Assembly: GCA_030429975.1 (NCBI GenBank)
Contig: JAUIGB010000003.1
Location: 1-54,604 of the forward strand
From: a bacterium
GTDB lineage: Bacteria; Patescibacteriota; Saccharimonadia; Saccharimonadales; Saccharimonadaceae
Reading direction: 5' to 3'
Length of the DNA stretch: 54,604 nt
Shown: piece after piece, positions 1-54,604 of the stretch
Layout: every line of letters starts with the position of its first letter
How positions within the stretch are numbered: the stretch's first letter is position 1
Made by a program: the position numbers and the translations under genes
Notes under the pieces: generated by a model
Database searches by the model: none
The model's input: only the letters and a program-made list of their open reading frames with translations
Told to the model about the DNA's origin: nothing

Positions 1-2
1 TA

Positions 3-164
3 GGACACCCTGCCGTCGTTGAAAATGACGGCAAATACTACTTGTTCTACCATAAAGGCTCGTTCGACGAAAACGGGAAAATGAACGATCGCAGTACATA
101 TATGCAAGAAATCAAATTCGACGGAGATTCTATCCTTCCGCTGGACCACGTCAATCGTCGCTAA
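3..164 (+). CDS. C-terminal fragment of a glycoside hydrolase, probably of the GH43-like beta-propeller type
   Basis: The frame is open from the left edge and stops at TAA 162-164, so only the last 53 residues are present. They contain GHPAVVENDGKYYLFYHKG, where the dGkYYLFYH stretch resembles the last blade of five-bladed beta-propeller glycosidases (GH43, GH32 and GH130 relatives). The end, DHVNRR, is short and charged. It would fit the carbohydrate-active enzymes later in the window, but no catalytic residue lies in this fragment, so neither substrate nor family can be fixed. Confidence 0.6.
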   Translation, partial: GHPAVVENDGKYYLFYHKGSFDENGKMNDRSTYMQEIKFDGDSILPLDHVNRR

Positions 165-199
165 TAACCACCGTGTATCTGTGTTAGTATACATATACT

Positions 200-817
200 A
201 TGTCATCGTCTGAATATGCAAACAGTCGCAAGCCCGATTCAACAAATAGAGGGGCTTCCGGTGGTTGTGAAAGCATCGAAAAATACATCACGAAATTTAA
301 TACCCTCCATAGTATCAACAAGTTACGGGGCGAAACATTTGCCCAGCCATTAGCATTGATGGCGGGAAATATACTATCCGGGGGCCAAATGGTTCAAGGT
401 TCAACGGTACGCGAGAGCCAAGTCGGCGGAGTTCGCGTCAACTTTGATACCCGAGAAAAACGAGTTGTACCCGGTCGCATTCCACTAAGACTTATGTCGG
501 ATGTTCCGGGAGTCTTGCCAGAAGAATTAAAGATTGGACAAGTGCTAGAGAGTGGCTGTGTAGTTTTGGATAGCCCCAAACATACGGGTTCCAACCCAGA
601 AAGACACAACCAGGACGAAGTCGGCGTCGCCCTGACTCACTACAAAAATGGCGGTTTCATAACCATGCCGTCCGACCTAGAAATCGCAGTTTGGGGTAAT
701 TTGGAGGATGTAAATTCATCTACCATGTTTGGGAAGTTCGTACTAGAAAGGCTAGCCCTACTACGTCGTCCAGTAAAAGAAAATATCAGTGATATACTGA
801 AAAGATTCGACGACTAA
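200..817 (+). CDS. hypothetical protein, 205 aa
   Basis: I do not recognise this protein. It has no signal peptide or membrane segment. The first 35 residues are polar and probably disordered; the rest mixes beta-like stretches (the VLESGCVVLDS region) with a helical C-terminus (FGKFVLERLALLRRP). The start is supported by a -10-like TATACA at 188-193 exactly 6 bp before the ATG, so the message is probably leaderless. It is followed after 12 nt by a gene with a strong ribosome binding site, and the two probably form a bicistron. The context suggests no function. Confidence 0.7.
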   Translation: MSSSEYANSRKPDSTNRGASGGCESIEKYITKFNTLHSINKLRGETFAQPLALMAGNILSGGQMVQGSTVRESQVGGVRVNFDTREKRVVPGRIPLRLMSDVPGVLPEELKIGQVLESGCVVLDSPKHTGSNPERHNQDEVGVALTHYKNGGFITMPSDLEIAVWGNLEDVNSSTMFGKFVLERLALLRRPVKENISDILKRFDD

Positions 818-829
818 AGGAGACACATA

Positions 830-1432
830 ATGGAACGAAACGAGACTAATCGTAAAAGCGAAATTGGACGAAAAGCCACTAGAGGCCTAGGGATCGCAGC
901 TATGTTTGGTGGTTTTTTGGCAATAGATGTTTCGGCTTGTGCTGTTATGGCTAGCACAGACCACCAGAATAGAAACGCAATAGCGGCACGCGACAGCCTA
1001 TTCCAAGCCGTAGCCGAATCAACCGGTTCATCGTACACCGATATTTCTGGACCAAACCGCAATATGGCCGGACGGTTTATTGATCAAGATCACATGATGG
1101 TTGGCCTAGGTAAGCCGTCTGATATTCCTGCCTCTCTAGATTTCCTAGAACAGGCCTCCGAGCACCTGGAAGAGGACAGGCTCAATCAAGACGTCAAGCA
1201 AGCGATTGATATTGAGCTGTCCGAAAGTCGTCAAGACCCTCCAGAGGGAGAAGAGATTAGCGAATACAGCGAGCGCGTCCTAAACATGGCAAAAGACACG
1301 TTTACTAACGCGAACAATGGTCTAATGATTGATAATACTGACGCAAAAATCTTTGGCACGTCAGCCGGGGTTATGGCACTGGGCGCAGGCGTCACTGCTC
1401 TGTCATTTTGGCGACGTAATAAAAAATCATAG
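830..1432 (+). CDS. hypothetical two-TM protein, 200 aa
   Basis: This is an unrecognised protein with one hydrophobic segment near the N-terminus (about residues 19-42, GLGIAAMFGGFLAIDVSA) and one at the extreme C-terminus (about 176-194, SAGVMALGAGVTALSFW), followed by a basic RRNKKS tail. The roughly 130 residues between them are acidic and helix-rich, and would form a loop on one face of the membrane. AAAGGAG at 816-822 lies 7 nt before the ATG and overlaps the stop of the preceding gene, so the two are translationally close. The 3' end overlaps the convergent gene by 6 bp. Confidence 0.72.
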   Translation: MERNETNRKSEIGRKATRGLGIAAMFGGFLAIDVSACAVMASTDHQNRNAIAARDSLFQAVAESTGSSYTDISGPNRNMAGRFIDQDHMMVGLGKPSDIPASLDFLEQASEHLEEDRLNQDVKQAIDIELSESRQDPPEGEEISEYSERVLNMAKDTFTNANNGLMIDNTDAKIFGTSAGVMALGAGVTALSFWRRNKKS

Positions 1433-1774
1433 TTTTTTATATTTGCTATGGCTCTCGTTCAGGGTTCGGTGTACTTTACTGCATTGACGTTTGCGTCTAT
1501 CGGCCTCGGCGCGAGATTCGGTAAATGGCTCGCCCAGGCAATCCGCGACCATTGTATGATTGCCGTCCCTATCTGTCTCTACGGTTATGTTTAGAACGCA
1601 ACTACCTAACTCTCCAAAAAGGTTACAGCCCCTACATATGTCGCGGTTTGATTTTTGTTCCATGCCTTCTAAGGAGTCGGATTCGTCTGGCGAAAAAACC
1701 TCGGCAGTGTCGTCTGACACGGGAGTTCTAGAACTGTATTCCCAGCCATAGACTTCTCTGCGGTATATCGGCAT
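1427..1774 (-). CDS. hypothetical Cys-containing protein, 115 aa
   Basis: This is an unrecognised soluble protein. The middle carries five cysteines, beginning CRGC and then a spaced Cys after NLFGELGS, followed by two later ones. That pattern could bind a metal or form disulfides, but it matches no zinc-finger spacing I know. A -10 TATAAT (forward 1798-1803) and a GGAGG ribosome binding site upstream of the ATG support a real gene with a leader of about 20 nt, unlike its leaderless neighbours. It overlaps the convergent gene 830-1432 by 6 bp. Confidence 0.6.
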   Translation of the reverse strand: MPIYRREVYGWEYSSRTPVSDDTAEVFSPDESDSLEGMEQKSNRDICRGCNLFGELGSCVLNITVETDRDGNHTMVADCLGEPFTESRAEADRRKRQCSKVHRTLNESHSKYKKL

Positions 1775-1848
1775 ATTACGAATCCTCCGTACATCTCATT
1801 ATACACGCGCTTGTGCTACGTGCCTCGTAATGGTTTAATTATCGTACT

Positions 1849-2784
1849 ATGGGATATAGCTCCGAAGAAGGTATATTTGGCAGGTTTCGAAAATACCGCA
1901 ATAATTCAAATAGCGAAACGATTTCTCCAGAGTCGGGTCATGACTATCGTATAGACCGCATAAAATCACGCATGGGTCGCGGTGCCGTTACGAGAGGACA
2001 CCTAGTCTACCCCGTGGATAAACCAGATGATCCTATGCGTGCCTTGTACCTCAACGGATTTATGACACCAAGAAATGCGTATTTAGATAACGCCAGTGAA
2101 CTAGCACGCCTAGGTATCGCGACCGCTCTTTTCGACACCAGGAGAATCATTAATTTACGTGACATAGAAAACCCTATTCAGCCAGCGATAGACGGCGGAA
2201 TACATATGCTAGACATCATGGACGATAACGAGATAGGTGGTGACACGGCCGCCATCGGTCATTCAATGGGTGGTCTTACCGCCGCTAGTATAGCCATCCA
2301 GGACCGAAGGATTGATTATTATATTGGTGACGCGATAGCAGGTATAGAACACGATAAAATGTGGCGACAGCATTTAAAAAATCGTAAAAAGGTTCAGAGA
2401 GGTATAACTGCCCCTCTTGTCAGTATGTTGGTCAAGCGTAGCGACCGACTGAGCACGATTAGCGAATACGTGGCTGACTTCATACACAACCCAACTCAAA
2501 AAGCCCTGCAGGGTCTCATGTTGTGTCGTGACCCAGAGATATCAAGATATTTTAAAGTGTTGAATAATATAGATGTGCCGATTGCGGTACTGTTGCAAAA
2601 ACACGACGAGTTTTTCGCGCACGACAGACAGCGAGTTGAGATAGACAAGGACCTGGAGGTTTTTGGAACGGTCATAGACGTTGATGGTGCGCACATGCAC
2701 GCGAACTTTCGGCCTTTAGAAAATGCCAGGCTTCGTGCCGAAACTATGAAAATGCTACACAATCAAAAACGAAAAGCACTGTAA
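1849..2784 (+). CDS. alpha/beta-hydrolase family protein, 311 aa
   Basis: The nucleophile elbow GHSMGG sits near the middle of the chain (in AAIGHSMGGLTAASIA), as in alpha/beta-hydrolase serine esterases and lipases. A C-terminal DGAHMHANF supplies a plausible catalytic His. The first 45 residues are polar and not part of the fold, and there is no signal peptide. The substrate cannot be deduced. The start follows an AT-rich TTTAATTAT about 6-8 bp upstream, compatible with a leaderless message. The stop codon TAA lies inside the operator of the next gene. Confidence 0.78.
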   Translation: MGYSSEEGIFGRFRKYRNNSNSETISPESGHDYRIDRIKSRMGRGAVTRGHLVYPVDKPDDPMRALYLNGFMTPRNAYLDNASELARLGIATALFDTRRIINLRDIENPIQPAIDGGIHMLDIMDDNEIGGDTAAIGHSMGGLTAASIAIQDRRIDYYIGDAIAGIEHDKMWRQHLKNRKKVQRGITAPLVSMLVKRSDRLSTISEYVADFIHNPTQKALQGLMLCRDPEISRYFKVLNNIDVPIAVLLQKHDEFFAHDRQRVEIDKDLEVFGTVIDVDGAHMHANFRPLENARLRAETMKMLHNQKRKAL

Positions 2785-2797
2785 AGTTTGCTTTACA
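2780..2797. promoter_or_regulatory. palindromic operator, copy 1, before the Xre gene
   Basis: The inverted repeat TGTAAAG-TTTG-CTTTACA overlaps the stop of the preceding gene and ends 24 bp before the ATG of the Xre-type gene. TTTACA (2792-2797), in its right arm, is a usable -35 element. The same arms recur at 3388-3405 before the next operon, which marks this as a specific binding site, most simply for the adjacent repressor acting on itself. Confidence 0.75.
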
Positions 2798-2821
2798 TAC
2801 AATCTGTTATAGACTGTACAT

Positions 2822-3037
2822 ATGAGAGCAAAAGAAACTGTCAGGAGTGATCTGACTAGTCGTCGCAAAAAGCTAGGACTCACCCAAGAGGATCTGGCGA
2901 AAAAAGTAGGCGTCACTAGACAGACGATAATCGCCATAGAAAAGGGCGACTACGTTCCTTCGGTTTTGCTAGCTTTAAAAATCGCGAAGATATTCGACGA
3001 ATCTGTAGAAAGGATTTTCAAATATGAAGAAAAGTAG
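2822..3037 (+). CDS. Xre-family HTH transcriptional regulator (YozG-like), 71 aa
   Basis: This is a single-domain cro/C1-type helix-turn-helix protein. LGLTQEDLAKKVGVTRQTIIAIEKGDYVPS covers helices 2-4, and VGVTRQTIIAIE is the recognition part. It ends with the IFKYEEK tail typical of small YozG-like regulators. Such proteins are commonly co-transcribed with a small membrane protein, and the downstream gene overlaps by 14 bp. A TGTAAAG-N4-CTTTACA operator lies just upstream and another before the gene at 3461, so it most likely represses both its own unit and the DipZ unit. The inducing signal is not visible. Confidence 0.9.
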   Translation: MRAKETVRSDLTSRRKKLGLTQEDLAKKVGVTRQTIIAIEKGDYVPSVLLALKIAKIFDESVERIFKYEEK

Positions 3038-3386
3038 AATTTCTGAATGGTTATTGGCGCTCGCGACAATCGTAGCGCTGGTATTGATAGTCAATCCTTT
3101 CGGAATTATCATGACTTCCGCCTACACGCTAATGATACTGATGTTACTAGGTATAGCGGTCATTGCTTTTGGGGTTTTTGTCTGGCGCGAGGACTATCAT
3201 GACGAACGAGAAGAATTATATGCTATGAAGGCTGGTAGGTTGTCGTACTTCGTTGGCGGCGCGGTGCTAGTTCTAGCGATCACCATTCAGACCCTCGACC
3301 ATACTTTGGATATATGGCTAGTCATAGCGCTAGCTTCAATGGTACTCACGAAACTCGTCGTGAGCGCCTGGCATCAGACAAGATAA
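3024..3386 (+). CDS. small multi-TM membrane protein (DUF2178-like), 120 aa
   Basis: Four hydrophobic segments are visible: about residues 9-28, 33-53, 74-94 and 98-114. The loop after the second contains WREDYHDEREELYAMKAGR. The DERE motif followed by a small basic stretch is typical of DUF2178-like partners of YozG-type regulators. It overlaps the regulator by 14 bp, so the two are translationally coupled. In such pairs the membrane protein is thought to sense or transmit a signal to the regulator, but nothing here proves that. Confidence 0.8.
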   Translation: MKKSRISEWLLALATIVALVLIVNPFGIIMTSAYTLMILMLLGIAVIAFGVFVWREDYHDEREELYAMKAGRLSYFVGGAVLVLAITIQTLDHTLDIWLVIALASMVLTKLVVSAWHQTR

Positions 3387-3406
3387 ATGTAAAGTTGACT
3401 TTACAT
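3387..3406. promoter_or_regulatory. palindromic operator, copy 2, before the Met-rich/dipZ operon
   Basis: ATGTAAAG-TTGA-CTTTACAT has 8-bp perfect arms and shares both 7-bp core arms with the site at 2780-2797. Only the 4-bp centre differs. It lies 1 bp after the stop of the membrane protein and overlaps a TTGACT (3396-3401) that could act as a -35, with TATATT 16 bp on. A bound repressor would block RNA polymerase here. Confidence 0.8.
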
Positions 3407-3428
3407 TTTGCCTAGGTTATATTGACTA

Positions 3429-3460
3429 TATAATACCTAACATAAAGGAGGGATATCCCT
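3429..3460 (+). promoter_or_regulatory. -10 element and structured ribosome binding site of the 3461 gene
   Basis: TATAAT at 3429-3434 is a good -10, with a weak -35 (TTTTGC 3406-3411) at 17 bp inside the operator edge. AAAGGAGG (3444-3451) is a strong Shine-Dalgarno. It runs into a 12-nt palindrome AGGGATATCCCT (3449-3460) ending just before the ATG, which could form a small hairpin and partly hide the site. Confidence 0.55.
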
Positions 3461-3754
3461 ATGAACAAAGGTTTAATAGTCGCGATAGTAGTTGCCGCAC
3501 TGGCCGTTGGCGGCGGAGCCTACTACGTAATGTCACAGCAACAAAATGAAAACAACAATGCCACCGACACCAGCCAGGACGCAATGGACAAAGAAGATGA
3601 CGCCATGATGGCAGACGAAAAAATGACTGGTGACGCCATGGAAAAAGACGACGCGATGAAAAAAGATGATGCCATGGAGAAAGATGACAAAATGTCACAC
3701 GATGATTCCATGACGCCCGAAGAAGAAGCCATGATGCAGAAGGAAGAGCAGTAA
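3461..3754 (+). CDS. membrane-anchored Met/Asp/Lys-rich low-complexity protein, 97 aa
   Basis: An N-terminal hydrophobic segment (about residues 4-24, LIVAIVVAALAVGGGAYYVM) has no lipobox, so it acts as an uncleaved anchor or signal. The rest, probably extracytoplasmic, is a degenerate repeat around K-D-D-A-M, with Met roughly every 5-7 residues among Asp, Glu and Lys. Such Met-rich acidic tracts are known from periplasmic copper-binding and oxidant-scavenging proteins, but no exact family is recognisable. It shares an operon with the DipZ-like thiol reductase 2 nt downstream, which favours a role in metal or redox handling outside the membrane (inference). Confidence 0.75.
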   Translation: MNKGLIVAIVVAALAVGGGAYYVMSQQQNENNNATDTSQDAMDKEDDAMMADEKMTGDAMEKDDAMKKDDAMEKDDKMSHDDSMTPEEEAMMQKEEQ

Positions 3755-3756
3755 CA

Positions 3757-5463
3757 ATGCTGTTTGTATTACTGGCATTTTTTGCAGGCGTCATAACCGT
3801 TTTTGCACCGTGTGTATTCGCACTATTGCCAGTAATCGTGGGTGGATCAATCAGTGGTGATGTGCATGACAAACGAAGACCGTTTATCATCGTGGCCAGT
3901 ATGGCCGCATCACTGCTGATATTTACCTTACTTTTAAAAGCCACGACATTATTTATCGATATTCATCCGGCATTTATTACGGGAATAGCCGGCGGCATAA
4001 TTATCACCTTGGGATTCTTTCTGTTATTCCCCATGCTATACGATCGCATAATAGTCGCGCTTAATCTGCAAGCAAAATCTCAACAACTGCTAGGAAAAGG
4101 AAATGGTCGAGGTCCTTTGATCGGAGCGATTATTACCGGCGCTGCCCTCGGGCCAGTTTTTTCTAGTTGCAGCCCCGTGTATGCCTACATACTCGCAAGC
4201 ATACTACCGGTAGATTTTACGGTCGCAATGGCTTATATGCTGGCATATATAGCCGGCCTCAGCATGATGCTACTACTGATAGGCTTTTTGGGGCAGAAAT
4301 TGGTACGAAGATTAAAATGGGCAAGTGACCCGCGCGGTGTGTTCACGAAATTCATCGCTATATTATTCATTGCGGTTGGATTATTGATCATATCAGGCTA
4401 TGACAAGAAGTTCCAAACATTCATCGCAGAATACACTCCTTTTGATTTCGATCATATATCGGCAGAGTTAATCCCAAAAACAAATCCTACCGAATCGGGC
4501 GGCTTGTTCGCGAAAAACGTATTAAACGTCAGGCCGTACAAGGCACCAGAATTAGTAGGATTAGAGAACTGGATCAACAGCAAACCTCTTATGCTTGCCG
4601 ATCTCCAAGGCAAGGTCGTATTGATAGATTTTTGGACGTATAGCTGTATCAACTGTATTCGTACCCAACCATATCTAAAAGATTGGTATGAAACATATCA
4701 CGACGAAGGTTTTGAAATAATTGGAGTACATGCGCCTGAATTCGCATTCGAGCGCGTACCCGAAAACGTGGAACAAGCCACGAAAGATGCCGGACTAACC
4801 TACCCAATTGCTCTGGATAACGATTTCGCCACGTGGCGTGCGTACGAAAACAGATACTGGCCAGCCACGTATCTAATAGACAAGGACGGCAACATACGAA
4901 GAACCCATTTTGGGGAGGGAGAATATAAAGAACAGGAGCGGGCAATACGACAACTACTATCAGAAGATAGTACCAGCCTACCCGAAGCCACTACGACAGG
5001 CAAGGAAAAGGATTCAGTCAGCAGACAGCAGACACGAGAGACGTATCTCGGTCTCGATCGAAGCGAGGCTTTTGGCGGAGATAGGCAGGTCGCTGGCGAA
5101 CATATCTACAAAATCACAGATCCACCATATGCGAACACGTGGACAATAGGCGGAACATGGCAAACGGATGATGAAAGTATTACGGCAGTCCGAAATGGGA
5201 TTTTTCGATTTCGAGTCTCTGCCAAGGATGTTTATCTCGTTGCTGAATCACATCGTGAAACAGGCAAGATAACCGTGCATATCGACGGAAAACCAGTTAG
5301 CACTATCAATGCGGCGGGTCGAGACGTCAATGACTCTGTCGCAACCATCACGAAAGCACGATTATACAGAATCGCCAGCTTTAATACATTTCAACGAGAT
5401 ATCCTCGTCGAACTCAAAGTGAGTGATGGCGTTCAAATAAATGCCTTCACGTTTGGAAGTTAG
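3757..5463 (+). CDS. dipZ: DipZ-like thiol-disulfide reductase: CcdA membrane domain, thioredoxin-like domain and C-terminal domain, 568 aa
   Basis: Residues 1 to about 215 form a CcdA-type membrane domain with both conserved Cys regions (TVFAPCVFALLP and SSCSPVYAY). About 255-395 is a TlpA/AhpC-type redoxin with the active site SCINC. The C-terminus (about 430-568) resembles the jelly-roll domain of mycobacterial DipZ. The protein would carry electrons from cytoplasmic thioredoxin through CcdA to extracytoplasmic substrates. The three-domain order and length fit DipZ. It starts 2 nt after the Met-rich protein, with GGAAGAG upstream, and is placed under the second operator. Confidence 0.88.
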   Translation: MLFVLLAFFAGVITVFAPCVFALLPVIVGGSISGDVHDKRRPFIIVASMAASLLIFTLLLKATTLFIDIHPAFITGIAGGIIITLGFFLLFPMLYDRIIVALNLQAKSQQLLGKGNGRGPLIGAIITGAALGPVFSSCSPVYAYILASILPVDFTVAMAYMLAYIAGLSMMLLLIGFLGQKLVRRLKWASDPRGVFTKFIAILFIAVGLLIISGYDKKFQTFIAEYTPFDFDHISAELIPKTNPTESGGLFAKNVLNVRPYKAPELVGLENWINSKPLMLADLQGKVVLIDFWTYSCINCIRTQPYLKDWYETYHDEGFEIIGVHAPEFAFERVPENVEQATKDAGLTYPIALDNDFATWRAYENRYWPATYLIDKDGNIRRTHFGEGEYKEQERAIRQLLSEDSTSLPEATTTGKEKDSVSRQQTRETYLGLDRSEAFGGDRQVAGEHIYKITDPPYANTWTIGGTWQTDDESITAVRNGIFRFRVSAKDVYLVAESHRETGKITVHIDGKPVSTINAAGRDVNDSVATITKARLYRIASFNTFQRDILVELKVSDGVQINAFTFGS

Positions 5464-5537
5464 CTTTTTTTAATAACACCAGTGTTCATCTGATACGTTT
5501 GTGATAGTAGCCATAATGTGGTATCGTAAAAAATACT

Positions 5538-6506
5538 ATGTCACATGAATCGATAAGAGCTGTTGACTATACTACAGAAAAAGGCGCAGAAAAAAAGCTC
5601 CTCATTATTCCGACTGACAACCCTCTCCGTGATATCATCAAGCCCCCTGAAGGCCCGCGCGTTTATCGCGAGAGGCTGGGCGCCGAGATTAGCGGTAAGG
5701 CAATCGATGATATATTTTTCTATCGTCAAGATCCACAGGAAGCCGAATTTGAGCATAGTGAGTTTGATCACCTAAAAATGGGAGGTTTATGGACAATTGG
5801 CCATCACTACACCAAACAAGCTATCGAGATGGCACAACATGGTCACGACTTTGCTACGTTCGTACCAAACTTCAACTATCCAGTTCTGCGCCCGCTCTAT
5901 GACTCACAGCTACGTAAATCGCCTTACATTTGGCACGCAAAGAATGGTTTGCAGGTAGCCAAGGCCGTCCTACGGCATACCGGCAAAGACAAGCTTCGTA
6001 TTAGCGGACATTCATACGCTGGGCACACCGTTACTCATCTCGTCTCGCATAAGCCAAAACTATTCGAAAGCGTCGTCCTGGAAGATCCATCCGGACCCAC
6101 GACACATGACGTCAAGCCAGTAGAACTGGTACAAAAGGAGCTTTTACCGGCACTGCAAATTATGGGCGAAGACTTGCACATGTTGCCACCAAACACCAAA
6201 GAGCGAAGTATTCGGCGCATTACCGACCACGGTATTCATGCGGGTCGTGAATTGATTGGCCTTAAAACAATTCGTCCAGACTTTAGAAAAAATCTCAAAG
6301 AAATGCGTGATGCGGGCGTACCCGTAGGCCTGTTACTCCTTAGTCGTTCGGCAATCTTCAACGCCGTTCACATGCGAGCCGTCGCCGAAAGAGAAAACAT
6401 GTTCGATCTCATCGATGAAGTAGACGAATACCACATTGCGCCGAACATTCGTCCGGCCTCGGTCAACGAAACAGAGCGTGATATGTTCGACCAATTAGCC
6501 GCCTAG
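5538..6506 (+). CDS. alpha/beta-hydrolase family protein, 322 aa
   Basis: The nucleophile elbow is GHSYAG (in RISGHSYAGHTVTHLV). A VVLEDPSGP stretch follows the next strand, and a late EYHIAPN could hold the catalytic His. There is no signal peptide, so it is predicted to be cytoplasmic. It is not close in sequence to the other hydrolase at 1849-2784 apart from the general fold. The substrate is unknown. The ATG follows TAAAAA with 5-6 bp spacing, consistent with a leaderless start. The 74 bp after dipZ show no clear terminator. Confidence 0.8.
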   Translation: MSHESIRAVDYTTEKGAEKKLLIIPTDNPLRDIIKPPEGPRVYRERLGAEISGKAIDDIFFYRQDPQEAEFEHSEFDHLKMGGLWTIGHHYTKQAIEMAQHGHDFATFVPNFNYPVLRPLYDSQLRKSPYIWHAKNGLQVAKAVLRHTGKDKLRISGHSYAGHTVTHLVSHKPKLFESVVLEDPSGPTTHDVKPVELVQKELLPALQIMGEDLHMLPPNTKERSIRRITDHGIHAGRELIGLKTIRPDFRKNLKEMRDAGVPVGLLLLSRSAIFNAVHMRAVAERENMFDLIDEVDEYHIAPNIRPASVNETERDMFDQLAA

Positions 6507-6558
6507 GAGTCTGATCCCCCTCCTTATCGCCCAATCCGTCTGTTATAATATCTTTAAT

Positions 6559-6632
6559 GGCGCGTTGGCCGAGAAGTTAGGCACTGGTCTGCAAAACCAG
6601 TTAGACGGGGGCGGTACCCGTACGTGCCTCCA
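6559..6632 (+). tRNA. tRNA-Cys (GCA)
   Basis: The acceptor GGCGCGT pairs with ACGTGCC (one G-U), followed by T and an encoded CCA. The anticodon stem CTGGT/ACCAG encloses the loop CTGCAAA, giving anticodon GCA. A TATAAT -10 lies at 6544-6549, 9 bp upstream of the mature end. Confidence 0.95.
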
Positions 6633-6650
6633 TGAGTTTATTATAAATAT

Positions 6651-7040
6651 ATGAAATCCGTAGTTATTTGTGGTTCAAAAAAGTATAGGCGCGAGATTGC
6701 GTCTTTTTGCAAGAAACTAGAAAAGCTAGGCGTAATGGTGTTCGAGCCAAGTATCCAGCAACCTATATTCGAAAACGAAATGATCCATTCCGACTATGTG
6801 ACGGGTAAATTATTCAAGGGTTTGACCCTAGAGCACCTGGACTGGATTCGAAAAGCAGATGTCTGCTATGTTTATAACAAAGATAGCTATGCTGGCGTGA
6901 GCGTTACCATAGAAATGGCATATGCCAGCGCGCTAGGAAAGCCTATCATTGCCCTTGAACCAAAAACGGGCGACCCTTGTCGCGATACATTGATTGATAA
7001 AGTCATTACTACACCACAATCACTGGTAAAAGTGTTATAA
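6651..7040 (+). CDS. nucleoside 2-deoxyribosyltransferase-like protein, 129 aa
   Basis: The short Rossmann-like fold starts KSVVICGSKKYRREI. Near the end, YAGVSVTIEMAYASALGKPI is the motif in which the Glu is the catalytic nucleophile of nucleoside 2-deoxyribosyltransferases and related DUF4406-like proteins. The length fits. Family members exchange or hydrolyse the base of nucleosides, but many relatives have other substrates, so the reaction is unproven. It sits between two tRNA genes. The TATTAT at 6639-6644 lies 6 bp before the ATG, and the stop codon overlaps the -10 of the following tRNA-Leu. Confidence 0.72.
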   Translation: MKSVVICGSKKYRREIASFCKKLEKLGVMVFEPSIQQPIFENEMIHSDYVTGKLFKGLTLEHLDWIRKADVCYVYNKDSYAGVSVTIEMAYASALGKPIIALEPKTGDPCRDTLIDKVITTPQSLVKVL

Positions 7041-7052
7041 TTTGTTGAGAAT

Positions 7053-7140
7053 GCGCGGGTGCTGGAATTGGTAGACAGTGCAGACTTAAAATCTGTTGGT
7101 TGAATAAACCGTGCGGGTTCAAGTCCCGCCCCGCGCACCA
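7053..7140 (+). tRNA. tRNA-Leu (UAA)
   Basis: GCGCGGG pairs with CCCGCGC, followed by A and an encoded CCA. The anticodon stem and loop, CAGAC-TTAAAAT-CTG, gives UAA. The long variable arm (around TTGGTTGAATAAACCG) is as expected for class II tRNA-Leu. The -10 TATAAT is at 7036-7041, over the stop codon of the previous gene. Confidence 0.95.
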
Positions 7141-7142
7141 AT

Positions 7143-7182
7143 AAATAAAAATCCATATGGATATCCATATGGATTTTTATTT
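7143..7182. terminator. 40-nt perfect palindrome, bidirectional terminator
   Basis: The two halves are exact reverse complements. The core arms AAAAATCCATATGGAT (from 7147) and ATCCATATGGATTTTT (to 7178) are extended by AAAT and ATTT on the outside. A long stem with T-runs on both strands can stop tRNA-Leu transcription from the left and slipin transcription from the right. The same 32-nt core recurs after the other tRNA-Leu at 19794. Confidence 0.8.
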
Positions 7183-7188
7183 TGGATA

Positions 7189-7944
7189 CTACTTGGAATT
7201 AATCAGCTTGCCAACCGTATCGGCAAGGTCTGCCGGCAATACGAATAGCGTCTTTTGGCTAGGTTGTTCTGATATCTTTTCCAGCGTCTGTAATGTTCGA
7301 ACGTTGATACCACCCTTGACCTTCAGTAGCGTGCCGGCTGCCTCTGCGACGATGCTAGCGGCGGCCTTTTCACCCTCGGCCGTAATGATTACGGCACGAC
7401 GCTCACGTTCTGCCTCGGCCTGCTTGGCCATGGCGCGTTTCATTTCCTGGGCTAGCTCTATGTTCTGAATCTTTACAGCCTCGACATCGATTCCCCATTG
7501 ATCCGTCTGTTTGTCGACGATTTCCTTGATCAACTTGCTCATTTCATCGCGCTTTGTCAGAACATCATCCAAATCAGCATTACCGATTACATCGCGTAGT
7601 GCCGCCTGCGCGAACTGGCTAGTACCATAAATATAATCCGTAATTTCCAGCACCGCCCTATCCGGTTTTACGGCACGAAGATATACGACCGCATCGACGT
7701 TGATTGTCACGTTGTCCCTGGTTATAACCTCTTGCTTGCTAACATCAATAGGCGTTGATCGCACGTCTACACGTATCATGCGTTGAATTATTGGAAACAC
7801 CAGTCGAAAGCCAGGCTGTCGCATACCGGTGTACCTACCCAACGTCAAGACCACGCCTCTCTCGTATTGATTCACTATCTTTATGCTAGCCAATAGATAG
7901 ACTACTATCGCGCCCAGAACATACCAATACCATCCAAATTCCAT
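7189..7944 (-). CDS. slipin (SPFH/band 7, stomatin-like) membrane protein, 251 aa
   Basis: One N-terminal membrane segment (about residues 5-23) is followed by NQYERGVVLTLGRYTGMRQPG, the usual entry to a band 7 domain. The helical region EVDKQTDQWGIDVEAVKIQNIEL and the coiled coil rich in Ala and Glu (MAKQAEAERERRAVIITAEGE) complete the SPFH layout. Slipins form membrane-bound oligomers and often pair with an NfeD protease, but none is next to it here. A -10 (forward 7968-7973) and an AGGAGG ribosome binding site give it its own promoter just after ddl. Confidence 0.92.
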   Translation of the reverse strand: MEFGWYWYVLGAIVVYLLASIKIVNQYERGVVLTLGRYTGMRQPGFRLVFPIIQRMIRVDVRSTPIDVSKQEVITRDNVTINVDAVVYLRAVKPDRAVLEITDYIYGTSQFAQAALRDVIGNADLDDVLTKRDEMSKLIKEIVDKQTDQWGIDVEAVKIQNIELAQEMKRAMAKQAEAERERRAVIITAEGEKAAASIVAEAAGTLLKVKGGINVRTLQTLEKISEQPSQKTLFVLPADLADTVGKLINSK

Positions 7945-7973
7945 ATTTCCTCCTATATATTGTAGCTATTATA

Positions 7974-8999
7974 TCATTTTATTAATGCTTCATTTATCAA
8001 AGAATCTATTAATTCGTCATAGTTAACACCCTCTTTTTGCCATAATTTAGGATACATACTGATATTGGTAAAACCAGGGAGTGTATTGACCTCCATCAAA
8101 TATAGACTACCGTCATCGCTCAAAATATAGTCAATTCTAGACAATCCACTACCGCCCAAAACTTCGAATACTTTTTCTGCGGATTTTTTAATTCGTAGTC
8201 GATCGTCATCCATAATGTCTGCACTGAGTTTTACTTGCGCGGTGCTACTATCCGCGTACTTATCATCGTAACTGTAAAAATCATCACCAGGCACTATTTG
8301 TCCGACTCCACTGGTTCTGTGATTTGGCGGGGTTCCCAGAACTGCGACTTCCAGCTCCTTGCCGATAATTGCCTTTTCTATTAGCGCGATAGAATCATGC
8401 AGATGAGCTTCATCAAGGGCGTGTTCTAATTGCTCCTTGCTAGTTACTTTGCTAACGCCCACCGAGCTACCGGCTCGAGCGGGCTTTACAAACAACGTAT
8501 GACCCAGCTCTTTTGCTAATTCATCGTAATCAGGAGTGTCCTGGTAGTCGTAGTGCGCGCGATAGGGTATTATATCTACCCCGTTAGCAGACAGCAGGCC
8601 TTTGCATGCAAGCTTGTTCATGGCGATACCGCTCGACGTAACATCGCAACCTACAATAGGTACATGCAACAGCTGAGTTAGACCCTGAACCGTTCCATCC
8701 TCTCCGTTTCTACCATGCAAAACAGGAAAAATTACATCCGGTTTTATTAACTCGCCCCTTGGATGAATCATGAATTCACCCGTGCCCAGTATAGGTACCA
8801 ACATGCGACCGTTATTATCGATATCCTTTTTGGACACTTCGGGAACAAGCCACCATTTGCCACTCCTGTCTATATAACATAGATCGATCTTGTATTTTTC
8901 TGAATCAATCGCCGTACAAACATTCTTCGCCGACGATAAAGATACTTCATGTTCCGATGATTCGCCACCGAATAGCAACATTATATTCTTTTTACTCAT
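7974..8999 (-). CDS. ddl: D-alanine--D-alanine ligase, 341 aa
   Basis: This is an ATP-grasp ligase that makes D-Ala-D-Ala for peptidoglycan. The N-terminus is KKNIMLLFGGESSEHEVSL, LHGRNGEDGTVQG lies in the first domain, and FVKPARAGSSVGVSKV is the ATP-grasp motif. FYSYDDKYAD carries the omega-loop Lys-Tyr typical of D-Ala rather than D-lactate enzymes, and MEVNTLPGFT is the metal-binding end. I start at ATG 8999 because TATAAT (forward 9006-9011) lies exactly 6 bp upstream; the longer open frame to 9101 would run through this promoter and into the divergent rarA gene. Confidence 0.93.
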   Translation of the reverse strand: MSKKNIMLLFGGESSEHEVSLSSAKNVCTAIDSEKYKIDLCYIDRSGKWWLVPEVSKKDIDNNGRMLVPILGTGEFMIHPRGELIKPDVIFPVLHGRNGEDGTVQGLTQLLHVPIVGCDVTSSGIAMNKLACKGLLSANGVDIIPYRAHYDYQDTPDYDELAKELGHTLFVKPARAGSSVGVSKVTSKEQLEHALDEAHLHDSIALIEKAIIGKELEVAVLGTPPNHRTSGVGQIVPGDDFYSYDDKYADSSTAQVKLSADIMDDDRLRIKKSAEKVFEVLGGSGLSRIDYILSDDGSLYLMEVNTLPGFTNISMYPKLWQKEGVNYDELIDSLINEALIK

Positions 9000-9005
9000 C
9001 CCCCT

Positions 9006-9026
9006 ATTATACTCCTCGGCTATAAT
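9006..9026. promoter_or_regulatory. divergent leaderless promoters of ddl and rarA
   Basis: Two -10 hexamers face away from each other in a 33-bp gap: TATAAT on the minus strand at 9006-9011 and on the plus strand at 9021-9026. Each is exactly 6 bp from its start codon (ATG 8999 and ATG 9033). Neither has a good -35. Both messages should start at the A of the ATG. Confidence 0.75.
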
Positions 9027-9032
9027 AGAAGT

Positions 9033-10193
9033 ATGGAAAGAGTACCGCTGGCCGAACGAATGCGACCGCAAAACCTGGAAGAGGTGATTGGACAGACACA
9101 CTTGCTCGATGACGGTGAGATCTTGCGACGTATTGTCAAAAATAAAGAACCCGTCAGCCTGATATTATGGGGACCACCCGGTAGCGGCAAGACGACCCTT
9201 GCAAGAATAATCGCGCATGAAACGGATGCTGACTTTATCGAACTATCAGCCGTCACGAGCGGAAAAAAAGACATCATGAATGTCATAGAGCATGCCAAGC
9301 AAAACTGGAATCTAAAAGTTCGCACAATATTGTTTGTCGATGAAATTCACCGTTTCAACAAAGCACAGCAAGATGCCTTTTTACCGCATGTTGAATCTGG
9401 GCTCATCACCCTCATCGGTGCGACGACGGAAAATCCTAGCTTTGAAGTTATCACTCCGCTACTATCCAGAAGCCGCGTACTCGTCTTGCAATCACTCAGC
9501 AAAAATGAAATTATCGCGATCATTAAGCGCGCACTAAAGGATCTGAAAAAGACAAAAAATGTCACGCCCAAGGCGATCGATTACTTGGCGGAATTATCGG
9601 GAGGCGACGCACGCGTAGCCTTGGGAAATCTAGAACTCTCACTGGGCATGGGTGAACCAAAAGTGACGCCAGATGTCGTCAAGGTTGCAGCGCAAAAGCG
9701 CGTACCGGGTTATGACAAAAAGGGCGAGATGCACTATAACGTTATCAGCGCATTCATCAAAAGCATGCGGGGGAGTGACGTCAAGGCGACATTATACTAT
9801 CTAGCTCGCATGATCGATGCCGGCGAGGATCCAAAATTTATTGCGCGAAGGATGGTAATATTCGCAAGCGAAGATATCGGCTTAGCCGGCAACGGGGCAT
9901 TGAGCCTGGCAGTTGCAACCTTCCAAGCCATAGAGCTCGTTGGGATGCCTGAAAGTAATTACATGCTTTATCACACGGCAACCGCACTCGCACGAAGCAA
10001 AAAATCGCGAGAAGTAACGGATCTCATGCATGACGCACAAGACTTAGCGAAACGCTATCCCGACGCTGCAGTTCCGCTGCATTTGCGCAATGCGCCAACC
10101 AAACTCATGAAAAATATTGGCTACGGCGAAGGATACGAATGGAAGGCCGACTTCAAACACGGCAAAGGTTTTCTGCCTGAAGAGATGCAATAA
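9033..10193 (+). CDS. rarA: replication-associated recombination ATPase RarA/MgsA, 386 aa
   Basis: This is an AAA+ ATPase of the clamp-loader-like RarA/WRNIP1 family. [21 protein letters not shown] is the family start, [12 protein letters not shown] is Walker [23 protein letters not shown] is Walker B, and [11 protein letters not shown] is sensor 1. The C-terminal MgsA part ([35 protein letters not shown]) forms the tetramer. It acts at stalled replication forks. It is slightly shorter than the usual 420-440 residues. Its 3' end lies 1 bp from the convergent GH13 gene. Confidence 0.94.
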
Positions 10194-10194
10194 T

Positions 10195-11928
10195 CTATAT
10201 AGCAGTGATAACGATCGCTTCGTTGGGTTCTAGTTGCACGCCATTTGTAACATCAATGTCGGACAAATGCTGATCGACGTATATGCTAGAAAAGATTTGT
10301 TTGCCGTTCTTAAAATCAGTAGTTATATCGACGTGTTGTAGGCGATCGCTGAAATTAACTGCGACCAGCAGTCTCTCCTCTTCGTGTCGTCTCTCAAAGG
10401 CGAAGACCTCTGAATTATCGTTAGAAAGAGACTGATATCGACCCTCTCGCGCTGCTGTCAATTTCTTTGTTAACGCGATTGCTTTTTTGTACAAATTAAA
10501 TGATGATAGCGGGTCAACGATTTGATGATTGAGAGAGATGCCGATATCGTTTTGATTTACTGGTAGCCATAAATCCTTTTCGTCCGCCATGGAGAAACCG
10601 GCGTTCTTTTCGTTATCATTCCAAACAATTGGTGTCCGCTCGGCGTCACGAAAGCCATTCTCGTGATCACGCATTCGACTATGAGGAATATCGGCATCAT
10701 GTAGACCCAGCTCTTCGCCATTGTAAATAAATTTCATGCCCGGCAGAAATAGGTTCAAAACAGCAACAGCACGTGCAGTATCGTCTCCTAATCTTGTTGC
10801 TATACGAGACGTGTCGTGATTGCCATTTACTTGGTTCCCAATAGAATCTTTGTCAAGATTTTCATAGTAATAACTCAGCTGGATTCTACGCTGCAAAGCC
10901 CCCCATTTCAACTTCATTGCACCAAAATTAAACGTCGTAGCGACGTCCGGCGCGATATCATTTAACTCGCGTAATTCCGATTCGCCCATATGCGCTTCCA
11001 TGATCATACGTAGATCACGATGCTCGTATCGCTCGTCACGAATAACTTCGCACATTTCCCAAACATACCGATGTAATGCCTCGGGATAACCACAGCTATT
11101 GAAACGCATTAGTTGATCATATGGGTTGTCGTAATCATTTTCATTGTACGCCTCATCTACCTGCTCATCGGCAAAATTCATGTTTTTGCCAATCCAATTA
11201 ACGGCGTCCAGACGAAAACCATCAACTCCGCGATCCAACCAAAATCGAAGAACCTTTTTCATTTCTTCACGGACGCGTGGATTACTCCAATTCAGATCGG
11301 GTTGTTCGACGGAAAAGCTACGCATATAGTATTCGCCACGCTCGTCATCCCACTGCCAGGCCGAAACGGGTGGCGTCCAATCGCTCTTTTTTAATTCCGG
11401 AAACTCACCGGCCTCTCTACGCCTTTTATTCGGTATCGAAAATACACACGCCCAGTTATTCGGTACTTCCGGCCTGCCATTGGCGCCCATTACGAGCTTG
11501 CCGTCTTTGTCCTTTTTGCCTGGATGCCATATATACCAATCCTCGAAATCCTCTTCACGCCGGCGCGACTTTTGAAACCACTCATGTTGATCAGACGTAT
11601 GGTTTGGCACAAAATCAATCATAACCTTAAGGTTTAGTTTGTGTGCGGACTCTACCAACTCGTCAAAATCTTTCAACTTGCCAAGGTCGGGATGTATATC
11701 GCAATAGTCGGTAATGTCATATCCTGCGTCTTTCATAGGCGAGGGATAGATTGGATTCAGCCAAACCACATCGGCTCCTAGTTCGTCGCGAATATATGCA
11801 AGCTTATTGGTTATTCCCTGCAAAGATCCAACCCCCTTTTGAGGTGTTCGTTTTGAATCTTCTAGAAAAGTCCAGGGGTACACTTGATAAACTACCGCTT
11901 GTCGCCACTCTGAGTCCTTTTTCGTCAT
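10195..11928 (-). CDS. GH13 alpha-glucosidase / oligo-1,6-glucosidase-like, 577 aa
   Basis: This is a GH13 TIM-barrel enzyme with all four motif regions: DFVPNH (about 105-110), GFRLDAVNW with nucleophile Asp 241, MIMEAH with acid/base Glu 311, and NGNHDTSR with stabilising Asp 372. The opening AVVYQVYPWTF and the long B domain (residues 111-200) fit oligo-1,6-glucosidases and alpha-glucosidases that release glucose from short alpha-glucans. There is no signal peptide, so it should act inside the cell. It lies next to a second GH13, a GH15 and a trehalase. It is distinct from sucrose phosphorylase by its length and B domain. Confidence 0.88.
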   Translation of the reverse strand: MTKKDSEWRQAVVYQVYPWTFLEDSKRTPQKGVGSLQGITNKLAYIRDELGADVVWLNPIYPSPMKDAGYDITDYCDIHPDLGKLKDFDELVESAHKLNLKVMIDFVPNHTSDQHEWFQKSRRREEDFEDWYIWHPGKKDKDGKLVMGANGRPEVPNNWACVFSIPNKRRREAGEFPELKKSDWTPPVSAWQWDDERGEYYMRSFSVEQPDLNWSNPRVREEMKKVLRFWLDRGVDGFRLDAVNWIGKNMNFADEQVDEAYNENDYDNPYDQLMRFNSCGYPEALHRYVWEMCEVIRDERYEHRDLRMIMEAHMGESELRELNDIAPDVATTFNFGAMKLKWGALQRRIQLSYYYENLDKDSIGNQVNGNHDTSRIATRLGDDTARAVAVLNLFLPGMKFIYNGEELGLHDADIPHSRMRDHENGFRDAERTPIVWNDNEKNAGFSMADEKDLWLPVNQNDIGISLNHQIVDPLSSFNLYKKAIALTKKLTAAREGRYQSLSNDNSEVFAFERRHEEERLLVAVNFSDRLQHVDITTDFKNGKQIFSSIYVDQHLSDIDVTNGVQLEPNEAIVITAI

Positions 11929-11972
11929 CTGTTTGTTTTGCCCCCTAGATAACTGATGTATATATTATACCA

Positions 11973-13676
11973 TTAACTCTTTGGGACGAGGACGATTGAC
12001 TCGTTTGGTTGAAGTTCGATACCCCGTGATAGGTCTAGTTTTGTTTGTTTGCTCTCTAGGACATCAACGCTAGAAATGACCGAGCTATACGAATTTGACA
12101 ACGCCTCCTTGACCCTAGCAACCTGTGGCTGATTGCTAAAATTAGTCATCACGAATGCGTGTTCACCACCTAACGAGCGTACAAAGGAATATACCTCCTT
12201 GTTGTCTGTATCCGCGCGAACATACCTACCGCGATAGATTGCATCGTTTTCATTTGTCAGCTGAATTGCAGCCCGGTACATGCGCAAGATAGATTTAGGA
12301 CTATTACTCTGACGCTCAGCAGATAGAGCTAAATCATCTTTATTTATAGGCAGATATAGGTCACTTTCTGGTGCTCTAGAGAATCCAGCGTTTGGCAAAC
12401 TATCGTCCCAGATCATGGGGGTGCGATAATTATCGCGAAAACCGTTCGGATCTTTGATGCGATTATCTGGCACATTCCCGTCGTGCAGACCTAGCTCGTC
12501 ACCGTTATGAATAATGGTTAGTCCCGGCATCATTATATTTATCAGTCCAGCAGAGCGTGCCTGCGCGTCACCCAGCACAGTGGCTGTCCGCGAATTATCC
12601 ATATTACTATTTACGCTATTTGGAATCACGCCAGCTGGCAGATTATTGATATATTCGTCGATTAAACGCTTCCTAGTCTGAGCATCCCACTTACTGCACA
12701 TGACCGCAAAGTTAAACGTCGTTGCCAAATGCGGACGCAAGGACGACATGTTATCCAATAGTTCTTGTTTTGCATATGCTTCTAATAATACTAACGGGTC
12801 TTCACCCGGCGTTGACTCCACCAAATCACACATCTGAGTAATATATCGTTTCAGCAATGGCCAGTAGTTGCAATAATGTTCTTCGGTCCATTGTTCCATG
12901 GGGTTGTCCGTAGCGCTCTCGTCATAGTCGTTCCTGAATTTTTCGTCAGTCAGCGCGGGATCCTTTGCCATGTGATTTGATCCATCAATGCGAAAACCGT
13001 CCATTCCCATTTCGCGCCAATAGCGCATTACATCCAGTTGAGCAGATACAACATCGGGATTATTCCAATTCAAATCAGCCTGTTCCTTTATATAAGTTCT
13101 CATGTAGTACTCGCCCCTATCGTCGTCCCACTGCCACATTGGAACAGCTGGCGTTGGGTCATTCGGCCCTAGTTCCGGAAAGCCACCGTTTTTGCGCCTT
13201 ACCAAATTCGGCTCGGAAAAACGACTTGGCCAATTATTCGGTGGGACCCTCCTTCCATCTTTGTCTGCTTTTCCAGGATGCCACCAAAAAAAATCTTCAT
13301 ATCCTTTTTGCCGCCTGCGCGACTTTTGGAACCATGGATGATTTATATGTGTATGGTTGGAAATATAATCCATAATTATTCGCATGCCATTTTCATGACA
13401 GCTATCGATTAAATTTTTGGCGTCATCCATCGTGCCAAAATCTGGATTTATAGACTTCTGGTCAGTCGTGTCATATCCGCCGTCCTGCATCGGGCTTTCA
13501 CAGAATGGCGATGGCCATACAATATTCACACCGAGTGTTTTTAAATACGGTAGCTTCTCCGTAATTCCATTTAGCGAACCGACACCTTTTTGCTCCCTAG
13601 CAGAATCTTCATTGAATGTAGGGACATACGGGTAGTATATGATCTGTTTTTCTAGAGGGTTGCGAGGCTTCTCCAT
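11973..13676 (-). CDS. second GH13 alpha-glucosidase-like protein with altered motif IV, 567 aa
   Basis: This paralogue of the previous gene shares KGVGSL near the start, DYISNH, GFRIDGSN (nucleophile Asp 231), LLEAY (Glu 299) and a catalytic-type Asp 360. Motif IV reads NSNMDNSR, where nearly all GH13 enzymes have an NHD. The conserved His is thus Met 359, which could lower activity or change specificity. I start at ATG 13676 (MEKPRNP) because it places YYPYVPTF at the same distance as in the paralogue. The open frame to 13724 would overlap the divergent promoter of the GH15 gene. Predicted cytoplasmic. Confidence 0.85.
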   Translation of the reverse strand: MEKPRNPLEKQIIYYPYVPTFNEDSAREQKGVGSLNGITEKLPYLKTLGVNIVWPSPFCESPMQDGGYDTTDQKSINPDFGTMDDAKNLIDSCHENGMRIIMDYISNHTHINHPWFQKSRRRQKGYEDFFWWHPGKADKDGRRVPPNNWPSRFSEPNLVRRKNGGFPELGPNDPTPAVPMWQWDDDRGEYYMRTYIKEQADLNWNNPDVVSAQLDVMRYWREMGMDGFRIDGSNHMAKDPALTDEKFRNDYDESATDNPMEQWTEEHYCNYWPLLKRYITQMCDLVESTPGEDPLVLLEAYAKQELLDNMSSLRPHLATTFNFAVMCSKWDAQTRKRLIDEYINNLPAGVIPNSVNSNMDNSRTATVLGDAQARSAGLINIMMPGLTIIHNGDELGLHDGNVPDNRIKDPNGFRDNYRTPMIWDDSLPNAGFSRAPESDLYLPINKDDLALSAERQSNSPKSILRMYRAAIQLTNENDAIYRGRYVRADTDNKEVYSFVRSLGGEHAFVMTNFSNQPQVARVKEALSNSYSSVISSVDVLESKQTKLDLSRGIELQPNESIVLVPKS

Positions 13677-13721
13677 GTTGTATTGCATGATAACATATTT
13701 GTTAATATTTAATATTTGATG

Positions 13722-13727
13722 CATAAT
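13722..13727 (+). promoter_or_regulatory. -10 element of the GH15 gene
   Basis: CATAAT lies exactly 6 bp upstream of ATG 13734, which implies a leaderless message and decides the start against the upstream ATGs at 13716 and 13719. Confidence 0.6.
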
Positions 13728-13733
13728 AGCGCC

Positions 13734-14906
13734 ATGTCATTGGAGTCACGCATAGGACAATTGTGGGAATCTAGCAAATACGTGTTGGACGATTGCGCAC
13801 TGGACAATGGTGCAATCATTGCGGCCAATCCATCAACAAAACTTGCAACTTACCCGCCAGACGCCGTGAACTATCGATATTCTTGGCCACGCGACGCGGC
13901 ATTTCAACTATTAGCAACGAAAGAAGTAGACCCTAGCAAGGTTGAAGATCGCGCCGTAAATTACGCGAAATGGCTGGAGAACATAGAAGGATACAGAAAG
14001 ACCGGAGTTCTCATAAAACGATACAACGAGAATGGGTCAATGGATACGCATTACGGCGAGCAATATCAGCCAGATCAAGCAGGTGCACTCATGTACGCGC
14101 TAGACACGGTCATTCCAGACAAACATCTCGTCATCGATGCGGCTATACGCAGAATGGCGGATGGTCTGCACGATAGATGGCGCGATGATAGTTTTGGCGT
14201 CACTCAGGATTTATGGGAAAATCGCGAGACAACTGATGAAAACGGGGACGTCTTTACCTATTCACTTGCAGCCGCGACGGCAGGACTGGGCAATGCCATA
14301 AAAAGGTTTAAAGGAACTAATTATGCAAACGAGAAATGGCAACGCACCTATGAATCTATGTCTATGAAGCTAGACAAGGGTTATACCACGGACGCAGATG
14401 GACAAAAGTTGTACGTTCGTAAAATATATCCAAATCCAATGTACAACGGCGACGCGGACAACACGCTCGACGCGAGTCTGGCGGGACTTGTTTATCCATT
14501 TCGTCAACAAGAAGCGGTAACAAATTTCCAGCATAGTACGGTACTGCGTATTTACTCAGAACTATACGCAGATAACGAAAAGGGCATTAAACGATACAAG
14601 GGTGACAAATATGATGGAATCGTACGCCCCGGAGGGAAGGAAAGTAATGCGGGCGCCTGGCCACTGCTATCGTTCTGGGAATCTATAGCTCTGGATCAGA
14701 TTGGCGAGTCAGAACGTGCGCGGGATTTGTACAACGCGACTGTGACCAAGCTAAACGCCGCGTACAGACTAGGTCAAATAGCAAATAATATGATTCCTGA
14801 ACAGCTGTTCGCGGACGGTAATAGGCAAGGCAAAGCCGTCCTCCCCTTGGGATGGTCACATGCCAAATTCGTGCTAGCTACGCGCGCGCTAAGGGTAATC
14901 GACTAG
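13734..14906 (+). CDS. GH15 family glucan hydrolase (glucoamylase/trehalase-like), 390 aa
   Basis: An (alpha/alpha)6-barrel hydrolase is indicated by VNYRYSWPRDAAF (substrate-site Arg-Asp), TQDLWENRETTDENGDVFTYS (region with the general acid Glu) and the late GGKESNAGAWPLLSFW. Family members include glucoamylase, glucodextranase and one type of trehalase. This one lacks the N-terminal beta-sandwich domain that many bacterial GH15 proteins carry, and has no signal peptide. It is divergent from the GH13 genes. It probably releases beta-glucose from the ends of short alpha-glucans. The GT4 gene follows 47 nt later, from its own promoter. Confidence 0.85.
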   Translation: MSLESRIGQLWESSKYVLDDCALDNGAIIAANPSTKLATYPPDAVNYRYSWPRDAAFQLLATKEVDPSKVEDRAVNYAKWLENIEGYRKTGVLIKRYNENGSMDTHYGEQYQPDQAGALMYALDTVIPDKHLVIDAAIRRMADGLHDRWRDDSFGVTQDLWENRETTDENGDVFTYSLAAATAGLGNAIKRFKGTNYANEKWQRTYESMSMKLDKGYTTDADGQKLYVRKIYPNPMYNGDADNTLDASLAGLVYPFRQQEAVTNFQHSTVLRIYSELYADNEKGIKRYKGDKYDGIVRPGGKESNAGAWPLLSFWESIALDQIGESERARDLYNATVTKLNAAYRLGQIANNMIPEQLFADGNRQGKAVLPLGWSHAKFVLATRALRVID

Positions 14907-14953
14907 CGCCCAGGCTGACAAAATCCTTATTTTGTGATAAAATACAGAACGTA

Positions 14954-16129
14954 ATGAGACTTGCCATGATGGTAAGGGCGTTCTTGGAAACGCCCGTCCC
15001 TGGAAACATTGCCTACTCACCTGCAATCGTTGCTAAAAGTATCGCCGAAGGATTGCATGCGAAAGGCCACACAGTCACTTTTTTTGGGCCCGAGGGCACA
15101 AAACTCGACGTTGACGCTATTGAAACATGTGGATTGCACCCCGAGGTCAAAGATCAAACCGAGCTCGACGATTTCGTATGCACCCCAGAGCTTTTTTCGG
15201 ATTACAGACCTGCGCTGCTTGACGCCCATATGGTAAAAGAAATTATGATTCGCGCGGACAAGGGCGAGTTTGACGCGGTGATATTCCATCACTTTGAATC
15301 CGCCATGTCGATCGCAACACTATTCCCTAAGGTTCCGGTAGTATACGTGATGCACGACTTTATAGACGAGAACAGGCGTAGACTCATCGAGCTCCATAGT
15401 TCACCTAATCAATACTTTGTTTCTATATCTGACTCACAAAGACGAGACGCGCCCGACCTGAACTACGCAGGCACCGTATATAACGGTATTGATATAGAAA
15501 TGTTTAAGCCCGACGACGAACCCGATGACTATTTGATGGTCTCGGGTAGGATAACCCCGGACAAAGGCGTCAAAGAGGCTGTCCAAATAGCAATGCAATC
15601 TGACATGCGACTGCTCATATCCGGATCGGTAACCAAGGCCGATCAATGGTATTTTGATGAGCATATAAAGCCATTCCTAAACAACCGGATACTATTCTTG
15701 GGCATGCTAGAACGTGAGCAGTTAGTAAAGTATTACCAAAACGCGGCAGGATTTTTAGCTCCGATACAGTGGCAGGAGCCCTTTGGCTTGACCATGGTAG
15801 AGGCTGGCGCGTGCGAGACACCGGTCATTGCTTTTAATCGTGGATCCGTGCCAGAAATAATAGAGGACGGCAAAACCGGCTTTATCGTTAACAATAGTGC
15901 CGAAATGATACTGGCAATAGAAAAACTTGGTAATATCAAGCGTAAAGACTGCCGCGAACACGTAGTAAAGAATTTTTCCGTGGACGCAATGATTGATGGC
16001 TACGATAGAATACTACAAGAGATAACAACGAACAAAAACACACCAAAGAAAAAGAAACCAGTTAATTTAGACAAAAGAAGAATCGGCCAAAAGATGCGCC
16101 GAATATCTAAACGGTTGCTTAGTTCCTAG
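14954..16129 (+). CDS. glycosyltransferase family 4, 391 aa
   Basis: The GT-B layout begins MMVRAFLETPVPGNIAYSPA with a Gly-rich N-terminal loop; SGRITPDKGVKEAV opens the nucleotide-sugar domain, and PIQWQEPFGLTMVEAGACETPVIAFNRGSVPEII is the GT4 donor-binding E-x7-E region. The tail is very basic (KNTPKKKKPVNLDKRR...KRLLSS), which could hold it at the membrane or bind polyanions. The start is ATG 14954; a CTGACA-17-TAAAAT promoter (from 14914) would give a leader of only a few nucleotides. The 3' end overlaps the convergent trehalase by 11 bp. Donor and acceptor are unknown. Confidence 0.87.
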   Translation: MRLAMMVRAFLETPVPGNIAYSPAIVAKSIAEGLHAKGHTVTFFGPEGTKLDVDAIETCGLHPEVKDQTELDDFVCTPELFSDYRPALLDAHMVKEIMIRADKGEFDAVIFHHFESAMSIATLFPKVPVVYVMHDFIDENRRRLIELHSSPNQYFVSISDSQRRDAPDLNYAGTVYNGIDIEMFKPDDEPDDYLMVSGRITPDKGVKEAVQIAMQSDMRLLISGSVTKADQWYFDEHIKPFLNNRILFLGMLEREQLVKYYQNAAGFLAPIQWQEPFGLTMVEAGACETPVIAFNRGSVPEIIEDGKTGFIVNNSAEMILAIEKLGNIKRKDCREHVVKNFSVDAMIDGYDRILQEITTNKNTPKKKKPVNLDKRRIGQKMRRISKRLLSS

Positions 16130-17738
16130 TTATTTTTGGATGTTCGTCTTCTTTGGTGAGCGCCGCGTAGACGCCATTAGTCCAACCAAAGCCGTCCTGT
16201 AGAACATATTCACCACCGCCACCACGTTTATTTGGTTCAACCACGTTGTATTTTTCCACCATTTTGGTTTCATGTTTGTACAGTTCATCACAGGTTTTTA
16301 GCCAGCGTTTTTTTATTTTGTCAGCAAGCGCATTATAGCCATACTCGCGTAGTCCCGTTATTACCACCCAGTGTAGAGGTGCCCATCCATTTGGCGCGTC
16401 CCATTGCTGGCCGGTATCATACAAGGTAGTTACCAATCCACCCTTTTTTAAAAAATCTCTTTCGATACGACCCGCGACGGCCCTTGCCTGATCCGGCGTA
16501 GCTATCTTTACAAATAATGGGAACACTCCCGCCAAAGTTATTCTGCCCGTCGTTTTTCCAGTCTTGAAATCGTAATCAACGAAAAACTGTTCTTTTTCAT
16601 CCCACATATATTTGCTGATTGCCGCGACGCGCTTTTCGGCGCTCCGCCTATAATTGCGAGCCAGGAGGGGCTGGAACATTAACTGGTATGTTTCGGCTAC
16701 CGTCATCTCCATGTGATAAAGTAGGCAATTTAAGTCCACTGGGACTACATCGGTGGTATGTATAGTGCCAATATCCGAAGGGTCTTTAAACCAACGGCTG
16801 CTAAAATCCCACCCGCTTTCAGCAGCTGCCCTCAAATCTAGAAAAAGCTTTTCTGAAGCTTCCGCTTCAGACTTTCCGGCCGTCTCTTTATCCTCGTGCA
16901 TTGATTCTGGACGCGGTGTTTTCTTGTCATCAAAGTACCTATTCATCAGGGTGCCGTCTGGCATGCGAACTACGTGCCTCATGGCAGCCGCCTCGTCTAA
17001 CTTTTCAACCGTTCGCCTTCCGCGCATCCAATATCTATGTTCTCCTAATATGTACGGCAAGTATTCCAGTAGCGTAAGCGTGCGGTTTCTGTGTCTAGCA
17101 ACTAAACGAACCATGTGACTAAAAAAGGGTGGTTGCGAACGAGATAAATAATATGTGCGATTTGCCGTTGGAATGAATCCAAATTTACGAATCATATACG
17201 TAAAGTTTTTTATCATGTTTTCGACATGACCCCATTCACCGTCAGCGGCTAGCCCTAACATGGTAAAATAGCTGTCCCAGTAGTACTGTTCGACGAACCT
17301 GCCTCCGGGAACTATGTAGGGATACGGGATCGCGATCAGTGATCCTCGATCACGACGGTTTTTTCGCTCGAGTACTGGCCACAGTTCTTTTATGTGCTGA
17401 CTGGGTGAATGTTTTTTATTGCTAGTATAAGTAGGCAAATCGTGTTTGAATTCGTAAAAATGCTGGCTAACGAACTCCTCTAGATTGAAGTTTGGGTCCT
17501 CGCGCTTGACTAGGTATTCTTTTCTAATCTGCTTTAAGCGCTTTTTGGGGATAAGATCGATAAATGTTTTGCCATCGGCATAGACTTTCCGTTGCTGTAC
17601 TATGTCAAACAGCTCGCCTAATACCTCGTCGGGACTAGCTTTTGTTAACATTAATGCGCCTGCCGTGTTGACAAGCGCGGATTTCAAAGCGTCCTCGGAC
17701 GCTGGACCTATACTTCGAAGTTTATTGATCTTTGCCAT
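16119..17738 (-). CDS. treF: trehalase (GH37), 539 aa
   Basis: Both trehalase signatures are present: PGGRFVEQYYWDSYFTMLG and the late QWDAPNGWAPLHW. The central AAESGWDFSSRWF carries the catalytic Asp region. It hydrolyses trehalose to two glucose molecules. There is no signal peptide, so it resembles cytoplasmic TreF rather than periplasmic TreA, with about the same length. An 80-residue N-terminal extension (ASEDALKSALVNTAG and onwards) precedes the catalytic part. A TATATA -10 (forward 17745-17750) lies 6 bp before the ATG. Trehalose could be host-derived or come from storage. Confidence 0.92.
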   Translation of the reverse strand: MAKINKLRSIGPASEDALKSALVNTAGALMLTKASPDEVLGELFDIVQQRKVYADGKTFIDLIPKKRLKQIRKEYLVKREDPNFNLEEFVSQHFYEFKHDLPTYTSNKKHSPSQHIKELWPVLERKNRRDRGSLIAIPYPYIVPGGRFVEQYYWDSYFTMLGLAADGEWGHVENMIKNFTYMIRKFGFIPTANRTYYLSRSQPPFFSHMVRLVARHRNRTLTLLEYLPYILGEHRYWMRGRRTVEKLDEAAAMRHVVRMPDGTLMNRYFDDKKTPRPESMHEDKETAGKSEAEASEKLFLDLRAAAESGWDFSSRWFKDPSDIGTIHTTDVVPVDLNCLLYHMEMTVAETYQLMFQPLLARNYRRSAEKRVAAISKYMWDEKEQFFVDYDFKTGKTTGRITLAGVFPLFVKIATPDQARAVAGRIERDFLKKGGLVTTLYDTGQQWDAPNGWAPLHWVVITGLREYGYNALADKIKKRWLKTCDELYKHETKMVEKYNVVEPNKRGGGGEYVLQDGFGWTNGVYAALTKEDEHPKITRN

Positions 17739-17783
17739 TCCCTATATATATTATAGGGGTTATTGCAAAGGTATTCAACGAGT

Positions 17784-19607
17784 TTATGCTTTTGAAGCGC
17801 GTTTTCGCTGATTAGCGTCTAGTAGTCGTTTTCTAATTCGCAGGCTCTTTGGTGTTACTTCCAATAGTTCGTCGTCGTTTAGAAAATCAATACACTGTTC
17901 CAGAGACAAATCCGTAAAAGGAGTAAGTTGAACTGCACCGTCGGACGATTTACTACGCATATTGGTTAAATGCTTCGCCTTACATACATTGATCTCTAAA
18001 TCTTCTAGTCTTGTATTCAAGCCTACTACCATTCCCGCGTATACTTCGACGGCAGGACCGATAAACAGTTCGCCTCGCGACTCGGCATTCTCTAGCGCGT
18101 ATGGAGTCGATGTACCTGGCTCAAAAGCAATGAGCGCGCCGTTTCGCGTGCTGGTTAACTTGGCTCCCAGTGGCTGATAGCCGTGAGGTAAACTATTCAT
18201 TATCACAGTTCCCTTTGTAGCCGTTAGCAATTGGTTTCGTAGACCAATCATTGCCCTAGTAGTGATGATATACGTCTGTCGAACAGCGCCAGACGAAGTA
18301 GTTTCCTGATGAATCAGCTCGCCTCGCCTAGTACCCATTTCTTGACTGACAGTTCCTACGAACTCATTACCAATTTCTATAACTAGCTCTTCTACTGGTT
18401 CTTGGGTCTTTCCATCCTGTTCTACAGTCACCACCTGAGGCCTACCTACTTCGAACTCATAACCTTCGCGTCGCATAGTTTCTATAAGCACGCTCAAGTG
18501 CAGTTCACCACGACCGCTAATAATAAAGCCTATTCCTTCGTCGCGGACTCGCAGAGCGACATTCGTCTCTAGCTCTTGTCTCAACCTATCGCCTATCTGA
18601 CGGCTCGTCGTATAATCTCCCTCGCGACCTTTCATTGGGCTGGTATTAGGGCCCAGGTACATGCTAATAGTCGGGGCTTCAACCTCCAATACGGGTAGTG
18701 CCTCGGGATTTTCCTTTTCAGCTATAGTCTCGCCGATATGTGCATCTGATACGCCCGTGATAGCGATGATGTCTCCTGCTCCGGCACCAGTTATTTCCTC
18801 TCTCGAAAGTCCGCGATATCCAAACAACTTATCGACCTGTGCCGACACCTGCTTGCCGTCACGCTTTATGAGCGTTACTTGTTGGCGAGGCTTGATCACA
18901 CCCCTAGAGAGGCGACCAATAGCGTATTTGCCTAGGAAAGAATCGTACTGCAGAGATGTTACCAGTAGCTGAAGCGTACCCTCGGAATCAACATTCGGCG
19001 CAGGTATGTCATTTATAATCGCGTCGAATATAACCGTTAAATCCGCGTGCTCGGATGTATTATCGGGCATAGACTTCCACGCCTTGCCTTCTCGGGCGAT
19101 TGCATAATACACGGGATAATGTAGCTGTGAATCGTCGGTAGCAAGTTCTAGGAACAGATCCGCTACTTCATCCTCAACCTGCTCAACCCTGCGCGCGGGC
19201 TTGTCTATTTTATTAATAACTACTACTGGTTTTAGACCCAGCTCTAGTGCCTTTGTGAGAACGAATTTTGTTTGAGGCATAGGACCCTCTTGGGCATCAA
19301 CAATAAGCAATACGCCGTCAGCCATATTCAGAGTTCGCTCGACTTCGCCAGAAAAATCCGCGTGACCAGGTGTATCAATGATATTGATTTTGTATTCATC
19401 ACGATAGATTGAGGTCTGCTTCGCCGTAATCGTGATACCACGTTCGTGCTCTTGATCACCACTATCCATGATAAGCGATTGGTTCATTTCAGCCTGATTA
19501 TCACGAAAAGTATTGGATTGTTTTAATAGACCATCAACCAAAGTAGTCTTGCCGTGGTCGACATGGGCGATGATTGCAATGTTTCTAATTTGTTTTGAAT
19601 CTTTCAT
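17784..19607 (-). CDS. typA: translational GTPase TypA/BipA, 607 aa
   Basis: This is a ribosome-associated GTPase related to EF-G. AHVDHGKTTLVDGLL is the P-loop, DTPGHADFSGEV is G3 and VVINKIDKP is G4. TSLQYDSFLGKYAIGRLSRG begins domain II, and GRGELHLSVLIETMRREGYEF lies in domain III. The TypA-specific C-terminal part runs from YALENAESRGELFIGP to the end. It has the full family length. TATAAT (forward 19648-19653) gives a leader of about 35 nt, so this gene is not leaderless. Confidence 0.97.
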   Translation of the reverse strand: MKDSKQIRNIAIIAHVDHGKTTLVDGLLKQSNTFRDNQAEMNQSLIMDSGDQEHERGITITAKQTSIYRDEYKINIIDTPGHADFSGEVERTLNMADGVLLIVDAQEGPMPQTKFVLTKALELGLKPVVVINKIDKPARRVEQVEDEVADLFLELATDDSQLHYPVYYAIAREGKAWKSMPDNTSEHADLTVIFDAIINDIPAPNVDSEGTLQLLVTSLQYDSFLGKYAIGRLSRGVIKPRQQVTLIKRDGKQVSAQVDKLFGYRGLSREEITGAGAGDIIAITGVSDAHIGETIAEKENPEALPVLEVEAPTISMYLGPNTSPMKGREGDYTTSRQIGDRLRQELETNVALRVRDEGIGFIISGRGELHLSVLIETMRREGYEFEVGRPQVVTVEQDGKTQEPVEELVIEIGNEFVGTVSQEMGTRRGELIHQETTSSGAVRQTYIITTRAMIGLRNQLLTATKGTVIMNSLPHGYQPLGAKLTSTRNGALIAFEPGTSTPYALENAESRGELFIGPAVEVYAGMVVGLNTRLEDLEINVCKAKHLTNMRSKSSDGAVQLTPFTDLSLEQCIDFLNDDELLEVTPKSLRIRKRLLDANQRKRASKA

Positions 19608-19706
19608 AAAAATACCCCATATATATCTGATATGGGCCTATCCTTTTATTATAACACATATGGCTATAATTAGCAATCTATTATATAATAGCGATATTCA
19701 ACGTAT

Positions 19707-19793
19707 GCGCGTGTGCTGGAATTGGTAGACAGGCTAGCTTGAGGTGCTAGTGTTCGCAAGGACGTGGAGGTTCAAGTCCTCTCACGCGCACCA
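19707..19793 (+). tRNA. tRNA-Leu (GAG)
   Basis: GCGCGTG pairs with CACGCGC, followed by A and an encoded CCA. The anticodon arm CTAGC-TTGAGGT-GCTAG gives GAG. A variable arm of class II length is present. The -10 TATAAT is at 19684-19689. Confidence 0.95.
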
Positions 19794-19825
19794 AAAAATC
19801 CATATGGATATCCATATGGATTTTT
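19794..19825. terminator. 32-nt perfect palindrome, bidirectional terminator
   Basis: It begins at the base after the tRNA CCA end and is identical to the core of the palindrome at 7147-7178. The A5 and T5 ends allow termination from both strands, which suits the convergent small gene at 19842-20015. Confidence 0.8.
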
Positions 19826-19841
19826 ATATTATCAATGACTA

Positions 19842-20015
19842 TTATTTTGCCTGTCGGCTTTTGAACCATGCCGACGCGAACAATCCTATTCCAACGCCAA
19901 TTATAGAAAACGCCACCAGGCTACCAAACAGGAAGCCCAATCCTACGCCCATCACTACACAGCCCGCAAAGACAGTGCCGGGTACGGTCCATTCATCATC
20001 TTTTTTCTTTGCCAT
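19842..20015 (-). CDS. small membrane protein, 57 aa
   Basis: The frame starts MAKKKDDEWTVPG and continues with one long or two short hydrophobic segments rich in Gly (about residues 13-50, including GVGLGFLFGSLVAFS), ending in a basic FKSRQAK. GGGGGAT lies just before the ATG, and a TATAAT about 35 nt further up marks a promoter. The codon pattern, ribosome binding site and terminator on both sides support a real gene. No family is recognised. It resembles small two-helix envelope proteins. Confidence 0.65.
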   Translation of the reverse strand: MAKKKDDEWTVPGTVFAGCVVMGVGLGFLFGSLVAFSIIGVGIGLFASAWFKSRQAK

Positions 20016-20067
20016 TTTATCCCCCTACCATTTGGTTTTGCGCTTATGTTATTATATCAAATTCTAT

Positions 20068-21453
20068 TTAATTTAGGTCAGATGCTAATAAGTCGGGCTT
20101 GCGATCATATAGGTCCAAGATCATTTCGCCAAATAGCGAGTTCGCCCAACCGAACCATGGCCGAGTATAGTCCGTCGCGTCATTTACATTTATCGATTCG
20201 TGCATAAAGAAAGTGGCCGCAGATGTATTACGAAGCATCAGTAGGCAGTCTTTTATTTCGTCATCGTCGTTACTCGTCATAATACGCATGATCGTAGCGA
20301 TTGGCCAAAAGAAGTCTTCGGGTGTATGCGGACTTCCCTGACCTTCAAACTTCCCGGTGTACATATATTTGTGATCTTCGCTGAGGATAAAACTTTTTGT
20401 ATTTTGCCAAATAGGTGTCTCGGCATACTTATATTTTAAATATGGCAGGCTCATCAGACTAGGAACATTAGGATCATCCATGACATTTGGCGCATCAATT
20501 CCATTCACTTCATACGCATACATACGACCATACTTTTCATGCTCTATGATGCCGTAGTTTTGTATACCTTCATCTATTTGGTGCGACAGCGCGCGACATT
20601 CATTTTCCAACTCTTTTTGATTGTTATACTTCAGAACTTTCGCGATTCCACTGAGGGCTACGACGGCCATGGCATTTGCCGGTATTAGATACGGCAACTC
20701 AGCCCTATCGTCTGATGGACGAAACGTATTACGTACAAGCCCGGTCTGTTTCGCCCTTACTCCATACCCCTCGTCATCAACATCGGGAAAAGGCTCGCCA
20801 TTTGGCATAGTCGCCCTATGAATAATAGGCTTCGTAGCATCATTAACCCCTACCTGCTCGCTCTGAATAACTTGCACGACCTTTCGAACCGCCGATAGCA
20901 CTTCGTCATTTACAACCGAATAATCTCCGGTTGCGTCACCATATCCATTTACTAGTCTCAAGAAGGCCATCAGACTATCTAGCTCGTACTTGCGCTCCCA
21001 CACCGCATCGTCCCATTTATCGCCGTGCGGCCAATGGGGCGTCTTTGGTGGGTTATCAACATATGGATCGACGAACGCGTTCGCGTACGGGTCTATAAGT
21101 ATGCATTTTGCCTGACGATATATGAGACCTTCAATCATTTTCGCTATTTTTGGATCCTCGCGCGCGAACCTCAGGTATGGCCAAATTTGATTAGTTGAAT
21201 CGCGCAACCACATGGCCGGAATGTCGCCAGTTATTACTACGGTATCTGGCTTACCATCCCCGTCTTCGTGATAGTACGTCGTCGTATCCAGGGTGTTCGG
21301 TAGGCACTGACGAAACATTCGACGCAAAATAGGGTCATGTATATTGGGTGCTATTTCTTCGATGGCTTGCTCTACCAAATCGCTACTGAACAGTCTCTCG
21401 TCCGTTGGCGGGCGGGAAGTCAAATGCGAGAAATCCCGTGGTAAATCAGTCAT
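20068..21453 (-). CDS. GH125 exo-alpha-1,6-mannosidase, 461 aa
   Basis: The [19 protein letters not shown] motif and the NAFVDP...[11 protein letters not shown] region are diagnostic of glycoside hydrolase family 125 (formerly DUF1237). Characterised members from Clostridium and Streptococcus remove non-reducing alpha-1,6-mannose from host glycans. The length matches. There is no signal peptide, so mannose-containing oligosaccharides would have to be imported. It starts 9 nt after the solute-binding-like gene and is very likely co-transcribed with it. Confidence 0.9.
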
Positions 21454-21462
21454 ATCAATCAG

Positions 21463-23244
21463 CTAGGGCGTTTTGTAAACTCTGCCCTTTTCCGCAGTCC
21501 AGTGCAACACCCCGCCGTAGTGATCACTAGGATTGATTATCACCTCATCCGGACCAATAGTTCGCGTGGATTTCGTGTGTATGTACGTAATATTTGATTG
21601 ATACAGACCTATGGCTGGTATATCCGACAACCACGCCCGCGCGAATGTTAGGTACTTCGCATTCCTAAGTGCAGGGTTTGACTGGTCACGCGCGCTTGTC
21701 AGCGCGTCATCCGCGACATCGCTACCATACTCGGAAAAGTTCAATAGGCCCCCGGAATGCCAAAAAGCAAACACGTCAGGGTCGGCGCCAATAACTAGTT
21801 CATCCAACAATATGTCGTAATTTCTGGTTTGCAGGACATCGCCGGCAAAGCTCTTTGTCTCGTCACCGGCATCAAACACCTCGGCGTCAAGCTTTACACC
21901 CAATGAGCTCCATTGATCAATGAGCTCCTTTAGGGACGTTTCATATTCGGTATTTTGTCGCGTTACTATCCTAAAACGCAACTCTTGGCCCTTCTTTGAC
22001 CTAACTCCGTCCTTTAATTTCCAACCTTCTTTGTCTAGTAACTTGACTGCCGCGGATAGATTGGATTTTAGCACCTTTATAGAATCAGAGCCTTTCACCT
22101 GCGATGGCAGGAAAGGAAGATGGAGCGTATTGGGTTTTCCATAAAGACTGTTGCTAATTGCCTGAGTATTCGTCGCAAGACGCAAGGCGGTTCTTACTTC
22201 TTTGTTTTTTAATACCGGATTTGACAGATTAAATATTACGTATACGCCATTGTTGACTGGACGTGATATAACGTTAAACACGTTGCTGTCCACCATTCTC
22301 GCAACGTCACTGGACACGTCACTGGCACCAATCACTTCTCCTGTCCTAAGAGCCGTATACATGCTTTCATCATCTTTATACGTATGCAACTGTAGCCTAT
22401 CTAGTTGCGGTCGCCCCCAGTGGTAGGTACTGTTGGCGTTTAAATATACGATTTTTCTATCAACTTCATCGCCTACTGTTTGCAACAACTGCAGACTAAA
22501 AGGCCCGCTACCTACCGGACTTACACTGTATGTATTTTCCCGCACAGCGGACGGCTCGACGTCTTTGAGCAGATGACTAGGTAATATCGCGAAAGTCAGA
22601 GCATGCGGGAATGCGGCATAAGAAGCAGGGAGCAAGAAGCGAACCTCGTATTCATTGACATACTCCGCTGCTACGCCCTGCCAACTAACCGCGGAAACAG
22701 ATCTGCTAGAGGGATCTCGCATGAGGTTTATCGTAAAGACGATGTCTTTGGCCGTCAGCGGAGTACCGTCATGCCAATGGGCGTCACGTCGTAACTTTAC
22801 CGTGAACTCTTGGTCATCTTTGTTCTGAATTGATTTCGCAATGTCGCCCCTCAGATTTCCCGTAGTGTCGTAACTATACAGCGACGAGAATATTAAATTC
22901 GTGACAGCTAACTCTGCGGGCGTGGTCGCGTATAGAGGATTAAGCGTTTGTATTGGCCCCCTGACAGCCTCTGCATATGTACCGCCTTTTACGGGCTTTG
23001 TCTCTACGTAGCTTTGCTGGAACCAAACCATTTGCAGACCAACTATGACGATTATCAGACCAACGCCAGCCAGCCAGCCAAAAACGTGAAGCCGAATCTC
23101 CAGTATTTTATCCCAACGATTGACCAAAAAACGCCTCGCATGGCGAATGGTCGCACCCTCTGCACGACGAGCATGTTTTTTGATAAACCTAGATTGACGC
23201 TTTAGAGCTAATCTTTTTCGTAAGCTTGGGCGTGGGTTTTCCAT
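21463..23244 (-). CDS. membrane-anchored family 5 extracellular solute-binding protein, 593 aa
   Basis: The main part (about residues 85-580) is a peptide/nickel-type family 5 binding protein: NPLYATTPAELAVTNLIFSSLYSYD, the LRRDAHWHDGTPLTAKDIVFT signature, and a late LDELVIGADPDVFAFWHSGG. Instead of a lipoprotein signal it has about 55 basic cytoplasmic residues and one membrane segment (LAGVGLIIVIVGLQMVWF). Partner permease and ATPase genes are absent from the window. It lies between secG and the GH125 gene with 18- and 9-nt gaps. The ligand is not deducible; peptide is the family default. Confidence 0.85.
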   Translation of the reverse strand: MENPRPSLRKRLALKRQSRFIKKHARRAEGATIRHARRFLVNRWDKILEIRLHVFGWLAGVGLIIVIVGLQMVWFQQSYVETKPVKGGTYAEAVRGPIQTLNPLYATTPAELAVTNLIFSSLYSYDTTGNLRGDIAKSIQNKDDQEFTVKLRRDAHWHDGTPLTAKDIVFTINLMRDPSSRSVSAVSWQGVAAEYVNEYEVRFLLPASYAAFPHALTFAILPSHLLKDVEPSAVRENTYSVSPVGSGPFSLQLLQTVGDEVDRKIVYLNANSTYHWGRPQLDRLQLHTYKDDESMYTALRTGEVIGASDVSSDVARMVDSNVFNVISRPVNNGVYVIFNLSNPVLKNKEVRTALRLATNTQAISNSLYGKPNTLHLPFLPSQVKGSDSIKVLKSNLSAAVKLLDKEGWKLKDGVRSKKGQELRFRIVTRQNTEYETSLKELIDQWSSLGVKLDAEVFDAGDETKSFAGDVLQTRNYDILLDELVIGADPDVFAFWHSGGLLNFSEYGSDVADDALTSARDQSNPALRNAKYLTFARAWLSDIPAIGLYQSNITYIHTKSTRTIGPDEVIINPSDHYGGVLHWTAEKGRVYKTP

Positions 23245-23262
23245 CTATTCGTCCCACCCGGA

Positions 23263-23490
23263 CTATTGAGGCAGTAGGAGTCCTGCCAAGATTGATAGTA
23301 TAAAGATAACAGCCAACACTATTGTTGCTTCAAACAAATTCTTGTCCAGGCCACGGCGTGTAGTATATAGCTCGCCGGATGCTCCGAACCCTGCACCCAA
23401 GCTAGCGCCTCGCTGTTGCAATAGAATACATGCCACCATTAATATAGCTGAACCTACTGTCACTATCTGTAAAATTGAATCTATTGTCAT
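23263..23490 (-). CDS. secG: preprotein translocase subunit SecG, 75 aa
   Basis: Two membrane segments flank the SecG hallmark LLQQRGASLGAGFG, followed by an FEATIVLAVIFILSIL helix. The length and the terminal LLPQ fit. SecG binds SecYE and assists protein export. The ATG overlaps the stop of the upstream membrane-protein gene (ATGA-type, 4 bp), so translation is coupled. Confidence 0.93.
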   Translation of the reverse strand: MTIDSILQIVTVGSAILMVACILLQQRGASLGAGFGASGELYTTRRGLDKNLFEATIVLAVIFILSILAGLLLPQ

Positions 23491-23876
23491 CTCGCTATTT
23501 TTCTCCTCACATTCATATCCACTAGGCTACTTACTATATAGTTTATCAGAGAAAGTATGATTCCGGCTAGGATTGAGTTCCAAAATGTCATATGTAATCC
23601 AGGCGTTAGCTGTAGTGATATCCAGACCATAAATCCATTTACTACCAACACGAATAATCCAAGCGTCAAAAGTATGGCTGGCAAGGATAATATAACGACC
23701 AGAGGCTTGAGAATACTATTGACTATGGAAAATATCAGACCGGCCAACAAAAAAACACCAACGCTGGAGTCTATTTCTAAATCACTATATCCGGTGCCTA
23801 ATAAACGGACAGCAATCCAAAGGCCTAACGAGTTTAATGGCCATCTGATCAAAAACACCAAGAATTGACGTTGCAT
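23487..23876 (-). CDS. phage-holin-superfamily IV-like membrane protein, 129 aa
   Basis: Four hydrophobic segments, an N-terminal FLIRWPLNSLGLWIAVRLLG, and the middle FSIVNSILKPLVVILSLPAILLTLGLF match the small four-helix family annotated as phage holin family 4 / DUF360. These are common chromosomal proteins, not evidence of a prophage. Their function is unknown. TATAAT (forward 23888-23893) precedes either GTG 23879 or ATG 23876; I chose the ATG, which adds no change to the fold. It is the first gene of the secG unit. Confidence 0.8.
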   Translation of the reverse strand: MQRQFLVFLIRWPLNSLGLWIAVRLLGTGYSDLEIDSSVGVFLLAGLIFSIVNSILKPLVVILSLPAILLTLGLFVLVVNGFMVWISLQLTPGLHMTFWNSILAGIILSLINYIVSSLVDMNVRRKIAR

Positions 23877-23915
23877 CACTACAATAAATTATAGCATAAC
23901 CCCAACGATACATGG

Positions 23916-25130
23916 CTATAGGTCAGTCGACAGCTTTGCGCTGAGATTTTTGTAACCGTTATCTGTTATGAGGATTATGTCCTCGATGCGAACACCGAAT
24001 TTTTCATCTTGTAGATACACGCCGGGCTCAACCATCAATACCATGCCCGGTTGAAAATACTGCGGGCGCCCCAATGATTCATGTACGTCAATTCCCAGAC
24101 CGTGACTGATAGAGTGGGGAAACAGCGTGTTAAATTTATCCGTTTCGCCAGATTTCATCAGCCCTAGCTCTATGTATTTTTCTTGCAAAATTTTGTCTGA
24201 TTTTTCATGATATTCCGTGACGGAGAGGCCCGGTCGTAGCATGTCCATAATCTCAAGTTGCGCCCGTTTAACGGCGTCGTATACCTCTACTAATCTATCC
24301 GTGGGTTTTCCTATGGAATACGTACGCGTTAGATCAGACGAATAACCGTGTAGTCGTACGCCTATATCCATTAACAAAGGCTGACCTTTTTTCAGGCGAT
24401 TATTTTTTGAAAAGTGATGCACGATAGCAGTATCTGGACCAATGGCAATTATCGGATCAAATGAATGTCCCCATGCCCCAACGTTTAGAAAGGTATGCGT
24501 GATATCGGCATTTATCTGATAGTCGTACTTATAAGATTCCAACTTCGATCTTACGTCACGAAATGCCTTAACGGTTAGATCGATACCCTCTTGCATCCAC
24601 TTAATCTCGCAGTCCTGCTTTATTGCTCGAATCTTTGCCAGTTCTAGCCTAAAATCTCGCACGCTTTTGAAAGTGCGAGATAGCATGTCTTTCATTTCCC
24701 TAGCTGCTGGATTCAGAGTAAAACCAAAATGTTCATGATGGTCTGGATATCCCACCGTATATACCAATGGATGCGTGCCCGATGCCTGTCGCAACATAAC
24801 CTTCGCGTCATCTCGACTCAATACACCATCCACGCCACTGCGCTTGATTGCATCGTCCCGACTCAAACTCTCTTCGAATAATCGATGTTTGTCGTCTATT
24901 TCAGGCTCTACCAACCAACTTTTTTGACGTTTTGAATCTATGATCAACCACCAATTAGGGAATTCTACACCGGATAAATACCAAAACGCGCCTTCTTGAA
25001 CAAACGGCACTTCAACGTCATTCACATGTTGCATATTCGCGTATCCCGCCATTACCAATAATCCGCCCTGTAGCTTGGACATGGCCGTTTTTCGATTACC
25101 GGCAAAGAAAGCAGAATTAGGCGACTTCAT
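23916..25130 (-). CDS. pepP: Xaa-Pro aminopeptidase (M24B), 404 aa
   Basis: It has an N-terminal creatinase-like domain and then the pita-bread catalytic domain. Metal ligands are visible in MDIGVRLHGYSSDLTRTYSIG (two Asp), HSISHGLGIDVHE (His), MVEPGVYL (Glu) and GVRIEDIILI (Glu). It removes N-terminal residues before proline. Its TAATCT -10 (forward 25137-25142) is 6 bp from the ATG and sits between the uvrC stop and the start, so it can be expressed apart from uvrC. Confidence 0.93.
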   Translation of the reverse strand: MKSPNSAFFAGNRKTAMSKLQGGLLVMAGYANMQHVNDVEVPFVQEGAFWYLSGVEFPNWWLIIDSKRQKSWLVEPEIDDKHRLFEESLSRDDAIKRSGVDGVLSRDDAKVMLRQASGTHPLVYTVGYPDHHEHFGFTLNPAAREMKDMLSRTFKSVRDFRLELAKIRAIKQDCEIKWMQEGIDLTVKAFRDVRSKLESYKYDYQINADITHTFLNVGAWGHSFDPIIAIGPDTAIVHHFSKNNRLKKGQPLLMDIGVRLHGYSSDLTRTYSIGKPTDRLVEVYDAVKRAQLEIMDMLRPGLSVTEYHEKSDKILQEKYIELGLMKSGETDKFNTLFPHSISHGLGIDVHESLGRPQYFQPGMVLMVEPGVYLQDEKFGVRIEDIILITDNGYKNLSAKLSTDL

Positions 25131-25142
25131 GTATTTAGATTA

Positions 25143-26669
25143 TCACAGGTATGGTTTTAGTTTATCCGCTTTCGACTTGCCGATAGCGGTGACTATTTGC
25201 TCGTGCGTAGCTAGTTTGACCGCACGAAGACTACCAAAAGTGCGTATAAGCTTATGTCTGGTAGACGGACCAATGCCGGGTATTTTATCCAGTTCACTAG
25301 CCGTCTGTTTTTTACGCGCGATAGTAGAATGATAGCTAATCGCGAATCTATGAGATTCATCACGTATTCGTTGTATGAGTTTCACTATGTCAGAGTACTT
25401 ATGCGTTTGATGACCTCCACGCAAGTTTGCGGAATGTCCATCGGATTTAATCTGACCTGGATGCAAATTAACCGTTAGATATCCGTTCTTGCTATGAACT
25501 ATATAGTCACTACAGCTAACTAGATTGGTGACATCTACGTTTGATTTATCTGAATGTACAATTATCTCTTCTTCGCGTTTTGCGATACTAACAATCGGAA
25601 AGCTTGTTCCACTTTCACTCTGCGCTTCTATGGCTGCGGATAGTTGACCTACACCGCCATCAATAATTATCAAGTCAGGATTACCCCATTTTTTCAGATT
25701 TCTTTCGCTCAACCTTCGCAATAATGTCTCTTTTATATTGGCGGTGTCATCGTTTCTTTCGGATGTCTTGAACTTGCGGTATTCGCTACGATTACTAACT
25801 CCGTTGGTAAAGGCTACCATACTAGCAACGACGTTAACTCCGCCAGTGTGACTGATGTCATACGCTTCTATGCGCACGGGTGTTTTGTCCATGCTGAATA
25901 GATACTGCAGTCCAGCCAGAGCCTTGTCCTTGCTTATGTCCAAAAACTCACGATCGCCAAACATGATTCTACGTTGTAATTCGGCCAGATCTCGCAATCT
26001 GTTACGTAATCGTGCAGCGCGCTCAAAATCATGCGACTTTGCCGCGGACTTCATATCTCGTTCTATAGTACGAGCCAGCTCTTTGCGACCACCTTTAAAA
26101 TACTTCACGAGCTTTCGTAGCTCCTTTTTATACTCGTCACTGGTCAGTCCATGTGGATCTAGGCCTATATGAGCATCCAGCGTGGGTCGCGCGTTGTGTT
26201 TTGGAGGTTGAGTATAGTATGGAAAAACTCGACGCAGATAACGCAATGCTTTCTTTATTGCGTAGCCGTTATAGTAGGGGCCATGATAGTCAGCTCCATC
26301 ATCGGTGGGATTTCGCGTGAACGAGACCGTAGGCCATTCTGATTGCATGTCGATACGTATGTATATTTGTGATTTGTCGTCGCGAAGCAATATATTAAAA
26401 CGAGGCTTGTAGCGTTTGACCATCTCGGATTCCAAAAACAGCGCGTCTATCTCACTCTCGGTTTCTATCCAATCCGTGTCTTCAATCTCGGCAACTAGCG
26501 CTAGGGTTTTTACGTCCATCTCACGCTTTGACTGGAAATACTGACGTACGCGGTTTTTTAGTACCGCCGCCTTGCCAACATAAATAACCTCGCCACTTTT
26601 CGACTTATGAAAATACACGCCCGGATTATGCGGAAGTGTCCTTAATTTATCCTGTAACTTTTTGTTCAC
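25143..26669 (-). CDS. uvrC: excinuclease ABC subunit C, 508 aa
   Basis: An N-terminal GIY-YIG nuclease domain (NPGVYFHKSKSGEVIYVGKA) is followed by a UVR UvrB-binding helix pair (about 195-230, FERAARLRNRLRDL). Then come the RNase H-like endonuclease half (YDISHTGGVNVVASMVAF, LIIDGGVGQL) and a helix-hairpin-helix end (LDKIPGIGPSTRHKL). It cuts on both sides of a DNA lesion with UvrA and UvrB. It is about 90 residues shorter than the E. coli protein. It starts with GTG after TAAAAT with 7-bp spacing. uvrA is in the same window; uvrB is not. Confidence 0.95.
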   Translation of the reverse strand: MNKKLQDKLRTLPHNPGVYFHKSKSGEVIYVGKAAVLKNRVRQYFQSKREMDVKTLALVAEIEDTDWIETESEIDALFLESEMVKRYKPRFNILLRDDKSQIYIRIDMQSEWPTVSFTRNPTDDGADYHGPYYNGYAIKKALRYLRRVFPYYTQPPKHNARPTLDAHIGLDPHGLTSDEYKKELRKLVKYFKGGRKELARTIERDMKSAAKSHDFERAARLRNRLRDLAELQRRIMFGDREFLDISKDKALAGLQYLFSMDKTPVRIEAYDISHTGGVNVVASMVAFTNGVSNRSEYRKFKTSERNDDTANIKETLLRRLSERNLKKWGNPDLIIIDGGVGQLSAAIEAQSESGTSFPIVSIAKREEEIIVHSDKSNVDVTNLVSCSDYIVHSKNGYLTVNLHPGQIKSDGHSANLRGGHQTHKYSDIVKLIQRIRDESHRFAISYHSTIARKKQTASELDKIPGIGPSTRHKLIRTFGSLRAVKLATHEQIVTAIGKSKADKLKPYL

Positions 26670-26679
26670 AACTTCTATT

Positions 26680-27411
26680 TTAGGATACAGCGACGCCGAA
26701 TACTACACCTACACCATAAGTTACAGCAGATGCAAATACCACTATGACTAACTGGCGAAGTGCTCCGTGCAACATGCTCTTGCCACTAGACCTGGCCGTA
26801 TAGCCACCTACGAATAAACTGCCAATTGCCGTCAAAGTAACTGCCAACAAGATACCCTCGGTATTGTGCCAACCTATAACCCACGGAAGTAGCGGAGGTA
26901 TTGATCCTAGCCAAAACAGTACAAACGATGATCCGGCCGCTACCCAAGGCGAACCTAGCTCATCTTCGTTTAAACCAACAACCTGGGACGAGTACATAGA
27001 TACGAATTCTTTGTCGGATTTCGCAACATCGGCAACCGCGTGTTTGGCGGTTTTTTCATCCATACCATGTTCTTCAAAATTCTTTGTCAGATTTGTTTCC
27101 AGCAAGGCTTTGTCTGCTTTTACGATTTTACGAAGGTCGGAAAGCACATTTTCAAATAATTCCACTTGGGCCTTAACCGATATCCATTCGCCAGCGGCCA
27201 TCGATATCGCACCCGCTAGCGCACCCGCGAATCCTGCGATCAACACGGCTTTTGCGTCAGCGCCCGCCGCAGCGACGGCTACGACAATACACAATATACT
27301 TACTAGTCCGTCGTTCACGCCCAGCACCGCCGCACGCGCGCTACCCCGTTGTACTTGGGCAGCCCTTCTCGCTAGCATAGCGCTAGCTGCTTCATGTGTG
27401 ATTTTTACCAT
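26680..27411 (-). CDS. VIT1/CCC1-family iron/manganese transporter, 243 aa
   Basis: The first membrane segment carries GSARAAVLGVNDGLVSILC, and the second contains AISMAAGEWISVKAQVE, the metal-site helix of the family. A cytoplasmic helical loop with many Glu and Asp (FENVLSDLRKI to KEFVSMYSS) corresponds to the metal-binding domain. Three more membrane helices follow. The family exports or stores Fe2+ and Mn2+. It lies 30 nt after the MFS gene and 10 nt before uvrC in one run. Confidence 0.9.
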   Translation of the reverse strand: MVKITHEAASAMLARRAAQVQRGSARAAVLGVNDGLVSILCIVVAVAAAGADAKAVLIAGFAGALAGAISMAAGEWISVKAQVELFENVLSDLRKIVKADKALLETNLTKNFEEHGMDEKTAKHAVADVAKSDKEFVSMYSSQVVGLNEDELGSPWVAAGSSFVLFWLGSIPPLLPWVIGWHNTEGILLAVTLTAIGSLFVGGYTARSSGKSMLHGALRQLVIVVFASAVTYGVGVVFGVAVS

Positions 27412-27441
27412 ACTTTGTATATTATAGCATTCGTTAAATTG

Positions 27442-28737
27442 TTATGCCTTCTGATATGCTTTGCTTAGAATTCTGTACGCTCGCGTTTTAAACGCAACCA
27501 GCACAGCCGCGCACATTATCAGACCAGCACACACAAATACCAATGCAATTCCCCTGGCATCGCCCGTGCCTAATAACCACTCAAATGATTGTTGGCCCTC
27601 GGCGGTACTCATGTAAGGTATTATGAAGAACTCGGCGATTGGTCCTATCAAAAACGCGCTAATTGGAGCGGCGGCGATTTCGAAAGCGTACGCGAATCCA
27701 AAAACCCTGCCTTGTTTGGCAAGCGGTACTACTCGCTGGATTATCGTTTGTTCAGCTGCCTCAATAATAGGCATTATTGCCATATATATAAATATTCCTA
27801 TGGTATACAGCAACCATAGTTCGCGAATAGTAAACACCGCACCAACTAGACCCACGATTATATTGGCTAATAGCATGGCGCGCAGAGGACTCTTGCCCAA
27901 GCCTCTCTTTGCGATAATTAATCCGCCTATTATGTATCCTATGCTGGTTATCCCAAATATTATTCCCCACATCTGAACCGAAAAGAGCGTCAATCCATAA
28001 GGATCCATCAAAGCTATATATACACCACCTACCAGATTATTGAACGTCGTGAATATAATTAACCATATTAATCCAGGCACTACACGAATAGCCGCTAAGG
28101 CGCCTTTGATATCCACTCTTTTGTTCGCCAATTCGGGATCATGTACGATTTCAGGTTCGTCTATACGAACGAAGAGCAGGTGAAGCAACGCGACCGCAGT
28201 AAAGAATACCGCGATTCCGATAGCCCATCCCATTCCCAAAAAACCAATAGCGAGACCACTGAACACTGACGTGACCAAAAAACCAACACCTTGCACAGCT
28301 CCCACTGCGCCATTCGCTTTGTCGCGCTTGTCCTTGTCCACTAGTATGGTGACAACCGTGGAAAGCGCTATGTTTCGCATATTCTCGACAACCCCACCAG
28401 CCAAGACTACTGCTATGAACAGCCAAAACATGCCACTCTGCCAACTAGTTAGTGCTTCCGTCGGAAACAGCAAGTATATAATACCCGCAAGGGCATAGGC
28501 TATTAGCGTAAACGTACTAGACACGACCATCACGTGTTTTTTGCGATGCTTGTCAATGTAGGTGCCCCAGGCCAAACTACCTATAGCCGCAAATAGCATG
28601 TACGATCCACCGATGATCGCAGTAGCCAATACGGATTTTGTTTCCAAATACACCCAAAACGTTAACGCGAACCATAAAAAGCTCGTCGTTACATTTGCAA
28701 CGAGAGTATTGATTAATACGTTATAAAATTGCTTCAC
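27442..28737 (-). CDS. MFS transporter, 431 aa
   Basis: Twelve hydrophobic segments and the loop 2-3 motif GTYIDKHRKKHVMV (a variant of G-x3-DR-x-GRR) identify a major facilitator permease, probably an exporter of the drug or macrolide efflux type. The substrate is not deducible. It starts at GTG 28737; TATAAT on the minus strand (forward 28744-28749) lies exactly 6 bp upstream, a leaderless GTG start. It ends 30 nt before the VIT1 gene. Confidence 0.87.
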   Translation of the reverse strand: MKQFYNVLINTLVANVTTSFLWFALTFWVYLETKSVLATAIIGGSYMLFAAIGSLAWGTYIDKHRKKHVMVVSSTFTLIAYALAGIIYLLFPTEALTSWQSGMFWLFIAVVLAGGVVENMRNIALSTVVTILVDKDKRDKANGAVGAVQGVGFLVTSVFSGLAIGFLGMGWAIGIAVFFTAVALLHLLFVRIDEPEIVHDPELANKRVDIKGALAAIRVVPGLIWLIIFTTFNNLVGGVYIALMDPYGLTLFSVQMWGIIFGITSIGYIIGGLIIAKRGLGKSPLRAMLLANIIVGLVGAVFTIRELWLLYTIGIFIYMAIMPIIEAAEQTIIQRVVPLAKQGRVFGFAYAFEIAAAPISAFLIGPIAEFFIIPYMSTAEGQQSFEWLLGTGDARGIALVFVCAGLIMCAAVLVAFKTRAYRILSKAYQKA

Positions 28738-28743
28738 CGGATA

Positions 28744-28749
28744 ATTATA
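28744..28749 (-). promoter_or_regulatory. -10 element of the MFS gene (leaderless GTG)
   Basis: TATAAT followed by exactly 6 bp and GTG 28737. No clear -35 is seen. Confidence 0.65.
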
Positions 28750-28751
28750 TA

Positions 28752-29435
28752 TTAAAGAAGTGGTTTTTGGTTACTTCTGTCAACCGATCCGGATCCAAAA
28801 CCAGCCCGAAACAAATGCGAGCGTAGTTCTGCTATTCTTTTGCTCGTCTTCGCAGTATATGTATCGTTTGATAGGTTCTCGAGAGCCCGCAGCTCCTCCC
28901 TGGAATCATCAATGTTATCCATGATGTCATCTATTTGATCCAAGCAATCGGGATGAGTTATGATTTTTTCTAGCATATTCGCCAAGCCTCGCACGTGCTC
29001 CTCATTATATATAGGATATCTGCGTAGTATTTGATTTTGGTTGCCTTTTTGTGAATACGTAGCCAACCAATAATCATCCCGTATTTCTAAATCGTAGTGC
29101 TCGCTACCGCCACTAACCTTCCAAATGTATCTTTCTTTTTCACCCGGAGAATCACGGTGGTTCAACTCAACCCAAATGGTGTCACTATAACTTAACGTAG
29201 CCAACGGCTTTTCTATGGAAATTTCATTGTTTTCGTCTAACCTAGCTTTTACGATAGACGACAGGCCATCCCTATGAAATAGTTTTCCGTATAGCATCTT
29301 GAACTGCCTGCAGAAATCCATTGCCTGCTCGTGGTCATTCATACTAATAGACGAATTATCGTCGAGAGAATTTAAAAAACGGCCAATTGGCCGTTCGTTG
29401 CTAGGTTCTTCGTGGTATTGGTACGCTTCGCGCAT
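28752..29435 (-). CDS. hypothetical protein, 227 aa
   Basis: I do not recognise this soluble, acidic protein. The N-terminal half is charged (YQYHEEPSNERPIGRF). The middle has a beta-rich stretch around DTIWVELNHRDSPGEKERYIWKVSGG. The C-terminal third is helical, with possible coiled-coil character (LDQIDDIMDNIDDSREELRALENL). It lies 15 nt after trhO and 14 nt before the MFS gene, in the same direction, so it probably belongs to their unit. A CATAAG stands 6 bp before the ATG. No function is implied. Confidence 0.68.
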   Translation of the reverse strand: MREAYQYHEEPSNERPIGRFLNSLDDNSSISMNDHEQAMDFCRQFKMLYGKLFHRDGLSSIVKARLDENNEISIEKPLATLSYSDTIWVELNHRDSPGEKERYIWKVSGGSEHYDLEIRDDYWLATYSQKGNQNQILRRYPIYNEEHVRGLANMLEKIITHPDCLDQIDDIMDNIDDSREELRALENLSNDTYTAKTSKRIAELRSHLFRAGFGSGSVDRSNQKPLL

Positions 29436-29450
29436 ATTGCGCTTATGTTA

Positions 29451-30359
29451 TCATTTCGCGGTCGATGTGTCTACTACTTTTGGGCGACACTCTATGGTGT
29501 GGTATAGCAAGTCAGGGTCTTGCTTGCACTGATTGCATATCAAAACCAAATCATTGCATTCCGCGCGAGCGCAGTTTTCAAAGTTGCTTGTTTTGCCTTC
29601 ACAATGTGAGCACTCACCGATTACGGTGGTATGATCACTAAAGTCGACGGTCATACGATTATCAAATACACGTAGGCTTCCCTCCCATAGTCCATCATCG
29701 CCATAGGCTTCGCCGTACTTTACTATGCCACCGTCGATTTGGTACACGTCCTTGAATCCTCGCTTTTTCATCATTGCGCTAATTACTTCGCAACGAATCC
29801 CGCCCGTACAATACGTGACGACTTTTTTGTCTTTTATGTCGTCATATTTATCGCTCTCCAATTCGGCGATAAAATCCCGTGACGTATTAGTATTGGGAAC
29901 TATCGCGTTTTTGAATTTTCCTATCCTAGCTTCGTGCTCATTTCTACCATCAAAAAATATAACGTCGTCACCGAATTCCTCGACGAGTTTATGAACCTGT
30001 TTCGGCTTGAGGTGCTTACCTCCACCAATAACTCCATTATCATCGACGTCGAACTCGTCATCACTGTTTTTGAATCCGACCAACTCTTTGCGTGATTTCA
30101 CGCTCATTCTAGGAAAATCGTCACGACTACCGTCGGACCATTTAAAAACCGTGTTTTTGAATCCTGGATATTGTTTAGTTTGCTTTATATACTTTTTTAA
30201 ATCATCTATATCACCGCCTACCGTACCATTGAGGCCGTGTCGGCTTACCAATATTCGACCTCGCAGGCCGAGACTGTCACACAATGTTTTCTGCCATAAT
30301 TTAACGGCTTCCGTATCGGAAATTGGCGTGAATTTGTAATATAGAAGTATCTTTTGCAC
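29451..30359 (-). CDS. trhO: tRNA uridine(34) hydroxylase TrhO (rhodanese family), 302 aa
   Basis: An N-terminal acylphosphatase-like domain (LLYYKFTPISD, ILVSRHGLNGTVGGD) is followed by a rhodanese domain with the loop YCTGGIRCE, whose first Cys is the essential one. The end is Cys-rich (CSHCEGKTSNFENCARAECN, then CNQC) and probably binds zinc. The order matches YceA/TrhO, which hydroxylates wobble uridine (ho5U) in tRNA. It starts with GTG 30359 and has TATAAT exactly 6 bp upstream. Confidence 0.93.
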   Translation of the reverse strand: MQKILLYYKFTPISDTEAVKLWQKTLCDSLGLRGRILVSRHGLNGTVGGDIDDLKKYIKQTKQYPGFKNTVFKWSDGSRDDFPRMSVKSRKELVGFKNSDDEFDVDDNGVIGGGKHLKPKQVHKLVEEFGDDVIFFDGRNEHEARIGKFKNAIVPNTNTSRDFIAELESDKYDDIKDKKVVTYCTGGIRCEVISAMMKKRGFKDVYQIDGGIVKYGEAYGDDGLWEGSLRVFDNRMTVDFSDHTTVIGECSHCEGKTSNFENCARAECNDLVLICNQCKQDPDLLYHTIECRPKVVDTSTAK

Positions 30360-30365
30360 CCCCGT

Positions 30366-30415
30366 ATTATAACATCTTCACCTCTATTTACAATCCCAAG
30401 CATATGTGTTATAAT
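30366..30415. promoter_or_regulatory. divergent promoters with overlapping -35 elements
   Basis: Minus strand: -10 TATAAT at 30366-30371 with TTGTAA at 30388-30393 (16-bp spacer) for trhO. Plus strand: TTTACA at 30387-30392 and TATAAT at 30410-30415 (17-bp spacer) for the short ORF at 30424. The two -35 elements occupy the same seven base pairs, so only one polymerase can bind at a time. Confidence 0.7.
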
Positions 30416-30423
30416 GAAATATA

Positions 30424-30528
30424 ATGAGATCACCGGAGACTAGGGAAAAATCTTTCTTTCGACACGTTGCTGAAATGGGTTTTATAGCTCTATGCGCCGT
30501 TGCTATTGGCGTCGAAATAGCTGATTAG
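30424..30528 (+). CDS. possible small membrane protein, 34 aa
   Basis: ATG 30424 opens a 34-codon frame with a charged start (RSPETREKSFFRH) and one hydrophobic helix (MGFIALCAVAIGVEIA). A good TTTACA-17-TATAAT promoter ends 8 bp before the ATG. There is no Shine-Dalgarno, as with the other near-leaderless genes here. It is short and unrecognised; the promoter is better supported than the protein, and the transcript could instead be a small RNA. Confidence 0.4.
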   Translation: MRSPETREKSFFRHVAEMGFIALCAVAIGVEIAD

Positions 30529-30568
30529 TTGCATAATGCTAGAAATAGTGTCATACTAGTCAAATCTT

Positions 30569-30607
30569 GATTCCCCGGAATCCTCTACTAATGTCCCCGT
30601 CGGGGAC
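30569..30607 (+). other. two small GC-rich hairpins upstream of the ABC gene
   Basis: GATTC-CCCG-GAATC (30569-30582) and GTCCCC-GTC-GGGGAC (30593-30607) lie between the short ORF and the ABC transporter. Neither has a T-run, so they are weak terminators at best. Together with the 30424 ORF, this accounts for most of the 296-bp gap between trhO and the ABC gene. Confidence 0.4.
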
Positions 30608-30655
30608 CAATGGCATAAAACAACAAATCAAATTATAATCATAAAAGGAATCAAT

Positions 30656-32404
30656 ATGCAGAGACGCTCTATTGCACTATTTTGGCGCACCGCCATGAAA
30701 TATCCGTTTCGAACATGGATAGCCATGACTGGTTCGGCCATGTCCTCGACTATGTCCGGGTACGTTGGTCCGTTTATCATTTCGATAATTTTAGAACGGT
30801 TGCAGTCCGGCGAGTTAACTTTAGAAGGTGCGTTGCCGTTAATCGGACTATTCGCTCTGACGCAAATCTATGGCGAAGTTATAGGTTGGCGAATAAACTT
30901 ATTTTGCATATGGACTATGGAGATACTTGGGTATCGAGATTTGTATCATAGAATATTCACTACCCTCAGCGAACAAAGCCTGACATTTCATGCTAATAGA
31001 TTCGGCGGGGCGCTTGTTTCACAGACCACGAAACTTGGCGGTGCTTTCGAAAAATTCTGGGATACGGTTACTTTCCAAATAATACCCACTGTAGCTGGCA
31101 TAACAGCGGCGATAATAATAATGTCGTTTGTTTTTTGGCAGTTCGCAATAGTCTTGGCTATAGTCGTTGTTACGTTTATATCACTAGTGTCACTAGGATC
31201 TAAATTCATGGCCAGACTGTCGCGCGAAGAGGCGCAGGCCAACACGGCGCTAAATGCCGGCGTGGCTGATGCCGTGACCAATATCGCGACAATTAAGGCC
31301 TATGGCAAAGAATCGAATGAATTATCCAGAATCAAGGCACGGTCACTGCATTGGCATGGTAAAAGTTTTAATACGTTAAAAGGCTTCCTGCTGGTTAGTA
31401 GCGGATACTCGTCCCTGATGGCGACGCTAAATATAACGGCTTTGGTCGCGGCGGTGTGGGCAGCCGAGCAAAACATCATATCGATAGGTGTTGTCTATTT
31501 GGCTGTTACATATACCTTCACGGTCGCCCGACAACTTTGGGAAATGAATAGCATTCTTCGTAACTACCACAAAATCATGGGCGACGCTCATGATATGGTA
31601 GAGATCTTAGATTTGCCACAAACCGTTGTTAACCGATCAAAGCAAAAAATGATAGTTGATAAAGGTCGCATCGAATTCGAACACATGTCATTCGCGCATG
31701 ATGACAACCGTGACATACTGTTTGATGATTTCAATCTAGACATTAAACCCGGCGAAAGAGTCGGTCTAGTCGGACATTCCGGTAGTGGCAAGACGACCTT
31801 GACTCGTTTATTACTCCGTTTCTCGAATATAGAAAAGGGTGCAATCAAGATAGACGGTCAAAATATTGCCGATTATACGCAACAAAGTTTACGCGGACAT
31901 ATAGCGTACGTTCCACAAGAACCGATGCTGTTCCATCGCTCGCTATCTGAAAACATTGCGTACGGCAAACAAGACGCTACCGACGATGAAATCCGACGTG
32001 CCGCCAAACAAGCCCACGCGCTGGAATTCATCAAAGATCTGCCTAAAGGGTTCGATACGTTAGTTGGCGAACGCGGAGTCAAATTATCTGGTGGTCAGCG
32101 TCAGCGCATAGCTATCGCTCGTGCCATATTAAAAGACGCACCGATACTGGTTTTGGATGAGGCAACTAGCGCGCTTGATAGTGAGAGCGAAAAGCTGATA
32201 CAAGAATCCCTGGGTTCGCTAATGAAGGGACGTACGTCGATCGTGATTGCCCACCGTCTTTCGACCATCGCTAAACTCGATCGCATAATCGTCATGGAGC
32301 ACGGACAAATAGTCGAAACGGGTACTCATAACGAGCTGATAAAAGCCGACGGAACTTATGCCAAACTTTGGAAGCATCAATCTGGCGGGTTTATAGAGGA
32401 ATAA
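30656..32404 (+). CDS. ABC transporter, fused permease/ATPase (exporter type), 582 aa
   Basis: Six membrane helices (about residues 20-310) are followed by a nucleotide-binding domain: GHSGSGKTT (Walker A), YVPQEP (Q-loop), LSGGQRQR (signature), ILVLDEATSALD (Walker B) and IAHRLST (switch His). This half-transporter would dimerise. Exporters of this form move lipids, drugs or peptides; the substrate is not deducible. AAAGGAAT is the ribosome binding site, with a TATAAT further upstream, so it has a normal leader. It ends just before a strong bidirectional terminator. Confidence 0.92.
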   Translation: MQRRSIALFWRTAMKYPFRTWIAMTGSAMSSTMSGYVGPFIISIILERLQSGELTLEGALPLIGLFALTQIYGEVIGWRINLFCIWTMEILGYRDLYHRIFTTLSEQSLTFHANRFGGALVSQTTKLGGAFEKFWDTVTFQIIPTVAGITAAIIIMSFVFWQFAIVLAIVVVTFISLVSLGSKFMARLSREEAQANTALNAGVADAVTNIATIKAYGKESNELSRIKARSLHWHGKSFNTLKGFLLVSSGYSSLMATLNITALVAAVWAAEQNIISIGVVYLAVTYTFTVARQLWEMNSILRNYHKIMGDAHDMVEILDLPQTVVNRSKQKMIVDKGRIEFEHMSFAHDDNRDILFDDFNLDIKPGERVGLVGHSGSGKTTLTRLLLRFSNIEKGAIKIDGQNIADYTQQSLRGHIAYVPQEPMLFHRSLSENIAYGKQDATDDEIRRAAKQAHALEFIKDLPKGFDTLVGERGVKLSGGQRQRIAIARAILKDAPILVLDEATSALDSESEKLIQESLGSLMKGRTSIVIAHRLSTIAKLDRIIVMEHGQIVETGTHNELIKADGTYAKLWKHQSGGFIEE

Positions 32405-32436
32405 AAATACGCCCGCGATTGCGGGCGTATTTTTAT
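32401..32436. terminator. bidirectional intrinsic terminator
   Basis: TACGCCCGC-GATT-GCGGGCGTA is flanked by A5 and T5 runs, making a GC-rich stem with a U-tract for both the ABC gene on the plus strand and rplY on the minus strand. Confidence 0.92.
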
Positions 32437-32447
32437 TGAGTATTTGT

Positions 32448-33146
32448 TTATTCTTTGCTTTCTTCGCTAGCTTCTGAAGCTTCGCCTTCGGCAGGTGCTT
32501 CACCTTCAGTGGCTTCACCTTCTTCGCCCTCGGCAACAGGTTCGGTAGCATCACCAGCGGCAGCCTCGTTCTGTGCCTGCAGCGCGCTAGGCTCGTAAAC
32601 ATTTGCTACGACTAGTTCTAGATTCTGCTCGTGATCCGCGTACTCTACGCCTTCTGGCAGTTTTACGTCAGATAGCAACAGCTTGTCTTCGGTAGTCTCT
32701 AGCTTTTCAAGTGATACTTCTAGGGCCTCTGGCAGATCGGCAGGCTTTGCCTTAATTTCTACATGCTCGATAGCTTGCAGTACGACTAGCCCGGCTCGTT
32801 CAGCGGGACTCTCGCCCATTCCAGTTAGATGGATAGGCACTTCAGTGACAATAGCCTCGTTTTGCTTGATCGTGTGGAATGCCACGTGTCGAACACGATG
32901 TTTTACTGGATCAACATCGATTGTCTTGATGATAGCCAATTTCTTTTTACCATCGATAACCAAGTGTACGGGCGAATGCTTGCCTGCCTTGTGTACTACC
33001 TTTGATGTTTCTACTATTGGTGATTGTGTGTGAATTGGGTCTGAATGACCACCGTAAACAACACTAGGCACCATGCCTTCGTCTCGAAGTTTCTTTACTT
33101 GCTTTCGTTTAGCAGTTCTTTCTGCCAACTTTAATGAAATATCCAT
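32448..33146 (-). CDS. rplY: 50S ribosomal protein bL25 (CTC form), 232 aa
   Basis: The N-terminal 5S-rRNA-binding domain (LKLAERTAKRKQVKKLRDEGMVPSVVYGG) is followed by the TL5/CTC beta domain (HLTGMGESPAERAGLVVLQAIEHVEIKAKPADLPE). The last 50 residues are a disordered Ala/Glu/Gly tail, common in CTC proteins. AAGGAG and a TATAAT (forward 33182-33187) lie upstream. CTC-type L25 binds 5S rRNA in the large subunit. Confidence 0.95.
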   Translation of the reverse strand: MDISLKLAERTAKRKQVKKLRDEGMVPSVVYGGHSDPIHTQSPIVETSKVVHKAGKHSPVHLVIDGKKKLAIIKTIDVDPVKHRVRHVAFHTIKQNEAIVTEVPIHLTGMGESPAERAGLVVLQAIEHVEIKAKPADLPEALEVSLEKLETTEDKLLLSDVKLPEGVEYADHEQNLELVVANVYEPSALQAQNEAAAGDATEPVAEGEEGEATEGEAPAEGEASEASEESKE

Positions 33147-33181
33147 ATGATATTGTCTCTCCTTGCAATTTTATCTATTAC

Positions 33182-33212
33182 ATTATACCACAATACTGGT
33201 CAATGTTATAAT
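33182..33212. promoter_or_regulatory. divergent -10 elements of rplY and the YqaA-type gene
   Basis: Minus-strand TATAAT at 33182-33187 gives rplY a leader of about 30 nt with an AAGGAG site. Plus-strand TATAAT at 33207-33212 lies 7 bp before ATG 33220, so the membrane-protein message should be leaderless. Confidence 0.65.
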
Positions 33213-33219
33213 GATGATA

Positions 33220-33891
33220 ATGTTTGGACGCAAAAAAGCACCGAAGTACGAAAAGTTCGTCGACACGAAGCCTAGCTGGCAAGTCTTGAATTTATTCAAT
33301 GTGCCCAGGAGATGGATGCGCAGTAGCTATAACTGGGTTATTTCATGGTCCGAGAAAAAAGAGGCAGAGCGCGCGCTCGCAGGGCTTAGTTTCGCCGAAA
33401 GTTCATTCTTTCCTATCCCACCAGACCCACTACTCATCGCCATGGTAACGGCCAAGCCAGACAAATGGTTTAGGCTCGCTACAATTACAACATTGTCATC
33501 GGTTGCTGGTGGAATGTTCGGTTATTTTATCGGATTCATAGCAATAGCTACCGTAATGCCAATAGTTATTAGTGTTGGATACGAAGAAGCGTACTATGGA
33601 GCTGTTGATTGGTTCGCTAGCTACGGTGCGTTTGCCGTTATCGTGGCAGGTTTCACGCCTATACCGTATAAGATTTTCACTATAGCGGGAGGAGCAGCCC
33701 ATATGTTCCTGCCCTTCTTTATCATCGGATCAATAATCGGTCGTGGCGGACGGTTCTTCCTAGTCGCCTACCTAATGCACCATTTCGGCAAACGCTACAA
33801 AGATAAAATCGAAAAATACATCGACACGCTAGGATTTGCCTTTATCGGCTTGCTAGTTCTAGGGTTTGTAGCCGTAAAATTCTTACTTTAA
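33220..33891 (+). CDS. YqaA-type (VTT/DedA-like) membrane protein, 223 aa
   Basis: AERALAGLSFAESSFFPIPPDPLLIAMV is the opening of YqaA-family VTT-domain proteins. It is followed by a GGMFGYFIG glycine-rich re-entrant region, the FTPIPYKIFTIAGGAA motif and a final helix [18 protein letters not shown]. Relatives act in lipid scrambling or ion homeostasis; the exact role is unknown. I start at ATG 33220 (MFGRKK) because the longer frame from 33163 would be translated from within and upstream of the -10. It overlaps uvrA by 9 bp. Confidence 0.85.
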   Translation: MFGRKKAPKYEKFVDTKPSWQVLNLFNVPRRWMRSSYNWVISWSEKKEAERALAGLSFAESSFFPIPPDPLLIAMVTAKPDKWFRLATITTLSSVAGGMFGYFIGFIAIATVMPIVISVGYEEAYYGAVDWFASYGAFAVIVAGFTPIPYKIFTIAGGAAHMFLPFFIIGSIIGRGGRFFLVAYLMHHFGKRYKDKIEKYIDTLGFAFIGLLVLGFVAVKFLL

Positions 33892-36699
33892 TAGGGTTTT
33901 CAGGTACCGACCCGTAAACGATTCCGCAACTTTCGACACATCTTCGGGCGTGCCAGTTGCGATTACTTGTCCGCCACCACTACCGCCCTCTGGGCCCATG
34001 TCGATGATGTAATCGGCGGTTTTGATAACATCCAAGTTGTGCTCGATTACCACCATGGTATTTCCGCCTTGCACTAGTTTTTGCAGAATAGTCAGCAAAC
34101 GTTTTACATCAGCGCTATGCAAGCCAGTCGTTGGTTCGTCCAGAATATACATTGTCTTGCCGGTGCTACGGCGCGATAGCTCGCTAGCCAACTTGATGCG
34201 TTGGGCCTCGCCACCACTAAATGTAGTGGCTGGTTGCCCTAAACGGATATATCCTAGACCAACTTCGACCAGCGTGTCTAGTTTTCGCGCGATAGACGGA
34301 ATGTTAGAGAAAAACTTTGCAGCTTGTTCAACCGTCATTTCTAAGACGTCACTAATAGTCGCGTCTTTGTATTTAATTTCTAGTGCCTCGCGATTGTATC
34401 GCTTGCCTTTACAAACATCACATGTCACGTATACGTCAGGAAGAAAGTGCATCTCGATCTTTATCATGCCGTCGCCCTGACAGTTTTCGCAACGGCCGCC
34501 TTTGACGTTAAAACTGAACCTTCCAGCCTTATATCCACGAATATTCGCCTCGGGCGTACCAGCGAATAGTTCACGAATTGGAGTGAACACGCCAGTATAC
34601 GTAGCAGGGTTTGATCGTGGCGTTCGACCGATCGCGGATTGGTCGATAACTATTGCTTTGTCTAGGTGATTAATACCCTCTACTTCATCATGTGTACCAG
34701 GGACTTCTTGGCTACGATGTAGACGCGATGAAAGTTCTTTTGCCACAATATCGTTCACTAACGTTGATTTACCACTGCCGCTCACGCCACTCACTACAGT
34801 CATGAGACCCAGCGGAAACGTCACGTCAATTCCGCGCAAATTATTCTCGCGCGCGCCACGAACTACTAATTTACGATCGCTATCGGCTGTTCGACGTTTT
34901 TTCGGAACATCGATTTTATCCGTGCCGGCCAAGTATCGTCCAGTGATGCTGTCGGTGTTTTTGGCGACTTCGTCGGGCGTTCCAGCAGCGACCACATTGC
35001 CTCCGGCAACGCCAGCACCCGGACCAATATCCAGCAAGTAGTCAGCATGACGAATAGTGTCTTCGTCGTGTTCGACGACCAGCACGGTATTGCCCAAATC
35101 ACGCAAATGTTGAAGCGTCGCTATTAATCTATCGTTGTCGCGTTGATGTAGACCGATAGATGGTTCGTCCAATACATAAAGCACCCCTTGCAGCCCACTA
35201 CCAATTTGCGTAGCCAATCGAATACGCTGTGCTTCGCCTCCGCTAAGCGTATTAGCGGCACGAGAAAGTTCTAGATACGTCAAACCGACGTTACTCATGA
35301 ACGACAGACGAGCCACGATTTCTTTTAGAATCTGCGTAGCGATTTGCTGTTCGGTATCAGTAAGCTTGAATTTATTCTGGAAAAAATCCAAGGCTTCATC
35401 GACGCCTAGCCGACAAATATCCATGATATTTCTATCGTGCACCGTAACAGCCAACACGACAGGTTTTAACCTTGCCCCACCACAAGAATGACATTCGCGT
35501 TCTCGCATGAATCGTTCGATGTCTTTGCGCATAAATTCGCTGTCGGTCTCTTTGTGTCGACGTTCTAGATTAGGAATCACTCCCTCATACGCGGAATCAT
35601 AATAACGACCCGTTCCCAACTGTATACGATATTGCTGGTTGCCGGTTCCATACATAATTTTTTCCAGTACCTCATCAGAAAATTCTTTGACCGGCACTCG
35701 CAGATCAAAACCATGCGCCTCTCCTACAGCCGCTAACTTTTTCATCCACCACGCGTCACTATTCACACGATTAAACGGACGAATTGCACCTTCGCTAATA
35801 GTTAGGTTGGGATTGAAAACCAGTTCCGGATCGACTTCCAATCGATTTCCCAGGCCCGTGCATACAGGACATGCACCTTGCGGAGCGTTAAAGCTAAATA
35901 ATCGAGGCTCGAGTTCGGGTATTTCTTCGTTTGGATGATCAACGCAGGCGTATCGTTGTGAATACACGTCTACCTCATCGTCATCGACGCGTAGTATTTC
36001 CACTATGCCGCCGCCCAGATCCAGTGCCTGTTCGACCGATTGTGAAACGCGTGATTTCATCTCTTCGCTGATAGCGATGCGATCGACAACGATCTCTATA
36101 TTGTGACGATCGTTTTTATTGAGATCAGGAAATTCGTCTAACGCATATATGACGTTATCGACGCGAACCCGCGCGAAACCTAATCGACGATACTGTTCAG
36201 GAATATGTGCGAATTCACCTTTTTTGTCTTTTACTATTGGGGCCAGGATGATTAATCGCTTGCCGTTGTCGTACTGCAAAACGGCGTCGATAATATCTTG
36301 TGGCGTACGGCGCTGTACCGGATTTCCATCAATTGGACAATGGGGTACGCCAATACGCGCGAAAAGCAAACGTAAATAGTCATATATTTCAGTGACGGTC
36401 GCCACGGTGCTACGGGGATTTCGACTGGTCGATTTTTGATCAATACTAATAGCCGGACTCAATCCGTCAATCTGGTCGACATCGGGTTTGTCCATTGTTC
36501 CCAAAAACTGCCTAGCATAACTCGACAAACTCTCGACATATCGTCGCTGTCCTTCGGCATATATAGTATCAAAAGCAAGCGAAGATTTTCCCGAACCCGA
36601 AAGGCCCGTGATAACAACTAGTTTGTCACGCGGAATCTCAACCGTGATGTCTTTCAGGTTGTGTTCACGTGCTCCCGTGACTTTTATAACTTCACTCAT
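33883..36699 (-). CDS. uvrA: excinuclease ABC subunit A, 938 aa
   Basis: Two ABC-type ATPase halves are present: [22 protein letters not shown] and [15 protein letters not shown] as P-loops, with signatures [14 protein letters not shown] and [14 protein letters not shown]. Zinc motifs are CPVC...CHSCGG in the first half and CENCQGDG...[10 protein letters not shown] in the second. The length is standard. It recognises DNA damage and loads UvrB. The RC upstream region has a TATACT about 10 bp before the ATG. uvrC lies 7 kb away. Confidence 0.98.
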
Positions 36700-36774
36700 A
36701 AACCCGAATAGTATACATGGTTTTGGCGTTTTTTTCTAGTGTCCCAAGCTGGCTAATATAGTCAGAAATGAGAG

Positions 36775-36805
36775 CAGCGCCATCCGCAGGAGGCGAATGA
36801 CGCTG
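36775..36805 (-). terminator. 13-bp hairpin after the GC-rich membrane protein gene
   Basis: CAGCGCCATCCGC (36775-36787), loop AGGAG, then GCGAATGACGCTG; the stem is 13 bp with two G-U pairs in the minus transcript. It begins 22 nt after the stop of the 36827 gene. There is no clear U-tract after it, so it may terminate weakly or protect the 3' end. It parallels the hairpins at 39115-39148 and 39742-39777. Confidence 0.55.
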
Positions 36806-36826
36806 TTGCGCTCAGTTGGGTCGCAG

Positions 36827-37234
36827 TTATTTGGACCGGCCGGATGTCTTTAGGTGGACATTACCGCGATCCAGTATGTCACAGGTGACAGCGGCCACGG
36901 GTACTTCGAATACCACGTTGTTGCCCCGCGGGTTGACACACTGCTTGCCGTCGACCAGCACCGAAGTCTCGTTGTCTTCGACGTCGTAGTATGGCGGATA
37001 CGGAGGGTTGCCCCGAATCGGTCCAACCTTCGTACCAAACGTCGCTACTCCATCGACAACCGTCGGATTGCTCCAGACGTTACCGTTGAAGACGAGGGTT
37101 TCCTCGGTGTCTGTGGCGTAGCTGGCCGCCGAGCGGTTCTCCAAGCCCAACATGACCAGGGCCAACACTGCGGCCATCACCGCGAACGGCAACATCAGCC
37201 ACAAAGGACTGTGCCGTTTCGTTGCAGATGTCAT
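36827..37234 (-). CDS. GC-rich single-TM extracytoplasmic protein, 135 aa, unknown
   Basis: After a basic start (MTSATKRHSP) comes one membrane segment or signal (about residues 11-30, LWLMLPFAVMAAVLALVMLG). About 100 outside residues follow, with beta-like segments (ETLVFNGNVWSNPTVVDGVATFGTKVGP), a PPYPPYYD stretch and two cysteines that could form a disulfide. The gene is visibly GC-rich with GC-ending codons, unlike its neighbours. It has a GGAG ribosome binding site, a real leader and a sigma70-type promoter, also unlike them. I recognise no family. It may be acquired (inference). Confidence 0.65.
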   Translation of the reverse strand: MTSATKRHSPLWLMLPFAVMAAVLALVMLGLENRSAASYATDTEETLVFNGNVWSNPTVVDGVATFGTKVGPIRGNPPYPPYYDVEDNETSVLVDGKQCVNPRGNNVVFEVPVAAVTCDILDRGNVHLKTSGRSK

Positions 37235-37276
37235 CTGCGTCTCCGTTCTATCTAACTCACCAATCTGGCTAGGTAT

Positions 37277-37340
37277 ATTATACCATGTTTTCTGTGTGTA
37301 TCAACTATATATTGACTTCCTGTACATTTTGTGATATAAT
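37277..37340. promoter_or_regulatory. divergent sigma70-type promoters
   Basis: Minus: -10 TATAAT 37277-37282 with TTGATA at 37299-37304 (16 bp) for the GC-rich gene. Plus: TTGACT 37312-37317, 17 bp, TATAAT 37335-37340 for the gene at 37351, leaving a leader of about 4 nt. Confidence 0.75.
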
Positions 37341-37350
37341 CTATGTAACT

Positions 37351-37617
37351 ATGAGAGAACGTATTCGTAAGACAATCAACGTCGCGGCGCTAGTAGTAAT
37401 AGCCTGGCTGATTGTTGATGCGCTGAACGTTCCCGAAGCATTAATCAATTTCATTGTAATAGGTCAACTGCCAATGACCAAGACTAGCCTACCGCCCTCA
37501 CTAATGTTGGCGATTATGGTCGCGTCATTCTGCGCCGTTGTGTTCGAAGTTGTTTCTAGACGGAATAATACCGTACGAGCTTGGCGCAAAAAACTATTCA
37601 GCACTATCGGCGTCTGA
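37351..37617 (+). CDS. small two-TM membrane protein, 88 aa
   Basis: Two hydrophobic helices are visible: about residues 11-35 (VAALVVIAWLIVDALNVP) and 50-70 (LMLAIMVASFCAVVFEVV), with basic ends. The start at ATG 37351 is fixed by the TTGACT-17-TATAAT promoter whose -10 ends 10 bp before it. The longer frame from 37285 would begin upstream of that promoter. It overlaps the convergent exonuclease gene by 24 bp. No family is recognised. Confidence 0.65.
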   Translation: MRERIRKTINVAALVVIAWLIVDALNVPEALINFIVIGQLPMTKTSLPPSLMLAIMVASFCAVVFEVVSRRNNTVRAWRKKLFSTIGV

Positions 37618-39030
37618 ACTATCAGATGGCGCGATATTTTGTAGCCAAAGCTGTATTTCTTGCATAATATATTGCTGGTGGTCACTCAGCTGCTGTTTGG
37701 AAAGTCGCTCTATCGATTTCATGAACATGGGTAATTGTTTATTTATCCGACCCACGCGCCACTTTTCCCAGCGTGATAATTCATCAGCACCCAAGGTACG
37801 CGGAAAACTTCGCGCTTTGTAGTGTAACAGTAAATCGTCTAGCCGCTCGTCACGAAAATCTGGATGAAAATCCGCGAGTGTCTTTTCGTTACATTCAGCG
37901 ACCTTTTGTACCCGAAGTTTGTCAGCATCATCCAAAAACCCATCGTACAATTGTGACTCTGGGTCGGGTGATTTTTTGTATTCCGGTTTGCCTTCGTATA
38001 ATGTACGTAGATTTTCGGCAAAATGCGGCGCCGATAATAGTATGCTTTTGTGGGATTCGACTATATCGGGTGACATGCTGACGTGCGACCAGCCGTCTCC
38101 TTGTTCTAGGACGCCGAGTGGAGCCACTGCTGGAACGCGATTATACTGCATTTCTTTTACTGGCAATTTAACGAAATCATCGGCCTTGCGCTCTTCCCAT
38201 GTGGCATAAATCTTCTTTGCCAAAGCTTTGCTATCTAGATCAATAAACTGCGTTGGATCATATCGCAAATCATAGACGAGAATATTACCATTTCGACTAC
38301 TGGTTAGCGGAAATGCCACCGTCGTCTTTTGAAACTCCGCGTCGTATCGACCACTGGAATAAACAAATGGTTGTTTGTTATCCAGATTTATCATTTTTTT
38401 GATTTCATTTTTGTCGCGCATTTTCAATAGATAATCGAAAAGCTGAGGTTGTTTGGATTTAATAAGTTTTGCAATATCAATGAGAGCGACTACGTCGCTG
38501 AGTGCGTCGTGGGCATTCTCGTGCGTTATGCCGTTTTCCTTTGACAATAGCTCTAGCCTATTCGTTGGTTTGCCATCGACCACTGGCCACTTTATACCAT
38601 CCGGACGTAGTGCTCGCGTCATGCGAACTACATCCAACAAATCCCAGCGTGAACGCCCGTCTCGCCAGCTCCATTCATATGGATCTCGGAAGTTACGCCA
38701 CAATAGATGACGTATAAACTCGTCGTCAAACCTTACGTTATTGTATCCAACCACAATCGTATCCGGCGTGAATATTTCCTTTAGTAATATATCGGCGAAC
38801 TGTGCCTCTGTATAGCCATCGGCTACCGTTTGCTGTGGCGATATACCCGTTACCATCAGAGCTTCGGGACTCGGCAAGGTGTCATCGTTTAGGGCAACCA
38901 TGACGTTCACCGGATCTCCAATTGGGTTTAGGTCCATGTCAGTACGCTGGCCAGCAAACTGCATTATTCGATCTTCACGACCTGAAAGTCCGCTCGTTTC
39001 TAAGTCATAGAAAAAAAATGTCGTACTCAT
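37594..39030 (-). CDS. sbcB: exodeoxyribonuclease I, 478 aa
   Basis: This is a DEDDh 3'-5' exonuclease for single-stranded DNA. FFFYDLETSGLSGREDRIMQFA holds the first Asp and Glu, VVGYNNVRFDDEFIRH the second Asp, and ENAHDALSDVVALIDIA the His and last Asp. The SH3-like and helical C-terminal regions (LYDGFLDDADKLRVQKV, DELSRWEKWRVGRI) match ExoI of Proteobacteria, and the full length is kept. It acts in recombination and mismatch repair. Its 5' end lies just beyond the terminator of the RNA unit. Confidence 0.95.
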   Translation of the reverse strand: MSTTFFFYDLETSGLSGREDRIMQFAGQRTDMDLNPIGDPVNVMVALNDDTLPSPEALMVTGISPQQTVADGYTEAQFADILLKEIFTPDTIVVGYNNVRFDDEFIRHLLWRNFRDPYEWSWRDGRSRWDLLDVVRMTRALRPDGIKWPVVDGKPTNRLELLSKENGITHENAHDALSDVVALIDIAKLIKSKQPQLFDYLLKMRDKNEIKKMINLDNKQPFVYSSGRYDAEFQKTTVAFPLTSSRNGNILVYDLRYDPTQFIDLDSKALAKKIYATWEERKADDFVKLPVKEMQYNRVPAVAPLGVLEQGDGWSHVSMSPDIVESHKSILLSAPHFAENLRTLYEGKPEYKKSPDPESQLYDGFLDDADKLRVQKVAECNEKTLADFHPDFRDERLDDLLLHYKARSFPRTLGADELSRWEKWRVGRINKQLPMFMKSIERLSKQQLSDHQQYIMQEIQLWLQNIAPSDSSDADSAE

Positions 39031-39061
39031 TTATCCTAGTATATCCCGAATCCGAACAAAC

Positions 39062-39083
39062 AAAAAACCCGCTCGCTGGCGGG
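39062..39083 (-). terminator. intrinsic terminator of the structured RNA unit
   Basis: On the minus strand, CCCGC-CAGCGA-GCGGG is followed directly by TTTTTT (forward A6 at 39062-39067). Confidence 0.9.
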
Positions 39084-39091
39084 AGGGATGA

Positions 39092-39606
39092 AAAAAGCTG
39101 AACGTGGATGAGTGGAGGTGGTGGGGACCAGACGATCCCCACCACCTCACTGTGGCGGCGTGGCCCACTCGGTAGGCTATTGAGTTGTTATGAAGTTGTA
39201 CATTGTTTTGCGCGGGGTGTGTTGGCGTCATCTACCTACGCGACAGGTTGACGACACAAGGTACTCTGCCTTTTTGGGGGTCTACACCAGTGGCCTAGGG
39301 ACTAGGGTCGCGATCAAGAGTTGTCATCCTCAGGGATTCTACAACAGTTGTCGGCGCCAGTAGTTCCAAATGTGCCCAATGACCCAATCTTTTTGTGGCG
39401 GGGAGTCAACACAAAGGGTTGAATAAATCAGCCCAATCAATCAAAGAATAGCAGCGGCATGTTCCGCACACCTTCTCCTTTCACAAATAGCGTATTTAGC
39501 CACATTTTATTTCAGGCCCGCGACGTTCATTGCGGGCCGCTTATCTGGCACGATGATTCATGCGAGATAAGCGACCCGAAAAACTCGGTTACACGTTCAG
39601 CTTTTT
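39092..39606 (-). repeat. 15-bp perfect long-range inverted repeat closing the RNA
   Basis: Forward AAAAAGCTGAACGTG at 39092-39106 is the exact reverse complement of CACGTTCAGCTTTTT at 39592-39606. The 485 nt between them would be enclosed by a 15-bp stem in the transcript. This is far longer than expected by chance at matched ends of one transcription unit. Confidence 0.85.
39111..39151 (-). other. 13-bp perfect GC-rich hairpin in the RNA unit
   Basis: GAGGTGGTGGGGA (39115-39127), loop 39128-39135, TCCCCACCACCTC (39136-39148), extended by AGT/ACT across a bulged G. The 5' hairpin of the same RNA carries ACCACCTCA again (forward 39626-39634), so strand exchange between the two is possible. 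No U-tract follows. Confidence 0.8.
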
Positions 39607-39649
39607 AATGTGAATCAGGAGATATACCACCTCAACTGATTATGCTTCC

Positions 39650-39678
39650 ATTATAACACAGTTAATGATATTTGTCAA
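39650..39678 (-). promoter_or_regulatory. consensus sigma70 promoter of the structured RNA
   Basis: TTGACA (forward 39673-39678) and TATAAT (forward 39650-39655) are separated by 17 bp, a perfect match at both boxes. Transcription should begin near 39643. Confidence 0.9.
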
Positions 39679-39705
39679 CAACTTTTATGTTTTAATTATA
39701 GTAAC

Positions 39706-39726
39706 AAAAAACACCCTTGTGGGGTG
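39706..39726 (-). terminator. intrinsic terminator of the 39794 gene
   Basis: On the minus strand CACCC-CACAA-GGGTG is followed by TTTTTT (forward A6 at 39706-39711). It stands about 15 nt beyond the long hairpin at 39742-39777. Confidence 0.85.
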
Positions 39727-39741
39727 CGAATAAGTTGGGTG

Positions 39742-39777
39742 TGGACCCGGGAACTCGTCGATGAGTTCCCGGGTCCA
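39742..39777 (-). other. 15-bp perfect GC-rich hairpin in the 3' UTR of the 39794 gene
   Basis: TGGACCCGGGAACTC pairs perfectly with GAGTTCCCGGGTCCA around the 6-nt loop GTCGAT. It starts 17 nt after the stop codon and precedes a separate terminator, the same order as in the neighbouring RNA unit. Confidence 0.85.
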
Positions 39778-39793
39778 GCACACCTTCACGCGA

Positions 39794-40408
39794 TCAGGCG
39801 GCGGCCTTCTTGCGCTTGCCCTTCTTGGCCCTGTTCGGGTCGAAGGCACCTTCCGGAACCGGAACGTGCAGGCCGTTGGCCTCGGGCTTCCAGTTGGGAT
39901 CCATGCTCTCGCCGACGAAGGCGAGCGAGGTCGGCTGGCGGCGGGGCTGACGCGGACGTCGAGCCCAACGGTGCCATCCACCTTCGAACCGCCACTGGGG
40001 CAGTTCAGCCTCGGTGTAGCTGAGGATCCACTTCTGGAACACAGAGATGACCTGGTTCTTGATCCGTGCCGAGACCTCGGGCTCCTTGACCGTCGGCTTC
40101 TTGTCGTGCCGCTTGGACAGGAGGTACATGGCGTACTCACCGGCCTGCTCGAAGTCGTCGGCCGTCCACCGCTTGCGCGGGTCCTGACCGAAGGTCTTCA
40201 CCAGATCGATGAACTCCTTGCGCTGGGTCTCGATGTCCTTGCGGCGCTGCTCGTAGCGGGCCTTCTCCGCCATCTGATCGGCGCGGGACTGAGCCTGCGC
40301 GGCCAGGGCGGACTGATCGATTTCGAGGCGCGGCTTGGCGGCCTCGGTGGCGGCGCGCATCTCGTCGGCGATTCCGGCGAACGGGTTCTTGGTTGCCTGC
40401 TTGGACAT
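39794..40408 (-). CDS. GC-rich gene for an uncharacterised basic, helical protein, 204 aa
   Basis: I start at ATG 40408 (MSKQATKNPFAG) because GGAAGG lies 8 nt upstream and the longer frame would begin at the transcription start. The first 90 residues are Ala/Arg/Glu/Gln-rich and probably helical or coiled coil (AAQAQSRADQMAEKARYEQRRKD). The middle has FGQDPRKRWTADDFEQAGEYAMYLLSKR and several Trp. The tail is strongly basic (KKGKRKKAAA), which suggests nucleic acid or ribosome binding. Codons end almost always in G or C, unlike the flanking genes, which points to acquisition. No family is recognised. It has its own consensus promoter and terminator. Confidence 0.72.
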   Translation of the reverse strand: MSKQATKNPFAGIADEMRAATEAAKPRLEIDQSALAAQAQSRADQMAEKARYEQRRKDIETQRKEFIDLVKTFGQDPRKRWTADDFEQAGEYAMYLLSKRHDKKPTVKEPEVSARIKNQVISVFQKWILSYTEAELPQWRFEGGWHRWARRPRQPRRQPTSLAFVGESMDPNWKPEANGLHVPVPEGAFDPNRAKKGKRKKAAA

Positions 40409-40476
40409 GGCATGATCCTTCCAGATCGTATTGTGGGTGTGCGTCAAGCTGGGAGAATTCCCACCTGTACATCCCC

Positions 40477-40505
40477 ATTGTATCATAGTTATGCTATTTT
40501 GTCAA
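40477..40505 (-). promoter_or_regulatory. strong sigma70 promoter of the 39794 gene
   Basis: TTGACA (forward 40500-40505), 17 bp, TACAAT (forward 40477-40482). The leader of about 60 nt contains a small GGGA-ATTC-TCCC hairpin and a GGAAGG ribosome binding site. Confidence 0.88.
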
Positions 40506-40519
40506 CTATATGCTCTTGC

Positions 40520-41812
<1,293 letters not shown>

Positions 41813-41864
41813 TTATTATATAATAATATTAAAACTGTGTCTATGGTTAGCTTAGAAGTGTCAA

Positions 41865-43073
41865 CTAGTGAATATAGAGGTATGATCTAGCCTGATTGGC
41901 TGGTATGGTTCTACCATTGACCATATTCCAACCCCCGCCATTTACATACGCATTCATCTCGCTGACTACAATATCGCCGTTTGATTTAATATTCTCTACA
42001 ATGGCTACGTGACTATATGCATTTAGACCACCACCCTGGATAATCGCTCCAACCGAAGGTGAGTTGTCGACTCTAAATCCTTCAGCCCTGGCATTACCGG
42101 ACCAATAAGCGGCATGTCCCCAGTTAGACTGTCCTACCCGCAGACCCATTTCGATACGGCGATCATATGCATATCTCGTACAATTACCAAAAGCATATGT
42201 GTTACCCGGATATCCGGGTGTACCTGACTTGATGTGCCATGAATCACCCCCAAAACCAGAGACATACGTTGTAGTATACGCAGGTAGTGTCGTATTTGTG
42301 CCGGGGGCTACGTACTCGGGACGCTCTTCAGAAGGAAGATTGCCCCCCGGAATAATGATTTTTTTACCATTTTTTAGTCCCGTAATCTCTAGGTCATTGT
42401 ACGATACTATTCTAGCCTTATTAGCACCGTATTTATCTGCTAATTTATCCAATGTATCCCCGGATTTCACAGTATAAAGCAGGCCATCAACTGGCGGAAC
42501 CTTTAATTTCATACCGATACTAACCTTATTATCTGACATATCGTTAGCCCAACGTATAGTCTTCTCAGCAATACCATAAGCATTGGCGATAGACTTCATG
42601 GTATCACCTTTCTTGACGGTGTATGTCACGATATCACGGCTACTAACGGTAGGCTGTACTATGTGAGGTTTTATTATGGCAGTCTCATCCGTCTGAGCAA
42701 GCGCACTTTCAACGCCCAAAGAAACGGAACGCTCAACCACATTGTTCATAACTGGCATATTTGTCTGTTCAGCTATATTCAGCGCAACATCTATCGCCAC
42801 TAACTTATCGACCGATGAACTGTCGATAACGAGAGGTGCAGGTTCCGGAGCTTGAGTAAAACTCGCCACGGGTTCACTAGAGGTTTGCGCAGGGGCCTGA
42901 TAACCCAAGGTTACCACCGTAATAATAGCAACGAAAATACCACCATATACCATCCAGGCCGATAGCTTCGGCATTTTCACCTTGCGGCGAATTGGATGAT
43001 TCATAACCTGCTCTTTTAAACGAGCGACATTCAATTTATCACTGTTTAGAGGCAATTTACTAGTAATTTTCAT
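41865..43073 (-). CDS. membrane-anchored LysM-LysM-CHAP cell-wall hydrolase, 402 aa
   Basis: One membrane helix (about residues 40-60, AWMVYGGIFVAIITVVTLGY) follows a basic cytoplasmic start. Two LysM domains (about 150-193, VTYTVKKGDTMKSIANAYGI; about 198-242, LLYTVKSGDTLDKLADKYGA) bind peptidoglycan. The C-terminal CHAP domain (from about 275) has the catalytic Cys in GNCTRYAYDRR and His in AYSHVAIVE. It is a likely amidase or endopeptidase in wall remodelling. Its message has a 100-nt structured leader with a GGGGGTAGGAG site just before the ATG. Confidence 0.92.
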   Translation of the reverse strand: MKITSKLPLNSDKLNVARLKEQVMNHPIRRKVKMPKLSAWMVYGGIFVAIITVVTLGYQAPAQTSSEPVASFTQAPEPAPLVIDSSSVDKLVAIDVALNIAEQTNMPVMNNVVERSVSLGVESALAQTDETAIIKPHIVQPTVSSRDIVTYTVKKGDTMKSIANAYGIAEKTIRWANDMSDNKVSIGMKLKVPPVDGLLYTVKSGDTLDKLADKYGANKARIVSYNDLEITGLKNGKKIIIPGGNLPSEERPEYVAPGTNTTLPAYTTTYVSGFGGDSWHIKSGTPGYPGNTYAFGNCTRYAYDRRIEMGLRVGQSNWGHAAYWSGNARAEGFRVDNSPSVGAIIQGGGLNAYSHVAIVENIKSNGDIVVSEMNAYVNGGGWNMVNGRTIPANQARSYLYIH

Positions 43074-43208
43074 TCTCCTACCCCCTTTATGCTCGCTGGG
43101 GTGATCGTAGTCTAATACTTAATTCTATAGACACTTTTGCCGTCGGGCCGACGGTGGAATGGCATAAAGTGCTGTCTATATTTTACAAATATCTGCAATA
43201 TGTGTCAA
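43074..43208 (-). promoter_or_regulatory. promoter and riboswitch-like structured leader of the LysM-CHAP gene
   Basis: TTGACA (forward 43203-43208), 17 bp, TAAAAT (forward 43180-43185); transcription should start near 43173. The leader has a hairpin CCGTC-GGCCC-GACGG inside an ACTTT/AAAGT stem. ACCCC can pair with the GGGGT of the ribosome binding site, leaving a 13-nt loop whose GCATAAAG (forward 43085-43092) is the perfect complement of CTTTATGC near the 5' end (forward 43162-43169). That is an 8-bp pseudoknot at the Shine-Dalgarno, and it competes with the first stem. I do not recognise a known riboswitch consensus. Confidence 0.6.
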
Positions 43209-43282
43209 TGCATATAATCCATACGAACATTAAATTTTTCTTAAAATTACCCCTGTTAATCCTGCGATTTTTACTATGTTTT

Positions 43283-44416
43283 TTATAGTATCAGACATTT
43301 TTTGGCGCAGTGTTCGTCTATATTTCTCTGGTGGCCAGCTTCATCGCGAGCGAAATATGTTTTGTCATCGTCGCCACTAAGGAAAAACAAATAGTCATTT
43401 TCGGCCGGACTAGCAACCGCAATCAACGCAGACTCGCCCGGCGCGGATATTGGCCCGGGAGGCAAGCCAGCGTAAATACGCGTGTTGTACGGCGAATCTA
43501 GCGTGGGCGTGCGCGCTACCCCTAGCTTGTCCGCTGCGTACTGATACGTAACGTCCGACCCCAGGTTCATCCCGTTTGCCATGCGATTATAGAACACTCC
43601 AGCCACCTGACGCTGGTCATCTCCGTCCGGAACCTCGCGCTGGATAATAGACGCCAAGGTGATTCCCTCGAATAATGACAACCCCTGTTGTTTAAATCCT
43701 TCGACTAGACTGTATTCTTCAATTACCGCTTCGAATTCATCGAATGTCTGGTTAAGTATTGACTCTGGGGTAGAAGACGCGTCGAAATGATACGTCTCGC
43801 CGTAGATATAGCCCTCTAGATCCGCATTGGCAGGCTTGGTAGCGAACAGTGGTCGATTATAGGACTTATTCAAGGCCTCATCTATATCTTCCGTCTCGAA
43901 CAATTCTAAATCTATCAACGCCTGTCGATTATTCGCCAGGGTATCACCCGGCAAAAAGGTCACCTTGAACGTATGTAATTTTCCACTCACCAGATGATTG
44001 ACAATCGCCGGCGTAGACAAACTTGGTTGCAACGTATAAACACCCGCGCGCAGGCTATTTTCTGTCCCTGTCAATTTTGTGTGTACAGAAAATGCAAAAC
44101 TACTACGAATCACGCCGGCGTCCTCTAGTTGTTGCGCGATGGCCCCCGGCAATGTACCTGGTTCTATTGATACTTTTATGTATTTCGAGGTGTCATCAGA
44201 TACGGGTGACAGTAGCTGTTGATACCATGTGTATGCAAAAACAAAAAATGCGATTAAGGCTACTAGTAAGACCCCGCCGGCTATCAGGAGCCATTTCTTC
44301 CATTTTTTTGGCGAACCAGATATTGACAGACTTTCGTCGTCCGTGTCTATTGATTGGTTGGACGCCGATTTGTCTGGATCGATATTTTTCGCGACCTTTT
44401 CTTCGCTATCAGGCAC
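43283..44416 (-). CDS. mltG: endolytic murein transglycosylase MltG, 377 aa
   Basis: One membrane helix (about residues 42-66) lies behind an acidic cytoplasmic start. The YceG domain contains VSIEPGTLPGAIAQQLEDAGVI (LysM-like part), FEGITLASIIQREVPDGDDQRQVAGVFYNRM with the catalytic Glu, and YNTRIYAGLPPGPISAPG. It cleaves nascent glycan strands and sets their length. It overlaps ruvX by 8 bp, a common pairing in bacteria. The end is Cys-containing (CAKKCLIL), which is unusual. Confidence 0.93.
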   Translation of the reverse strand: MPDSEEKVAKNIDPDKSASNQSIDTDDESLSISGSPKKWKKWLLIAGGVLLVALIAFFVFAYTWYQQLLSPVSDDTSKYIKVSIEPGTLPGAIAQQLEDAGVIRSSFAFSVHTKLTGTENSLRAGVYTLQPSLSTPAIVNHLVSGKLHTFKVTFLPGDTLANNRQALIDLELFETEDIDEALNKSYNRPLFATKPANADLEGYIYGETYHFDASSTPESILNQTFDEFEAVIEEYSLVEGFKQQGLSLFEGITLASIIQREVPDGDDQRQVAGVFYNRMANGMNLGSDVTYQYAADKLGVARTPTLDSPYNTRIYAGLPPGPISAPGESALIAVASPAENDYLFFLSGDDDKTYFARDEAGHQRNIDEHCAKKCLIL

Positions 44417-44804
44417 CTTGTCGCTCCAGTCGTGATATGTAGTCCTGCAAGATAATCGCTGCCGCCAATGAATCCACCTCTGTTTTGTCGTATGGCTTGC
44501 CGCCAGCCTTTAGCCGATCTTCGGCCATTACGCTCGTCAGAGATTCGTCCTGTAGTACAACCTTTGCAAATTCTTCAATACGATACGCGAAATCCTCACT
44601 CGTCTTTGTCTGTGCTGTCGCGTCGCCCTTTTGATTGCGTGGATAACCAACTACCACGGTATCTATAGATTTATCCTTAATAATCTTTTTTAGCTCGCTA
44701 ATCTCCGTGCCATCGACATTCAAAGTCAGCAGTGGCATCGCGATTGGAACAGACATCTCGGCATAGGCCACGCCTATCCTCTTCGTGCCAACGTCCAGAC
44801 ACAA
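44409..44804 (-). CDS. ruvX: RuvX/YqgF family Holliday-junction resolvase-like nuclease, 131 aa
   Basis: The RNase H-like fold starts CLDVGTKRIGVAYA. VVVGYPRNQKGD and MAEDRLKAGGKP lie in the middle, and DKTEVDSLAAAIILQDYI holds the last acidic residues. The family acts in 16S rRNA 5' maturation and possibly junction resolution. The only upstream start in frame is TTG 44804, 4 nt after the preceding stop, so translation is probably coupled. No residues appear to be missing compared with other YqgF proteins. Confidence 0.9.
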   Translation of the reverse strand: MCLDVGTKRIGVAYAEMSVPIAMPLLTLNVDGTEISELKKIIKDKSIDTVVVGYPRNQKGDATAQTKTSEDFAYRIEEFAKVVLQDESLTSVMAEDRLKAGGKPYDKTEVDSLAAAIILQDYISRLERQGA

Positions 44805-44808
44805 AAGA

Positions 44809-46482
44809 TTAATTGTTGTTCTCCAATTCGAACTTTACGGTGATTTTGTTGTTGTCATCGGGCACAGTAAACACCCAGAATGGCGACAAATTAACCTCGA
44901 CGTCACTAACCCCATCGATAGATTTCAACTCTTGCTCAATTTCTCCGTATCTTTTGCCTTTAACGATATCTCTGATCTTGTTGTCTTCGATCTTTGGGCC
45001 GACCTTGCCGGTAACAGACAGATTAACGGTTGCAGTTTTTTTGTCTTTTGACACCTCGAACTCGCTGAATTCAGCAGAGGTCGCACCAGTATCATATATT
45101 CGTTTTCCATCCAGACCGCCTAGTTGTTCAGCAATGGCGGCTTCTAGAAAATCATCTAGCATTGTCTGTGCTATGCCCGACAGGCTATACACCATTTCGA
45201 CTGTAATAGTCGCCTCGCCAGTCGCTTCTTCGCCAATTTTTGGCTCAATCTTTTGTTCGCCAACTGCTACGCGAAAGCTTTCTTCGATAACGATAATCTT
45301 GTCACCGAACTCTTCCATCAAATCAGCTTTGATTTCATCGGATTTGTCCTCGGTTAGCTCTTCGCGGGCTCGCTGGACATCTTCAATAGATACCACCGTT
45401 ATGTCTCTTTTTGATCCACCGCTTATGTCGCTACTCGAGACAGCAACTAGGCTACCATTTATTGATACGCTAAAGCTCGTGTCGTCAGATACATCGTAGC
45501 TTGATCCTATTTCCTCGGCCTCTATTTGGACGTCTGCAGAAACGCCCGGATTAGGTGTTCCGCCACAAACACTAGAAAGCCCTATTGTTGGACCCGGTAC
45601 AGTTACGGTACTTTGAGTAATATAATCTAAGCCACCGGAGCTAATATGCGTTCCTGCTGGAACGGTAACCGGATTAGGATTCGACTGAGAGCAGTTGTAG
45701 AATTTTACAGTTCCCTTTGCCTTTTCGCCAACTTCCTTTTCACCGGTCGGCGTAAACTCTATGGTGTCCTGCTGAGTTTTGCTTTCAACTATCGTGGGTA
45801 TGTTTTTTGTCTCGGTGTCGAGTTCTACTTTTTCACCAACAGTAATCGGCGTCTGAATGTCGATGTCGGAGGTTCGCGCTGTCACGACCACTTCGGCGTG
45901 CGGCGCAAACCAAATTGCCCAAACAAAGAAACCTACCAATAAGACTCCCGCGGAAATCATTAACGTCAGGCGTTTTCGGAACATTCCAAAATCAGGTACT
46001 TTCACGCGTGGCTTTTTGTCCTTTTCGCCACGTGCTGGTTTTTTGACCGACGTCTTGTTGCCGTCGATATCTATATCATCTATTTTACTCAGTTTCGCAT
46101 CGGGTTCATTATCAAGCTCATCATCCTTGACACCAGCATGCTCACCGATGGAAACATCACCGCCATCAATAACGTCTTCGCCGTCTTCATCGGATTCATC
46201 CGGTTTTATCAGTTCTGGTTTGGACTGTAATGTTTTTGCTACTGGTATTCCAGCACTACCGGCTAGGCTGCCTAATGCAGAGTTACCAGATATAACCACG
46301 AGGCGCTTTTTTTCATTCGTGGCCGTTCTAGCTAACAGGCGCAGGTTTACCGCGCTCTGCAATACGCCAACGCGCTTTGGCGGTACTAGTGCGATAATTT
46401 TTTCCTTGGAGCCTTTTATCTTGCCAATTATCGCGGTGATGTCGTCCTCGACGTCGATGTATATCGTATCTTTTTTCTGCAT
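44809..46482 (-). CDS. large membrane-anchored protein with baseplate-J-like region, 557 aa
   Basis: Residues 1 to about 95 form a cytoplasmic domain with alternating hydrophobic strands (IYIDVEDDITAIIGKIKG, LVVISGNSALGSLAG). About 80 acidic disordered residues follow, then a basic stretch and one membrane helix (about 176-197, LMISAGVLLVGFFVWAIWF). The outer part carries KGTVKFYNCSQSNPNPVTVPAG and repeated beta segments like those in proteins labelled baseplate J-like in CPR genomes. The similarity is weak, so no function is claimed. It lies 2 nt after the FtsA/PilM-like ATPase and probably works with it at the envelope. Confidence 0.72.
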   Translation of the reverse strand: MQKKDTIYIDVEDDITAIIGKIKGSKEKIIALVPPKRVGVLQSAVNLRLLARTATNEKKRLVVISGNSALGSLAGSAGIPVAKTLQSKPELIKPDESDEDGEDVIDGGDVSIGEHAGVKDDELDNEPDAKLSKIDDIDIDGNKTSVKKPARGEKDKKPRVKVPDFGMFRKRLTLMISAGVLLVGFFVWAIWFAPHAEVVVTARTSDIDIQTPITVGEKVELDTETKNIPTIVESKTQQDTIEFTPTGEKEVGEKAKGTVKFYNCSQSNPNPVTVPAGTHISSGGLDYITQSTVTVPGPTIGLSSVCGGTPNPGVSADVQIEAEEIGSSYDVSDDTSFSVSINGSLVAVSSSDISGGSKRDITVVSIEDVQRAREELTEDKSDEIKADLMEEFGDKIIVIEESFRVAVGEQKIEPKIGEEATGEATITVEMVYSLSGIAQTMLDDFLEAAIAEQLGGLDGKRIYDTGATSAEFSEFEVSKDKKTATVNLSVTGKVGPKIEDNKIRDIVKGKRYGEIEQELKSIDGVSDVEVNLSPFWVFTVPDDNNKITVKFELENNN

Positions 46483-46484
46483 GT

Positions 46485-47750
46485 CTATATTCTCAGCATT
46501 CGATTTACTTTGTCCTTGATCGATTCACTGTCGCTACCTCCGATAATTGTATCATACCCCACCCTTAGCAGACCCATGGCAGTGATGTACGTATGGTCGT
46601 TTATGCTCTCTGTTTCGTCTGTTATTCCAGCAACGTCAGACGGCTTGATATGATGCACGGTTGGGCGTTTAGTAAATGGTAACTCTTTGTACCAGTCGCG
46701 CTTGGATAACGCATCCACTAGTTGGTCGAGGCTAGCACCTCCACCACATAGCAATATGCGGTTAGGCAGGTGATCAACGGAGTCAAATTCACTGAGAGCC
46801 AACTCGACTCCATCCAGCCAAACATCCAGTGTTTTTTCGATGGCTTTTTCGGCGTTTTCTCGGACTTTCTCTTTAATCTGGTCATGTCCTACGTGTAGTT
46901 TTAGTTTTTCGGCCTCGCTGTAGTTGAGGTCCATTTCGCTCATTATCGTTCGAGTGTAGCTTCGGCCACCTATGCCGAACATCTTCGTGCCCTCGACGCC
47001 ACCGTCGTTGACCACGGCTATATCAGTGGTTCCGCCACCTACGTCGATCAATATCGCGGTAAAGTTACTGCTAGAATCGGTACCTAGTACGCTACGACTT
47101 ACTGCAAACGGTTCAGCGGCAACAGCTACGAGTTCTAGGGCCAGGTCATCGGCAACACGTTCTAGGGCGCCTATATGGACCATCGGAGCGAAGGCTGTAT
47201 ATATTTGAACGGCTACGTCTCTCCCCTGAAAGCCTATAGGATTCGACACCTTATATCCATCTATATGAATACTGACAAGCGCACTGTTTACTAGCTTTAC
47301 TTCAACTTCATCATTTCCTGTCTCTAGGGCAATCTGCTTTTGGGCTTTGTCTTGGGCGCGTTCTTGAACTTTTTCTATAATCAACTGCATCTCTTCGACG
47401 TCCAGTGGTTTGTCGGCTTGAGGTCGACGGTACTTGATAGTATTAGTAACGCCTTTTACTAACTCGCCCGCTATGCCTATCACGGCTTTTTGCGCCTGTA
47501 GCCCGGCCTGATCTTCTGCTTGCGCCAAGGCGTCCTCGCAATTTCTAACTACCCCCGCTATATCCGCTATAGCCCCGCTATGCATGTCGCTCACATCCTG
47601 TCTCGCACGGCCAACGCCAATAATCTCTAGATTGTCACCCTTTACTTTGGCAATCAGAGCTTTTACGAATTCAGTCCCTATGTCTAGACCGACGATATAA
47701 TTCTTGTTATCGCCCTTCTTTTTGACTGATGGCAATTTATTAAAAACCAT
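46485..47750 (-). CDS. actin-like ATPase of the FtsA/PilM family, 421 aa
   Basis: The actin/HSP70 fold shows IVGLDIGTEFVKALIAKV (phosphate 1), ILIDVGGGTTDIAVVNDGG (phosphate 2) and RILLCGGGASLDQLVDAL (adenosine). The SHS2 insert (from about 90) replaces subdomain 1B, as in FtsA and PilM. In pilus systems PilM binds PilN; FtsA binds FtsZ. The next gene is a membrane protein with a long cytoplasmic domain, and the five pilins are 3 kb away, so a PilM-like role is plausible but FtsA cannot be excluded. No FtsA C-terminal amphipathic anchor is evident beyond KVNRMLRI. Confidence 0.85.
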   Translation of the reverse strand: MVFNKLPSVKKKGDNKNYIVGLDIGTEFVKALIAKVKGDNLEIIGVGRARQDVSDMHSGAIADIAGVVRNCEDALAQAEDQAGLQAQKAVIGIAGELVKGVTNTIKYRRPQADKPLDVEEMQLIIEKVQERAQDKAQKQIALETGNDEVEVKLVNSALVSIHIDGYKVSNPIGFQGRDVAVQIYTAFAPMVHIGALERVADDLALELVAVAAEPFAVSRSVLGTDSSSNFTAILIDVGGGTTDIAVVNDGGVEGTKMFGIGGRSYTRTIMSEMDLNYSEAEKLKLHVGHDQIKEKVRENAEKAIEKTLDVWLDGVELALSEFDSVDHLPNRILLCGGGASLDQLVDALSKRDWYKELPFTKRPTVHHIKPSDVAGITDETESINDHTYITAMGLLRVGYDTIIGGSDSESIKDKVNRMLRI

Positions 47751-47828
47751 AGTTATATCAATTATATACCAGAGATAGGGTCTAGTAATACCCTTTATGC
47801 ATAAAAGTACGTGTTAGCGACAGTAAAG

Positions 47829-47857
47829 TTGTTTTATTAAGTTTTTTATTGTATAAT
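47829..47857 (+). promoter_or_regulatory. promoter of the 47864 gene (leaderless)
   Basis: TTGTTT (47829-47834), 17 bp, TATAAT (47852-47857), then exactly 6 bp to ATG 47864. Confidence 0.75.
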
Positions 47858-47863
47858 CACATC

Positions 47864-48730
47864 ATGAAAAACGGTGGCGAGGTTGCATACCCATTACCTA
47901 CAAAAATGATCGAGCGTCCGGTTAGATTGGATGTCAATCATGAAGCGAAGATCAACAACGCACTCACGGTAGTCGCCGACTCTCTATGGTACCTAGGACA
48001 ACCCGATATTACACGAAAAGCCGCTATGGAGATTCCCTTAGTAAACGGAGGTAGTGTCAAGAATATGCAACAGTGGAGCAAATACAACTCCCTTTCTATG
48101 GCATACCAAAAATCCGCCGATAGTGAACTAACGGGGCTCACGTTCGTCACTCCTCAAATTTACGACTCTATACAGCTGGCCAGTATGATGGAAGATTGCT
48201 GGGAGATGGAAGCGTTTGACAACGGTACGCATCTATCGATTTTAGGCAACAAAGAAGTCCTCGGTATACTTAACTCGAAACTAGCCCACAACCCAAAGGT
48301 AGCAGAGTTCATTGAAGAATCTCGGTATATAATGGATAAAGACTTCCCCTTGGCAGTCGCGAACGTCCTATCTAATTTGTCTCATAAAAGAACGGACGCG
48401 AGAGTATTTCATGCCAAAGATTCCGAAACAACAATAACGCGCGCCGAGGGTCCGCGATCCGTAGATTATTCATTGAGCCGAAGAACAAAGGGAGAGTTCG
48501 ATTCCGTATATAACCATGGGTTCTCGGTAGACAATGACACAAAACGCATTGGTGATAAGTTTTCACGACTAGTGCTGTCGGGATCCGTCGACTGGATTGA
48601 CGAAAAAACGACAGAGATAGGATCAAAAGGCATATCATCAACACAAGGTTCCGATGCATACAAACAAGCGATAAAAGACGTCCTGGAACAACACCCGGTT
48701 CCAATTGTTCAGGATATAGACCTAGACTAG
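47864..48730 (+). CDS. hypothetical protein, 288 aa
   Basis: I do not recognise this soluble protein. The start is set by the promoter 6 bp before ATG 47864, so the apparent upstream ATG at 47849 lies in the -10 region. The first half is helical with several Trp (VADSLWYLGQPDI, MQQWSKYNSLSMAYQ, MMEDCWEMEAF). The middle ends in NVLSNLSHKRTDARVFH, and the C-terminal third is polar and charged. It overlaps convergent alaS by 9 bp. Its function is unknown. Confidence 0.72.
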   Translation: MKNGGEVAYPLPTKMIERPVRLDVNHEAKINNALTVVADSLWYLGQPDITRKAAMEIPLVNGGSVKNMQQWSKYNSLSMAYQKSADSELTGLTFVTPQIYDSIQLASMMEDCWEMEAFDNGTHLSILGNKEVLGILNSKLAHNPKVAEFIEESRYIMDKDFPLAVANVLSNLSHKRTDARVFHAKDSETTITRAEGPRSVDYSLSRRTKGEFDSVYNHGFSVDNDTKRIGDKFSRLVLSGSVDWIDEKTTEIGSKGISSTQGSDAYKQAIKDVLEQHPVPIVQDIDLD

Positions 48731-50614
48731 TACAGCTTTGATTCGACGGATGCCGGCACTGCTGGCTTCTTCTTTTTTGATTTTAAATCGTTTTCCATCT
48801 TCGGCTAGCTGCCCAGTGTGGTCGACATGTGGACCTCCACAGATTTCGAGGGATGGTATGTGGTCGCCTTCGCCCATTTGATACACCTTGACCGTTTCGC
48901 CATAGCGTTCACCAAACGGACCAATAGCGCCCATGTCTAGGGCTTCTTGTGTGGGATAATTCTTGAATGTCACTGGTAAATCCTCTGCTATCCAGCCGTT
49001 TACCAGTTCCTCTGCCCTGGCTTTTTCTTCGTCGGTCATCTTGCGGTCGAGGTTGAAGTCGAACCGTAGCCGTTCTTCGGTAATATTACTGCCATGTTGG
49101 CGCAGTTCTGTGCCAAATATTTCGCGTAGGGCAGACTGTAGTAGGTGGGTCGCGGTATGGTATTTTTTGTGCTGGAGCGTATGCCCGCCTAGGCCGCCAG
49201 CAAAGTCGCCCTTGGCCGCGGTTTGTGAGCGTTGACGCTGCTTATCCATCTCAACATCGAATGCTTTTAAAATATTTTCGTCACCGTGCATCTTCATTCC
49301 GATAATTTGCGCCTGTTCTAGTGCAAGTTCCTTTGGATAGCCATACGTATCATAAAGCCTAAACAGATCGATTCCAGTTAATTCCATCCCATCGCGATGC
49401 AACTTTTCAAGATGCTTCATCCCTCCACGCAGTGTCTGACGAAAGGCTTTTTCTTCCTTGATGAGTACTGCGATCACGCTGTCGCGGTTTTCGGCTACTT
49501 CTGGGAAATCTTTGTGGTAGAGGTCGGCGATAACAGGTACGATCTCCTGCATGAAGTTCTGCTCGACACCGAGATCAAATGCGAATCGCACGGCACGACG
49601 GACCAGTCGGCGCATCACGTAACCTTGCTGTTTGTTGCTCGGTACGCAACCGTCTACCGCGAGGAACGTCGCTGCGCGCAAATGATCGGCGATCACACGC
49701 ATGCTCTGCTGATGACTGTCGTATTTCTTTCCACTCAGCTGCTCAAGTTTCTCGATGATGGGCCACATCAGGCTAATCTTGTATACGTCTGGATCATTCA
49801 GCTTCGCAGCAGCGATGCGCTCTAATCCGGAGCCATGGTCGACATTTGGTTTGTCGAGCTTCTCAAACTTGCCTTCGGCGACCTTTTTGTACGCCATAAA
49901 TACATTGTTACCGATCTCCATAAACCGACCGCAGTCGCAGTTTGGGTGGCAGTGCTCGCCGTATTCGGGATTGTGCTCGGTGCCAAAATCATAAAACATT
50001 TCAGTGTCTGGACCACATGGATCGCCAACTGGCGTGTTTTCTGGACTGCCGTTACGACTCCACCAGTTTTTACTACCATCGTAATAAAATATTCGCGCGC
50101 CGTCTTCCATGCCTTTCTGGTAACCATCCTCCTCGCTACCAATATCTTGCATTCCGGTACTTAGGCCCTTTTGTTCAAACAGTCGCTTCCATATCTCCGC
50201 GGCCTCGGTATCTTTTTCAATCCCATATTCATCGGCGCCAATAAAGCACGTGACGTACAGCTTGCTCATATCTAGGCCCACGACATCGCTCAAAAATTCA
50301 TACATCCACTCAATCTGCTGAGTCTTGAAATAGTCACCAAAACTCCAGTTACCTAACATTTCGAAAAACGTCGTATGGCGATTGTCGCCGATATCATCAA
50401 TATCCTGTGCGCGCAGGCATGTTTGGCTATCGACAACACGCTTGCCGTCTGGGTGAGGTTCACCTAGGAGATATGGGATGATCGGCTGCATCCCGCTGCC
50501 CGTAAATAATGTCGTGGGGTCGTCGTGCAATACCAAAGGAGCACGTCGGATAACCTTGTGGCCACGTTCTTCAAAAAACTTTAAATAAGCATTACGAATA
50601 GATTCGGTGTTCAT
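48722..50614 (-). CDS. alaS: alanyl-tRNA synthetase without C-Ala domain, 630 aa
   Basis: The class II catalytic core begins NAYLKFFEERGHKVIRRAPLVLHDDPTTLFT. The tRNA-recognition domain follows, and the editing domain keeps its zinc ligands HTATH and CGGPHVDHTGQL. The chain ends soon after (GIRRIKAVLV), about 240 residues short of E. coli AlaS, so the DHHA1/C-Ala region is absent. I start at ATG 50614 because TATAAT (forward 50622-50627) lies 7 bp upstream and overlaps the earlier ATG at 50623. C-Ala helps tRNA binding and joins the two active domains, so this form must do without it. Confidence 0.93.
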   Translation of the reverse strand: MNTESIRNAYLKFFEERGHKVIRRAPLVLHDDPTTLFTGSGMQPIIPYLLGEPHPDGKRVVDSQTCLRAQDIDDIGDNRHTTFFEMLGNWSFGDYFKTQQIEWMYEFLSDVVGLDMSKLYVTCFIGADEYGIEKDTEAAEIWKRLFEQKGLSTGMQDIGSEEDGYQKGMEDGARIFYYDGSKNWWSRNGSPENTPVGDPCGPDTEMFYDFGTEHNPEYGEHCHPNCDCGRFMEIGNNVFMAYKKVAEGKFEKLDKPNVDHGSGLERIAAAKLNDPDVYKISLMWPIIEKLEQLSGKKYDSHQQSMRVIADHLRAATFLAVDGCVPSNKQQGYVMRRLVRRAVRFAFDLGVEQNFMQEIVPVIADLYHKDFPEVAENRDSVIAVLIKEEKAFRQTLRGGMKHLEKLHRDGMELTGIDLFRLYDTYGYPKELALEQAQIIGMKMHGDENILKAFDVEMDKQRQRSQTAAKGDFAGGLGGHTLQHKKYHTATHLLQSALREIFGTELRQHGSNITEERLRFDFNLDRKMTDEEKARAEELVNGWIAEDLPVTFKNYPTQEALDMGAIGPFGERYGETVKVYQMGEGDHIPSLEICGGPHVDHTGQLAEDGKRFKIKKEEASSAGIRRIKAVLV

Positions 50615-50650
50615 CTTAAACATTATAACAGAGGTGAGACTTTCGTCAAA

Positions 50651-51130
50651 CTACTGTGTCCAGTTTGCCCAACCCGTACCCGCAGAGTCATGCCCCATGT
50701 TACCTCCAGTGCCAGCGGGGCTTAGCTCCGCGCAAGTATTTGCGTAGCTTAGACTGCTGCCGGGACCCGTGGTTCCGTTCACCATATAGTACTGGACATC
50801 TGTCACCGTCTCTACACCCACTGCATACTCTGTCAGATCGGCAGACGGGCAGTAGTAAAAATTATTCCTTGTTTGATCATAGCTGCCTTCGGTCACACTA
50901 AACTGCATACTATCCAGCTGTGCGGTTCCACTGGGATAGGCCCCATTTTGTACTTTATAGACCTCGACTTTTTTTGCAAAATTTGACAAATCAGCCCGAA
51001 CTGCCGTCTCATGTGCACTAGCCGTGATACCGTTGTATGCAACAATAACAATCGCTGCCAAAACCCCAATTACGACTACTACTATCAGTAGCTCTACGAT
51101 CGTGAATCCTTGTTGCAGTCTTTTATGCAT
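50651..51130 (-). CDS. type IV pilin-like protein 5, 159 aa
   Basis: The prepilin leader MHKRLQQG ends in Gly before FTIVELLIVVVVIGVLAAI, with Glu at +5, which fits cleavage and methylation by a PilD-type peptidase. The helix continues VIVAYNGITASAHETAVRADLSNFAKKVEVYKVQNG and is followed by a small beta domain with YPSGTAQLDS, YYC and a late Cys. It ends WANWTQ, a variant of the shared W-x2-WTE tail. TATACT (forward 51141-51146) makes ATG 51130 the likely start; GTG 51136 is an alternative. It has its own promoter and is the last of five tandem paralogues. Confidence 0.9.
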   Translation of the reverse strand: MHKRLQQGFTIVELLIVVVVIGVLAAIVIVAYNGITASAHETAVRADLSNFAKKVEVYKVQNGAYPSGTAQLDSMQFSVTEGSYDQTRNNFYYCPSADLTEYAVGVETVTDVQYYMVNGTTGPGSSLSYANTCAELSPAGTGGNMGHDSAGTGWANWTQ

Positions 51131-51171
51131 AACCACTTTGAGTATATCACGAAGCCATCTGTAAGCTTGAG

Positions 51172-51705
51172 CTACTCGGTCCAGCTAGCCCAGCCGCCGC
51201 TCGTACTATAACCAGTACTACCGGATAGATCAGCCGTAGTAATAGTCACTCCGTCATCGTCGGCCATTTCTATGACCTCATCTCCGGTCGATGCCCAACT
51301 AACGCCACCCACGCTCTCTATCGCTCCATTTTTCAAATAATATACAGACTGATTACCTATCACTATCGCGCCTAGCGCATACCATCTACCATCATTATCC
51401 GCCCTGTAATACAGATTGTTTCTAGGGTCACCAGAACTATTGACCAACGTATAGCTACCTTGGCTAATCCCCACCTCGGCGGCAGATAATTGGGCCCCGT
51501 CTATCGGATAGGCACCGTTTTCGGTTTTGTATAACTCAAGCTTTTTTGCCATGCTAGCAAGGTCACTCCGGACTACGGAATCATTCGCCGAGCTAGTTAT
51601 GCCGTTGTACGCAACTATGACAATCGCGGCCAAAACCCCAATCACGACTACTACTATCAGTAGCTCTACTATCGTGAATCCGTTTTTTTTACCACCTATA
51701 CCCAA
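51172..51705 (-). CDS. type IV pilin-like protein 4, 177 aa
   Basis: A short leader MGIGGKKNG precedes FTIVELLIVVVVIGVLAAI. The helix and small globular domain follow, ending WASWTE. It differs from the others in lacking the YYC Cys (it has YYR) and in a longer, acidic C-terminus (STGDEVIEMADDDGVTITTAD). It starts at TTG 51705, 3 nt after the stop of pilin 3. The end of that gene, GGAGTAGG, provides the ribosome binding site. It is probably a minor or variant pilin. Confidence 0.88.
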   Translation of the reverse strand: MGIGGKKNGFTIVELLIVVVVIGVLAAIVIVAYNGITSSANDSVVRSDLASMAKKLELYKTENGAYPIDGAQLSAAEVGISQGSYTLVNSSGDPRNNLYYRADNDGRWYALGAIVIGNQSVYYLKNGAIESVGGVSWASTGDEVIEMADDDGVTITTADLSGSTGYSTSGGWASWTE

Positions 51706-51708
51706 ATC

Positions 51709-52200
51709 CTACTCCGTCCAAGTTTGCCAAGTGCTAGAATCGTTATGGTATCCAAATGCGTTCACATTCACAGGATGCGCATGCGGATCTAGTTGGTCGC
51801 ATGTTGAGCTACCGTAAACATTATCAGTGGTCTCTGTTATTGCGCCATCTATTAACCAATATCTGGTACTGTCTAATGCCCACACTCCCACGGCGAAGTG
51901 CTGTCCGTCGTCACTTCTACAGTAATAGAAGTTATTCCTAATCAAATAACTATCTTGAGTAACCTTTACATCAGCGTTTTCTAACTCGGTTGAGTTAGAT
52001 GGATACTCGCCATTGTTAACCCTGTATAGTTCCATTTTTTTCGCAAAATTCGCCAGATCACTTTTTACGGCAGTGTTATGAGCCTGACTCGTGATGCCGT
52101 TGTACGCAACTATTACTATCGCGGCTAATACGCCTATCACGACGACCACTATTAGTAGCTCTACTATCGTGAATCCATTCTTCTTTCTTTCGATACTCAA
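51709..52200 (-). CDS. type IV pilin-like protein 3, 163 aa
   Basis: The leader is MSIERKKNG, then the conserved FTIVELLIVVVVIGVLAAI segment and the alpha1 helix TSQAHNTAVKSDLANFAKKMELYRVNNG. The globular part has YPSNSTEL, NNFYYC and a second Cys near the end (STCDQLD), a likely disulfide, and ends STWQTWTE. It starts at TTG 52200, 3 nt after the preceding stop TAG, with GGAGTAGG over that stop as the ribosome binding site. Confidence 0.9.
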   Translation of the reverse strand: MSIERKKNGFTIVELLIVVVVIGVLAAIVIVAYNGITSQAHNTAVKSDLANFAKKMELYRVNNGEYPSNSTELENADVKVTQDSYLIRNNFYYCRSDDGQHFAVGVWALDSTRYWLIDGAITETTDNVYGSSTCDQLDPHAHPVNVNAFGYHNDSSTWQTWTE

Positions 52201-52203
52201 AAC

Positions 52204-52707
52204 CTACTCCGTCCAAGCTTGCCAGACATTAGTTGAACTTTGACCAGTTGATACCCACGAGCTCGCAGCGGGATCCAGTTGCGCGCATGTCGCAGCGCCA
52301 CTGACGCCTCCAGAAGGTGAAACGGAACCATTCACGAGAAAGTAATCAGAACCAGTTATCGACTCCGCCCCTACGGCATAGCTAGTCAAGTCATCCGTCC
52401 GACAATAATATAGATTGTTTCTATCCGGCATGTAGACGGATTGTGTCACTTTGATATCCGCTGCGACAAGCTCGGTTGAGTTAGTGGGGTATGCCCCGTT
52501 TTGAACTTTAAAAAGCTCGATTTTTTTAGCCAAGTTGGCCAGATCACTCTCTACCGCCGCATCATTTGCAGAGCTTGTTATGCCGTTGTACGCAACAATT
52601 ACAATGGCAGCCAAAACACCTATGACAACTACAACTATCAATAATTCAACAATAGTGAAACCCGCTCTGCCAATGCTACTAGACTTTATTCTGTCCAAGC
52701 TTGCCAC
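52204..52707 (-). CDS. type IV pilin-like protein 2, 167 aa
   Basis: The leader MASLDRIKSSSIGRAG is longer than in the other pilins, then FTIVELLIVVVVIGVLAAI. The globular domain shares YPTNSTEL, NNLYYC and ATCAQLDP with pilin 3 and ends VWQAWTE. It starts at GTG 52707, 22 nt inside the previous gene. GGAGG, which encodes Gly-Gly of that protein's C-terminus, lies 6 nt upstream and fits as the ribosome binding site. Confidence 0.88.
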   Translation of the reverse strand: MASLDRIKSSSIGRAGFTIVELLIVVVVIGVLAAIVIVAYNGITSSANDAAVESDLANLAKKIELFKVQNGAYPTNSTELVAADIKVTQSVYMPDRNNLYYCRTDDLTSYAVGAESITGSDYFLVNGSVSPSGGVSGAATCAQLDPAASSWVSTGQSSTNVWQAWTE

Positions 52708-53183
52708 CCGCTACCTCCATTGTTATATCCATTACTAATATAGCCATCTGGATCGGTCCATCCGGTCAAGCCCGCAGCCTGACAAACTGTATCACCACTG
52801 GCAACGCTTACCTGTTGAGGCGACCCGCCAGAGATAATAAACGCATGAGTATTTGATGGCGTACGCGAACCCATAGCAAATACATCCGTCACGGTATTAA
52901 CACAGTAATAGAAATTGTTACCGACGGTATCGTAGCTAGATTTACTAGCCTTAATCCCAACGTTAGCCAATTGCCCGCCAGTGACAGGGTACGCTCCGTT
53001 CTCAATTTTATATATTTCCAGCTTTTTTAACGCATTTGTCAGATCGCTCTTTATAGTAGAGGCCTGTGCTGAACTCGTGATTCCATTGTAGGCAACGATA
53101 ACTATCGCAGCCAAAACTCCTATGACCACCACTACTATAAGCAATTCGACTATCGTGAAACCACGCTGTAGTTTTTTATGCAT
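52686..53183 (-). CDS. type IV pilin-like protein 1 (first of the cluster), 165 aa
   Basis: The leader MHKKLQRG precedes FTIVELLIVVVVIGVLAAI with Glu at +5. The globular part has YPVTGGQLANVGIKAS, NNFYYC and DTVCQAAGLTGW, and ends GWQAWTE. The promoter TTGTCG-17-TACACT lies directly upstream, so ATG 53183 (or 53189) is the start rather than the longer frame to 53243. This first gene probably drives pilins 1-4, while pilin 5 has a second promoter of the same design. Confidence 0.9.
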   Translation of the reverse strand: MHKKLQRGFTIVELLIVVVVIGVLAAIVIVAYNGITSSAQASTIKSDLTNALKKLEIYKIENGAYPVTGGQLANVGIKASKSSYDTVGNNFYYCVNTVTDVFAMGSRTPSNTHAFIISGGSPQQVSVASGDTVCQAAGLTGWTDPDGYISNGYNNGGSGWQAWTE

Positions 53184-53263
53184 AACCATTTTCAGTGTAG
53201 CACGGCCGCAAAATGACGACAAATCAAACAAAGACCGTGGCACAGTCCAGATAGTACGTATAT

Positions 53264-53368
53264 TTATGCTTGCGCCACACGAGGAGTGCGAACCATAATT
53301 TGATTTCCACCCTCGGAAGTAGCATAACGAACTTTAATATGTTTGATTACCGCGGGAATATAACCCAT
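53264..53368 (-). CDS. possible small basic protein, 34 aa
   Basis: ATG 53368 follows GGGGTTGGAG and opens MGYIPAVIKHIKVRYATSEG, ending VRTPRVAQA with TAA at 53264-53266. It is basic with beta-like alternation and without membrane segments. A TTGAAA-17-GATAAT promoter lies upstream. The ribosome binding site and codon pattern look real, but the length allows no family call. It stands 80 bp before the pilin promoter on the same strand and fills most of the gap between mnmA and the pilins. Confidence 0.5.
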   Translation of the reverse strand: MGYIPAVIKHIKVRYATSEGGNQIMVRTPRVAQA

Positions 53369-53474
53369 CTCCAACCCCTTTTCTTTGTGTTTGTTTCCTC
53401 ACCTTTGTACTATTATTATCTCTAAAGCGCTTATGTTTTTCAATGTATATATCGTTGTAGTAATAACAATTATT

Positions 53475-54515
53475 TTACGGAGCCACTATTCCACCACCCA
53501 AGCATACGCCATCATTATAAAAAACAATCGATTGACCAGTGGTCACGGCGCGTTCCGGCTCGGCTAAGTGCAATACAACACCGTCCAACCTAGCGTCAAC
53601 TAGTGGAGCGCGGTGGCGAACACGAATCTGTAGCTTTGTTTCGGAATCGGAAATTACAGAATGTGGATTAATCCAGTGAATATCAGTTAGTTTTATCTCG
53701 TGGCGCCAGAGCGATTCATCGCGCAAATCCCTAGACACATACACCTCATTTTTATCCATATCTTTGCCCACTACGTAGTATGGTAATCCACCACCTACGT
53801 CCAAACCGTGCCTTTGTCCTAGCGTGTAAAAAATCGCCCCGTCGTGCGTACCGATACGCTCACCTGATTGTTTATCTATTATGGCACCGGGTTTTTGCTC
53901 GACATATTCACTCAAAAAATCACGTATACCGATTTGCCCCACGAAGCAGATGCCCTGACTGTCGGGCTTTGAAGCTGTCATTAGTCCGCGCTCTTCGGCC
54001 ATTTTACGAACTTCTGGCTTGGTATATTCGCCCAGGGGAAACAGGGTGCGTGCTAATGCCTCGCCATTTACTCTATACAAAAAATACGTCTGATCCTTAT
54101 TTGTATCCTTTGCCATCTGAAGATTAGAGTTTTCAACCCGTGCATAGTGGCCGGTGGCAATCATATCCGCGCCACGCTTTAAGGCCGCGTCCAAAAACAG
54201 TCGGAACTTGACTTCCTGATTACACATTATGTCCGGATTTGGCGTATGTCCCTTTTTGTATTCATCCACCATATAATCCACTACTTTTTGTTTGTACTCG
54301 TTTTGAAAATCAAATACTTCAAAATCAATTCCTAGATGCACCGCGACACGCTTGGCATCGGCCAAATCTTCCGCCCATGGACATTTCATCCCAGGCATAT
54401 CCTGTGTCCAATTTTTCATATATACACCGGTCACTTCATAGCCTCGCTCCTTCAAAAGCGCCGCCGTGAGCGACGAATCCACGCCTCCACTCATTCCTAC
54501 GAAAATTTTTGTCAT
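53475..54515 (-). CDS. mnmA: tRNA-specific 2-thiouridylase MnmA, 346 aa
   Basis: The PP-loop GMSGGVDSSLTA opens the chain. NPDIMCNQEVKF holds the first catalytic Cys and SQGICFVGQIGIRDFL the second. The C-terminal beta domains follow (GQRHGLDVGGGLPYYVVGKD, then RAVTTGQSIVFYNDG). It adds sulfur to U34 of tRNA for Lys, Glu and Gln. The length is standard. Its ATG overlaps the stop of the truncated upstream gene (ATGA), which suggests coupling. Confidence 0.97.
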   Translation of the reverse strand: MTKIFVGMSGGVDSSLTAALLKERGYEVTGVYMKNWTQDMPGMKCPWAEDLADAKRVAVHLGIDFEVFDFQNEYKQKVVDYMVDEYKKGHTPNPDIMCNQEVKFRLFLDAALKRGADMIATGHYARVENSNLQMAKDTNKDQTYFLYRVNGEALARTLFPLGEYTKPEVRKMAEERGLMTASKPDSQGICFVGQIGIRDFLSEYVEQKPGAIIDKQSGERIGTHDGAIFYTLGQRHGLDVGGGLPYYVVGKDMDKNEVYVSRDLRDESLWRHEIKLTDIHWINPHSVISDSETKLQIRVRHRAPLVDARLDGVVLHLAEPERAVTTGQSIVFYNDGVCLGGGIVAP

Positions 54516-54604
54516 TGGCTAGCCCCGGCGTAAAATGCGATGATTTTAAACATTTCACCAACAGCCAGCCACCACCCAGTTGGCGTTGTCCACCACCAGG
54601 AATT
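54512..54604 (-). CDS. 3' end of an unidentified gene, at least 30 aa
   Basis: The frame is open from the right edge to TGA 54512-54514, overlapping the mnmA start by 4 bp (ATGA). The visible end has many Trp (NSWWWTTPTGWWLAVGEMF) and then IIAFYAGASQ, which could belong to a membrane or envelope protein. The overlap favours a real gene, but the fragment is too short to name. Confidence 0.45.
   Translation of the reverse strand, partial: NSWWWTTPTGWWLAVGEMFKIIAFYAGASQ

Follow-up and report, generated by a model that had tools for sequence, protein, structure and literature searches.

The obg-sbcB gap and its transcription unit

In the window (the whole stretch of 54,604 nt that was analysed, contig C20 of a Saccharibacteria genome), the gap between an obg-like GTPase gene and an sbcB-like exonuclease gene holds a predicted RNA that is encoded on the same strand (minus) as both border genes. 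The features of the gap, in the direction of transcription, are as follows:

40520-41806, minus strand: obg-like GTPase gene, which borders the hotspot on the left (named by reading the sequence, not by family search)
39794-40408, minus strand: neighbouring 204-aa ORF unit in the same gap, an orphan with a GC3 of 0.87
39650-39678, minus strand: sigma-70-type promoter TTGACA-17-TATAAT, matching 12 of 12 consensus positions
39062-39643, minus strand: predicted transcript of ~580 nt, with an inferred start at about 39643 and its end at the terminator (promoter and terminator scans)
39613-39641, minus strand: P0, 5'-terminal hairpin AAUCAG-UU-GAGG...CUCC-UGAUU (fold)
39592-39606, minus strand: 5' arm of the closing helix P1, AAAAAGCTGAACGTG (covariation, arm-swap control)
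39533-39578, minus strand: P2, long hairpin directly after P1 (fold)
39437-39469, minus strand: candidate micro-ORF GTG CGG AAC ATG CCG CTG CTA TTC TTT GAT TGA, behind AAAGGAG
39276-39294, minus strand: 19-nt block GCCACTGGTGTAGACCCCC, which the RNA at this site in a relative (G005) has without any change
39110-39150, minus strand: P3, long GC-rich hairpin directly ahead of the P1 3' arm (fold)
39092-39106, minus strand: 3' arm of P1, CACGTTCAGCTTTTT (covariation, arm-swap control)
39062-39083, minus strand: intrinsic terminator CCCGCCAGCGAGCGGG-TTTTTT (terminator scan)
37594-39030, minus strand: sbcB-like exonuclease gene, which borders the hotspot on the right (named in the same way as obg)

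The unit thus runs in the order promoter, P0, P1 5' arm, P2, a centre of ~365 nt, P3, P1 3' arm and U-tract terminator. The initial annotation had described a TTGACA-17-TATAAT promoter, a 15-bp exact inverted repeat and a U-tract terminator, and all are present: the promoter on the minus strand (39678 to 39650, 12/12 consensus positions), the repeat at 39592-39606 and 39092-39106, and the terminator at 39083-39062. P1 is an exact helix of 15 bp that starts 43 nt past the -10 box, and it delimits the best promoter-clamp-terminator unit within the window. The accompanying statement that the unit has no credible ORF is correct for ORFs of normal length, but it passes over an SD-preceded micro-ORF at 39469-39437, which encodes the 10-codon peptide MRNMPLLFFD; this peptide is unconserved and the frame is a candidate only. 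The terminator ends ~32 nt ahead of sbcB, which has its own TATA-like -10 (TATACT/TATAAT, read in the sequences) directly ahead of the start codon. The neighbouring 204-aa ORF likewise has its own promoter (40505-40477) and its own GC hairpin(s)/terminator (39711-39727), and no homologue of it was found among 244 family genomes or viral contigs.

Folding of the window RNA

None of 100 shuffles folds as well as the whole RNA (z = -6.4), and this signal stems from P1, P2 and P3. P2 reaches -39 kcal/mol in its folded segment (z about -4.5 to -6.7), and P3 has a z of about -4.6 to -5.0, so that the window copy carries two strong hairpins inside its clamp. The GC hairpin noted initially corresponds to P3, spans 39110-39150 and is borne out (z -5.0). 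Folding is also strong where two abutting hairpins had been drawn (39515-39538 and 39539-39572), but these overlap and compete: the stronger structure is a single hairpin at ~39533-39578 (z -4.5), and 39515-39538 is an alternative that competes with the 3' side of P2. P0 alone is not significant (z -1.3). Once the end elements are removed, the centre folds no better than shuffles (z -0.76), and the smaller nested pairings that had been proposed there are therefore not above chance.

Searches against known RNAs and by sequence

A covariance-model search of the whole window against Rfam (4,227 models) gave no match at gathering score, and positions 38950-39750 gave none even at E<=10, including the ROOL, GOLLD and OLE models; the expectation that no known Rfam family would be hit was thus upheld. 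When 33 loci, most of them with related units, were compared with Rfam, the only match was lysM-TM7, which lies elsewhere in two of the loci. The unit is neither tmRNA nor RNase P RNA, since the genome's own copies are located elsewhere (G000:C13:12353-12759 and C36:1-136, respectively), in line with the earlier remark that the cores of these RNAs are not visible here.

Collecting homologues by BLASTN, as had been suggested, was unproductive. Searches of 60 relatives and ~295 family genomes with the whole window RNA returned no homologue; their one match was a block of 19 identical nt in G005. This block falls in the obg-sbcB gap of that genome, and the gap was therefore read by synteny in relatives. 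A scan with the consensus motif ACATTGACAAGTTGGATA of 393 genomes of the order and of the genome_contigs collection gave mostly chance matches besides the known locus. A covariance model of the 5' leader was set aside: RNAalifold gave no pairs because the P0 sequences misalign, which left a sequence-only model. The class is unreachable by sequence search because its conservation is limited to its ends.

Related units at the same site

The obg-sbcB gap was read in 71 family genomes, mostly metagenome assemblies, by simple scans and reading, with borderline gaps judged by eye. Approximately 33 of the 71 have one to three discrete units in the gap, each with its own promoter and terminator and all in the same orientation. 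In about a quarter, obg and sbcB are adjacent (gap of 26-130 nt), and some have unrelated protein genes in the gap. No unit was detected at obg-sbcB in 29 genomes from other families within the order, and the gap there is mostly 8-120 nt. Adjacency of the two genes (8-130 nt in genomes without a unit) is the ancestral state. This pattern marks the unit as a hotspot insertion that has so far been seen in this family alone.

The frame shared by the relatives consists of promoter, P0, P1, P2, P3 and terminator. The promoters of most units at the locus resemble that of the window copy, and their spacing is usually 17 nt. In most, the P1 5' arm starts 36-54 nt past the -10 box and often reads ACATTGACAAGTTGGATA; the 3' arm lies just ahead of the terminator. 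Tandem arrangements also occur; for instance, one gap (L114 in G131) contains three units with a promoter each, of which the first and third are clearly clamped.

Compensatory changes in the closing stem were found at all 13 of 13 P1 pairs, each with two-sided changes across 20 units. In the same 20 units, 58 cells were doubly changed, compared to 16.6 in shuffles, and sliding the alignment by one column reduced pairing from 89% to 38%; because complementarity was the criterion for locating the P1 arms, the percentage of paired positions errs on the high side, which the arm-swap and slide controls answer only partly. A stem of at least 12 bp forms between a unit's own arms in 25 of 33 units, compared to 6.2% of 1,056 swaps of 3' regions between units, some of which join related units. 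Strong hairpins inside the clamp are similarly widespread: P2 has z<-2 in 28/33 units (mean z -5.5) and P3 in 24/33 (mean z -4.0). P0 is weakly folded across units (mean z -1.8), with its hairpin shape and place kept in relatives. The end frame is a real RNA structure. Together with the absence of an Rfam match and of any long protein frame conserved among relatives, the covarying P1 supports the initial proposal of an uncharacterised RNA class in this lineage.

Clamped units elsewhere in the genome

Long arms behind promoter-like sites occur at chance rate across 961 kb of the genome, where a reversed control reached 18 nt. Arm length alone is therefore no proof, and the comparative evidence carries the case. 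The general idea of a genome-wide clamp was accordingly dropped, and other clamped units can be claimed only with the full feature set, since arms are no commoner than in the reversed control. The window unit is the sole arm pair of at least 15 nt in these 961 kb that is accompanied by a perfect promoter and strong P2 and P3.

Besides it, the genome has one convincing unit (on contig C23) and two doubtful ones (on C12 and C14). The C23 unit (G000:C23:28287-27414; L049 1529-656, L168 8287-7414) combines a perfect promoter with a clamp of 11 bp (ACAAGCAGACG), a long 5' hairpin and an SD followed by a 197-codon frame with a signal-peptide-like start. On C12 (L087 15135-16721), a 386-codon lipoprotein-like ORF with a GC3 of 0.70 lies inside a 17-nt inverted repeat with a nested 15-nt inverted repeat TTAGCGCAAAGTATA/TATACTTTGCGCTAA; arm lengths of this order are within chance reach genome-wide.

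The ORFs of clamped units in this genome have a GC3 of 0.69-0.87, compared to a genome mean of 0.47. Strong expression does not account for this: EF-Tu and RpsL have a GC3 of 0.45-0.48, and the codon use of clamped ORFs is therefore unlike that of highly expressed genes. Nor are clamps tied to high-GC3 ORFs in general, for which no enrichment was found. Many small ORFs of this genome have a GC3 of 0.65-0.87 relative to the average of 0.47 (e.g., L164 8340-8838, L163 10856-11279 and L167 19057-19549); several have lipoprotein- or secretion-like starts, and they look acquired from high-GC bacteria.

Variable middles and micro-ORFs

The middles of the units diverge rapidly. In the three closest pairs (L101/L149, L104/L124 and L148/L154), the first 50-130 nt and the last 70-190 nt align at 74-90% identity, whereas the middles are unalignable and the lengths differ by up to 190 nt. 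At the same site, some congeners have units that clamp a small ORF, the start of which is often signal-peptide-like (clamps of 16 bp in G006 u2, 10 bp in G001 and 12 bp in G002 u1). A clamped unit in the gap of G017 (L096) has a strong SD followed by the frame of a repeat peptide of 29 aa, MSCIQRGGRIGRGGRIGRGGRVGRGGSEG.

Among units without a long frame, micro-ORFs were counted as frames with an ATG start behind an SD of at least 5 nt. The 32 units contain 33 such frames, compared to 6.3+-2.5 in shuffles (maximum 13) and 6 on the antisense strand, an approximately five-fold excess. At least one is present in 23 of the 32 units and none in the other nine, some of which have frames starting with GTG or TTG.

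When ATG, GTG and TTG starts are all considered, a C-terminal GFT is common to 8 of about 32 units, from seven genera. The peptides are MVRSGFT, MIHVRGFT, MHTSGFT, MHYSGFT, MLHPEAGFT, MNTSGFT and MYTSGFT, and one unit encodes both MEIWSGFT and MDWPSGFT. In 200 shuffles, any C-terminal tripeptide was common to at most three units, and GFT did not turn up at all. Synonymous variation at the Ser (TCT/TCG/TCA/AGT/AGC), Gly (GGT/GGC/GGG), Phe (TTT/TTC) and stop (TAG/TAA) codons points to selection on the peptide itself, and not on the RNA alone. The GFT micropeptide is absent from the window copy and is thus not class-defining; in the other stretches of the window's genome that were examined, only one GFT frame was seen, which lacks an SD. 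A second, basic type of micro-ORF (MMRKRYI/MRKRYI, MKKRHM, MMKWRHS/MKWRHS and MRRHM) is suggested by the gaps of L132, L135, L138 and L147.

Interpretation and alternatives

The observations are best explained, at about even probability, by a previously undescribed, family-restricted RNA class at the obg-sbcB hotspot, in which an end frame surrounds a hypervariable payload and the transcript acts as an end-shielded carrier mRNA for micropeptides or small secreted proteins. The new class is probably not purely noncoding but a carrier transcript, with protected ends, of micro-ORFs or small peptides. By analogy, the clamp frame would shield both RNA ends from nucleases and yield a very stable, abundant transcript. 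Such a transcript would serve as carrier mRNA for micropeptides of 7-9 aa or, in some genomes, for small secreted proteins. It may be speculated that the payload turns over fast because it faces outward, to the host bacterium or to competitors. In the window, the payload may be the micro-ORF at 39469-39437, a weak candidate, or the RNA itself.

The main rival, which is somewhat unlikely, is that the unit is a large noncoding structured RNA (an RNP scaffold, an RNA-only particle or a trans-acting regulator) in which micro-ORFs are secondary or only attract ribosomes. The strong overall fold and the long covarying P1 would suit such an RNA, as would the units without a recognisable SD-ATG ORF (G003, G005 u2, L100, L114c, L148 and L154), and GOLLD, ROOL and OLE are examples of similarly sized RNAs that assemble into complexes made of RNA alone (PMC12286853). 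However, the middle is unconserved between close relatives and, in the window, is no more structured than shuffles, and neither the excess of SD-ORFs nor the synonymous variation behind GFT would be expected if the RNA were purely noncoding. The purely structural ROOL/GOLLD/OLE-like RNA that was initially envisaged is similarly at odds with conserved ends around a hypervariable centre, SD-ORFs above chance, the GFT micropeptide and units that clamp a secreted-protein ORF.

A second and improbable explanation is that the gap is a hotspot for interchangeable cassettes, in which mobile or recombining promoter-payload-terminator units carry a clamp and hairpins that aid recombination at the DNA level and have no function in RNA. 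Depending on the genome, the gap is empty, contains one to three units or contains unrelated protein genes; ends are kept while middles are replaced, and orphan high-GC3 ORFs appear as payload, all as cassettes would predict. However, reading of the gap sequences revealed no recognisable integrase, transposase, target-site duplication or attC-like repeat, the units are all in one orientation, and the P1 covariation, the fixed distance from the promoter and the location immediately within promoter and terminator are in keeping with a transcript. A unit may, moreover, function as RNA and still exchange its payload.

It is very improbable that the window RNA is the relic of a unit that once coded for a small secreted protein. 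ORF units occupy the same site in four congeners (G001, G002, G006 and G009), some congener units have the order clamp-hairpin-SD-ORF-hairpin-clamp, and the window SD is where it would be expected and precedes a frame of 10 codons. Unlike a relic, however, the window copy has an intact promoter, intact P1, P2 and P3 and an intact terminator, and many genera have units without long frames, so that a short payload is the common state. It is scarcely credible that the unit is an sbcB leader or attenuator, or a 3' element belonging to obg, as the position between the two genes on the same strand might suggest: the unit has its own perfect promoter and terminates ahead of sbcB, sbcB retains its own -10, and many relatives have intact obg and sbcB without a unit.

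The preferred reading of a carrier transcript can be extended, as a long shot, to an epibiont that dedicates a locus to a hyper-protected RNA with clamped ends, whose payload is exchangeable. This RNA would either be a vehicle for micropeptides or secreted peptides or would itself be delivered, nuclease-resistant, to the host bacterium. For the entry of an epibiont's RNA into other cells, one published precedent exists in another lineage, where intron RNA of Candidatus Velamenicoccus archaeovorus was seen in dead archaeal cells (PMC13153191). If this extension were true, the locus would be a new RNA-based interaction module, and the foreign-looking GC3 of the ORF units (0.69-0.87 vs 0.47) would reflect adaptation to the host.

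Comparison with known systems

ROOL, GOLLD and OLE are in the same size class as the window RNA and fold elaborately, and are analogues in size only (PMC12286853). In contrast to these, the window RNA is neither in a phage nor beside a tRNA island, its frame is conserved at the ends only, and micro-ORFs are enriched in its class. The closest functional analogue is RNAIII of Staphylococcus aureus, which has 514 nt, 14 stem-loops, a 5' hairpin for stability and an internal delta-hemolysin ORF (PMC8383071), and thus resembles the window class in approximate length, in its numerous stem-loops, in the hairpin at its 5' end and in having a short ORF inside, which in the window class is a predicted one. 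The two have no sequence relation (no Rfam match), and RNAIII is tied to agr quorum sensing. Additionally, conservation in the class described here is confined to the end frame around a hypervariable middle, and its ORFs, predicted from sequence, are mostly of 5-47 codons.

Within the same phylum, lysM-TM7 RNA (RF03005) is a structured RNA that in G003 and G001 lies at a distance of one gene, ahead of the LysM gene that comes before obg. Unlike the obg-sbcB RNA, to which it has no match, it is a cis-regulatory leader of 138 positions. Its matches in two congeners are at L042 1588-1727 and L043 3397-3564, and the leader of the LysM gene in the window (about 43080-43170) has no match to it. To our knowledge, few RNAs have been described in this phylum of obligate epibionts, to which the present units add a syntenic, covariation-supported RNA class.

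Minigenes and leader-peptide ORFs are preceded by an SD and comprise 5-10 codons, and leader peptides precede a regulated gene on the same mRNA. In contrast, the micro-ORFs described here lie inside a terminated, stand-alone predicted transcript. The class offers a compact case of a conserved 7-9-residue peptide encoded inside a structured RNA.
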